DNA of 44,962 bases from Candidatus Liptonbacteria bacterium. GTDB lineage: Bacteria; Patescibacteriota; Minisyncoccia; UBA6257; 2-01-FULL-56-20. The translations under genes and the position numbers were made by a program. The notes under the pieces were generated by a model. That model searched no databases. It was not told the origin of the DNA and worked only from the letters and a program-made list of their open reading frames with translations. Below, in pieces: positions 1 through 44,962 of this stretch. The first letter of the stretch is position 1, and each line of letters begins with the position of its first letter. The stretch is from the NCBI GenBank assembly GCA_016186635.1, contig JACPLI010000017.1, positions 1-44,962 on the forward strand, in the 5' to 3' direction.

Positions 1-77
1 GGTGAATACCGCCCTTGCGGAGGGGCTGCGGCGGCACCGAGGGTTGCGGCTCCGGCAGAAGAAAACACTCGTGTCCG

Positions 78-563
78 TCATCCTCTCCCATTTGCAACGA
101 CCGATGAGAGAAAAACCAACACGAAAGTTCCCTTAACCCCGTTCCTAGGCATTGGAGACACGACGTACACGAGAAGTATCCCAAGCAGGAAGCTCATCGT
201 AACGACGTGCATCCATCCCGAGAGACTCAAATCCTTATACCACACGCTATACACATGCGCGGGGAACATGTGTCCCGTGATATGGTGTTCCCGCATGCCT
301 TTCGCCCACGCCCAATGAGCGACGAGGGTGAGTGCGACTGCTGCCGCGGACAAGCCGTAAATGGTCGCCGAGTTCTTCGTGAGGTGGGGGGCGATGTACC
401 CGTTCACCACGGAGAGAATGAGGAGGTCGCCCCACATTCCCCCGTGATGAAGAAAGTCCATTGTGACCAGCCGACTCATAAAAGTCCGCTCGAGCACGGA
501 CATGAGCCCCGAGATAACTACGAGCGCCACAGTTAGGTCGAACGCCGCGTGGCTGAATTCCAT
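78..563 (-). CDS. Multi-pass membrane protein of unknown function
   Basis: 161-aa ORF with several hydrophobic segments (LTVALVVISGLMSVL, LLILSVVNGYIAP, VVTMSFLLGILLVYVV); no family recognised. Confidence 0.6.
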   Translation of the reverse strand: MEFSHAAFDLTVALVVISGLMSVLERTFMSRLVTMDFLHHGGMWGDLLILSVVNGYIAPHLTKNSATIYGLSAAAVALTLVAHWAWAKGMREHHITGHMFPAHVYSVWYKDLSLSGWMHVVTMSFLLGILLVYVVSPMPRNGVKGTFVLVFLSSVVANGRG

Positions 564-691
564 ACACCGCTCCTTTCGCGTTGGTTGTTTTTAGTTGTTA
601 GTGTTCTGCAAAATGCGAGGAATTTATAACATATACTTTTAACTTTGTCCAGATGCGCGAAGGGTAACTCTCGTCTATAATCAGGGCAATT

Positions 692-3649
692 ATGCCCTCC
701 CGGATTGATGTGCAAAGCAGCATTACTGACGCCCGAGCGGCAGTAAAAGAGAAGCAATTCGAGGATTTGGGTTTTCGCGGGAAGGTAGAACGCGTGGCGG
801 TGGTGGATTCCTACGTGATTGACGCGCCGTTCAACCAAAGGCAGCTTCAGCGCGCGGGGAAACTTCTTGCGAATCCGCTGCTTGAAACTTTTTCCATGAA
901 TGCATCCACGCCGTCGCAGGAGTTTGACTGGGCGATTGAGATAGGGGCGCGGCCGGGAGTGACGGACAACATGGGGGCCACCGCGCGGGAAGTGATCGCG
1001 GACGGCATCAGGAGGAAGTTTAGGACCAGTGAGGGCGTGTACTATTCCCAGGTCTTTTTTGTTTCAGGAAAGCTTACGCGCACCGACGCCGAACGGATTG
1101 CGGAGGGGATACATAACCCGCTTATCCAGCGCGCGAGCGTGAAAAGCAGGAGCGAGTACGAGCATGACGGCGGGTTTGGCGTTGCGGTGCCGAGGGTGAA
1201 ACTTCGTTCGCACAGCGGTGTGAGAAAAGTGAACCTTGAAGTGGATGATAAGGAACTCGATGCAATCGGAAAGCAGGGAATAGAAGATAGAGGAGGAAGG
1301 CGGGCTTGCCCACCGGAGCTTCAGCGAAGGCGGGGTCCTCTTGCGCTTGACCTTGATGCGATGAAAGCAATACGCGACCATTTCCGCACATTAAAGCGAA
1401 AGCCGACGGATGTGGAGCTTGAATCGTTGGCACAAACGTGGAGTGAGCATTGCAAGCACACGATTTTCGCGAATCCACTCGATGAGATACAGGGCGGGCT
1501 TTTCAGGGAATATATCAAGGCGGCGACGGAGAAGATTATGGAAAAGAATCCCGGATTCTGTGTTTCGGTGTTCAAGGATAATTCGGGCGCAATCGCCTTT
1601 GATGATGAATATCTCATCACGCATAAAGTGGAAACACACAACAGCCCGTCTGCCTTGGACCCCTTCGGCGGCGCAATCACCGGCATCGTGGGGGTGAATC
1701 GCGACACCTTGGGATTCGGGCTCGGCGCGAAACCCGTGATCAACACTTATGGTTTTTGCTTCGCTTGCCCCGAGAATCTTCGAGGGGCGAATTCAAAAGA
1801 CACTATCGAGCTTTTTCGCGACAAGGAGCGCACCCAAAAAATATTGTCTCCGCGCCGCATCATGGACGGTGTGGTGGCGGGGGTGAATGCGGGCGGAAAT
1901 TGTTCGGGCATTCCCACGCCGCAGGGATTCGCGTTCTTCGACCCGCGATATCGCGCGAAACCGGGAGTGTTCGTGGGAACCGTCGGGTTGATTCCCCGGA
2001 AACGGGGCGGGAGACTTCTCCACAAAAAAGGTGCGCGACCGGGAAATTATATCGTGATGGCGGGGGGGCGCGTAGGGCTTGATGGCATCCATGGAGCGAC
2101 GTTCTCATCCGTCGCGCTCGATGCGGGAAGTCCCGCGGCGGCGGTGCAAATCGGCGACCCGATTACGCAGAAGAAGCTCTCGGACGCGCTGGTGAAGGAG
2201 GCGCGCGATAAGGGGCTCTACACGAGTATCACGGACAACGGCGCAGGCGGACTCTCATGTTCGGTGGCGGAAATGGCGAAGGAAGTCGGCCTGCCTGCCG
2301 GCAGGCAGGGAGGGTGTCGGGTGAATTTGGACAGGGTGCCGCTCAAATACCCTGGGCTCGCGCCGTGGCAGATTTGGATTTCAGAGTCCCAAGAGCGGAT
2401 GACCTTGGCGGTGCCGAAGGAGAAATGGAAAGAGCTTTTCTCGTTGTGCCGCAGGCGCGGCGTTGAGGCGGCGGTTATCGGGGAGTTCACGGACTCGGGG
2501 CGGTGTGTGGTGGAGTCCGGCGGAAAGGTGGTTATGGACCTCGCTATGGAGTTCCTTCACGACGGATGGGTGCGGCGCGAGCTCATTTCGCGCGCGGTGC
2601 GCGTCCGGCACGGCGAGCCGAAGGAGATGCCCTCTACCGCCTTTAACGACACGATTCTCGAGCTCCTCGCGCGCCCGAACATCGCGAGTTTCGCGCACAT
2701 CTCGAGCCAGTACGACCACGAGGTGCAGGGAGGGTCGGTCACGAAGCCCCTTGCAGGGCGGGGACGGGTGAATGCAGATGCAACGGTCACGAAGCCCGTG
2801 CTTGATTCAAAGCAGGGAGTGGTGCTTGCGCAGGGGCTTTATCCTACATACTCCGACATCAGCGTGTACGACATGGCGGCATCGGCGATAGACACCGCAG
2901 TGCGCGCGGCGATTGCGGCGGGCGCGCACCCCGAGCGCATCGCGCTTCTCGATAATTTCTGCTGGTGCGATTCTTACAACCCGGAACGCCTGGCACAGCT
3001 TAAAGACGCGGTGCGTGCGTGCTATGACACGGCGGTTGCCTATGAAACCCCGTTTATCTCGGGGAAGGACACCATGTTCAACGACTTTAAGGGATTCGAC
3101 GCGAAGGGGAAACCAGTTGCGATTTCCGTGCCGCCCACGCTCCTTATCTCCGCCATCGGCATCGTGCCGGACGTCTCGAAGTGCACCTCGCTCGATTTTA
3201 AAATGCCGGGCGACGCCATCTATCTTTTGGGCGAGACGCATGACGAGATTGGCGGCAGCGAGTATGCGGTGCTCCAGTCCGAGCGCGCGAAGAAGGATTG
3301 CCTCGGGAACCGCACGCCTCGTGTGGATGCGGAGCGGAATATGAAGCTCTATCGCGCGCTTGCGCGAGTGCTTGCGCGGGGACTCGTTGCGTCCTTGCGG
3401 GATATGCCGGGGAGCCACACGCGCGACGATTTCGCCCTTTTTTCGGAATCCCAAGGGCGAGTGCTCGTGAGCGTGGCGCCCTCGAAGTGCAAGGAATTCG
3501 AGGCGGCGCTCCGCGGGAATGCCTTTGCGCGCATCGGTACGGTCGGCGGCAACGCGGTGTGCATCCGCGGGTGGGACGGGAGCGTAGCTGTGCGCATCGG
3601 AGTTCGCGCGGCGCTTGCGGCGTACCGGTCAACATTCAAGGGCTACTAA
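692..3649 (+). CDS. purL: Phosphoribosylformylglycinamidine synthase, PurSL-like (PurS-like N-terminal region joined to PurL)
   Basis: 985 aa; motifs TWSEHCKHTIF, KVETHNSPSALDPFGGAITG, ITDNGAGGLSCSVAEMAKEVG, SGKDTMFNDF; followed by purQ. Confidence 0.95.
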   Translation: MPSRIDVQSSITDARAAVKEKQFEDLGFRGKVERVAVVDSYVIDAPFNQRQLQRAGKLLANPLLETFSMNASTPSQEFDWAIEIGARPGVTDNMGATAREVIADGIRRKFRTSEGVYYSQVFFVSGKLTRTDAERIAEGIHNPLIQRASVKSRSEYEHDGGFGVAVPRVKLRSHSGVRKVNLEVDDKELDAIGKQGIEDRGGRRACPPELQRRRGPLALDLDAMKAIRDHFRTLKRKPTDVELESLAQTWSEHCKHTIFANPLDEIQGGLFREYIKAATEKIMEKNPGFCVSVFKDNSGAIAFDDEYLITHKVETHNSPSALDPFGGAITGIVGVNRDTLGFGLGAKPVINTYGFCFACPENLRGANSKDTIELFRDKERTQKILSPRRIMDGVVAGVNAGGNCSGIPTPQGFAFFDPRYRAKPGVFVGTVGLIPRKRGGRLLHKKGARPGNYIVMAGGRVGLDGIHGATFSSVALDAGSPAAAVQIGDPITQKKLSDALVKEARDKGLYTSITDNGAGGLSCSVAEMAKEVGLPAGRQGGCRVNLDRVPLKYPGLAPWQIWISESQERMTLAVPKEKWKELFSLCRRRGVEAAVIGEFTDSGRCVVESGGKVVMDLAMEFLHDGWVRRELISRAVRVRHGEPKEMPSTAFNDTILELLARPNIASFAHISSQYDHEVQGGSVTKPLAGRGRVNADATVTKPVLDSKQGVVLAQGLYPTYSDISVYDMAASAIDTAVRAAIAAGAHPERIALLDNFCWCDSYNPERLAQLKDAVRACYDTAVAYETPFISGKDTMFNDFKGFDAKGKPVAISVPPTLLISAIGIVPDVSKCTSLDFKMPGDAIYLLGETHDEIGGSEYAVLQSERAKKDCLGNRTPRVDAERNMKLYRALARVLARGLVASLRDMPGSHTRDDFALFSESQGRVLVSVAPSKCKEFEAALRGNAFARIGTVGGNAVCIRGWDGSVAVRIGVRAALAAYRSTFKGY
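1299..1334. repeat. In-frame GC-rich palindromic insertion in purL (GGCGGGCTTGCCCACCGGAGCTTCAGCGAAGGCGGG)
   Basis: 36 bp (12 codons), imperfect hairpin; core TCGCTGAAGCTCCGG (reverse strand) resembles TCGCTAAAGCCCCGG in the 18.86 kb composite repeat; encodes an apparent extra segment in PurL (RRACPPELQRR). Confidence 0.6.
2290..2309. repeat. Perfect 20-bp palindrome CCTGCCTGCCGGCAGGCAGG inserted in purL
   Basis: Exact inverted repeat; encodes LPAGRQG within EVG-LPAGRQG-GCRVNLDRVPLKYPG; the same motif is partly present at 6866-6882 and 18849-18898. Confidence 0.85.
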
Positions 3650-3693
3650 GGAGTATTCGCGAATAATGCTAATTTTCATTCAATAATGCGAAT
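3650..3693. repeat. Purine-gene junction repeat, copy 1
   Basis: GGAGTATTCGCGAATAATGCTAATTTTCATTCAATAATGCGAAT; 43/44 identical to 9763-9806. Confidence 0.9.
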
Positions 3694-3750
3694 AGATTCT
3701 CCAAACGACTTGCGTTATTTGCCCTTATTCGCGATATTAGCGATTACTCC

Positions 3751-4521
3751 ATGAAGAAACCGAAAGCAATAATTTTTTCCGGCTACGGCTTGAACTGCGA
3801 AGAGGAAACAAAGCTTGCCTTCGAGCGCGCGGGAGGAGAGGCGGACATTGTGCATGTGAACGACCTCGTGGACGGGCTGGTTTCGCTCCGCCGCTACCAG
3901 ATACTCGCGGTGCCCGGCGGCTTTTCCTATGGCGATGACACCGGTTCGGGGAAGGCGTACGCGCACAAAATAAAAAACCATCTTGCGGAGGAGATTGAAA
4001 AGTTTTTCGCCGCAGACAAACTGGGGATGGGAATTTGCAACGGCTTCCAGATTTTGACGAACGCGGGGCTTTTGCCGGGAGCGCTCACCTACAATGACTC
4101 CGCGCGCTACACGGTGCGGTGGGTGGACCTCGAAGTCGCGGGCGAGAGCCCGTGGCTCAAAGGCATCAGGCGCATAACGCTCCCGATTGCGCACGGCGAG
4201 GGGAAATTCGTGGGGAGCAAGGAGCTTTTGGACGGACTTGAGAAAGGAAAGGCGATTGCATTCCGCTATGTGAAGGGAGACATATGCGCGTGGCAGGAGT
4301 TGCCCGCGAACCCGAACGGCTCGCTCCGCGACATTGCCGGAGTGCTTGCGCGTGGTGGTAGAATACTAGGGTTGATGCCGCATCCGGAACGGGCGCAGGT
4401 TTTCACCCAATTGCCGCATTGGACAACCCTGCGTGAGGGGTGTGTGCGGGAAGGAAAACCGCTTCCTAAGGAAGGACCGGGCCTCCAAATTTTCAAGAAT
4501 GCTGTTGCCTACTTTAAATAA
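3751..4521 (+). CDS. purQ: Phosphoribosylformylglycinamidine synthase, glutaminase subunit
   Basis: 256 aa; class I glutaminase nucleophile motif GICNGFQIL, GGFSYGDD, LMPHPER. Confidence 0.95.
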   Translation: MKKPKAIIFSGYGLNCEEETKLAFERAGGEADIVHVNDLVDGLVSLRRYQILAVPGGFSYGDDTGSGKAYAHKIKNHLAEEIEKFFAADKLGMGICNGFQILTNAGLLPGALTYNDSARYTVRWVDLEVAGESPWLKGIRRITLPIAHGEGKFVGSKELLDGLEKGKAIAFRYVKGDICAWQELPANPNGSLRDIAGVLARGGRILGLMPHPERAQVFTQLPHWTTLREGCVREGKPLPKEGPGLQIFKNAVAYFK

Positions 4522-4522
4522 G

Positions 4523-4604
4523 TGATGCCAATATACTAATGCATACTAATCATGCGAATAAAAATCTAATTAGTATCATTAGCATGAATTCGTATATTAG
4601 CATC
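4523..4604. repeat. AT-rich imperfect inverted repeat between purQ and purF
   Basis: GATGCCAATATAC...GTATATTAGCATC ends with internal TACTAATGCATACTAATCATGCGAAT / ATTAGTATCATTAGCATGAAT; related in style to the other pur junction repeats. Confidence 0.5.
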
Positions 4605-4611
4605 GCGTATC

Positions 4612-6069
4612 ATGAGTGAAATGAAACATAAGTGCGGCGTCTTCGGCGTCTACGGCAAGGGCCTCGACGTGAGCCGCCTTTCTTATTTCGGTTTGTTCTC
4701 GCTTCAGCACCGCGGGCAGGAAAGTTCGGGCATCGCAGTTTCGGACGGGAAGAGCATAAAATCGCACAAGGGGAGAGGACTTGTCGCGCAGGCGTTCGAC
4801 GAAGAGGCAATCAAAAGTCTTTCGGGGCATATCGCCGTCGGGCACAACCGGTATTCGACTTCGCTCGGCACGGGGCTTGAGCACGCGCAGCCGATTATTA
4901 TAAATGACCTTGGGCGCAGTCGAACGAGTGGCGGTGTGCTCGCGTTGGCGCACAACGGAAATCTTCCGAGCGTCGCGGCGCTTACGGATGTTTTGAAGCG
5001 TGCGGGCATACGGACGGACGGCAAATCCGACTCAGAACTCATGGCGGACGCACTTGTGCATTTTATGAAGGAGGGCGCGTCTCTTGAAGAGGCGGTGCGG
5101 AAGGCATTCCCGCTCTTCACGGGGTCTTTCTCGCTTCTCGTGATGGACCGGACGACGTTTGTTGCCGTCCGCGACGAGTGCGGCATCAAGCCGCTCTCGG
5201 TTGGGAAGCTCTCCGCATCTGGCGGAGATAGCGGCTATGTCATTTCCTCCGAGACCTGCGCGTTCTCGACGATTGGCGCCTCTTTTGTGAAGGATGTCCT
5301 GCCGGGCGAGATGGTAGTGTTTGACGAGAAAGGAATGCGTTCGTCGCTTCTCACGCTTTCCTCGAAGCAAAAACTTGATGTATTTGAGTTCATCTATTTT
5401 TCCCGACCCGACAGCGTGTTGCTCGGCAAGTCCGTCTATGAGGTGCGGAGAAATTGCGGCAGGGAGCTTGCAAAGGAAGCGGAGGTCATCGCGGACGTGG
5501 TGGTGCCGGTGCCGGAGACCTCTATCCCGGGTGCCATCGGCTACTCCCAGCAGTCGAAGATTCCCTTCGAGATGGGGATTGTGAAGAACCGCTACATCCA
5601 CCGCACGTTCATCGAGCCGGACGAGAAGCTCCGGCACCAAGGCGCGAAGCTGAAGCTCACGCCACTCCCCGCCGTGCTCAAGGGCAAGCGCGTCATCGTG
5701 GTGGATGATTCGGTGGTGCGGGGGACGACTACGCGAAATCTTATCGCGGCGATATTTGAGGCGGGAGCGCGGGAGGTGCACCTTGTCATCACCTCGCCGC
5801 CGGTTTGCTATCCGGATTTCTACGGCATCGACACGCCGGACCAGACCCAGCTCCTTGCGTTCACAAAAAATGTGGACGAGATACGGGAGTTCTTGGGCGT
5901 GACCTCGCTCCACTTTCTCTCCTATCGCGGACTCATCACGGGCATCGGCGTGCCGGAGGAACAGCTTTGCACCTCGTGCCTCACGGGCGTCTACCCGATT
6001 GACCTGCGTGAGCGGAAAAAGGAGGTCGCGCCGGCGTGCATCAAGGTCCTGCCGCATTCGGTCGGTTAA
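4612..6069 (+). CDS. purF: Amidophosphoribosyltransferase
   Basis: 485 aa; near-N-terminal Cys (MKHKCGVFGVYG), QHRGQESSGIAV, PRPP-binding VIVVDDSVVRGTT. Confidence 0.95.
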   Translation: MSEMKHKCGVFGVYGKGLDVSRLSYFGLFSLQHRGQESSGIAVSDGKSIKSHKGRGLVAQAFDEEAIKSLSGHIAVGHNRYSTSLGTGLEHAQPIIINDLGRSRTSGGVLALAHNGNLPSVAALTDVLKRAGIRTDGKSDSELMADALVHFMKEGASLEEAVRKAFPLFTGSFSLLVMDRTTFVAVRDECGIKPLSVGKLSASGGDSGYVISSETCAFSTIGASFVKDVLPGEMVVFDEKGMRSSLLTLSSKQKLDVFEFIYFSRPDSVLLGKSVYEVRRNCGRELAKEAEVIADVVVPVPETSIPGAIGYSQQSKIPFEMGIVKNRYIHRTFIEPDEKLRHQGAKLKLTPLPAVLKGKRVIVVDDSVVRGTTTRNLIAAIFEAGAREVHLVITSPPVCYPDFYGIDTPDQTQLLAFTKNVDEIREFLGVTSLHFLSYRGLITGIGVPEEQLCTSCLTGVYPIDLRERKKEVAPACIKVLPHSVG

Positions 6070-6075
6070 TCTATC

Positions 6076-6109
6076 GAAGTTTAACTTCAATATATCGAAG
6101 TTAAACTTC
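6076..6109. repeat. Paired palindromes GAAGTTTAACTTC-N8-GAAGTTAAACTTC
   Basis: Two 13-bp near-palindromes that are reverse complements of each other, between purF and purN. Confidence 0.8.
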
Positions 6110-6121
6110 ACTAAATTGGGT

Positions 6122-6850
6122 ATGAAGGAGTTACGTCTTGCATTACTTATCTCCGGTAGCGGGACGACCGCCGAAGCGGTTATCCGCGCATCGAAAGATG
6201 GGCGGCTTGCGGGCGTGGAAGTTGCATGCGTGATTGTGAGCAAGCCCGGGGCGCTGGGCATCGTGCGCGCGCTTCGCGCGGGCGTTCCCGAAAAGGATGT
6301 AGCGGTCTGTCAGCCAAGAAGTTTCCCGTCGTCCAAAAAGTTCGGCGAGCAGATTATTAAAGAATGCAAGGCGCGCGGCGCGGATTTTGTGGGGCAGTAC
6401 GGGTGGCTCGTGAAGACGCCGGAGAACGTGATCGAGGCGTTTGCAGGGAGAATCGTGAACCAGCATCCCGGGCCGCTCGATCCCGGGCGGCCGGACTTTG
6501 GCGGAAAAGGAATGTTCGGGCGGCGGGTGCACGCCGCGCGGCTTTTCTTTGTGCGCGCGGTGGGGAGGGATTTCTGGACGGAGATGACCACGCATCGCGT
6601 GGTGGCGGAGTACGACATGGGCGCGGTCGTGAACACGCGCCGGATTGTCATCAACTTGGATGACACGCCGGAGTCGCTTCAGGAGCGGGCGCTCCCTATC
6701 GAGCACGAGTTGCAGATTGAAACGCTCGGCATGTTTGTGAGGGGCGACGTGAAAGAGATGAAGCGGACAATTCCGCTCGTTCTGCCCGGCGAAGAAAAGA
6801 TTTTGGAGGAAGCGAAGCAAAAGGCGATTCTGATGTATCCGAACGGATAG
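6122..6850 (+). CDS. purN: Phosphoribosylglycinamide formyltransferase (divergent PurN)
   Basis: LALLISGSGTTAEAVIRA, NQHPGPLD (N/H), EYDMGAVV (D). ATG at 6122 chosen over the ORF-track start at 5999, which overlaps purF. Confidence 0.85.
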   Translation: MKELRLALLISGSGTTAEAVIRASKDGRLAGVEVACVIVSKPGALGIVRALRAGVPEKDVAVCQPRSFPSSKKFGEQIIKECKARGADFVGQYGWLVKTPENVIEAFAGRIVNQHPGPLDPGRPDFGGKGMFGRRVHAARLFFVRAVGRDFWTEMTTHRVVAEYDMGAVVNTRRIVINLDDTPESLQERALPIEHELQIETLGMFVRGDVKEMKRTIPLVLPGEEKILEEAKQKAILMYPNG

Positions 6851-6865
6851 GAGTAATCGCGCCAT

Positions 6866-6882
6866 GCCTACCGGCAGGCAGG
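6866..6882. repeat. CCTGCCTGCCGGYAGGC-type palindrome inserted in a purN-purD junction repeat
   Basis: GGAGTAATCGCG-[CCATGCCTACCGGCAGGCAGG]-AATAACGCGAAT. Confidence 0.65.
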
Positions 6883-6911
6883 AATAACGCGAATTTAATG
6901 TAATAACGCGA

Positions 6912-8225
6912 ATGGATGCAAAGAGAAAAGTTTTAGTAATCGGGAATTACGCCCGCGAGCACGCGCTCGCGTGGAAACTTTCGCAGTCGCCGCGCGTGGG
7001 GAAGCTCTACATCGCGCCGGGGAACGGGGGAATCGGGAGGGCCGAAGGTCCTGAGCATAGTCGAAGGATGGAGAATGTTCCTATCGCACCGACGGATATC
7101 CCGAAGCTCGTGCAGTTTGTGCTCGACAAGAAAGTGGAAGTAACGATTGTAGCTTCGGACGACCCTCTGGCGATGGGAGTTGTGGACGCATTTGAAGCGA
7201 AAGGATTGAAGATATTCGGACCGACCAAAGCCGCCGCGCAAATCGAGGCGTCAAAAGTGTTCGCGAAGCAGTTGATGCACGAGCACGGGATCCCCACGGC
7301 GAAGTTCAAGACGTTCAGCGACTATGCGGAAGCTTCCGCATACGTGCAGACGCAGCGGATACCCCTCGTCATAAAGGCGAGCGGGCTTGCGCTCGGAAAA
7401 GGAGTAATAATTTGCGCGAATATGCAGGAAGCGGAGGCGGCACTCGCGCGGATAATGGTCGAGAAAGTATTCGGCGACTCGGGAAGCGAAGTGGTGGTGG
7501 AAGAGTTTATGGAAGGAGAAGAATTTTCTGCTCACGCCTTTACGGATGGGAAAACGTTCAAACTTTTCCCGTTTTCCCAAGACCACAAGCAGATTTTCGA
7601 GGGTGGTAAGGGGCCGAATACCGGCGGCATCGGGACGATTGCGCCACTTACGTGGATGGGCGAGAAGAATACACGGATTGTGGCGGAAAAGGTTGTTGCT
7701 CCGACGCTCGAGGCGTTGAAGAAAATGGGGGCGCCGTTCCGAGGGCTTTTGTATCCGGGGCTCATGATGACGAAGGAAGGTCCCAAGGTCGTCGAGTTCA
7801 ATTCCCGTTTTGGAGACCCGGAGTGCGAGAGCTACATGCGGCTTTTGAAAACGGATTTGCTCGACATTGTGGAAGCATGCATCGAGGGGACGTTAGAGAA
7901 GATAAACATAGAGTGGTATCCGGGATTCGCGTGTTGCATCATTCTCTGCAGCGGCGGATATCCGGGCGCGTATGAGAAAGGGAAAGAAATTACCGGTATT
8001 GAGGAAGCCGAGAAAATGCCGGATGTAATCGTCTTTCATGCCGGAACTAAAGTAGAAAATGGGAAATTAGTTACTTCAGGTGGGCGTGTCCTGGGGGTGA
8101 CGGCTACGGGCGAGACGCTCGAAGCGGCTTTGAAAAAAGCATACGAAGCCGTGGCGAAAATCCACTTCGACGGCGTGTATTATCGGAAGGACATCGGCGC
8201 GAAAGCATTACGTCATCGGTCGTAA
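6912..8225 (+). CDS. purD: Phosphoribosylamine--glycine ligase
   Basis: 437 aa ATP-grasp protein; VIGNYAREHALAWKL, PGNGGI, GLALGKGVIIC, FNSRFGDPECE. Confidence 0.95.
   Translation: MDAKRKVLVIGNYAREHALAWKLSQSPRVGKLYIAPGNGGIGRAEGPEHSRRMENVPIAPTDIPKLVQFVLDKKVEVTIVASDDPLAMGVVDAFEAKGLKIFGPTKAAAQIEASKVFAKQLMHEHGIPTAKFKTFSDYAEASAYVQTQRIPLVIKASGLALGKGVIICANMQEAEAALARIMVEKVFGDSGSEVVVEEFMEGEEFSAHAFTDGKTFKLFPFSQDHKQIFEGGKGPNTGGIGTIAPLTWMGEKNTRIVAEKVVAPTLEALKKMGAPFRGLLYPGLMMTKEGPKVVEFNSRFGDPECESYMRLLKTDLLDIVEACIEGTLEKINIEWYPGFACCIILCSGGYPGAYEKGKEITGIEEAEKMPDVIVFHAGTKVENGKLVTSGGRVLGVTATGETLEAALKKAYEAVAKIHFDGVYYRKDIGAKALRHRS
7047..7068. repeat. In-frame repeat in purD, family CCTGAGC(N2-3)GTCGAAGG
   Basis: GGTCCTGAGCATAGTCGAAGGA; encodes an extra segment (GRAEGPEHSRR) between PGNGGI and MENVPI. 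Confidence 0.65.
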
Positions 8226-8318
8226 GTCATGGGTTGACGCAGTATGGTTGCCGGCGTTACGCTAGTGGCATCGGTTTGATTTCAGTAACTTAAAACCACC
8301 AAAACGGAAAGGACCGTT

Positions 8319-8801
8319 ATGAAACTCATAACCATTTCCGGTCCTCGCGGGACTGGAATTGATGAGATTTTGAAGCGTGTTCGGGAAGCGTTCCCCGGAA
8401 CTTTGCATGTTGTGGAGCGGAATGGGTACCCGATTGAAGTGGTAGAAGACGGACTCATCGCTTGCCCCCGGGCGATTATCGAGGCGACTCCCGGTGAGGT
8501 GCAGAAATTGCATCTGTTTGCGGGAAAGAAGGATGCAATGTTCCGCATTTTCGTTTCTGCGGAACGCGAGATGCGTGCGCAGAGGTTGCGCGCTGCGTTC
8601 CACGGGCATGACCCGAGAGTTGCGTCTGCCATGCTTCATGCGGCGCTCGAAAACGACCCAACTCCTTTGCATCCCTATCACTTGCGCCAGCCCATTTTTG
8701 ACCTCATTGCCCAAAGCAACGGCGAGATCGAAGGGGTATCGTCGCGCGTGATTCGTGCCGTGGGGCGTTTCCTCCGCATTTACCCGGTTGTGCTCCCGTA
8801 A
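8319..8801 (+). CDS. Guanylate-kinase-like protein with degenerate P-loop
   Basis: 160 aa; starts LITISGPRGTGIDEIL in place of a GxSGSGKS/T-type P-loop; the RIFVSAEREMRAQRL segment resembles P-loop kinases. Confidence 0.45.
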   Translation: MKLITISGPRGTGIDEILKRVREAFPGTLHVVERNGYPIEVVEDGLIACPRAIIEATPGEVQKLHLFAGKKDAMFRIFVSAEREMRAQRLRAAFHGHDPRVASAMLHAALENDPTPLHPYHLRQPIFDLIAQSNGEIEGVSSRVIRAVGRFLRIYPVVLP

Positions 8802-8816
8802 CCGAGAGTTCACTAT

Positions 8817-8857
8817 CAAGAGACCAACGTTCCAATCGGCGGTCTCTTGTGCTTTTT
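8817..8857 (+). terminator. Rho-independent terminator
   Basis: CAAGAGACC-N15-GGTCTCTTG followed by TGCTTTTTA. Confidence 0.8.
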
Positions 8858-8907
8858 ACGGCGGAAGAGTACATAATTATTCAATACTACTGATTCGCAT
8901 TATTCGC

Positions 8908-8927
8908 GCCTGCCCGCCTCTGGCGGG
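8908..8927. repeat. CCCGCC-TCT-GGCGGG hairpin inserted in a junction repeat upstream of the M24-like gene
   Basis: GATTCGCATTATTCGCG-[CCTGCCCGCCTCTGGCGGG]-ATTACTC; outer halves match the reverse complement of the junction repeat. Confidence 0.65.
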
Positions 8928-8936
8928 ATTACTCTT

Positions 8937-9779
8937 ATGCTTATCGAAACAATCGCGCGGGCGCGGCAAACTGCCGCCGAGAGCATTGCAAAGTCTTTCG
9001 AAAATATTGAAGGGGCTTCGGAGGCGGAGGTGCGGGACAGAATCCTCGCGAATCTTGCGGCGCGCGGAAGTTTTTATCCCAAGGGTTGGTACGACCCGCC
9101 GCCGGGGGGCGTGGCAGTCCTTTTTGCGGAGAAGCCGTATGCGCGGTTGCAGTTCGACTCGCTCCGCAAGCCGGAATTTTTCCCGCGCGCGGACGTGCAG
9201 TTCAATCATAAGAAGACGGTGGGTATTGTGTATGCGTCGCCCATTGACCGTGCGACGGGCATGATGGGGGACTTCTCCTGCACGGTATACGGCGGCAGCA
9301 ACCGGCGGCTTCAGGAGCACATCCGGAGTACGTACAAGGTGGTGCATGCGGTCGCCGAACGCGCGGAGGTGGGGATGAGTTTCTCGGAGCTCTATGCCGC
9401 GGCGCTCAAAATATTCGAGCACCAATCACGGGCAATCCGCTGGATGACGACGAGCCACGACCCGCTAAAAATCAATCTCGGGCACACCATACCGGGCTCG
9501 TTCGAGAAGAACTTTTCCCGAGGTGATTCTTTCGAAACAGCGAAGGCGGCGATTCACTCGGGGCGCATCTACGTGAATGCGGTGGAAGAGTTTCAGATTC
9601 CGGAAACGTGCGCACTCACGGTCGAGGCGCGGCTTGTGGACGTGAGCGAGCCGGAGCTCCCGAACGTGTGCGTCCACTATATCGTGGCGTTCGTGAACGG
9701 CGAGCGGCGTATCCTCGCAAACTTCAACCCTGTATTCAAAGTGATGGGAATGGATTATCTTGGGAGTATTCGCGAATAA
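8937..9779 (+). CDS. M24 metallopeptidase-fold protein (possibly a degenerate aminopeptidase P-like protein)
   Basis: 280 aa; GHTIPGSFE and ALTVEARLVD resemble M24 metal-site segments; other ligands are unclear. Confidence 0.6.
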   Translation: MLIETIARARQTAAESIAKSFENIEGASEAEVRDRILANLAARGSFYPKGWYDPPPGGVAVLFAEKPYARLQFDSLRKPEFFPRADVQFNHKKTVGIVYASPIDRATGMMGDFSCTVYGGSNRRLQEHIRSTYKVVHAVAERAEVGMSFSELYAAALKIFEHQSRAIRWMTTSHDPLKINLGHTIPGSFEKNFSRGDSFETAKAAIHSGRIYVNAVEEFQIPETCALTVEARLVDVSEPELPNVCVHYIVAFVNGERRILANFNPVFKVMGMDYLGSIRE

Positions 9780-9806
9780 TGCTAATCTTCATTCAATAAT
9801 GCGAAT
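9763..9806. repeat. Purine-gene junction repeat, copy 2
   Basis: 43/44 identical to 3650-3693; supplies the last codons and TAA stop of the M24-like CDS and ends just before the purE ATG. Confidence 0.9.
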
Positions 9807-10322
9807 ATGAGCAAACCTTTAGTGGGAGTAATAATGGGAAGCGATTCTGACTTGCTGGTGATGCAGGAAGCGGCGAAAGTTTTAGAAGAGTTTGGGGTCG
9901 CCTACGAGATTACGCTGCTCTCGGCGCATCGCTCGCCCGGGCGGGCGGCGGAGTATGCCGGGACTGCATCAGCACGGGGACTCAAAGTTATTATTGCAGG
10001 TGCAGGCGTGGCAGCGCACCTTGCGGGCGCGGTAGCGGCGCAGACGGCTTTGCCGGTGATTGGTGTGCCCATCGAATCCGGCGCGCTCAAAGGCGTGGAT
10101 GCGCTCTTTGCGACGGTGCAGATGCCGCCGGGAGTCCCGGTCGCGACGGTTGCGATAAACGGGGCGAAAAACGCGGGATTGCTTGCGGTGCAAATCCTTG
10201 CGACTGCCGACAAGAAATTAAAGGCAAAATTTGCGGAATACAAAAAAGGACTGGAGAAAACGCTTGTCGCGAAAGCGGAGAAGTTGGAGAAGATTGGTTT
10301 CGAGAGATATTTGAAAGGGTAG
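9807..10322 (+). CDS. purE: 5-(carboxyamino)imidazole ribonucleotide mutase / AIR carboxylase
   Basis: 171 aa; VIMGSDSDLLVM, LLSAHRSPGR, GVPIESGALKGVDAL. Confidence 0.95.
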   Translation: MSKPLVGVIMGSDSDLLVMQEAAKVLEEFGVAYEITLLSAHRSPGRAAEYAGTASARGLKVIIAGAGVAAHLAGAVAAQTALPVIGVPIESGALKGVDALFATVQMPPGVPVATVAINGAKNAGLLAVQILATADKKLKAKFAEYKKGLEKTLVAKAEKLEKIGFERYLKG

Positions 10323-10327
10323 TCTAC

Positions 10328-10355
10328 ATTTTCCCATTCGCGCGAATGGGAAAAT
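10328..10355. repeat. Perfect 28-bp palindrome ATTTTCCCATTCGCGCGAATGGGAAAAT
   Basis: Exact inverted repeat 3' of purE. Confidence 0.9.
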
Positions 10356-10373
10356 AATCGAAGCGATTTTTCC

Positions 10374-10401
10374 TTGACATATCAAGGATTTTTTGTATTA
10401 T
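10374..10401 (+). promoter_or_regulatory. Sigma70-type promoter of the protease-like gene
   Basis: TTGACA (10374-10379), 16-bp spacer, TATTAT (10396-10401). Confidence 0.65.
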
Positions 10402-10415
10402 TTTCCGACTGTCCT

Positions 10416-11192
10416 ATGAAAACTAAATATCTGATTATCAGCGCAATTCTCATTGTGCTTAGTATATCTCTTGTCTGGTGGAATGTGTGGCGAGAAAGGC
10501 CTTTTTCTGTTCCCACTGGGGCGGACATTGCGGCTCAATATCGTTACCTCACTAATCATCTCTTGAGTGCGGCGCTTTTGCCCGATCGTTTTCCGGTTCA
10601 TATTTCCCGAAGTCCGAGCGGAGTGGATCCAAATAATATCGCGGGAACATGGAACGCTTCCGGGACTGCGCTTATGAAGGAGAATCGTCCGGAATACGTT
10701 GTTACCGCAGCTCATTGCTTTGCGCGGCCCGGTTTTTTCTTCTTCACGATTGTGGTTCCGCGCGAGATGTCCCGGCGGGTGTGGGCGATCGAAAGCGTAC
10801 AACTCCTTTCTGCTACGAACGATGTGGCGCTTGCAAAGGTGGGTGATGCGAAGTTAATCCCACAGCTGTGGTTTGGGAAACACGATACTTGGGTACGGCA
10901 TGAGGTGAGTAAGTTCACCAATCAAGTTTTTGTGCGGTCTCAGGTTACGGGGAAATCTTACAGATTGATAGGGAGTGTCGTAGAGACGGGAGTGCTTAAT
11001 CCATCGAAGTATTACATCATGGACTACAAGGGTGCTCCTGCAGAGAGTGGCTCCGGTGTTCTCTACAGTAACACAACCTTCGTGATGAATCTTCTTTCCC
11101 CCTTTGATAGAGATATGCAGCGCAAGTTGGGAATTGAGCCGCGCGAGGGAGGCTTTACACTCCTTACGGCGATAAATATTAACTGGCCTTGA
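10416..11192 (+). CDS. Membrane-anchored trypsin-like serine protease-fold protein
   Basis: N-terminal TM (LIISAILIVLSISLVWW); triad-like TAAHC, NDVALAKV, APAESGSGVLY. Confidence 0.65.
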   Translation: MKTKYLIISAILIVLSISLVWWNVWRERPFSVPTGADIAAQYRYLTNHLLSAALLPDRFPVHISRSPSGVDPNNIAGTWNASGTALMKENRPEYVVTAAHCFARPGFFFFTIVVPREMSRRVWAIESVQLLSATNDVALAKVGDAKLIPQLWFGKHDTWVRHEVSKFTNQVFVRSQVTGKSYRLIGSVVETGVLNPSKYYIMDYKGAPAESGSGVLYSNTTFVMNLLSPFDRDMQRKLGIEPREGGFTLLTAININWP

Positions 11193-11208
11193 TGGCAGAA
11201 TAACACGG

Positions 11209-11245
11209 GCGGCGCAAGGGGATTCCTCGCGCCGCTTTCCGTTTT
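11209..11245 (+). terminator. Probable intrinsic terminator
   Basis: GCGGCGC-N13-GCGCCGC followed by TTTCCGTTTTATTAT. Confidence 0.55.
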
Positions 11246-11311
11246 ATTATAGTGGTTTTATGATCAAGTCCTTCATGTGGACTCCATAGGCGCGTGTGAT
11301 ATAGTAAAAAC

Positions 11312-11608
11312 ATGGCAGGGAAGAATACTACAATCCACGCGAGCATTCCAGTGATTTACCTCAAGGAGGGGGAGTCATTCATTTGTTATTCTCCTGCGTT
11401 TGACCTCGCCGCCCACGGCAGTTCATTTGAGGATGCGAGGCGGTCGTTTACCAAAACCGTAAAGCTTTTTATGGCGCACGTGACGAAAAAGGGCACATGG
11501 GGAGAAGTCTTGCGCGAGTACGGATGGAAAAAGAACAAACGAAATTGGGACCCTCCACGCGTTATTGGTCAGGGAAGTAAAGTCATAGAACTTCCTGTGC
11601 CTGCATAA
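11312..11608 (+). CDS. HicB-like antitoxin
   Basis: 98 aa; IPVIYLKEGESFICYSPAFDLAAHGSSFEDA, upstream of a HicA-like gene. Confidence 0.7.
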   Translation: MAGKNTTIHASIPVIYLKEGESFICYSPAFDLAAHGSSFEDARRSFTKTVKLFMAHVTKKGTWGEVLREYGWKKNKRNWDPPRVIGQGSKVIELPVPA

Positions 11609-11611
11609 TCC

Positions 11612-11842
11612 GTGCCGGTACTTCGTCCAATTCATTACAGAAAATTTGAGCAGTTCCTCCGCGCGGTGGGATGCCGCTTGGTGCGGCAGGAGGGGGACCA
11701 TCGCGTATGGGACAGACCGGACTTGCTGCGCCCGGTGATTGTGCGTACCAAGAAAGACCTTCCCGTATTCGAAATCAAAAGCAACCTTCGCACGCTCGGC
11801 ATTGATACGAGACAGTATTTGGAAATTATGGAGCGGCTGTAG
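11612..11842 (+). CDS. HicA-like mRNA interferase toxin (GTG start)
   Basis: 76 aa; KFEQFLRAVGCRLVRQEGDHRVW; 3 bp after the hicB-like stop. Confidence 0.7.
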   Translation: MPVLRPIHYRKFEQFLRAVGCRLVRQEGDHRVWDRPDLLRPVIVRTKKDLPVFEIKSNLRTLGIDTRQYLEIMERL

Positions 11843-11853
11843 CCATTACTCTT

Positions 11854-12993
11854 ATGCAATCCGAATACGCCAAAGCGGGCGTGGACTACGTCCAAATGGA
11901 GCCCTTCAAGCAACACATGGTGCGGGCGGGGCGGAAGACTTTAAAGTTCCCGGAAAAGCGGGGAGTCTTTATCTCGGAGGAAGCGACGGGGATGCACGGC
12001 GCGGTCTTTGAATATCGCGGCAATCAGCCGCACATGTGGTGCCAGACGCAGGAGGATTTGGGAAACAAAAACTGGATCGCAGAGTGGATGCGGCAGTACG
12101 CCCCTGCCGCCCTGAGCTCGTCGAAGGGTACACCAACCTACTACGATGCGATTGCGATTGACACCGCGCTCATTGTGGTAAACGACGTGATTGCGCAGGG
12201 GGCGATGCCGGTGGTCTTTACCGATCAAATTGAAGCATCGGACAGCGCGTGGTACTCGGACGAGAACCGCGCACGGGATTTGGCTGCCGGATTTTTGAAA
12301 ATCTGTGAAGAAGTGGGAATGGCGATGCCTGCGGGGGAGTCTGCTTCGGTCACGTATCTCGTGAATCCGAAACAGCCTGTCCAAATGGCAGCGACACTTT
12401 CCGGGTCTGTTTCCGGCATCATTGCGCCCAAAGAGAATTTGATCACGGGAAAGAAGCTCGCGTCGGGCGACCGGATTATTGCGGCGACCTCATCAGGCAT
12501 TCACTCGAACGGCATTTCGCTTCTCATCAAAAAAGCGCTCGAGCTCCCCGAAAAGTTTTTGACAAAGCTCCCGAACGGAAAAACGCTCGGCGAAGAAGCG
12601 CTTACTCCCACGCGGTCCTATGTGGCGCTTGTGGAAGCCCTGCTCGCGGAGAAAGTAGACATCCACGCGCTTTTGCCTGGCACCGGAGACGGCGTGGGGA
12701 AGCTCGCCTTCGATAAGCGGCCGTATAACTACCGTGTGCACTCCTGGGTGCCGGTGCATCCTTTGATGCAATTCGTGCGCGAGTTGGGAGTGGAGCTCAA
12801 AGATTGTTTGAAAACTTTTAACTGGGGCGCTGGCTATTATATATTCGTGCCGCCCGCGGAGGTGGAACGGGTTTTGAAAATAGGAAAGCGCGCTGGCTAC
12901 ACCCTCGCCGAAGTGGGAGTGGTGGAAGAAGGCGATCGGCGAGTAATCTTTGAACCGGAAAACATTACGCTCGGGGGCCCCGGGGAGGGGTAA
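11854..12993 (+). CDS. purM: Phosphoribosylformylglycinamidine cyclo-ligase (AIR synthase)
   Basis: 379 aa; YYDAIAIDTALIVVNDVIAQGAMPVVFTD, SSGIHSNGISLL, LLPGTGDGVGKL. Confidence 0.9.
   Translation: MQSEYAKAGVDYVQMEPFKQHMVRAGRKTLKFPEKRGVFISEEATGMHGAVFEYRGNQPHMWCQTQEDLGNKNWIAEWMRQYAPAALSSSKGTPTYYDAIAIDTALIVVNDVIAQGAMPVVFTDQIEASDSAWYSDENRARDLAAGFLKICEEVGMAMPAGESASVTYLVNPKQPVQMAATLSGSVSGIIAPKENLITGKKLASGDRIIAATSSGIHSNGISLLIKKALELPEKFLTKLPNGKTLGEEALTPTRSYVALVEALLAEKVDIHALLPGTGDGVGKLAFDKRPYNYRVHSWVPVHPLMQFVRELGVELKDCLKTFNWGAGYYIFVPPAEVERVLKIGKRAGYTLAEVGVVEEGDRRVIFEPENITLGGPGEG
12110..12128. repeat. In-frame repeat in purM, family CCTGAGC(N2-3)GTCGAAGG
   Basis: CCCTGAGCTCGTCGAAGGG; encodes ALSSSKG inside QYAP-AALSSSKGT-PTYYDAI; same core as the purD element. 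Confidence 0.7.
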
Positions 12994-13007
12994 AACTCTC
13001 AAAATTA

Positions 13008-13041
13008 AGATGTTAAGTTAACTTGAAAAGTCTTAACATCT
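13008..13041. promoter_or_regulatory. Inverted repeat upstream of fic, possible operator
   Basis: AGATGTTAAG...CTTAACATCT (10-bp arms); TGTTAAGTTA at 13011-13020 recurs at 13052-13061 over the fic start codon. Confidence 0.5.
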
Positions 13042-13060
13042 CTGCTATAGTTGTTAAGTT

Positions 13061-14200
13061 ATGAAATTAGGCGAATTTGTTCAACAGCCAGAAGGCTTTA
13101 AAGCGTTTACTCCAGGGAAGTTCCCACCTGCGGCTCCCTTTGAATTCTCAAAATTAACCGAACAGCTTCATGCCCAAGCTGCTCTTAGGGTGGGAAAACT
13201 TGATGGAGTTACCCAGCTTTTGCCTGACGTTGACCTCTTTATTTTTATGTATGCCCGTAAAGAGGCCGCTTTGTCGAGCGAGATTGAAGGCACAAAAGCG
13301 ACTATGAGTGATGCCATCCGCGCGGAAGTTGAAATGACGAGTGATTTGCCAAAAGATGTTGACCGGATTCTGCACTATATCAAAGCTATGAATCAGGGAT
13401 TGCGAAGGCTTGAGTCGCTCCCACTTTCAAATCGTCTTATCCGCGAGGTGCATAAAACTCTTCTTGAGGGTACGAGAGATGCGCCGGGGAAAACTCCAGG
13501 AGAGTTTCGAATTACACAGAACTGGATTGGCGGGGCGTCACCAGCTACCGCTCGCTTTGTGCCGCCTCCGGCGGGGGAGATGAAGCGCGCTCTTTCTGAT
13601 TGGGAAAACTTCTTATATGAGAAGAATAGTCTTACGCCGCTCATTAGAACAGCACTCATGCACGCGCAGTTTGAAACCATCCATCCCTTTTTAGATGGGA
13701 ACGGCAGAGTTGGACGTCTTCTGATTACATTCTACCTGTGCCATCAGGGTATTTTGGAGCGCCCGGTTTTGTACATTTCTGAATTTTTCAAAAAGCACCG
13801 CGAAGCATATTTTGATTTACTCGAGGGCTACCACAATAGGGGAGAAGTTGAGCCGTGGGCGAATTTCTTTTTGGAAGGTGTTGCAAATGTTGCTCAGGGT
13901 GCTGTGGAAACCGCAAAAAAAATAAACGTGCTGCGTGAAGAAGACATGGCTAGGGTACATGCTATCGGTGGTCTTCGTGCGAAAAGCGGCATGGTGGCGC
14001 TCCGCCGTCTCTATGAATTACCTATCGTCAACGTTCGTAAAATTGAGGACTGGACTGGTCTTTCTCGTCCGGCGGCTAACGGGCTGGTTAAAACTCTTAT
14101 CAAGGAAGGGATATTGGAACAGCGTGACCGGCATACAAAGTATGGCCGTGATTTTGAGTACAAGAGGTACCTGAAATTATTCACTGACGAGACGAAATAA
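13061..14200 (+). CDS. Fic family protein (predicted AMPylase) with N-terminal inhibitory motif and C-terminal winged helix
   Basis: HPFLDGNGRVGRLL matches HPFx(D/E)GNGRxxR; SSEIEG fits the (S/T)xxxE(G/N) inhibitory motif; C-terminal HTH-like segment. Confidence 0.92.
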   Translation: MKLGEFVQQPEGFKAFTPGKFPPAAPFEFSKLTEQLHAQAALRVGKLDGVTQLLPDVDLFIFMYARKEAALSSEIEGTKATMSDAIRAEVEMTSDLPKDVDRILHYIKAMNQGLRRLESLPLSNRLIREVHKTLLEGTRDAPGKTPGEFRITQNWIGGASPATARFVPPPAGEMKRALSDWENFLYEKNSLTPLIRTALMHAQFETIHPFLDGNGRVGRLLITFYLCHQGILERPVLYISEFFKKHREAYFDLLEGYHNRGEVEPWANFFLEGVANVAQGAVETAKKINVLREEDMARVHAIGGLRAKSGMVALRRLYELPIVNVRKIEDWTGLSRPAANGLVKTLIKEGILEQRDRHTKYGRDFEYKRYLKLFTDETK

Positions 14201-14222
14201 GGGGGAAAGATTACCACCATTA

Positions 14223-14489
14223 ATGAATCAAATACGGGTACAAATTGAGACAATAACCCTTCACCCAATTTCACGTTCATGCGCGCGGGAAGTGCTTTCC
14301 GGTCTCGAGAAGTTTAAGATCATTCTTTTTGACTATGAAAAAGTACCCATGGTGGGTCAGGCTTTTGCCGATGAAATTTATCGGGTTTTTCAGGAACTTC
14401 ACCCGGATATTCGTCTGGAAAATGAAAATATGAGCGAAGGAGTGCGCTTTATGGTAGAACGCGCAAAAAGTGAAGCGAGAAAGAAATAA
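14223..14489 (+). CDS. STAS-like DUF4325-type small protein
   Basis: 88 aa; IILFDYEKVPMVGQAFADEIYRVF resembles the STAS-like DUF4325 pattern; directly downstream of fic. Confidence 0.6.
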   Translation: MNQIRVQIETITLHPISRSCAREVLSGLEKFKIILFDYEKVPMVGQAFADEIYRVFQELHPDIRLENENMSEGVRFMVERAKSEARKK

Positions 14490-14578
14490 CGTAGCTCCTT
14501 GTGGCAGAGAGCGAGCCGAGAAAGAAAGAACAAATGGTTGCGCTGGTTACGCATATGCTTAGGTAGATTATCTCGCTG

Positions 14579-14647
14579 CCCCCGCTGGGGGAGATAGTCT
14601 GGGTTTTGTTTGCCCCGTGGTCCCGCCGCAGGCGGGATTTTACGGGG
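14579..14647. repeat. Two adjacent GC-rich hairpins, the second nested
   Basis: CCCCC-GCT-GGGGG (14579-14591) and CCCCGT-GG-[TCCCGCC-GCA-GGCGGGA]-TTTT-ACGGGG (14613-14647). Confidence 0.75.
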
Positions 14648-14821
14648 TTATCGTCATAGTTATCGTGCTTTAGCCCGCCTTTCTGCCCCGCGTGTTTTGG
14701 ATTATGATGAAGAGAATCAATAATTGGTGCTTGCCAGCGAGGTTATAGAGCTAAAAGCGTTATATCGAGCAAACAAAATAGTTGATTAGTAGAGAAAATT
14801 GAGATTCGGAAATTAACATTA

Positions 14822-15655
14822 TTATAGATTGAGTCGTGGGCGATTTTGATAATCGCGTATTCGTTTTAAGGCTAGATCGCAATATTGCTTATTATTGTCT
14901 ATGCCTATAAATTTTCTGCCTGTCATAAGAGCAACAACAGGGAGAGTACCACTACCCATAAATGGATCAATAATCATATCATTTTCACTACTGGCGCCGA
15001 TAACGAGACGGTTTATGAGTTCGATGGGTTTTTGAGACGGGTGTTTGCCATGTTTCTTTTCAGAAATTGGAGTTGACGGTATATCCCACATGTTTCTCAT
15101 TTGTACTCCACCGTTGATCTCCTTAAGCTTTTTATAATTAAACGTCCAATTCTTTGCATTTTTTTTAGTTTCATTTATAGCCCAAATTACGTGTTCTGTG
15201 CTCTCGCATAGCATCCGTTGCGTTACATTCGGGAAGGCGTTTCGCTTATACCACACAATAGAGTTAATTAGCTTGCGATCAAAGCTTTGAAGGATAGAGC
15301 CAATTTGATAGATGTTGTGATATGAACCGAAAATAATAATATTGCCGTTTGGTTTAAGAACCCTAGAAATCTCAGAGATCCATTCTTTGGTGAAGGTCAA
15401 GTAGTCGTTATCCGAAAATTTGTCCCAGTGGGCATCAATTTTTGAAAAGTTTTTTTCTTTTGTCCAAATGCTATTTGATTGGAGCCAGCCGATCTTTTTT
15501 TTATGATCGTATCCGGAAATGTTGTATGGGGGATCGGTAATACAGTGATCGATAGAATGGTTGTGGATCGATCTCAAAACTTTTAATGCATCACCAAAAA
15601 TCAGAGAGTTTTCTCCAGTAGTGCTAAACTTTTGCTTTAGTGCTACGCTTTTCAT
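14822..15655 (-). CDS. DNA (adenine-N6 or cytosine-N4) methyltransferase, beta-class order
   Basis: 277 aa; CITDPPYNISGY then IIDPFMGSGTLPVVALMTGRKFIGID. Confidence 0.92.
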   Translation of the reverse strand: MKSVALKQKFSTTGENSLIFGDALKVLRSIHNHSIDHCITDPPYNISGYDHKKKIGWLQSNSIWTKEKNFSKIDAHWDKFSDNDYLTFTKEWISEISRVLKPNGNIIIFGSYHNIYQIGSILQSFDRKLINSIVWYKRNAFPNVTQRMLCESTEHVIWAINETKKNAKNWTFNYKKLKEINGGVQMRNMWDIPSTPISEKKHGKHPSQKPIELINRLVIGASSENDMIIDPFMGSGTLPVVALMTGRKFIGIDNNKQYCDLALKRIRDYQNRPRLNL

Positions 15656-15657
15656 CG

Positions 15658-16635
15658 ATGAATACTACTAATGTAAACAATCTTATACAACAACTGAAAC
15701 AAATTCAATCTGATTTTTATGCGACTTTTGGCGTTACTGACATCATTACGAACAGCAAAATTTTTGAGATACTCATCGCCGATGCTCTTGATCATATTCT
15801 TATTCCCGGTCATTCAGGATCGCGTGATGCTAAAGATTCTATGGGTAATGAGTTTGAATATAAACACTATAAGGAAAGTAGTTCAAACCATACTTGGACA
15901 TTTAATGATTTCTCAAATACAACCATCACAAAACTTACAAATGCTAAAGCAGTTATTTTTGCTCACATACAAGACGTTAATGCCTCTTTTCCAAAATTCG
16001 ATTGGTATTATGAAGTACCAGGCCCGATAATATCGAGTTATTTAGCAAAGGCAACGCGGAGAATAAAAAATAATAGAAAAATGATCAATGTAAGTCCTAA
16101 TCAGATTGAAAAGCATTTGGGACTTACGAAGCAACTAATAAATCGTTCTGCTGGTCGTTATTTCTCTTGGATTAAGAGCATTGTTGATGTCACTGGTCAG
16201 ATTGAGGCGCAGGTTGGCACGGCCGGTATTCTCACAAGTAATAAGTTTTGGGAAGTTCTGGTTGCGCTTAAATTAGGTCATAAGGTTCAGTCTGAACAAG
16301 CCAAACATGATGCCGTCGACGACTTTGGTGATTTGTATGAATATAAAGTTGCAAAGGGGTCAAGTTGGAGCTTTCAGGATATTTCATGTGAAGTTTTGCA
16401 TAAGTATCTTTCTGATAAAAGCGTTATACTTGCCAGCGTTGATAAAAATGATTTTGTTGTGAAGAAAATATATGATGCTAGTGCAAAAAGAGTGGTTAAA
16501 CTACTTAGGAGAAAATTACGCGAAAAAAGACAGCGATATCTATCTTTGGAGAAAGAAGTTAGAAGAAAACAAGTTTCCCTTAACCAAAAAGATTTAAAGA
16601 GTATTCGAGCAAAGCTTGTATATCCATCAGATTAA
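15658..16635 (+). CDS. Putative restriction endonuclease with internally duplicated PD-(D/E)xK-like domain
   Basis: About 325 aa from ATG 15658; two halves repeat the pattern (GSRDAKDSMGNEFEYKHYK...WTFNDFSNTTITKL / AKHDAVDDFGDLYEYKVAK...WSFQDISCEVLHKY). Position between two methyltransferases supports the nuclease call. Confidence 0.6.
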   Translation: MNTTNVNNLIQQLKQIQSDFYATFGVTDIITNSKIFEILIADALDHILIPGHSGSRDAKDSMGNEFEYKHYKESSSNHTWTFNDFSNTTITKLTNAKAVIFAHIQDVNASFPKFDWYYEVPGPIISSYLAKATRRIKNNRKMINVSPNQIEKHLGLTKQLINRSAGRYFSWIKSIVDVTGQIEAQVGTAGILTSNKFWEVLVALKLGHKVQSEQAKHDAVDDFGDLYEYKVAKGSSWSFQDISCEVLHKYLSDKSVILASVDKNDFVVKKIYDASAKRVVKLLRRKLREKRQRYLSLEKEVRRKQVSLNQKDLKSIRAKLVYPSD

Positions 16636-17966
16636 AACAGCTTTTTGGGTATTTTTTCTATCCTTTCTAAGGACTGCTTCCAATATTGCTTTGATATCTC
16701 AAAGCCGATGTAATTTCTTTTTGCTTCTAAACAGGCAACGGCCGTAGTGCCGCTACCCATAAATGGGTCTAACACTATATCGCCTTCCTTCGTAGTTAAA
16801 TTTATCATTTTTTTAATAAGCTCTACTGGTTTCTGAGTAGGATGAATTCTGTTTTTACCCTTAGGTGCCTGAAACTTAATGATGTTGTGTTCATAGTTGC
16901 TATTCCAAGTAGCACCTGGCTTCTTGCCTATAACTACCGCCTCCCACGCATTTAGGAACCTAGATTTTGCGTTTAGAGGAACGGGATCGGGTTTTTGCCA
17001 AACAAGAACATCTATTGCTATAAACCCTTTTTTTTCTAACCCATCGATAAAGAATCCAACATCCCTCTTCGCGCAAAAAGTCATCATCCACCCTTTTGTT
17101 TTTATTAGCGCAATTTCAAACCACTCCTTACTAAATGTATCCCACTCGCCAAAATTAAAATTCAGTTTTGCTGTTGTTCCTAATCTTTGGCCTTTACAGT
17201 TAAGTTCTCTACTAATGCCATACGGCGGATCAGTAACTATTAGATCAATGGATCTGTTGGGAAGTTTTTGTAATTCTTCTACCGCATCCCCGCAAATAAT
17301 TTGGTTCAAAGGAAGCTTCTCATGTACCTCTGGTTTTTCGCACTCGCGAAAAAGAACAGATGAATTTTTTTCTTCCCGTATTACATCAAGAACTATGCCT
17401 TGAATTGAAACATCACGACCGTTCCGTAAAATAATAGACTCCATATTTTTATTTGCTGGCTGTAGACGTATGTGCCCCTTCTCTTTATAAAACTTTTTGA
17501 GTGTTGCCTCGTGATTGTCAATAAGCGCAACCACTTTTTGTCCATTCTCGGCAGTGGATTGATGTTGAACCAAGATAATGTCTCCATCATTTATATTTTC
17601 GTCGATCATACTGTTGCCAACTACGCGTAAAGCGTAGACCTTTGACGACGAAGAGACCTTACTTTTCGGCACCGCGATTGTTTCTTTTGGGATATCGAAT
17701 AAAGCTATCGGGACTCCGGCGGCGATCGTTCCGAGGAGGGGAATTTTAATAAGAGGTTGTTCCTCGGTGATCCTGATAGCCCGGGGCTTATTTTCAATTC
17801 TTTCTAAATACCCACCTTCTTTAAGTCTTGTTACATGGAAGTGAGCAGTGGAAACTGAAGCCAGCTTGAACTTTTTCTGAATTTCCTGGAGGGAGGTGGA
17901 ATATCCTTTCTTTCGCGAATATTGCTTTATAAAATCTAGAACCTCTTTTTGCCGCTTTGTGATCAT
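16632..17966 (-). CDS. LexA-type repressor/S24 autoprotease fused to a DNA methyltransferase
   Basis: 444 aa. N-term LexA wHTH (RQKEVLDFIKQYSRKKGYSTSLQEIQKKF); S24 features: LLGTIAAGVPIA (Ala-Gly), VVGNSMIDENINDGD (Ser), EATLKKF (Lys). C-term VTDPPYGISREL and VLDPFMGSGTTAVACLEAKRNYIGFEIS. Confidence 0.92.
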   Translation of the reverse strand: MITKRQKEVLDFIKQYSRKKGYSTSLQEIQKKFKLASVSTAHFHVTRLKEGGYLERIENKPRAIRITEEQPLIKIPLLGTIAAGVPIALFDIPKETIAVPKSKVSSSSKVYALRVVGNSMIDENINDGDIILVQHQSTAENGQKVVALIDNHEATLKKFYKEKGHIRLQPANKNMESIILRNGRDVSIQGIVLDVIREEKNSSVLFRECEKPEVHEKLPLNQIICGDAVEELQKLPNRSIDLIVTDPPYGISRELNCKGQRLGTTAKLNFNFGEWDTFSKEWFEIALIKTKGWMMTFCAKRDVGFFIDGLEKKGFIAIDVLVWQKPDPVPLNAKSRFLNAWEAVVIGKKPGATWNSNYEHNIIKFQAPKGKNRIHPTQKPVELIKKMINLTTKEGDIVLDPFMGSGTTAVACLEAKRNYIGFEISKQYWKQSLERIEKIPKKLF

Positions 17967-17990
17967 TGTGGATAATTAGGTATTGCTACT

Positions 17991-18011
17991 TTCTATTTAT
18001 TTTCTATTATT
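17991..18011. promoter_or_regulatory. Candidate operator upstream of the LexA-methyltransferase gene
   Basis: On the gene strand AATAATAGAAAATAAATAGAAA: two AATAGAAA motifs spaced 10 bp, 25-45 bp upstream of the start codon. Confidence 0.3.
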
Positions 18012-18073
18012 GGAGAATGGGGTCAATAGAGAGTTATCCCCAACTACACAAGTGAGTCTGAGTAAATGATTTC

Positions 18074-18787
18074 ATGGGCAACAGACAGAAAGCACAAATT
18101 GAGTCACTAACAAAGCAAGTTTCTGATTTAGAGGCAAAAAATCAGGAGCTTTTCAATGTTTCAAAGGCAAAGGAAGATGAGCACAGGACCGAGATTGCGA
18201 GAATTAATGAAGAATGGAAACAGAAGCACGAGACGACACAACAAGCGAATGAAGTGAGGATTCATGGGTTTGAGGTTGAAATTGAAACCTTGAAGAAGGA
18301 AATTGCGGAGAAACAGGTGCAACTTGACAGAAAGGAACTAAAGAAACTGGCCGCTGCTTATAACGAACAAGAAGGCGTTTATGAGTCGGCTGCATCGCGG
18401 TGGTTAAGAGTGCTAATCGGCGTGGCTATTTCTTTAGTAATTTCTGCGGGAGTTTCTATATATCTTTCCGTGCAGAAGCCTTGGTATGAGAAATTTGAGT
18501 ACTATGTAGTTGATATTATTCTGATCAGCGCAGTTTGGTTTTGCAGCTCTCAATATACTTATTTAGTTAAGTTGCGGAATGACTACGCTAACAGGAAGAC
18601 TCTTGCCCAATCGTTTCATAATATTTTGAGCAACTTGCCGGAGGATGAGCCGATTAAAAAGAATTTTATTGAAAAAGCAACAGACGTTTTGTGTGCGCCC
18701 AGTTTGAGTTTAGATAAGGAGCCGGTACTCTCTAAAAAGGTATTCAAAGATACAGCTGAGATTATTGGTGCTGTATCGGGTAAGTAG
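18074..18787 (+). CDS. Coiled-coil protein with two transmembrane helices, unknown function
   Basis: 237 aa; long N-terminal coiled coil, then LIGVAISLVISAGVSIYLSV and YVVDIILISAVWFCSSQYTYL. Confidence 0.75.
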   Translation: MGNRQKAQIESLTKQVSDLEAKNQELFNVSKAKEDEHRTEIARINEEWKQKHETTQQANEVRIHGFEVEIETLKKEIAEKQVQLDRKELKKLAAAYNEQEGVYESAASRWLRVLIGVAISLVISAGVSIYLSVQKPWYEKFEYYVVDIILISAVWFCSSQYTYLVKLRNDYANRKTLAQSFHNILSNLPEDEPIKKNFIEKATDVLCAPSLSLDKEPVLSKKVFKDTAEIIGAVSGK

Positions 18788-18804
18788 TATTAAGCAGCTT
18801 GTAT

Positions 18805-18839
18805 AAAAAATAACCCCATGCCCCTCGGCGTTGGGGTGC
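18805..18839. repeat. Direct-repeat copy A of an SGNH-hydrolase 3' end segment
   Basis: AAAAATAACCCCATGCCCCTCGGCGTTGGGGTGC vs AAAAATAACCCTATGCCCCTCGGCGTTGGGATGC at 19522-19555 (2 mismatches); flanks the hicBA pair. Confidence 0.8.
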
Positions 18840-18848
18840 CCGGATAGT

Positions 18849-18898
18849 CCTGTCTGCCGGCCCGCTTCGCCGGGGCTTTAGCGAGGCGAGCAGGCAGG
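18849..18898. repeat. Composite palindromic repeat: one element nested in another
   Basis: Outer arms CCTGTCTGC / GCAGGCAGG enclose CGGCCCGCTTCGCCGGGGCTTTAGCGAGGCGA. Confidence 0.75.
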
Positions 18899-18969
18899 GA
18901 ACCTGCGAGTGTGCGTCGGGGAGATCGCTTTCACTGGAAACCCACCCTTGGGTTTGGTAGTATGTGGGT

Positions 18970-19254
18970 ATGGCAATAGTCCGTGCAGATTGTCAGCTCT
19001 CCGTATCTTTCCTTAAAGAAGGGAAGCAATTTGTGGCATATTCTCCCGCACTGGATATCTGTACGTGCGGTAAAACGCTTGCGCAAGCGCGGAAGCGTTT
19101 TGCGGAGGCATCGTCCCTTTTTCTTGAAGAGCTTTATAAAAAGGGGACATTACAGGAAGTGCTTACCAACTTGGGATGGAAAGTACAAAACGAGAAATTA
19201 GTTCCTCCGGTAGTGGTGGCGCAAGAAGAGCAAAAAGTTTCAGTGCCGGTATAA
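18970..19254 (+). CDS. HicB-like antitoxin, second pair
   Basis: CQLSVSFLKEGKQFVAYSPALDICTCGKTLAQARKRF; paralogous to 11312-11608. Confidence 0.7.
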   Translation: MAIVRADCQLSVSFLKEGKQFVAYSPALDICTCGKTLAQARKRFAEASSLFLEELYKKGTLQEVLTNLGWKVQNEKLVPPVVVAQEEQKVSVPV

Positions 19255-19278
19255 ATTTACCGAAAGTGAAGTCCAGAA

Positions 19279-19509
19279 ATGCCGCACCTCGCGCCGATTC
19301 ACTGGAAGAAATTTGAGAAGTTTCTTCTTTACGTCGGTTGTACGCTCGAACGCGAGCGTGGTGACCATCGCATTTATGAACGGGCGGGACTCACGCGTCC
19401 ACTCGTGGTTCCTCGTGTGACGGCGATTCCGATCTTTATCCTTCGCAACAATTTGCGCGTGCTCGGTGTTTCAGTTGAGACCTATCTTGAGATACTAGAG
19501 AAGTGCTGA
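19279..19509 (+). CDS. HicA-like toxin, second pair
   Basis: IHWKKFEKFLLYVGCTLERERGDHRIYERAG; paralogous to 11612-11842. Confidence 0.7.
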   Translation: MPHLAPIHWKKFEKFLLYVGCTLERERGDHRIYERAGLTRPLVVPRVTAIPIFILRNNLRVLGVSVETYLEILEKC

Positions 19510-19779
19510 TTTCGCCGCTTCAAAAATAACCCTATGCCCCTCGGCGTTGGGATGCAGGGCGTCCGCGGATAGGAGTTTTGAGTAATCCTGCTTTTGGAAT
19601 TCGGCGTGGATATCGATGAGCGTTACAGATTCGCTTGCGGCTATTTTTCGGATGCGGGCGTTGTAGTCCTCCACGTATTTGTTGTGTCGCGATTTGACGT
19701 TGCTTTGGGGAGATGAGGCGTTTGGAAAAAAGTGCCGCGCGGCATCACTTGATGACGGAGGCTTCCTTGTTTGAGTCAC
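19495..19779 (-). pseudogene. C-terminal fragment of an SGNH/GDSL hydrolase
   Basis: YNARIRKIAASESVTLIDIHAEF...DALHPNAEGHRVIFEAA retains the terminal DxxHP block; no upstream catalytic Ser block. Confidence 0.65.
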
Positions 19780-20001
19780 GAGAGTCTTCGGCGATAGGTG
19801 CGGAATGAAGCTTGTCTCTTTTTGAACCGTCCCTTGAATTCCCTTTCCACCCGTTGCCGGACTTTCCCAATTGATTTTTTGCTGTGATTTTTCACGCGTT
19901 ACTCCTTTCCCGTTCTCACATCCTTTTCAAGGTTTATACATTCATACTACACCAAAACCAGCGCGACTTCATGCCCGCGCGGTGCATACGTTCCTGCCGG
20001 A

Positions 20002-20268
20002 CTACTTTTTTTCGTCACCCGCGCTCAAAAGTTTTTCCACATAGTAGAGCGCAAAGCCGACGATGAGGGTGAGGAGGAGCGCATAGACGAACTTCGCGAC
20101 GAGCGTGTCGGTTTCCGTCGGGAAGATGGTGCGGATAAGCTGGGCAATCGCGTCGTTCCATGCAAGACCCACGACGAGCCCGAACCCCGCGCCGATGTAG
20201 GTCGTCATCCGCTTCAGAACACTCCTCTTCGCTTCTTTGAGTTCCTCAACCAGTTTTTCCTTCTGCAT
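20002..20268 (-). CDS. Small membrane protein, DUF5654-like
   Basis: 88 aa; FGLVVGLAWNDAIAQLIRTIF plus second TM ALLLTLIVGFALYYVEKLL. Confidence 0.6.
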   Translation of the reverse strand: MQKEKLVEELKEAKRSVLKRMTTYIGAGFGLVVGLAWNDAIAQLIRTIFPTETDTLVAKFVYALLLTLIVGFALYYVEKLLSAGDEKK

Positions 20269-20326
20269 GATGAATATTATACACCACAGCTCCCATTCAT
20301 TTTATAAAATCTCCAAGAGGCTTGTT

Positions 20327-20360
20327 GCTATTCAAGTATTTTGCAAAATACTTGAATAGC
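20327..20360. promoter_or_regulatory. Perfect 34-bp palindrome upstream of the winged-helix gene
   Basis: GCTATTCAAGTATTTTGCAAAATACTTGAATAGC; exact dyad; shares 18-bp core with 20709-20746. Confidence 0.9.
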
Positions 20361-20396
20361 AGGAGGATGATACAATATAATACATAATACAAGAGC

Positions 20397-20669
20397 ATGG
20401 AGAACACCTCGCGGGGGCTTGAGCGCATCATCAAGGGGTTTGCGAATCATCGGCGGTTGGAGATAATAGAGCTTCTGAAAAAGAGGCCGGAACTTTCCGT
20501 GGAGGAAATTGCCGACGAACTTCACATGAACTACGAGAATGCCTCGGATCATATTCGCAAACTGGCGATTGCGGGGTTGGTCATGAAGCGTTATGAGGGG
20601 ACAACTGTGCGTCACAAGCTTACGCCTCGGGCAGAAGCCGTACTCACTTTCTGCCGTTCGCTAAAATAG
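20397..20669 (+). CDS. ArsR-like winged-helix transcriptional regulator
   Basis: 90 aa; ANHRRLEIIELLKKRPELSVEEIADELHMNYENASDHIRKLAIAGLV. Confidence 0.85.
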   Translation: MENTSRGLERIIKGFANHRRLEIIELLKKRPELSVEEIADELHMNYENASDHIRKLAIAGLVMKRYEGTTVRHKLTPRAEAVLTFCRSLK

Positions 20670-20708
20670 CCAAAGTGGTCCGTTTGTGCGTCTGGCGTGT
20701 GCGGGAGT

Positions 20709-20746
20709 CTCTTATTTCAGTATTTTGCAAAATACTGAAATAAGAG
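20709..20746. promoter_or_regulatory. Perfect 38-bp palindrome between the winged-helix and DUF559-like genes
   Basis: CTCTTATTTCAGTATTTTGCAAAATACTGAAATAAGAG; same core AGTATTTTGCAAAATACT. Confidence 0.9.
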
Positions 20747-20818
20747 TAGAGGGCGTGAAAGAGGCAGGAGGTAAGAGAGCGAGAGATGCGAGAAATATGA
20801 TAGGCTGGTGTATATATC

Positions 20819-21571
20819 ATGTTGGGGAGAAATAAGGAGGAAGCGAGAGTGTTGGTGGGAGTGCTCAAAAATCGCCGCGATCTCGATATTCTTTTGCGGG
20901 AGCGGTGGTACCGGATTCCGGTGCGGCATATGCCGAAGCGGAAGTTTGAGTATATTGCGTTCTACCAGCCGGCGGCGTTTGGGATGAGTGGAAAATGCAT
21001 CCGGTATTATTCCCGCGTGGCGGAGAGGGACATCAAGAAACGCAGGGCATTGTTGCCGGACGAGGCGGCACACCGGCAGGCGGATGCGGATTACGTGCAG
21101 ATTCATGTGCGGAACGTGCGGGAATTGCGGCATCCGGTTCGGAATATTTTGCCCCGGCGGGTGATATTCGGGTTTACCACGCTCGACACGCTTCGGAAGG
21201 CGAGAAATATGCTCGAGGTGTACGGCGTGGCGGACACGGAAACGGTGATGCGTGAGGCGTTGCGCGGCGCGGGCATACGCGCCGTGTTTCAGAAACATCT
21301 CTCCTACGGAAAGAAAGGTGCAAGAAAGCGCTACTGCCTCGACTTCGCGATTTCCTGCAGGCGGGGAGCGGTGGCGATTGAGTGCGATAATACAAAAGCG
21401 CATTCCGGGGCGCGGCAACGGGAGAGAGACAGAGCGAAGGATACGTTTCTCCGGCAGCGCGGATGGACAGTGCTGCGGTTTGCCGAAAAGGATATCATTG
21501 CGAAAATGGAGCATTGCATGGCGCGCGTGCGGCGCGCAGTCCGCACGCTTGGAGGATTAGAACGCCAGTAA
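20819..21571 (+). CDS. DUF559/Vsr-like PD-(D/E)xK protein with extra N-terminal domain
   Basis: 250 aa; YCLDFAISCRRGAVAIECDNTKAHSGARQRERDRAKDTFLRQRGWTVLRF is DUF559-like. Confidence 0.75.
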   Translation: MLGRNKEEARVLVGVLKNRRDLDILLRERWYRIPVRHMPKRKFEYIAFYQPAAFGMSGKCIRYYSRVAERDIKKRRALLPDEAAHRQADADYVQIHVRNVRELRHPVRNILPRRVIFGFTTLDTLRKARNMLEVYGVADTETVMREALRGAGIRAVFQKHLSYGKKGARKRYCLDFAISCRRGAVAIECDNTKAHSGARQRERDRAKDTFLRQRGWTVLRFAEKDIIAKMEHCMARVRRAVRTLGGLERQ

Positions 21572-21621
21572 GTGCTACAAAGAATATGAGAATATTTTCG
21601 GGTGAGTATTTGGCTGTGTTA

Positions 21622-21651
21622 TATGGGCTAATTCGTGCGAATTAGCCCATA
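21622..21651. repeat. Near-perfect 30-bp palindrome TATGGGCTAATTCGTGCGAATTAGCCCATA
   Basis: One central mismatch; core ATTCGNGCGAAT shared with the palindrome after purE. Confidence 0.85.
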
Positions 21652-21712
21652 AGGGTTCGTTCGTTTTGACAACCAATAGCATTTTCATTGTCTCTGTGGT
21701 AGGGTGCTTTCC

Positions 21713-23029
21713 ATGTCACCTATCAGCGGTTTTCAGAATCTCGGCATCGCCCCGAACATTTTGGGAGTGCTCGGGAAACTCAACTTCACCACGCCGACGC
21801 CCATTCAAGCGCGTTCCATTCCCACGGGGCTTGAGGGAAAGGACCTTGTGGGCATCGCGCAGACGGGGACAGGAAAGACGCTTGCATTTGCAATCCCCAT
21901 GATTCAGGCGGCGCTCCGCGGCGAGAAGGGGCTGGTGGTGGTGCCCACGCGGGAGCTTGCCTTGCAAGTATACGAAGCGTTCGGAAAAGTGGGGGGGGCG
22001 CTTGGGGTGAAAGGCGCGGTCCTTATCGGCGGGGAGCCCATTGGCAGGCAGCTGCAGCAGCTTCGGCGGAATCCGCAGATTGTAATCGGCACACCCGGGC
22101 GCATCATTGACCATCTTGAACAAAGGACGCTGTCCCTCGGTGCCGTCAAAATCCTCGTCCTCGACGAAGCCGACCGGATGTTCGACATGGGGTTCGCGCC
22201 GCAGCTCGCACGGATTCTCGCCGTCCTGCCCGTCGCGCGGCAGACGATGCTCTTTTCCGCGACGATGCCGGAGGACATCGTGCGCATCGCCCGCGCGCAC
22301 ATGAAACTCCCGGTTCGCGTGGAAATCGCGCCGCAGGGCACCGCGGCGGAGAAGGTGAGCCAGGAAGTGTTTTTTATCGAAAAGAGAGATAAGTCGCGCC
22401 TCCTCGAGAAAATTCTCGCGGAGCGGAAGGGCTCGACGCTTATCTTCGCGCGGATGAAATTCGGCGCGAAGCGGATTGCGGCGGGGTTGCGCGCCCTGGG
22501 GTACCGCGCTGCGGAGCTTCACTCGAACCGCTCACTCGGCCAGCGCAAGGAGGCGCTTGAAGGATTCCGGAATGGGAGGTACCGGATACTCGTCGCGACC
22601 GACATTGCCGCGCGCGGCATTGACGTGAAGGGGATTGAGCTCGTGGTGAACTATGACTTGCCCGCGAGCGCGGAGGACTACGTCCACCGCATCGGGCGCA
22701 CTGGACGCATGGGCGGTGTGGGGCACGCGATTTCTTTTGCGACTCCGAACGAAAAGGGAGACGTGCGGAGCATTGAGCGGCTCATTCGCGCCACACTCCC
22801 GCTCTCGCGGCTCCCCGCCGACCTCCCGCCGCCCCGCGCGGACGTGATTCCCGACCGCGGGCCCTTCCGCGGCAGGCGTCCCTTCCCGCGTTCTCCCCGT
22901 CCCGGTTTTTCTTCTCCGGTTCCGCGTCATGGTCATAGTTATAGTTCTGGTCCTGGCTATCCTTCTTCTCGTCCTCGTCCCGGCTTCGGACGCCGCCCGC
23001 CCCGCCCGCACCGTTTCAGCCGGCGGTAG
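21713..23029 (+). CDS. DEAD-box RNA helicase (RhlE-like) with Pro/Arg-rich tail
   Basis: AQTGTGKTLAFAIP, VLDEADRMFDMGF, LFSATMP, ARGIDVKGIELVVNYDLP, HRIGRTGRMG. Confidence 0.95.
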   Translation: MSPISGFQNLGIAPNILGVLGKLNFTTPTPIQARSIPTGLEGKDLVGIAQTGTGKTLAFAIPMIQAALRGEKGLVVVPTRELALQVYEAFGKVGGALGVKGAVLIGGEPIGRQLQQLRRNPQIVIGTPGRIIDHLEQRTLSLGAVKILVLDEADRMFDMGFAPQLARILAVLPVARQTMLFSATMPEDIVRIARAHMKLPVRVEIAPQGTAAEKVSQEVFFIEKRDKSRLLEKILAERKGSTLIFARMKFGAKRIAAGLRALGYRAAELHSNRSLGQRKEALEGFRNGRYRILVATDIAARGIDVKGIELVVNYDLPASAEDYVHRIGRTGRMGGVGHAISFATPNEKGDVRSIERLIRATLPLSRLPADLPPPRADVIPDRGPFRGRRPFPRSPRPGFSSPVPRHGHSYSSGPGYPSSRPRPGFGRRPPRPHRFSRR

Positions 23030-23131
23030 GGCGTTGTGCACATCTGCAGAGTTGCCGCGCGGGCAGGATGCCGTACAATATAAAAAGCGGGGAGAGAGAT
23101 ATGACATTTGAATATGAGAAAGAGATGAAAT

Positions 23132-23437
23132 ATGAAATTCGAAGAATTCAAGAAGCGATTGGAAGAATTGCCGTTGCGGTATCCGGTTGATTTCAGGGAT
23201 CGCCTCACCTGCGGGGTTTCGGAGGGAATCAAGGTAGAACAGTTCCCGCGTTGTGTGGAGTCTTGGGACAAAGTAATCGTGGCACGCGTGAGCGTGTGCG
23301 GCGATACTCCGCTCACACGAGTGGAGGTGAAAGCAATGGGCGAGGATTTCGGCGACGCTGATTTTGAGAGGGCGTGTGTTCTCCTTGGACAAGCGGACGC
23401 CCTCCGCGCAGACGCGTTGCAGCCAGTTCCTGCGTAG
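23132..23437 (+). CDS. Hypothetical protein
   Basis: 101-aa ORF, plausible start; no family recognised. Confidence 0.5.
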   Translation: MKFEEFKKRLEELPLRYPVDFRDRLTCGVSEGIKVEQFPRCVESWDKVIVARVSVCGDTPLTRVEVKAMGEDFGDADFERACVLLGQADALRADALQPVPA

Positions 23438-23530
23438 CCGTTTCGAAATTACTTTAAGCAGTAAAACAGCCATGGTTCCACGCGAGCCACCGGTTGTTTT
23501 ATTCTCTCTCGTTCCTTGTGTGCAATATTC

Positions 23531-23550
23531 CAACATTCTTGAGAATGTTG
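23531..23550. repeat. Palindrome CAACATTCTTGAGAATGTTG upstream of a truncated gene copy
   Basis: 9-bp arms, within CAATATTCCAACATTCTTGAGAATGTTGTAATGTTTG; similar modules at 31679-31716. Confidence 0.75.
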
Positions 23551-23566
23551 TAATGTTTGCTTGTGT

Positions 23567-23644
23567 ATGAAAAAGGGTTCGGTGGTGCTCGTGGGGGTGC
23601 TCAAAACCCGCCGCGATTTGCATATCTTACTCAGGGAGCATTAG
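23567..23644 (+). pseudogene. Truncated copy of the N-terminus of the DUF559-like protein
   Basis: MKKGSVVLVGVLKTRRDLHILLREH* vs RVLVGVLKNRRDLDILLRERW in the 20819-21571 protein; later out-of-frame HMPRD resembles HMPKR. Confidence 0.75.
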
Positions 23645-23754
23645 TAGGGGAGTGATACGGCTCAACGAACGCGAGGTTGTTTCATATGCCTCGAGATGTG
23701 TGGCAAAAGTTCGAAGCATTGTCCGCGGACTTGACGGGATTGTGTGAACGTCGG

Positions 23755-23782
23755 ACGGCGTACCGCATGTGCGGTACGCCGT
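23755..23782. repeat. Hairpin ACGGCGTACCGCATGTGCGGTACGCCGT
   Basis: 13-bp arms around a TG centre. Confidence 0.8.
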
Positions 23783-23813
23783 GTTGCCCTCATTCCTCTC
23801 CGTGTTTACCCGT

Positions 23814-24848
23814 TCATCGGTTACTCACGGGAATTTTCACTGCCTTAAGAAACCCGATAGTGGTCCCGTTTTGATGGAGGAATCCCTCCCAGACCCCGTC
23901 CTCGTCTATCTGAATTGTTCCTAATTGTGTCCACTGCGGCGCCCCGAGTTCCCGTTGGTACTTCACGTCGTACTCCTCATAGGGGTCGCCCATGATGTAG
24001 ATGAAGAGCGCGGGAACCCCTTCTGCCTTGCGGATGGCGGATTGCGGGGGTGTCCCTGTTATTGCGAACGGCGCCGTTTCATCGTAGCTTACAAAGCCGT
24101 CGACGAACGAAGTTATACTGTGCCATCCTTCTTCCCCGAGGACACCCATGAGTATCCGGTATCCCTCTCCCGGCGCGGCGAACTGAGTGCCGTGCATGCC
24201 CCAATACCGCGTGAGTTCCCATCTGAAGAAGCCAGTAAAGTTTCCCGTGTCGTTCCGGAGCGCGACGCTCCCCAAGAGCTGGCCGAGGGGCTCGCCGTCC
24301 TTCGTGAGGTACGCTTGTACTGTTGCGGTGCCCACAACTTGCAGGGTAAACCAAAACTCGGGAAAACTTCCGGCGCGAATTTCCCTCGGTTCTTGGGACC
24401 CGAGAAATTTGATTTCCGGTCCCGGCGCGATGATAACAACGTCGTTGCTCCTGTCCCATGGGGCGAAAAGAACGCTGCCATCCGTTTCCATAACTTCGAC
24501 GCGGTAGATTCCCGGATAGATGCCCCCGGGAATTTTCCAGCGCCACCCGCCCTTGGTTGTTTTCTCACCCGTTTCAAGGCGGACGTCCTTCGCAACCGTG
24601 ACTGTCCGCGCCGAGAGTTCATCCCACTGCACTCCTTCCGGAAGGAGAATGATTGTCAGTGAAATGTCCTTCCCCACATGGCTCGCGGGACGTTCCCACG
24701 CGATATCAAGGGTTTTCCCTGCATAGTACACACCTTGCTTGATAGGCCTCAAGGTAAGGGGCGTGGAGGGATTGCTCGGTTCGGTCTGCGCGTCAGCGTT
24801 GCCGCTTGCGGCGAGCGCAAGTAGCAGTAACACTCTTGCTCGCTTCAT
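23814..24848 (-). CDS. Secreted protein of unknown function
   Basis: Start MKRARVLLLLALAASGNADAQ (signal peptide); beta-rich repeats. The longer ORF-track start reads through upstream repeats. Confidence 0.7.
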   Translation of the reverse strand: MKRARVLLLLALAASGNADAQTEPSNPSTPLTLRPIKQGVYYAGKTLDIAWERPASHVGKDISLTIILLPEGVQWDELSARTVTVAKDVRLETGEKTTKGGWRWKIPGGIYPGIYRVEVMETDGSVLFAPWDRSNDVVIIAPGPEIKFLGSQEPREIRAGSFPEFWFTLQVVGTATVQAYLTKDGEPLGQLLGSVALRNDTGNFTGFFRWELTRYWGMHGTQFAAPGEGYRILMGVLGEEGWHSITSFVDGFVSYDETAPFAITGTPPQSAIRKAEGVPALFIYIMGDPYEEYDVKYQRELGAPQWTQLGTIQIDEDGVWEGFLHQNGTTIGFLKAVKIPVSNR

Positions 24849-24980
24849 ATTCACCTCTCTTTCTTTGCGGTGTTGCGGTTGTTCTGTTTTTCCTCGTGTT
24901 AAGAGGACTGCAGATAGCGTAGCACTCATGCTATGGCTTTTCCAGCGGGTTTCGTGGAACAAAATTTTCAATGTGCGAGT

Positions 24981-25160
24981 GTCATTCCCGTGAAAGCGGT
25001 AATCCACTGGAGTCCGATGCGCATTCTGGATTCCCGCGTTCGCGAGGACGACAAAAAGGCGCAAGCAACATGACAAGCGCCCCTGTGGATAAGTATATAT
25101 TGTATATAAATCTGGAACTTATAAAATATAAATGTGGATTCCCGCGTACGCGGGAATGAC
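24981..25160. repeat. GGATTCCCGCG(N)CGCGGGAATGAC-type inverted repeats
   Basis: GTCATTCCCGTGAAAGCGGTAATCCA (24981-25006), GGATTCCCGCGTTCGCGAGGACGAC (25028-25052), GGATTCCCGCGTACGCGGGAATGAC (25136-25160). Confidence 0.8.
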
Positions 25161-25168
25161 AAGCACCG

Positions 25169-25882
25169 ATGAATAACAGACTTATTCAACTCACGGCGAA
25201 GCAGGAGCGGTTTTACGATGCGCTCCAAAAACTTATGGCGAAGAGGGGCGAGTCGCCCACGATTGCGGAGCTTGTGCGGCTCATGAAATTCTCTTCGCCG
25301 CGGGCGGTGACGCAATATCTCGAAGCACTCCAGAGGAAAGGGCTGATTGAGCGGCGGCGGTATGCGCGGCGGGGAATCCGGCTTGTCTCGCCCCGGGCGG
25401 ACGAGCTTATGACCGTGCAAATTCCCGTGATTGCCTCGGCGGGATGCGACCACATGAGTGTCTTTGCGGAGCGGAACTTCGGGGACTACGTGTGCGTCGC
25501 GACGGAGCTTTTGCAGGGCAAGAAAATCGACAATGTGGTCTGCGTCAAGGCGGTGGGGGATTCGATGCTCGACGCGGGCATCAAGGAGGGCGACTACGTG
25601 CTGGTTGAAGTGACGGAGACGGCGGAGGCGGGTGACCTTGTGGTTGCGCTCCTCGACGGCTTCGCGCTCATAAAAAAGCTCGAGCTCGCGAACAACGCGG
25701 TGATTCTCTCGCCGGTGTCCTCCGACCCGCAGTACAAGCCGCTCATCGTCGGCAAAAACTTCCGCTTGTTCGGCAAGGTAATTGACGTGATTCGGATGGA
25801 AGCGAAGCACGGCGAGATTGAGATTATCCCGCTCATCGACAGCCCCGAGGAGCCGCGGATGGAATACAAGTTTGTGGATTAG
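25169..25882 (+). CDS. lexA: LexA-like repressor (S24 peptidase)
   Basis: 237 aa; N-terminal wHTH (TAKQERFYDALQKLMAKRGESPTIAELVRL); PVIASAGCDH (Ala-Gly), VGDSMLDAGIKEGD (Ser), FALIKKL (Lys). Confidence 0.85.
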   Translation: MNNRLIQLTAKQERFYDALQKLMAKRGESPTIAELVRLMKFSSPRAVTQYLEALQRKGLIERRRYARRGIRLVSPRADELMTVQIPVIASAGCDHMSVFAERNFGDYVCVATELLQGKKIDNVVCVKAVGDSMLDAGIKEGDYVLVEVTETAEAGDLVVALLDGFALIKKLELANNAVILSPVSSDPQYKPLIVGKNFRLFGKVIDVIRMEAKHGEIEIIPLIDSPEEPRMEYKFVD

Positions 25883-25920
25883 CAACGAGTTGCTGTGGGT
25901 GTGGTATACTGACCCGCGGC

Positions 25921-27429
25921 ATGAGCGGAGAAGCGATCAAGAAATTCTTGGGCAATGCGACGACGGTCGCGGTGGTTTGCAATCAGTGGGGCGACACCGG
26001 GAAGGGCAAGTTCGTGGACCTTTTGAGCGGGTGGGCGGACGTGATTGCGCGGGGTACGGGAGGGGCGAACGCGGGGCACACGATTCGCATCGGGGATAGA
26101 CAGCACATTTTTCACCTCATTCCTTCCGGCATTCTCCGCGACACGGAGGGAAAAATCAACGTTATCGGGAGCGGGACGGCATTCGACCCCCGCGCCGCCT
26201 GCGAGGAGCTTGCTGTTTTGGAAAAGGCGGGGTTGAGCTACGGCAATCTTCGTATCGCGCACAATGCGCGGCTGGTGCTTCCGCAGCATGTCGTGCTCGA
26301 CCGCGTGCGCGAGAGCAACGCGGGAGGCAGAGTCGGCACGACGGGGCGGGGCATCGGGCCCGTCTATGCGGACCACTATGCGCGCGTGGGGCTCTTCGTG
26401 AACGATATGTTAAATCCGGAGGTTTTCGCGCGGAAGCTTAAGCAGAACCTCCGCGAGAAGCTCACGATCTTGCGGAACTATGACCCCGAGGTGGTGCGCC
26501 GCGTGCTTGAGCACCCGCACGCGGGCGGCGGGCGGTTTTGGAACAAAGAAGCGATTTTTGATACGGCGGCAATCATGGAAGCATACCGCGAGTACGGCGC
26601 GCGCCTGCGCGTGATGGTTGCGGACACGGATTCGATGGTGCGCACCATGCGGGAGCAGGGCAAGCACATTCTCCTCGAGGGCGCGCAGGGGAATCTTTTA
26701 AGTGTGGACATTGGGACGTATCCATATGTCACCTCCTCGGATGCATCCGTGCGGGCGCTCGCGCAGGGGGTGGGGCTCCGCGAGCGGGATGTGGACCTCG
26801 CACTTGGGATTGTGAAGGCGTTTTACATGACTCGGGTGGGTGAGGGGCCGTTTCCTACTGAAATCGGCGGGGCGGAGTCTGCCGCGTGGTGCAATACAAG
26901 CGGCATCACCAAGGCAACCGAGGAGGAACAGTTTCCCGACGCGGACGTGAACGACGCGGTTCCATTCCGGCAGGGGGTGGGCATCCGCCGCGCGGGAGCG
27001 GAATACGGCGCGACCACCGGGCGCCCGCGGCGGGTAGGGTGGCTTGACTTGCCGCTCCTGCGCTATTCCAAGCACTACACGGGTCAGGAAGTGGTTTTGA
27101 CGAAGCTTGATGTGCTTGATGCATGCAAGGAAATCAAAATTTGTACGGCATACGAGTATGGCGGTCCCGATTACCAGTTTGGCGCGGAGACGCTCCGCGC
27201 GGGGAAGAAACTTGAAGTGGCTGTTCCCGACACCGAAGTGATGGCGCACTGCGCGCCGGTCTACGCCGCGTTCCCCGGATGGTGCATCCCGATACGGAGC
27301 ATGCGCTCGCACCGCGAATTGCCGAAGCAACTCTTGGACATTATCCGGTTTGTGGAGAGGGAGGCGGATGTACACGTGCGGGCGGTCTCTGTGGGACCGG
27401 ATCGCGAGGAGACGATTTTTGCCGGGTAA
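25921..27429 (+). CDS. purA: Adenylosuccinate synthetase
   Basis: 502 aa; NQWGDTGKGKFVDLL, GGANAGHTI, GTTGRGIGPVYADHYAR, LEGAQGNLLSVDIGTYPYVTSS. Confidence 0.93.
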   Translation: MSGEAIKKFLGNATTVAVVCNQWGDTGKGKFVDLLSGWADVIARGTGGANAGHTIRIGDRQHIFHLIPSGILRDTEGKINVIGSGTAFDPRAACEELAVLEKAGLSYGNLRIAHNARLVLPQHVVLDRVRESNAGGRVGTTGRGIGPVYADHYARVGLFVNDMLNPEVFARKLKQNLREKLTILRNYDPEVVRRVLEHPHAGGGRFWNKEAIFDTAAIMEAYREYGARLRVMVADTDSMVRTMREQGKHILLEGAQGNLLSVDIGTYPYVTSSDASVRALAQGVGLRERDVDLALGIVKAFYMTRVGEGPFPTEIGGAESAAWCNTSGITKATEEEQFPDADVNDAVPFRQGVGIRRAGAEYGATTGRPRRVGWLDLPLLRYSKHYTGQEVVLTKLDVLDACKEIKICTAYEYGGPDYQFGAETLRAGKKLEVAVPDTEVMAHCAPVYAAFPGWCIPIRSMRSHRELPKQLLDIIRFVEREADVHVRAVSVGPDREETIFAG

Positions 27430-27469
27430 GTTCACTCGTGCATTTCACGATGCACTCGCATCAATATGG

Positions 27470-27503
27470 GGAAGTCGGACTTCCTTGAGGAAGTCCGACT
27501 TCC
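27470..27503. repeat. Paired palindromes GGAAGTCGGACTTCC-TTGA-GGAAGTCCGACTTCC
   Basis: Two 15-bp near-palindromes that are reverse complements of each other, between purA and purC. Confidence 0.85.
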
Positions 27504-27597
27504 TAACATTGAAGAGGCGCCCTGCGTGACACATGTGGGACCGCCCGTGATGCGACGTTTATTTTATTCTGGATTCGATGTACAATGGCGGGGATAT

Positions 27598-28563
27598 ATG
27601 GACCGCGAAGTTATCGCCGCGCATGCTGATTACGTCTTGAAGGAGACGAATTTCCCGGAGTTGGGGGCGCGCCGGCAGGGGAAGGTGCGCGACGTGTATG
27701 ACCAAGGAGACCGGCTGGTACTTGTCGCCACCGACCGGTACTCCGCGTTTGACCGGAACCTTGCGCTCATTCCGTTCAAAGGGCAGTTGCTTACGGCGAT
27801 TGCCCGTTTTTGGTTTGAGAAAACGAGGGATATTATCCAAAATCATCTTCTCGCGAATCCCGACCAGAACGTGATTGTGGCGAAAAAGTGCACGGTGCTT
27901 CCCGTCGAGGTTGTCCCGCGGGCGTATATCACGGGCGTGACGGGGACTTCGCTTTGGACAAAGTACCAGCAAGGAGCGCGCGACTTCGGAAACTTCACGC
28001 TTCCCGAAGGGCTCAAAAAGAACCAGAAACTTGACCGGACGGTTCTTACCCCCACCACCAAGTCCGATGTGCACGATGAGCAAATCACGCCACGGCACAT
28101 CGTGGAGCGCGGGATCATCGCGAAGGACATATGGGAAGAAATCGAGAAGGTGTCGCTCGCGCTCTTTGCGCGGGGGCAGGAAGTTGCCGCGTCGCGCGGG
28201 TTAATTTTGGTGGACACAAAGTACGAGTTCGGGCTTGATGCGGAAAAAAAACTCACGTTAATAGACGAGGTTCACACGCCGGATTCTTCGCGCTATTGGC
28301 AGATGGGGAGTTACGAGGAGCGGTTCGCAAATGGCGAGGAGCCGGAATATTTTGACAAAGAGTTTTTGCGTTTGTGGTTTAAGGCGCACTGCGACCCTTA
28401 TAAGGACAAAGTGATTCCGGAAGCGCCGCTCGAGAAGCGAGTGGAGCTTGCCTACCGGTATGTGCAGATTTGCGAGCAGCTCACGGGGACGGCATTCGCG
28501 GCAGATTTCACTACCCCGATTGCCGAACGGATACGGAAGAATCTTGCGCAGTTTATGCGATAA
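27598..28563 (+). CDS. purC: Phosphoribosylaminoimidazole-succinocarboxamide synthase
   Basis: QGKVRDVYDQGDRLVLVATDRYSAFD, VEVVPRAYITG, LVDTKYEFGLD, DEVHTPDSSRYW. Confidence 0.95.
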   Translation: MDREVIAAHADYVLKETNFPELGARRQGKVRDVYDQGDRLVLVATDRYSAFDRNLALIPFKGQLLTAIARFWFEKTRDIIQNHLLANPDQNVIVAKKCTVLPVEVVPRAYITGVTGTSLWTKYQQGARDFGNFTLPEGLKKNQKLDRTVLTPTTKSDVHDEQITPRHIVERGIIAKDIWEEIEKVSLALFARGQEVAASRGLILVDTKYEFGLDAEKKLTLIDEVHTPDSSRYWQMGSYEERFANGEEPEYFDKEFLRLWFKAHCDPYKDKVIPEAPLEKRVELAYRYVQICEQLTGTAFAADFTTPIAERIRKNLAQFMR

Positions 28564-28574
28564 AAGATACCACT

Positions 28575-30005
28575 ATGCGGATGGTACGAATGATGCCAAT
28601 GGATACGAATAGCGGTTCGCTCAATGCGATTAGCCCCGTGGACGGGCGGTACCGGAAGTACACCGAGCCGCTCGCGCGGTTCTTGAGCCACGCGGCGCTT
28701 ATCCGGCACCGCGCGCATGTGGAAGTAGAATATCTTCTCGCGCTCTCTGCGGCGCGCATAGGCATCCGGCGGTTTTCGGCAAAGGAAGTGAAGGCGCTCC
28801 GCGCGGCGGCGGAGGTTTCGGCAAAAGGTGCCGCAATTGTGGATGCAATCGAGTGGAAGGGATATGGGAAGGTTCCCGCGACGCACCATGACCTCAAAGC
28901 GGTTGAGTATTTCTTGAAGATGAAGCTCGCGCGCACCTCGCTCAAGGACTCGCTCGAGTGGATTCACTTTGCGCTCACGTCGGAAGATGTGAACAATATC
29001 GCCTACGGGCTCATGCTCCGCGGCGCCTTGGGAGAAGTGCTCCTTCCCGCGCTTGAGGAAATCCACTCTGCACTTCGGCGTCTCGCGAAGGAAAATAGGA
29101 ATGTGGCGATGCTTGCGCGGACGCACGGCCAGCCCGCGTCGCCCACGACGTTTGGAAAGGAATTCGCGGTGTGTGCCTCGCGGCTCGCGCGCCAGATTGA
29201 TGGGCTTCGTGCGCACCATTTTCTCGTGAAGTTGAATGGCGCTTCGGGCAATTACAATGCGCATGTTGCGGCATTTCCAAAAGTGAATTGGGTTGCATTC
29301 ACAAAAAAGTTTGTAGCGGGTTTGAATAAGGGGAGAAAGCTCGTGCTTGAGCCAAATTTCCTTACGACGCAAATTGAGCCCCACGATACCTATGCAGAGC
29401 TTTTCGACAATCTTCGGCGCGCGAATGCCGTACTTCTTGATTTTGCGCAGGATGTGTGGCGCTACATAAGCGACGGGTGGATTGGGCAGAGGGCGGTGAA
29501 GGGCGAAGTGGGCTCGTCCGCGATGCCGCACAAAGTAAATCCGATTCAGTTTGAGAACGCGGAGGGGAACCTAGGACTCGCGAATGCGCTCTGCGAGTTT
29601 TTCTCGCGCAAACTTCCCATCTCGCGGCTTCAGCGGGATTTGTCGGATTCAACCGCGGAGCGGAATTTCGGCGCGGCATTCGGACACTCGCTTGTGGCGT
29701 ACCGGTATCTCCTCGAGGGGCTCCGCCGGGTGGCGGTGCATCGGGGTGCGGTGTCGGGCGCGCTCGCGGCGCATCCGGAAGTGGTTGCCGAGGCGATTCA
29801 AACGATTCTCCGGCGCGAGGGAGCGGCGATGCCGTATGAAAAACTCAAAGCGCTCACGCGCGGGAGGGAAGTGACGCTCAAGAGCATTCACCAATTTATT
29901 GATTCGCTCGATATTACGCCGAAGCTGAAGAAGGAACTTAAGAAAATTACGCCCGGGAACTACACGGGGCTTGCGGAAAAACTCGCGAGGAGTAATCACA
30001 AATAA
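28575..30005 (+). CDS. purB: Adenylosuccinate lyase
   Basis: NAISPVDGRY, LTSEDVNNIA, ARTHGQPASPTTFGKE, GSSAMPHKVNPIQFENAEGNLG. Confidence 0.95.
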   Translation: MRMVRMMPMDTNSGSLNAISPVDGRYRKYTEPLARFLSHAALIRHRAHVEVEYLLALSAARIGIRRFSAKEVKALRAAAEVSAKGAAIVDAIEWKGYGKVPATHHDLKAVEYFLKMKLARTSLKDSLEWIHFALTSEDVNNIAYGLMLRGALGEVLLPALEEIHSALRRLAKENRNVAMLARTHGQPASPTTFGKEFAVCASRLARQIDGLRAHHFLVKLNGASGNYNAHVAAFPKVNWVAFTKKFVAGLNKGRKLVLEPNFLTTQIEPHDTYAELFDNLRRANAVLLDFAQDVWRYISDGWIGQRAVKGEVGSSAMPHKVNPIQFENAEGNLGLANALCEFFSRKLPISRLQRDLSDSTAERNFGAAFGHSLVAYRYLLEGLRRVAVHRGAVSGALAAHPEVVAEAIQTILRREGAAMPYEKLKALTRGREVTLKSIHQFIDSLDITPKLKKELKKITPGNYTGLAEKLARSNHK

Positions 30006-31678
30006 TGCGAATGGAGGCAAATAACGCGAATAAAAGGACCGCGCTTATTTCGGTTTATCACAAGGAAGGAATCGCTGAGTTCGCGGCGGCTTTGAGAGAG
30101 TTAGGGTGGAACATTCTCGCCTCGGGAGGCACGGCACAGCATTTGAAGGAAGCGGGAATTGAAGTGCGCGACGCGGCGGAACTCGTCGGCGAGCCGATTC
30201 TGGGGCATCGGGTAGTGACGCTTTCGCGCGAGGTGCATGCGGGGCTTCTTGCAAAACGGACGCCAGAACATCTTGCCGAACTCGAGCAGCATCACATCCC
30301 TTTTATTGATTTGGTGTGTGTGGATATGTATCCGCTCGAAGAAGAAATTAAAAAACCCGGGAGCGCTCGCGAGGCAATTATAGAGATGACAGACATTGGC
30401 GGGCCCACGATGCTTCGCGCGGGGGTGAAAGGCGGGCGGATTGTGGTGTGTGACCCATTGGATCGCGGGCGGGTTTTAGAGTGGCTGCGCGGGCGTAACG
30501 ACGATCATGACTATAACTATGACGATAACGATGACTTTATTCGAGGACTCGCGGCGAAGGCGGAGGCGGCGGTTGCAAAGTATGTGCTTACGTCCGCAGG
30601 GTATTTAGGGGAAGGGAAATATGCGGGAATGGCGGGGGCGCGCGCGGCGGAGTGTCTCTACGGAGAAAATGGCTGGCAAACTCCCGCGGCGCTTTATTCG
30701 ACTGGCACCGGGGATTCTCTCGCGCTTGACGCGTTCACGCTTATTGAGGGTACTCCTTTGAGCTATAACAACTGGGTTGATATTGACCGGTTACTGCAGA
30801 CGCTCACGCATATCGCGGCAGGGTTGGAGGCGAACTTCCAGAGCGTGCCCAAAATTGCGGTGGCGGTAAAGCATGGAAATCCGTGCGGGGCGGCTTTTGG
30901 GGAAATGAAACCTGCCTCCGCGGGACGCTCCGGCGAGGCGAGGAAAGTTTTGGAGCAAGTGATTGCTGGAGATCCCTTGGCTATCATGGGCGGTGCGGTG
31001 ATGACTAATTTTCCGATCGGGGCAGAAGAGGCGGAGACACTCGCCAGTTTCAAGATGCATGGAGGTGTACGCCGGTTGCTTGACGCGGTGGCGGCACCGA
31101 GTTTTACGCCTGAGGCAATCGAGCTTTTGCGCCGGAAAAAAGACAAGTGCCGGTTTGTGGCGAACGAGGCGTTGCTCCGGGTGGGGAAAGCAATGCTCGA
31201 TGCCTCGCCGCGATTCCGCTATGTGCGCGGGGGGTTTTTGCAGCAGCCGAACTATACGTTCGTACTGGATTTGAAAAAGGCAGTGCGCTATGGGCCTGAG
31301 GCGAGTCCTGAATTACAGCGTGATTTGGTGTTTGCGTGGGCGGTGGGGTCTACCTCGAATAGCAACACAATTGCGCTTGCGAAGGGCGGCATGCTCCTCG
31401 GGGATGGGGTGGGACAGCAGGACCGGGTGGGAGCGGCGGAATTGGTTTTGCACCGAGCGAAGCGGTCGGGGCACGATACTGCTGGAGCCGCCGCCTACAG
31501 CGACAGCTTTTTCCCGTTCCCCGATGCGCCGCAGGTCTTAATCGACGGCGGCATCCGCGCGATACTCTCGACGAGCGGCTCGGTACGCGATGAAGACACC
31601 ATCAAACTGTGCGAAGCGAAGGGAACCTCGCTCTATCTTGTTCCCGACAAGGAAGGGCGGGGATTTTTCGGGCATTAG
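30005..31678 (+). CDS. purH: Bifunctional AICAR transformylase / IMP cyclohydrolase
   Basis: RTALISVYHKEGIAEFAAAL, ASGGTAQHLKEAGI, VAVKHGNPCGAA, SNSNTIALAKGGMLLGDGVGQQDRVGAAELVLHRA. Confidence 0.95.
   Translation: MRMEANNANKRTALISVYHKEGIAEFAAALRELGWNILASGGTAQHLKEAGIEVRDAAELVGEPILGHRVVTLSREVHAGLLAKRTPEHLAELEQHHIPFIDLVCVDMYPLEEEIKKPGSAREAIIEMTDIGGPTMLRAGVKGGRIVVCDPLDRGRVLEWLRGRNDDHDYNYDDNDDFIRGLAAKAEAAVAKYVLTSAGYLGEGKYAGMAGARAAECLYGENGWQTPAALYSTGTGDSLALDAFTLIEGTPLSYNNWVDIDRLLQTLTHIAAGLEANFQSVPKIAVAVKHGNPCGAAFGEMKPASAGRSGEARKVLEQVIAGDPLAIMGGAVMTNFPIGAEEAETLASFKMHGGVRRLLDAVAAPSFTPEAIELLRRKKDKCRFVANEALLRVGKAMLDASPRFRYVRGGFLQQPNYTFVLDLKKAVRYGPEASPELQRDLVFAWAVGSTSNSNTIALAKGGMLLGDGVGQQDRVGAAELVLHRAKRSGHDTAGAAAYSDSFFPFPDAPQVLIDGGIRAILSTSGSVRDEDTIKLCEAKGTSLYLVPDKEGRGFFGH
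30502..30537. repeat. In-frame 6-bp-periodic tract in purH encoding DDHDYNYDDNDD
   Basis: GACGATCATGACTATAACTATGACGATAACGATGAC; 17 bp (reverse complement GTTATCGTCATAGTTAT) identical to intergenic 14647-14663. Confidence 0.7.
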
Positions 31679-31718
31679 AAAACATTCCAATATTCTATAG
31701 AATGTTGGAATGTTTTTG
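31679..31718 (+). terminator. Intrinsic terminator / palindrome after purH
   Basis: AAAACATTCCAATATTCTATAGAATGTTGGAATGTTTTT directly after the purH stop. Confidence 0.75.
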
Positions 31719-31750
31719 AGATGGCGGATGCGTGACGCCTCGCTTGGTTG

Positions 31751-32182
31751 CTAACTTGTGCCGATGATGAGTGCCGCTCCCGCGAAGATGAGGAGTGCTC
31801 CGATGAGGAAGTACCAGCTCGGCGCAGTTCCGAATATCACCATGCTGAAGAGCACCACGAAGAAGGGATAGGCGATTTCAAAGATAGAGGCGGTCGAGGC
31901 GTCAAGGAGTTTGATGCTCGAGAAGATGAAGAAGTTCGCGAGGGCGGCAAGGAGGAGGGAAAGTATGATGAGCGTCCACACTTTGCCGGATACCGAGAAA
32001 ATGGGGGTGAGGGAGCTTCTTTGAAAGAACGCGATGGGGAGAAGGAGAATTGCGGTGATGAGGGAGCCCACAAAGAGGAGCGTAAAAGGGGACGCGTCGC
32101 GGAGGATGCGCTGGTCGAGCGCATAGACCGACCCCCAGGTAACCGCGGCGCCTATCGCATAGAGGAGTCCGGCAAGCGACAT
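31751..32182 (-). CDS. EamA/DMT-family transporter-like protein
   Basis: 143 aa, GLLYAIGAAVTWGSVYALDQ; four to five TM segments. Confidence 0.8.
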   Translation of the reverse strand: MSLAGLLYAIGAAVTWGSVYALDQRILRDASPFTLLFVGSLITAILLLPIAFFQRSSLTPIFSVSGKVWTLIILSLLLAALANFFIFSSIKLLDASTASIFEIAYPFFVVLFSMVIFGTAPSWYFLIGALLIFAGAALIIGTS

Positions 32183-32194
32183 AAAGGCAGTATA

Positions 32195-32413
32195 TCAGAG
32201 AATCTCAAATGTTTTCTCCTTTGAGGTGCGCCCGGATATAAGCCGGATGCGGGAGAGGGACACTCCGAAGTGCCGCGCAAGCGCTTCCATAATGGCAAAG
32301 TTCGCCTTGTTCTCCTTCGGCGGTTCGGTGACCGCAATCACGTAGTGCGCGTCGTCCAGTTTCTCGACAGATGCAGCTTTCGCGTTTGGTTTTGCGCGGA
32401 CGAAAATTTTCAT
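32195..32413 (-). CDS. DUF167 (YggU) family protein
   Basis: MKIFVRAKPNAKAASVEKLDDAHYVIAVTEPPKENKANFAIMEALARHFGVSLSRIRLISGRTSKEKTFEI. Confidence 0.88.
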   Translation of the reverse strand: MKIFVRAKPNAKAASVEKLDDAHYVIAVTEPPKENKANFAIMEALARHFGVSLSRIRLISGRTSKEKTFEIL

Positions 32414-32469
32414 TGGGTTTATGCACACCTTCCGGCGAGCGTGGTGTGCTACACTCTCCATAATACCCT

Positions 32470-33687
32470 ATGGCGAATGAGCAACTCCTTGCGTATGTGA
32501 AGGCGCAGCGCGCGAAGGGCGTGAGCGATGAGGCGATAAAAGCGGCGATTTTGAAGATTGGCTGGCCTCCGAAGGATGCGGACGAGGCGATGGAGGAAGG
32601 CGTGGCGGTTCCCTCCGTCGCTCAAGCTATGGAGGGCAAGCCTGTCTCCACCGACTCGGCTTTCGCAGCTCCTCCGGTGAAAGAGGCGGCTATGGCGGAC
32701 AAACCCGCAGCGCCGGCAACGCCGTCCACACCTACTCCGATTCCTGCGGCGCAATCTCCCGCCGAGACAACTCCCTCGCGCACGCGCATCACGCCCGACG
32801 CGCTCACAAATCCCGCCGGAGCCCCCGCCATTATTCCTTCGTCCGAACTTCCCGCATCCGCGCTCTCCCCAAAAACCGCGCCGATTGCCGGCGCGGGGAT
32901 TCCCGTAGATTCAATTTCCCCGAGCGTTCCCATTGCGCCAACCGCCCCGGCTGATGCCGCCTCGGTGCTTCAATTGCCCACGGACTCCGTTGCCGCGGCG
33001 CCGGAAATTGTTCCCATCAATCCAGAACCCGAGCCCTCGGCGGCGAAGCCCGCATCTCACAGAACCCCCTCATTTGCCGTGGCGCTTCTCATCGTACTCA
33101 TTGTGGGGGTTGCCGGTTTCGGATACTGGTACGTAACCCGCGAGAAAGCGCCGGCAGACACTACGGCGGTGGAGGATTTCTCCGCGGCAGTTCCCGCTCC
33201 CGCCGCGCTGCCCGAAGAAGAGCCCGCGGCGGCTCCCACGCCTTCTGCGGACGACATTGACATCGCTGACGCGAAGAATGTGTTTGAGATTATCCGCGAG
33301 GCGAATGTGAAGAAAGATACGGCACTTGAACGCCAGTACTTGAGCGCGCAGACGCTCACCACTGTCGCGTCGTCAACAAAATGGAAGCCGGTGTGGTACA
33401 AAGACCTTGAACTCTTGAGCGCGGCGAAGGAGGGCGAGGTGGTGGTCATGAGTATTGTTTCCATAAAGGAGAACGGGGCAACAAGTACTGCGGAGACGGT
33501 CTTCGTGAAAGAGGAGACGGGATGGAAGCTCGGGATTATGGAGAGTTTGCAGCGGGCGCTTCTGCCGAAAGCTGCCGGTACGGCAACGTCAACCGCAAGC
33601 TCGACGCCTACGTCCACGCAGCAGAAGTCTCCCGTTGCTCCTGCTCCAACTTCAACGCCAAAGGCAGCGAGCAGTACGGGGCGATAG
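32470..33687 (+). CDS. Single-TM, Ala/Pro-rich envelope-type protein
   Basis: 405 aa; N-terminal ANEQLLAYVKAQRAKGVSDEAIKAAILKIGW helical domain, Pro/Ala linker, one TM (FAVALLIVLIVGVAGFGYWYV), C-terminal domain. Confidence 0.75.
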   Translation: MANEQLLAYVKAQRAKGVSDEAIKAAILKIGWPPKDADEAMEEGVAVPSVAQAMEGKPVSTDSAFAAPPVKEAAMADKPAAPATPSTPTPIPAAQSPAETTPSRTRITPDALTNPAGAPAIIPSSELPASALSPKTAPIAGAGIPVDSISPSVPIAPTAPADAASVLQLPTDSVAAAPEIVPINPEPEPSAAKPASHRTPSFAVALLIVLIVGVAGFGYWYVTREKAPADTTAVEDFSAAVPAPAALPEEEPAAAPTPSADDIDIADAKNVFEIIREANVKKDTALERQYLSAQTLTTVASSTKWKPVWYKDLELLSAAKEGEVVVMSIVSIKENGATSTAETVFVKEETGWKLGIMESLQRALLPKAAGTATSTASSTPTSTQQKSPVAPAPTSTPKAASSTGR

Positions 33688-33765
33688 ATTTTCCGTTTGA
33701 AGAAAAAACAGCCCTTGCGCAATGCGGGGCTGGTTTGATTTTATGGACTTCGGTATAGTAGCTTC

Positions 33766-34149
33766 ATGAAAGTGCTCTTCGAGGTGACGGGGATTGTGGT
33801 ACGGGGCAAGGGGGAGGGGCGCGCATTGGGGTTTCCTACGGCGAACGTCCCCTGCGCGCGCGCGTTTCCGAGCGGCATCTACCGGGGAGAAGTCCTTTGG
33901 GGGAAAACCATGTATCCGGCGGCAATCTATAAGGAGGAAAACAAAGAAGTAATTGAAGCGCATCTCCTGGACTTTACGGCGGATATATACGGGGAAACAC
34001 TCACGATTGCGGCGCATGAGAAAATCCGTGATGCGGCTGCTTTCAGGACGCGGGATGAGTTAATTGCGGCGATACAGAAAGACATTGCATACATCAGAAA
34101 CTGCAAAGTGTGCGCGAAGGTTAAACCTTTCTGCAAAACCAAGGTTTAA
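33766..34149 (+). CDS. Stand-alone riboflavin kinase domain (RibF C-terminal domain)
   Basis: 127 aa; GEGRALGFPTANV, SGIYRGEVLWG, EAHLLDFTADIYGETLTI; no FAD synthetase domain. Confidence 0.85.
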   Translation: MKVLFEVTGIVVRGKGEGRALGFPTANVPCARAFPSGIYRGEVLWGKTMYPAAIYKEENKEVIEAHLLDFTADIYGETLTIAAHEKIRDAAAFRTRDELIAAIQKDIAYIRNCKVCAKVKPFCKTKV

Positions 34150-34159
34150 CCTTGGCGCA
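34111..34159. repeat. Paired palindromes AAGGTTAAACCTT-N11-AAGGTTTAACCTT overlapping the kinase stop codon
   Basis: Outer TGCGC/GCGCA extends the inverted repeat; the tract encodes the protein end (AKVKPFCKTKV*). Confidence 0.8.
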
Positions 34160-34166
34160 CCAAAAA

Positions 34167-34802
34167 ATGTTTACGGGGATAATTACGGCGACAGGGAAGG
34201 TGAAGCGTGTTGCGTTCGCTGCGGCAAAGCCCCGTGGCGGCTCCGCCGCTTTACGGGGGAGTTGTGCGGTGCGCGTGGGGAAACCCGCAGGGTGGAAGCT
34301 TGCAAAGGGGGAAAGCGTGGCAGTGGACGGGGTCTGCTCCACCGTGGCGCGATACGGACGAAATCATTTCGAGGTGGAGTATATGCCCGAGACGCTCGCG
34401 AAGACGACTGCAAGTCGTTTTGCAAAAGGGGACGTGGTAAACTTGGAGCGTTCGCTCCGGTTCGGCGCCCGGCTTGGCGGGCACCTTGTGCAGGGGCATG
34501 TAGATACGACTGGCACCGTTTGTTCGGTCCGCAGGCAGGGAAGCTCGCGCATCATCACGATTGCGCTCCCGCGGCGGTACGGGAAGTTTATTGCGCGAAA
34601 AGGCGCAATATGCGTAAATGGAGTGGCGCTCACGGTGGTGCGGGCGATGAAAGGGCGGTTCAGCGTTGCGCTCATTCCGTACACGCTCCGGCGCACCAAT
34701 GCGGGGCTTTTGAAGAAAGGCAGTGCCGTGAACGTCGAGGTAGATGTGTTCGCGCGGTACCTCGCGCAACTTTTGGAAAACGCGTATGCGAAGAAAAAAT
34801 AA
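34167..34802 (+). CDS. ribE: Riboflavin synthase alpha chain
   Basis: MFTGIITATGKV, VDGVCSTV, HLVQGHVDTTG, INGVALTVV-like repeat (VNGVALTVV). Confidence 0.92.
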   Translation: MFTGIITATGKVKRVAFAAAKPRGGSAALRGSCAVRVGKPAGWKLAKGESVAVDGVCSTVARYGRNHFEVEYMPETLAKTTASRFAKGDVVNLERSLRFGARLGGHLVQGHVDTTGTVCSVRRQGSSRIITIALPRRYGKFIARKGAICVNGVALTVVRAMKGRFSVALIPYTLRRTNAGLLKKGSAVNVEVDVFARYLAQLLENAYAKKK

Positions 34803-35286
34803 GAGCACTGCAAAGTTTCCCAACGCCTCGCGGCTGAAGGTGGGGATTGTGGCCTCCGAATATCACGGGCATATTGCGCGAGGGCTTCTTCGCGGGGCAT
34901 TCGAGACACTTCAGGCGTGCAGGGTAAAAAAATCGAATATCGGCGTGCTCAAAGTACCCGGCAGTTTCGAGGTGCCGTTCGGGTGTTCCACCTTGCTTCG
35001 CATGGAGAAATACGACGCGCTCGTCGCCCTCGGGTGCATCATCAAAGGGGAGACCGACCACGACGTTCACATCTCCCGCGCGGTATCCCTCGCGCTCATG
35101 GACCTTTCGCTTGAGTACGGCGCGCCTATCGGGTTCGGCATCATCAATGCGAATAACCTCGCGCAGGCGAAGGCGCGCGCGGCGGGGGAGAATAACAAAG
35201 GAAAAGAAGCCGCGCTCGCCGCAGTGCGGCTCGGGATGCTCCAGCGCGGCGCCGCGCCTCCGAAGGAATCACGGATGGGGTTCTGA
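34786..35286 (+). CDS. ribH: 6,7-dimethyl-8-ribityllumazine synthase
   Basis: VPGSFEVPF, ALGCIIKGETDHD, PIGFGIINANN. Confidence 0.93.
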   Translation: MRRKNKSTAKFPNASRLKVGIVASEYHGHIARGLLRGAFETLQACRVKKSNIGVLKVPGSFEVPFGCSTLLRMEKYDALVALGCIIKGETDHDVHISRAVSLALMDLSLEYGAPIGFGIINANNLAQAKARAAGENNKGKEAALAAVRLGMLQRGAAPPKESRMGF

Positions 35287-35739
35287 AATGGGTTCCGGTC
35301 CGCGGCACGACGTGCAGACCCCGTAAAACTCAAGCGCGTGCTGGGTGATTTTCGAAAAGTGCTTCGAGTGGCGGAGAATTGCCTGGTGTGTTGCGCCCAC
35401 ATCGCAGAGGCGCACATCCTCGATTTTCCCGCAATGGTTGCAGACGAGGTGGTGGTGTTCGTCCCCGCGAGAGAGCTCGTAGTGCGCGTGGTTGTGCCGC
35501 AGGTCCACCTGCCGAATAAGCCCCCTATGCTTCAGTGTTTTTAAAATCCGGTACACGGTTGCCTGGTCCGTTTTCCCGGCGAGCGTTTCGATGAGCGCCT
35601 GCGCGCTCATGGGCTCCTTCGTTTTCCCCAAGAGTTCCAGCACCAGGAGCCGGGGAGGCGTCGCTTTACACCCGTGCTCCCGGAGCATCCGCCGGAACTC
35701 CGAGCCGCTCTCTTTGATTTTGCTCTTTGCCATTTGCAC
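35269..35739 (-). CDS. Fur/PerR-family metalloregulator
   Basis: TPPRLLVLELL, DQATVYRILKTL, DEHHHLVCNHCGKIEDV, VCTSCRG. Confidence 0.92.
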   Translation of the reverse strand: MQMAKSKIKESGSEFRRMLREHGCKATPPRLLVLELLGKTKEPMSAQALIETLAGKTDQATVYRILKTLKHRGLIRQVDLRHNHAHYELSRGDEHHHLVCNHCGKIEDVRLCDVGATHQAILRHSKHFSKITQHALEFYGVCTSCRGPEPISEPHP

Positions 35740-35851
35740 TTTGCCATTTTACACAAATGCGAGTTACTTGCAAGTAATTTAATGCGTTGTTCGGCAAGAT
35801 GTCGCGGTTGCAGAGCCGCGGAGTTTCACTTTTTTATTTTTTTCTGCTTGA

Positions 35852-37021
35852 ATGGATGGTATGAAACATACCTATGCGGTGTGGGTGGCGGTAGCGGTGG
35901 TTGTCGTCGGAGCGGTGTGGTATTTCCAGAGCCGCAGCGGGGGTCCCGGAGCGGCGGGGGGAGACGCGATTTCTGAAGAAGAGGCGGTACAGAAGGTGGT
36001 GGCGGGAGCGTCCCCGGTTGCTCCGCTGCTCGCATCGGCGATGCTCGAGGCGGTTGCGGCTGCCGACAAGGAGGCGGGGTACGTGCGCGCTCCGGAGCTT
36101 GCTGCTCCCGCAGAGTTTTTGAACAGCACGCCCTTCACGCTTGCGGACGCCCTTGGCAAAAAAGTTATTCTGCTCAATTTTTGGACGTACAGCTGCATCA
36201 ACTGCATCCGTACCCTGCCGTACCTGAACGCGTGGTATGAAAAATACCGCGCGCAGGGGCTTGAGGTCGTGGGGGTGCATACGCCAAAGTTCGAGTTTGA
36301 GAAAGAGAAGAGCAATGTGGAAACGGCGCGTGCGCGGTACGGCATCACATACCCCGTGGTGCTCGACAACAGCCGCGGCACGTGGGACGCGTACGCGAAT
36401 CTCTACTGGCCGCATGCGTATGTGATTGACCCGGCGGGATACATTGTGCATGAGCGTATTGGCGAGGGGGGATATGAGGAGACCGAGGCGGTTATTCAAA
36501 AGCTCCTCGAGGTGCGGGCGATTGCCGTGGGTGCGCCCGTGCCGACTTCGACGCCGCACGTTGCGGTCGCGGGAGACGCGTCGGAGAGCGGAAACCCCGA
36601 GACGTACTTCGGTTCCGCGCGGAACGAGTTTTTGGGGAACGGGACGAAGGGTGCGCCGGGGGCGCAGACGTTCGTTCTGCCTGCGCAGACGCTTCGCAAC
36701 AAACTTTACCTCGGGGGTGCGTGGGACGTGCGTGGCGAATACGCGGCGGCCACCGCCGCGAAGGCGAAAATTCTCTACAAATACGAAGGGAAGAAAGTCT
36801 TTTTTGTCGGGCGCTCGCAGTCGGGCGTCTCGGTGCAAGTGCTCCAGGACGGGAAGCCGGTGTCCGCCGCTGCGGGGAGCGACGTGAAAGGCGGCGCAGT
36901 GCGCATTGGGGAGGGCCGCATCTACGAACTGGTAAGTAACCCCGGCAGCGCGGGCGAGCATACGCTCGAACTTATCATCGAGTCCCCGGGACTCGAGGCA
37001 TATACGCTTACGTTTGGATAA
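35852..37021 (+). CDS. Membrane-anchored thioredoxin/TlpA-like protein with DipZ-like C-terminal domain
   Basis: N-terminal TM; LLNFWTYSCINCIRTLPYLNAWYEKY (CxxC); PETYFGSARNEFLGNG. Confidence 0.88.
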   Translation: MDGMKHTYAVWVAVAVVVVGAVWYFQSRSGGPGAAGGDAISEEEAVQKVVAGASPVAPLLASAMLEAVAAADKEAGYVRAPELAAPAEFLNSTPFTLADALGKKVILLNFWTYSCINCIRTLPYLNAWYEKYRAQGLEVVGVHTPKFEFEKEKSNVETARARYGITYPVVLDNSRGTWDAYANLYWPHAYVIDPAGYIVHERIGEGGYEETEAVIQKLLEVRAIAVGAPVPTSTPHVAVAGDASESGNPETYFGSARNEFLGNGTKGAPGAQTFVLPAQTLRNKLYLGGAWDVRGEYAAATAAKAKILYKYEGKKVFFVGRSQSGVSVQVLQDGKPVSAAAGSDVKGGAVRIGEGRIYELVSNPGSAGEHTLELIIESPGLEAYTLTFG

Positions 37022-37091
37022 TGAGAGGGCGTGCTCGCTCGATTCCTCATTCTCACCGCGCGGGACGCGATTGGGCGAGTCGGTGCTTGCG

Positions 37092-37495
37092 ATGGATAAC
37101 GTGCTTTACTTCGAAGGTTTCCCGCCCGAGGAGCAGCCGGGTCCATACGTCTGGCGGATACCCGGAACGAGCGGGCGTTCTACCGCCGAGAAAGCGCTTG
37201 CCTATTACGCTGCGCTCATCGGGCGGTATGGAGGAAGGGTGCCCGGCGGTGGGAATTTGCACTTTGTATTGCAACTCCTGATGGGAAAATAGCGGAAGCG
37301 ACGATTGTTTCGCCGCGCATGTTCACGAGCACGCCGAGTGTGCACCGCATTCTTGGGTACCCACTCGAATCCATCCAAATCGACCCTGCGACCGGCGTGT
37401 GCCTCGCGGATATGCCGCCGGATGTGCTCGACGATTTTCACGTGCGGTCAATCGGTAAGCCGCTGCAGGATTTTGTGAAAAAGGTACAGTTCTAA
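37092..37495 (+). pseudogene. Frameshifted gene, weakly ITPase/HAM1-like
   Basis: MDNVLYFEGFPPEEQPGPYVWRIPGTSGRSTAEKALAYYAALIGRYG continues in another frame as WEFALCIATPDGKIAEATIVSPRMF...LQDFVKKVQF*. Confidence 0.45.
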
Positions 37496-37518
37496 TTTTT
37501 CATGTACAATGAGTATCT

Positions 37519-38094
37519 ATGATGCCTACCCGCGGTGATGCGTGGAAGTTGTTGAACGAATATGTGAAGTCGGAGAGTCTCCTTAAACATTGCTTTTCAG
37601 TTGAGGTGGCGATGCGCGCCTACGCGCGGAAATTCGGCGAGGATGAGGAATTGTGGGGGCTCTGCGGCTTGCTCCATGACTTTGATTATGAGAAGCACCC
37701 CGTGCCCGACGCGGCGGCAAGGACCGGGCATCCCTTCGAGGGCGAAAAGATTCTGCGCGAGAAAGGGTACCCCGAGGAAGTGATGCGGATTATTTTGGGG
37801 CACGCCCAGTACTCCGGCGTCCCGCGCGACAGCAATGCCGCGAAATGTTTATTCGCCGTGGACGAGCTTTGCGGATTCGTGATGGCGGTTGCCCACATGA
37901 AACCGGATAGATTTGCATTGCTCACCGTGCAGTCGGTGGAGAAGCGCCTCGAAGAGAAAAGGTTTGCGGCAAAAGTGAGCCGCGAAGACATTGAGCAGGG
38001 GGTTGCGGAACTCGGCGTCCCGCGTGCGGAGCACATTCAGCTTGTCATCACCGCCATGGCGGGAATTGCGGAGAAGCTTTTTCCGGTGGTGTGA
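37519..38094 (+). CDS. HD-domain phosphohydrolase-like protein
   Basis: 191 aa; LKHCFSVEVAMRAYA, LCGLLHDFDYEKHP, GHPFEGEKILREKG, ILGHAQY. Confidence 0.88.
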   Translation: MMPTRGDAWKLLNEYVKSESLLKHCFSVEVAMRAYARKFGEDEELWGLCGLLHDFDYEKHPVPDAAARTGHPFEGEKILREKGYPEEVMRIILGHAQYSGVPRDSNAAKCLFAVDELCGFVMAVAHMKPDRFALLTVQSVEKRLEEKRFAAKVSREDIEQGVAELGVPRAEHIQLVITAMAGIAEKLFPVV

Positions 38095-38139
38095 TCCTTT
38101 TATACATTTTTTCTTTCTCACTTTGCCTATCTTATAAAT

Positions 38140-38175
38140 TTGTCATAATAGAAACGATCGTCGGAATTATGACAA
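38140..38175. promoter_or_regulatory. 36-bp interrupted palindrome upstream of the PaaX/Cas2-like gene
   Basis: TTGTCATAAT...ACGATCGT...ATTATGACAA, shared dyad axis at 38157/38158; ends 12 bp before the ATG. Confidence 0.9.
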
Positions 38176-38187
38176 CACCATAAAAGC

Positions 38188-38814
38188 ATGCATGGAGATT
38201 TTACTCTGTCGCTCCTCGCGCAGTTAGCGGAGAAAGCGCGTGAGCAAGCCGATTTACTTGAATCCTTTCTCTTGTCTGGTCCTGTGGCGCTCAGTCCGAG
38301 ACTTGTGCAGAGAAAACGCGAACTGCGGCGGCGTATTTATGCGAGGGAGCACAAGGAATATTTTTATGAAGAGCGGAGGAAGATTGAACGAAGATTTTAT
38401 TCGTTATTGCAATGGCTGGAGCGGGACGGAATAGTGGTAAGGAAAGGAAAGAAGAAACTTTCGCTCACGTCCCGCGGTTTCGTGTATCTCAAAAACTTAC
38501 GCTCGAAGAGAGAAAGAGCGGTGCCTTCCCGGGAATATCCCGTTCACAAAAGTGACACACTTATTATGGTTGCGTTTGATATTCCAGAGCGGGAGAAATG
38601 GAAACGCCGGTGGTTCCGAGAGGTGTTGCGCAATTTAGGATTTGTCTTTCTCCAAAAGAGCTTGTGGATAGGAAAAGTGAAGATTCCGGAAGAATTACTC
38701 GAAGACATTGTTCGCCTTGGGCTTGTGGGCAGTGTGGAAATCTTTGAGATAAGCAAGCAGGGGAGTTTGCGCCAGGTCACAGGTGTTCAAGAAAACAAAT
38801 CTAGGTTTTCTTGA
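38188..38814 (+). CDS. PaaX-like/Cas2-fold protein with winged-helix region
   Basis: 208 aa; wHTH-like RFYSLLQWLERDGIVVRKGKKKLSLTSRGFVYL then Cas2/PaaX-like TLIMVAFDIPEREKWKRRWFREVLRNLGFVFLQKSLWIGKVKIPEELLEDIVRLGLVGSVEIFEI. Confidence 0.75.
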   Translation: MHGDFTLSLLAQLAEKAREQADLLESFLLSGPVALSPRLVQRKRELRRRIYAREHKEYFYEERRKIERRFYSLLQWLERDGIVVRKGKKKLSLTSRGFVYLKNLRSKRERAVPSREYPVHKSDTLIMVAFDIPEREKWKRRWFREVLRNLGFVFLQKSLWIGKVKIPEELLEDIVRLGLVGSVEIFEISKQGSLRQVTGVQENKSRFS

Positions 38815-38854
38815 TTTGTCATAAAGTTGACGATCGTCAACTTTATGACAAATC
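38813..38854. promoter_or_regulatory. Perfect 42-bp palindrome overlapping the stop codon of the PaaX/Cas2-like gene
   Basis: GATTTGTCATAAAGTTGACGATCGTCAACTTTATGACAAATC; shares TTGTCATAA...CGATCG...TTATGACAA with 38140-38175. Confidence 0.95.
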
Positions 38855-38859
38855 CATAC

Positions 38860-39471
38860 CTACATTTTTACTACCTTCCACACTCTCCCGAATCTCGTCC
38901 AGCGTTTTTGTATTTCCTCCTTCGCTAGTTTGAAAAGGAGTTTGTTTCCACTCGTTGCCGTATAGCCGAGGGATTCCACTTTATGGGTATCTACGACATA
39001 GAGATTTTCCGTATCGTATCCGTACACAAACACCACATGGTCGAGGAGCCCGCCCATGCCGAGAGAAATGTCGATTCCCGACGCAGTATCTTCGTCCACT
39101 GCGCGCTCGATGCCGCGAATTGCCTCCGCGAAAGATGTTTTTGAAGAGAGAATCGCGCCCGCGAAGTTGGCAAACGAGGTGATTGCGCAGCTGTTGATGA
39201 AAAGTTGGAGGTTCTGTGCGCGGAGAAATTGCGGAACCTTCCAAAACTGGATTTGCGTCCATGCGAGCCATGCGGGGACAGGAGTGCCGAAAAGCTTCTT
39301 TCCATCTATTTCAGTCGGGTTGTTGAGTGTGTTGTTGAATTTCTCGGGGTAGTAATAATTCAGGGCGTAGTAGAGGAAATCCCGCCCGCATTTATTTCGC
39401 ACGTATTGTCCTCCATACTTTTCCCGTTCGAAGAAACTTATTGCATCAATATTTCTCTTCAGTGTTTTCAT
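38860..39471 (-). CDS. C39-like cysteine peptidase-fold protein
   Basis: 203 aa; KCGRDFLYYALNYYYP, LLDHVVFVYGYDTENLYVVDTH. Confidence 0.55.
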   Translation of the reverse strand: MKTLKRNIDAISFFEREKYGGQYVRNKCGRDFLYYALNYYYPEKFNNTLNNPTEIDGKKLFGTPVPAWLAWTQIQFWKVPQFLRAQNLQLFINSCAITSFANFAGAILSSKTSFAEAIRGIERAVDEDTASGIDISLGMGGLLDHVVFVYGYDTENLYVVDTHKVESLGYTATSGNKLLFKLAKEEIQKRWTRFGRVWKVVKM

Positions 39472-39539
39472 ATGTTCTCATAGTACACCACCGACGCGCG
39501 CCTTGTTGCGCCGGTGAGGGGGAGTGGTATGATGGGGGC

Positions 39540-40298
39540 ATGGAAGTGCTCATCCCCATAATTGTTGTCTTGCTCATCGTGAGCTTGAAGCAGGTGAACC
39601 AATACGAGCGCGGTTTGAAGTTCACGATGGGGCGTTTCACGGGGCTTATGGATCCCGGCTGGCGGCTCGTCATTCCCGTGTTTCAGAGCTACCAGAAGGT
39701 GGACATGCGGGTCAAAGCGGTGGATGTGCCGGACCAGAAGGCAATTACGCGCGACAACGTGTCGGTTACGGTAAACGCGGTGATTTATTACCGCGTGCAG
39801 TCCGCGGAGAAGGCGATTCTCGAAGTGCAGGACTTTTACTACGCCATTTCGCAATTCGCGCAGACCACGATGCGGAACATCGTGGGAGAAGTCACGCTTG
39901 ATGAACTGCTCGCGCACCGGGACCGGCTTGCCGAGCGCATCCGCGAAATTGTGGACAAGGAAACGGATGCGTGGGGGTTGAAGGTTAATAATGTGGAGCT
40001 CAAAGACATCTCGCTTCCAGAAAACATGGAGCGCACGATTGCGAAACAGGCGGAGGCGGAGCGTGAAAAGCGGGCGGTGATTATCAACTCGGAGGGAGAA
40101 TTGGCGGCGGCGCATAACATGGCGGAAGCGGCGAAGATTCTCTCATCCGTGGATGGGGCGCTCCACCTCCGCACCTTGCAGTCCATCAACGACATTTCCT
40201 CCGACCAATCGAACACGGTGGTCTTCACCGTGCCGCTCGAGGTCATGAAAGCGTTCACGGGGTTTTTGAAGGAGCATCAAGCGAAGAAAACGGAGTAG
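39540..40298 (+). CDS. SPFH/Band 7 (stomatin-like) protein
   Basis: QYERGLKFTMGRFTGLMDPGWRLVIPVFQ, VNAVIYYRVQSAEKAIL, AEREKRAVIINSEGELAAA. Confidence 0.93.
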   Translation: MEVLIPIIVVLLIVSLKQVNQYERGLKFTMGRFTGLMDPGWRLVIPVFQSYQKVDMRVKAVDVPDQKAITRDNVSVTVNAVIYYRVQSAEKAILEVQDFYYAISQFAQTTMRNIVGEVTLDELLAHRDRLAERIREIVDKETDAWGLKVNNVELKDISLPENMERTIAKQAEAEREKRAVIINSEGELAAAHNMAEAAKILSSVDGALHLRTLQSINDISSDQSNTVVFTVPLEVMKAFTGFLKEHQAKKTE

Positions 40299-40354
40299 CG
40301 CCGCGATGTTTTCCGCGCCGTTCCACTCGCAGATTGAGGCGGAGGTTGCGGCGC

Positions 40355-41218
40355 TCAAAGAATCTCTTTCACGGAAAGGGACGGCGTGAAGAGTTTTAAG
40401 AACGGCACCGGGTCAATCGAGGTCCCGCCGATGCGGACGCTCAAGTGTAAATGCGGTCCCGAGACATACCCGCTCTCGCCGCTCAACCCGATGATTTTTC
40501 CCCGCGCAATCGTGTCGCCCACTTTTACGTTCATTTTCGAGAGGTGGAGGTAGAGCGTCTGGACTCTCAATCCGTGGTCGAGCACCACCATCTTGCCGTA
40601 GGAGCGGTACTCGCGCGCGATTTTCACGACGCCGCGGTTCATGGCAACCACGGGAGTGCCCACCGCCGCCTCAAGGTCAACTCCTTTATGGGGAAGGGTG
40701 TATGCGCCGGTACTCACGCTGTAGCCGTAGGGGTTTGTGGTGGCGAGCGCGGCGAGGGGCGGGATAAACTTTTGAGTCCATGTGACTGCGGCTCCGGTTT
40801 TGATTTTTTTGATGTCAGCGTCTGCCGCGGAGATGGAAGCGAGCAGATTGTTCTGGCTCGAGGTGGTGTTCCCGCCGAGCGCCTCCGGAATGTCCACCGA
40901 GGCAACAGTTGGCGTTCCCCGCGCAATAACCGTGATAGTTTTGGAAACGGTCGCGCCGTTGGTAAGTTTCGCGGTAAGCGTATATTTTCCCGGAGTTTTC
41001 TTAAGGTCTATCCCGATAAACGCCCGCGTTCTGCCGTTGTAGGTGAAGATGGGGACGCGTGCGCCGTCAAACATCACATCCTTCAAAAATGCTGCGCCCT
41101 CCGTGGTTACCCGCACGGGGCTTCCCTGAAACACTTCCTCTGGCGCAAGAAGGGTCGCCGCGAAGGCGGCGCGCGAGGAGAGAAGCACTGCGGCGGCTAT
41201 AAGAAGCGTTTTTCTCAT
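40355..41218 (-). CDS. M23-family peptidase (LytM)
   Basis: Signal peptide; LPHKGVDLEAAVGTPVVAMNRGVVKIA, GPHLHLSVRI. Confidence 0.93.
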   Translation of the reverse strand: MRKTLLIAAAVLLSSRAAFAATLLAPEEVFQGSPVRVTTEGAAFLKDVMFDGARVPIFTYNGRTRAFIGIDLKKTPGKYTLTAKLTNGATVSKTITVIARGTPTVASVDIPEALGGNTTSSQNNLLASISAADADIKKIKTGAAVTWTQKFIPPLAALATTNPYGYSVSTGAYTLPHKGVDLEAAVGTPVVAMNRGVVKIAREYRSYGKMVVLDHGLRVQTLYLHLSKMNVKVGDTIARGKIIGLSGESGYVSGPHLHLSVRIGGTSIDPVPFLKLFTPSLSVKEIL

Positions 41219-41288
41219 ACGCTCTCATCATACTCTACCGAGCCATTGTGAAATCACTTTGAAGTGAAATGATATACTAAAGATACCA

Positions 41289-41441
41289 ATGAAGGACTTA
41301 TGGACAATTGCGATAATTTTTCAAGTTCTTGCGGCTGTGGGAATTCTTGTTGCGATAATCGTGATGATTTTTGGCCGCGGAGGCGGGGGAACGATGCCCC
41401 CGCCCGCCGATACTTCCGCTTCCGAGGTGCAGGCGCTTTAG
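41289..41441 (+). CDS. Small single-TM protein, 50 aa
   Basis: Translated by hand: MKDLWTIAIIFQVLAAVGILVAIIVMIFGRGGGGTMPPPADTSASEVQAL*; below the ORF-track cutoff. Confidence 0.5.
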   Translation: MKDLWTIAIIFQVLAAVGILVAIIVMIFGRGGGGTMPPPADTSASEVQAL

Positions 41442-41548
41442 CTATTTGGAAGACGAGGACGCCAGGCGAATCCCCAGCGCGGTATACATCCCCGCCCGCT
41501 TTGAGTACGCCAAACTGTTCCGCGTCACAGTAATAAGATCCATGTCAT

Positions 41549-41587
41549 CGGCGGGAGGCGTAACGTCCCGCCGTTTTTGTTTTTAAC
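41549..41587 (+). terminator. Rho-independent terminator
   Basis: CGGCGGGA-N9-TCCCGCCG followed by TTTTTGTTTTT. Confidence 0.85.
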
Positions 41588-41601
41588 CCCTGCTAGCCAC
41601 T

Positions 41602-42840
41602 TTAATTTTTCGGCGCGGTGGGGTGCACTTTTATCTTCATACTTGCATAACACAACCCCAACACCAGCGCGGTTCCCGCGACGATTGCCACAACGCTCGT
41701 GAATCCCAGCGTGTCGAGTCCGATGCCTAAGGCAAGCGGCGCGGCAAGGTTGCCCAACACATTCACGCTCTCAAACGCGCTTCCACGCCGCCCGTAGGTT
41801 TCCGCGGAGCCCATCGTGGTGATAAGACTGCTTTGCGCGACGTAGAAAAGTTCGAGAATGATGCCGAGGAGGAAGCTCGCGAAAAGCTTGAAGGCGTATT
41901 GCGGAAAAACCGCGAGTCCGGAGGCGACGAGTGCCACGCTGATGAGTCCCGCGGCAATCAGGCGGTATTTGTTCCGCGCATCGGCGAGTTTCCCGAGTCG
42001 GTAGCCGAAAAGAGAGGGGATGGCGCCGATGACCGTAATCAGCACCACGAGCGGCAAGTTCGCGCCGGCGATGTAGGCGTCAATCGGAATGAAAAACCAC
42101 ATGAGTGCGCTCACCACCCCCGAAAAGAGAATGAGAGAACCGAGGAGCCAGAAGTGGCCGCTCCACGTTCGCCATTCGGCGAGCGCCGTGCGGTATGAGC
42201 GAAGGAGCGAGGGTTTTTCCGCGGTGCTGTTCCGCGGCGCGTCTTTGGGCGCGCGGACGGCGACAAAGTAGGCAAGGATGGTGAATGGCACAATCATGAA
42301 CAGAAGGTAGTGCAGGGGCATGAATGAAAGGAGAAACATGCCTGCAAGCGCCGCGGCAATCCAGGCGAAGGTTGACCACGTGTCGATGTAGCCGAAGGAC
42401 GCCGCCACGTGGCGGTGGTCCGACATGCGGCGGTAGTAGGTTTCGACGCCCATATTCTCAAGTTCCCAGATGAATCCGTTCAATCCCCGCGCGATGACGA
42501 TGAATATGGCGAGTCCGAAGAGTCCGGCGAGAAAGTAGCTCCCGCCGACGAAAACGTAGAGGAGGAGCGAGGCGAGGATGAGGCGTTTTGCGGATACGCG
42601 GTCAGCCCATATGCCGATGAGGGGAAGCGAGAGAAGCGAGGCGATTTCGTACGTTGAGCGGAGAAGTCCGGCTTCGGCGAAGGTGTTCGAGAAGAGGAAA
42701 ATGAAGATGGGGATGAGTGCTTCTCCGAATCCCCAGCCGACCCAGCGGACCGCCCGCGCCCATGCGATGAGGCGGACACCGCGCGGCAAGGCGCTATGGT
42801 CAATGTGCGCCTGCCGCCGTGAACGGGAAAGCTGATGCAT
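41602..42840 (-). CDS. MFS transporter
   Basis: 412 aa with many TM helices; SLPLIGIWADRVSAKRLILASLL. Confidence 0.9.
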   Translation of the reverse strand: MHQLSRSRRQAHIDHSALPRGVRLIAWARAVRWVGWGFGEALIPIFIFLFSNTFAEAGLLRSTYEIASLLSLPLIGIWADRVSAKRLILASLLLYVFVGGSYFLAGLFGLAIFIVIARGLNGFIWELENMGVETYYRRMSDHRHVAASFGYIDTWSTFAWIAAALAGMFLLSFMPLHYLLFMIVPFTILAYFVAVRAPKDAPRNSTAEKPSLLRSYRTALAEWRTWSGHFWLLGSLILFSGVVSALMWFFIPIDAYIAGANLPLVVLITVIGAIPSLFGYRLGKLADARNKYRLIAAGLISVALVASGLAVFPQYAFKLFASFLLGIILELFYVAQSSLITTMGSAETYGRRGSAFESVNVLGNLAAPLALGIGLDTLGFTSVVAIVAGTALVLGLCYASMKIKVHPTAPKN

Positions 42841-42906
42841 GTTTCTTTATTGTAGCAGTTCGGTGGTATCTCGATTTCGCGCGGCGAATTGCGCTACAAT
42901 GCAATT

Positions 42907-43605
42907 ATGCATGGGGGGCGCAAGAAGGTAGCCATATTCGACATTGACGGCACGATTTTCCGCTCGAGCTTGCTTATTGAGCTTGTGGAGGCGCTTATTC
43001 AAGCGGGAATTTTCAAGCCCGGCGTGCGGCGCATCTACGCGCGCGACAAAATAAAATGGCTTGACCGGAAGGGGGACTACGAGGCGTATATCATGAGCGT
43101 GGTTGCCGCATTCCGGCGGAACATCCGGGGAGTGCGGTTTGTTGATTTTGACCGCGTGGCGAAGAGGGTGGTGGCGTTTCACAAAGACCGCGTGTATCGC
43201 TACACCCGCGACCTCGTGCGGGAACTCAAAAAGAAAAACTATTACGTGCTTGCGATTTCTCACTCACCAAAGGCGGCGGTGGATGCGTTTTGCAGGAATC
43301 TCGGTTTCAGTAAAGTGTATGGGCTGATGTATGAGGTGGACGCGAAGGGGAAGTTCACGGGCTGCATGATGCACGAAGAGCTGATTTTCGACAAAGCCGC
43401 AATTTTATCGCGAGCTTTGGAAAAAGAGCGCCTCACGCTCCGCGGCTCGGTCGGCGTGGGCGACACGGAATCCGACATCCGGTTTTTGAAACTCGTGGAG
43501 ACGCCGATTTGCTTCAATCCGAACGCGAAACTTTACCGCGCCGCGAAGCGCAATATGTGGAAAGTAGTTGTTGAACGCAAAGACGTTATTTATAGAATCC
43601 AGTAG
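42907..43605 (+). CDS. HAD-superfamily subclass IB hydrolase (SerB-like)
   Basis: AIFDIDGTIFRSSLL, LAISHSPKAAVDAF, GVGDTESDIRFL. Confidence 0.9.
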   Translation: MHGGRKKVAIFDIDGTIFRSSLLIELVEALIQAGIFKPGVRRIYARDKIKWLDRKGDYEAYIMSVVAAFRRNIRGVRFVDFDRVAKRVVAFHKDRVYRYTRDLVRELKKKNYYVLAISHSPKAAVDAFCRNLGFSKVYGLMYEVDAKGKFTGCMMHEELIFDKAAILSRALEKERLTLRGSVGVGDTESDIRFLKLVETPICFNPNAKLYRAAKRNMWKVVVERKDVIYRIQ

Positions 43606-43929
43606 GGGGTTCTTTCGGGGTCGGAATAGAGAGCCATTTGACCCCTCTCGGTCGGGGTAGATGAGACAGGATGAGACACGAAAGGGCACTGGCGGACGAC
43701 TATCTCTTTCTACGCTCCAAACGCTGTCGCGCATTGCGGTAATAAGGGAGGGGTAGGTGAGACAACAACGCGTCGCGTGTTTCGGCGCTATTTGTTTGCG
43801 CGATATTCTGCGCGATTCTTGCGGTACGCATTCTTTGTGCGGTATTGTGCGTGGAGACAGACCCGCGTGTGTGCGTGGGGTTTGCGCAACAACCAATTAA
43901 AAACTGAAGAGAAGATTGATTCGAATGTT

Positions 43930-44962
43930 ATGAAAGAGAAACTGAAAAGAACAACTCGAGTGGCAGTGTTCGCTGTTGCGTTGTACATACAATTCAATGC
44001 GGGCGCCCAAAACGCCAAAGACATGGTTCGTATCTCCGGCGGGACATTCACGATGGGGAGTCCGTCAAACGAGCAAGGCCGTGACGGCGACGAGGTCCGT
44101 CAAACGAGCAAGGCCGTGACGGCGACGAGACGCCGCACACCGTGACCGTGAGCGACTTCTCCATCGCCAAGACAGAAGTGACAAAAGCGCAGTGGGATGC
44201 GGTGCGCGCGTGGGCAGTGCAGCACGGCTACACCGACTTGCCGGTGGGACGCAACGGAAGCCAGCCAGCGGGAACAAGCGGCACTCATCCTGTGACGGAA
44301 GTTGCATGGTTCGATGCGCTCAAATGGTGCAATGCGAAGAGTGAAATGGAGGGGCGGACACCATCGTACAGTTTCGGGGGTCAAAAAGTGTACCGGACTG
44401 GTCCTTCTCCTGAAGTTCCCTTCGGTGCCAGTTTCGGTCTTGTGAGTGACTGGCGCGGCGACGGGTACCGTCTTCCCACAGAGGCCGAGTGGGAGTATGC
44501 ATGCCGCGCCGGCACCGCTACCGCGTTTTCCACTGGCCCAGTCACGGTTGGAGAGAAGGGGGTATGCTCACTGCTTGACCCGAATCTTGATAAAGCGGGG
44601 TGGTACTGCGGCAACAGCGGCGGCGCCACGCATCCGGTGGGACAAAAGCAGCCCAACGCATGGGGCCTCTACGATATGCATGGCAATGCGATGGAGTGGT
44701 GCTCCAGTTTCTACGGTCCCTACGGTTCCTCTCCGCAAACCGATCCGATTGGAGTGCCAGGGGGAACAGATGTTGTTCTCCGCGGCGGCAATTTTGGTGA
44801 GGATGCCGTTTTCTGCCGCTCGGCGATGCGCTTCGCTCTTCCGGCTGATGTTGCAGACGTGCACATCGGCTTCCGCGTTGTGACGCCGGGGGCACTTGCA
44901 AAGGGATTTCCGGTGATTCGCGCGCAGACGGCTCGGACTGCGTACGGCGCGTGCCCGGAGAA
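43930..44962 (+). pseudogene. FGE-sulfatase (SUMF1-like) secreted protein, frameshifted by a tandem duplication; runs off the window
   Basis: Signal peptide, MVRISGGTFTMGSPSNEQGRDGDE; another frame continues ETPHTVTVSDFSIAKTEVTKAQWD...GYRLPTEAEWEYACRAG...GLYDMHGNAMEWCSS...LRGGNF. Confidence 0.85.
44061..44129. repeat. 34-bp tandem duplication with 35-bp period
   Basis: TCCGTCAAACGAGCAAGGCCGTGACGGCGACGAG at 44061-44094 and 44096-44129, exact. Confidence 0.95.

Follow-up and report, generated by a model that had tools for sequence, protein, structure and literature searches.

ArsR/SmtB repressors such as CadC, CzrA, HlyU and SqrR are among the closest described systems to the locus reported here, which shares with them the fold, the HTH_5 domain and a dyad over promoter-like sequence ahead of the regulator gene. 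It departs from them in that its palindromes are 36-38 bp long and perfect, stand on both sides of the gene and carry co-varying outer arms. REP/RAYT systems comprise extragenic palindromes whose solo copies lie mostly at gene 3' ends, with a gene between two palindromes and strong lineage specificity. The palindromes described below are likewise extragenic and lineage-specific, with solo copies mostly 3' of genes and a palindrome-flanked gene, whereas the cassette gene here encodes a winged-helix regulator without a Y1/HUH domain, and the palindrome family of the studied locus has no solo copies. PaaX-type regulators are resembled by the product of a second cassette at 38.1-38.9 kb, which carries a PaaX_M/Cas2-like domain, but the gene of this cassette sits between two dyads, the downstream one being perfect and 42 bp long. 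With regard to mutational processes, template switching in E. coli turns quasipalindromes into perfect ones (PMC7202029), and in RNA genes it creates, maintains and repairs hairpin stems with multibase compensation (PMC8794818). Complementary arms, multibase and transversional compensation and the dominance of perfect forms are common to those cases and to ours, although here the process, judged from sequence comparison, would act on protein operators spread over the genome rather than on reporter or rRNA genes. No literature on such operators in Patescibacteria was found.

Two perfect palindromes with a common core flank an ArsR-type regulator gene

The window, that is the whole stretch of 44,962 nucleotides analysed, is contig 15 of a 921-kb genome (G000) that is 97.85% complete. 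Within it, the perfect, loopless palindromes P1 (20326-20361, 18-bp arms) and P2 (20709-20746, 19-bp arms), neither assigned to a strand, bracket the gene of a 90-aa winged-helix protein. Both contain the same 18-bp core, AGTATTTTGCAAAATACT, at 20335-20352 in P1 and 20719-20736 in P2 (again without strand), while their arms differ yet are related, a TATTC/TATTT-like box being present in both. The original prediction of two perfect palindromes with one core and different arms therefore holds, with the amendment that P1 is one pair longer than written. With up to three mismatches allowed, the core occurs in the window only at P1 and P2 (0.01 expected), and the genome-wide search that had been proposed revealed that it is not scattered, as only two copies exist in 921 kb even at this tolerance, both in the cassette of the regulator. 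A promoter-like sequence, TTGAAT-18-TATAAT (20352-20381, plus strand), overlaps the right arm of P1 with its -35 hexamer; it has 10 of 12 matches but is weak when taken alone, because 1.3 promoter-like sites of any quality are expected in the region. In many relatives, a TATAAT-like hexamer is also found about 25-40 bp past the dyad centre. P2 was ruled out as an intrinsic terminator (GC-rich stem, loop of 3-8, U-tract), as no U-tract follows the palindrome and the terminator scan gave no call. A known structured RNA was likewise rejected, since no Rfam family matched in the window at gathering cut-offs.

The gene between P1 and P2 (20397-20669, plus strand) encodes an ArsR-type winged-helix regulator. 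Its product matches Pfam HTH_5/ArsR at 1.3e-8, above the cut-off, and its AlphaFold model has a pLDDT of 95. The nearest solved structures to this model are CadC (rank 1, TM 0.85), Mb0332, HlyU and CzrA, placing the protein in the ArsR/SmtB family with its winged-helix fold and alpha5 dimer helix. These data substantiate the winged-helix assignment made from the sequence at the outset. The recognition helix spans about residues 46-58 (YENASDHIRKLAI).

Downstream of P2 lies a nuclease gene (20819-21571, plus strand) of the REase_MTES_1575 (2e-13) and DUF559 (1.4e-8) type, which had been suggested to be controlled jointly with the regulator. This suggestion had to be abandoned, as a second genome of the same genus (G002) keeps P2 without a nuclease beside it, the next gene after P2 there being that of a DEAD helicase. 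The nuclease orthologue of G002 (61% identity) is located about 4.6 kb away, and at none of the loci examined other than that of the window does the nuclease gene adjoin this regulator; it is thus a neighbour of P2 and not a conserved partner. A link to defence was also rejected: PADLOC matches of the winged-helix protein came down to winged-helix domains of a generic kind in Csa3/CARF proteins, and the nuclease gave weak matches.

Arm changes between orthologous sites are compensated

In G002, the neighbour order matches that of the window (DUF5654 gene, regulator, DEAD helicase gene) apart from the absent nuclease, and the orthologous regulator is flanked by both palindromes with the core unchanged. 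Between the two genomes, P1 shows two arm differences and P2 shows four. All six differences are compensated on the opposite arm, none is uncompensated, and two of the six are transversions; the intergenic DNA around the palindromes aligns poorly. When the four sites of both genomes were considered together, the 19 pairs proved to be 100% paired, with one G-U at the outermost position of P1, while six pairs were changed on both sides and eight double-change cells were counted compared with 2.7 in shuffles. The idea that symmetry is kept rather than arm sequence, for which a comparative test of compensatory arm changes had been called for, is well borne out by this result, with six compensated changes set against a constant core.

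The dyad centre follows the recognition helix, the outer pairs do not

Sixty-one homologous regulator loci were examined, of which 37 have a dyad upstream (39 dyads), 13 downstream and 11 on both sides. The 39 upstream centres are situated mostly 21-59 bp ahead of the start codon. Regulators with NASDH-type helices (ENASDH, QNASDH, MNASDH, ENTSDH) are paired with the centre TTTTG/CAAAA in 10 of 10 cases, those with KT-type helices with TTCTN/NAGAA in about 20 of 21, whilst FRT proteins go with CGGAA-type and SFxST proteins with TTCG centres. Judged from these sequences, the dyad centre covaries with the recognition helix of the regulator; Fisher's test on an idealised table (10/0 vs 0/21) gives 2e-8, a statistic that ignores relatedness.

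For the outer pairs, 64 ArsR-associated dyads, a few of them due to chance, were chosen by pairs 2-8 alone, which leaves the pairs further out as an unbiased test. Conserved boxes were located at positions 4-5 and 11-15. Positions 16-19 are almost random in sequence, with an entropy of 1.67-1.93 bits, and are nonetheless paired in 55-69% of cases versus 27-33% expected, position 20 being at background. Broken down by type, pairing at positions 16-19 amounts to 94% in this genus and 77% in the TTCTN group, as opposed to 30% in other genera with the same NASDH helix and TTTTG/CAAAA centre. Because these relatives share helix and core without outer pairing, the latter is evidently not needed for the function of the shared core. 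ArsR homologues of other phyla mostly have short, imperfect dyads, or none was detected.

Perfect palindromes recur across the genome

When arms had to reach 13 bp and gaps were limited to 2, G000 yielded 86 perfect palindromes and G002 50, compared with 0 in a control in which the genome bases were shuffled in 50-base blocks. The 86 palindromes of G000 fall into about ten core families. Of the G000 sites in which pairs 2-8 are perfect, 70 are also perfect over pairs 9-15, three carry one internal mismatch there and a further nine are mismatched solely at the last pair; half-decayed palindromes are almost absent from this genome. According to home-made gene calls, 28 of 70 intergenic palindromes lie between convergent genes, where 15% of the intergenic bases are found (p 2e-7), and only two of 70 in divergent regions, which are avoided. 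Those in convergent regions are mostly PaaX-type solo copies, per listing, and as such regions are not places for promoters, the PaaX-type solo sites may have another role.

One family, A (TGCACC-N6-TATCCCACGTGGGATA-N6'-GGTGCA), occurs in eight copies (contigs C18 11285-12079, C4 32294, C9 37203, C16 53811, C23 14127, C24 271 and C30 40371), two of which flank a 226-aa ORF. Searching with the half-site TGCACCN6TATCCC, the other half being ignored, retrieved eight sites, every one of which has the other half. Their six-base spacers are all different, and still 47 of 48 spacer pairs are complementary. When the family was treated as a structure with G-U allowed, 99.4% of cells pair, G-U pairs being nearly absent from the table. 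Double-change cells amount to 18, whereas shuffles gave 4.6 and no slid version exceeded 6; by a hand count from the table, 11 of the 17 double changes in the spacers are transversional. Many of the double changes are thus transversions, for which a G-U intermediate is impossible. Among the 244 genomes of the order, family A is present in this genome only, and neither it nor the 30-bp P1-type sequence was found as an exact match in viral contigs.

Palindrome-flanked regulators also recur, in the form of ArsR-type and PaaX_M/Cas2-like proteins. In the parallel cassette of the window, a 208-aa regulator with a PaaX_M/Cas2-like domain (38188-38814, plus strand) is enclosed by two strandless dyads centred on ACGATCGT. 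The upstream dyad (38136-38179) has kept its boxes and contains four unpaired spacer pairs, and the downstream one (38813-38854) is a perfect palindrome of 42 bp with 21-bp arms. The parallel drawn earlier between the two loci is hence correct for the layout, with a regulator between dyads, and for the perfect downstream dyad, but not for the upstream dyad, which is imperfect at four positions. PaaX_M/Cas2-like regulators of about 184-220 aa were found between two palindromes in this cassette (38136-38854) and on contigs C8 (4888-5574), C3 (6118-6983) and C17 (43754-44445) of G000. The C3 cassette is syntenic in G002, where the palindrome pair is kept and its sequence changed, the regulator being only 46% identical.

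Proposed operator function and maintenance of the arms

What is ordinary about this locus is its probable autoregulatory ArsR-type operator pair, and what is unusual are the co-varying, sequence-free outer arms, which are encountered genome-wide. The 90-aa protein most likely binds P1 and P2 and represses its own gene. A dimer would very probably read the centre TTTTG/CAAAA plus the TATTC box beside it, each half-site measuring about 15 bp. At P1 it would cover the -35 hexamer and thus bring about autorepression, and at P2 it might mark the gene end and perhaps block read-through, although both roles of P2 are guesses. Arm positions that are not read by the protein would be free to change, but only in step: during replication, the arms of a loopless inverted repeat could template each other, whereby a mutation in one arm would be copied to the other or erased. 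We lean slightly towards the reading that P1 and P2 are the cognate operator pair of the 90-aa ArsR-type protein and that template switching keeps the unread arm positions paired.

Template switching between the arms appears to be the likeliest maintainer of complementarity. The arms are perfect reverse complements irrespective of their sequence, as operators maintained in this manner would be. Moreover, the near-absence of half-decayed palindromes is hard to reconcile with selection for stem stability, under which single mismatches would be tolerated, while arm-to-arm copying predicts it. In none of the 244 genomes of the order does SbcD reach the family cut-off, so there is no contrast within the order. 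ExoVII, whose large subunit is above cut-off in 59 of 244, was not detected in the present genome. Loss of ExoVII was rejected as the cause of long arms, as no correlation was seen among relatives, three of which (G131, G137 and G162) have ExoVII and yet carry 20-22-bp arms. We therefore regard the absence of SbcD and ExoVII as permissive for template switching and not as proof of it. Two observations speak against this process. Pairing ends near position 19 more abruptly than would be expected from simple arm copying, hinting at a length constraint, and the upstream dyad at 38136-38179 has kept its mispaired spacer.

The arms might instead be kept complementary by selection on a folded form, be it a hairpin at either transcript end (5' or 3') in RNA or, in DNA, a hairpin or cruciform read by the regulator, with the core providing specificity and the outer arms stability; we consider this unlikely, though it is the strongest rival of template switching. 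Pairing that extends without sequence preference to about 19 bp and ends at a fairly sharp edge would suit a folded form, as would the long hairpins into which the P1 and P2 sites each fold as lone strands (-24.7 and -20.0 kcal/mol, z about -7) and the location of many palindromes at gene 3' ends, with the excess between convergent genes described above. However, a 19-bp stem should be little affected by one mismatch, and yet mismatched sites are almost absent, G-U pairs are hardly seen either, and outer pairing is missing in relatives with the same core and helix. Besides, P1 lies at and upstream of the -35 hexamer and hence outside the transcript from this promoter, and P2 shows neither the U-tract nor the scan call of a terminator. 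Doubtful to a similar degree is the wider proposal that this patescibacterial group harbors genome-wide modules of regulator plus palindromes, whose sites would be read or kept as folded hairpins with pairing maintained over base identity in most of the arm. Such modules would embrace about ten families of cores, and in several families a small protein of the winged-helix or Cas2-like winged-helix type would belong to the site, its gene lying between two copies.

That P1 and P2 represent nothing but ordinary operators, namely long symmetric sites on which perhaps two dimers lie side by side and 38 bp are read loosely, seems rather improbable to us. Dimeric ArsR proteins do bind dyads, and both the covariation of centre and helix and the promoter-like sequence overlapping P1 would be accounted for, but positions 16-19 are almost devoid of base preference and still paired, the same is true of the family A spacers that differ at every site, and loose reading would give no agreement between the two arms of one site. 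More improbable still are mobile or selfish palindromes of the REP/RAYT kind, for which the small DNA-binding gene would be the mobiliser and solo palindromes the dispersed copies, the two arms agreeing because each copy was made from one arm. The recurrence of cassettes with two palindromes around an ArsR-type or PaaX/Cas2-like regulator would fit this scenario, together with the preference of solo copies for convergent over divergent intergenic space, the confinement of family A to one of 244 genomes and the lack of one solo site at the syntenic place in G002. On the other hand, cassette proteins gave only HTH and PaaX_M/Cas2-like matches, with neither a transposase nor a HUH domain among them, the spacers of family A are not common to its copies, as they should be after recent copying, and the window cassette occupies the corresponding position in G002. 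Its palindrome family, unlike others, has no solo copies in the 921-kb genome, and for this cassette the mobile explanation is already weak.

Base-pair covariation is usually taken as proof of a functional folded RNA. At the present sites, going by sequence comparison, the signal almost certainly resides in protein operators, and it is missing from relatives that share regulator and core. Should template switching be the true cause, covariation would arise from mutation alone, making these genomes a natural laboratory for the process, whereas if selection is responsible, the sites would constitute an operator class whose mode of action involves a folded form. Small genes and sites of 38 bp make both possibilities accessible to experiment.

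Other palindromes of the window and genome

Several further palindromes were recorded. Palindromes centred on ATTCGYGCGAAT are found on contigs C4 (1873 and 3809), C12 (21759) and C21 (15423 and 29637) and in the window at 10328-10355 and 21622-21651. The first five of these ATTCG-centred palindromes listed precede, by 31-41 bp, the start codons of genes for a family of paralogous proteins of roughly 560-610 aa, an arrangement suggestive of a regulon controlled by another ArsR-type protein. Palindromes of a different kind, namely nested repeats built from two GGAAGTCSGACTTCC units, lie in many cases at or near gene starts; they were noted in the window (27461-27512), on contigs C4 (8915), C17 (57864), C18 (7509) and C30 (37087), and elsewhere. 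Perfect 100-bp palindromes at the ends of loci L061 (3242-3341) and L047 (1-100) are probably assembly artefacts at contig ends. Lastly, slightly imperfect copies of the CATTCCAACATTCT dyad are present in the window at 31679-31716 and 23524-23557, and perfect copies elsewhere in the genome on contigs C17 (24738), C23 (11422) and C27 (19277).
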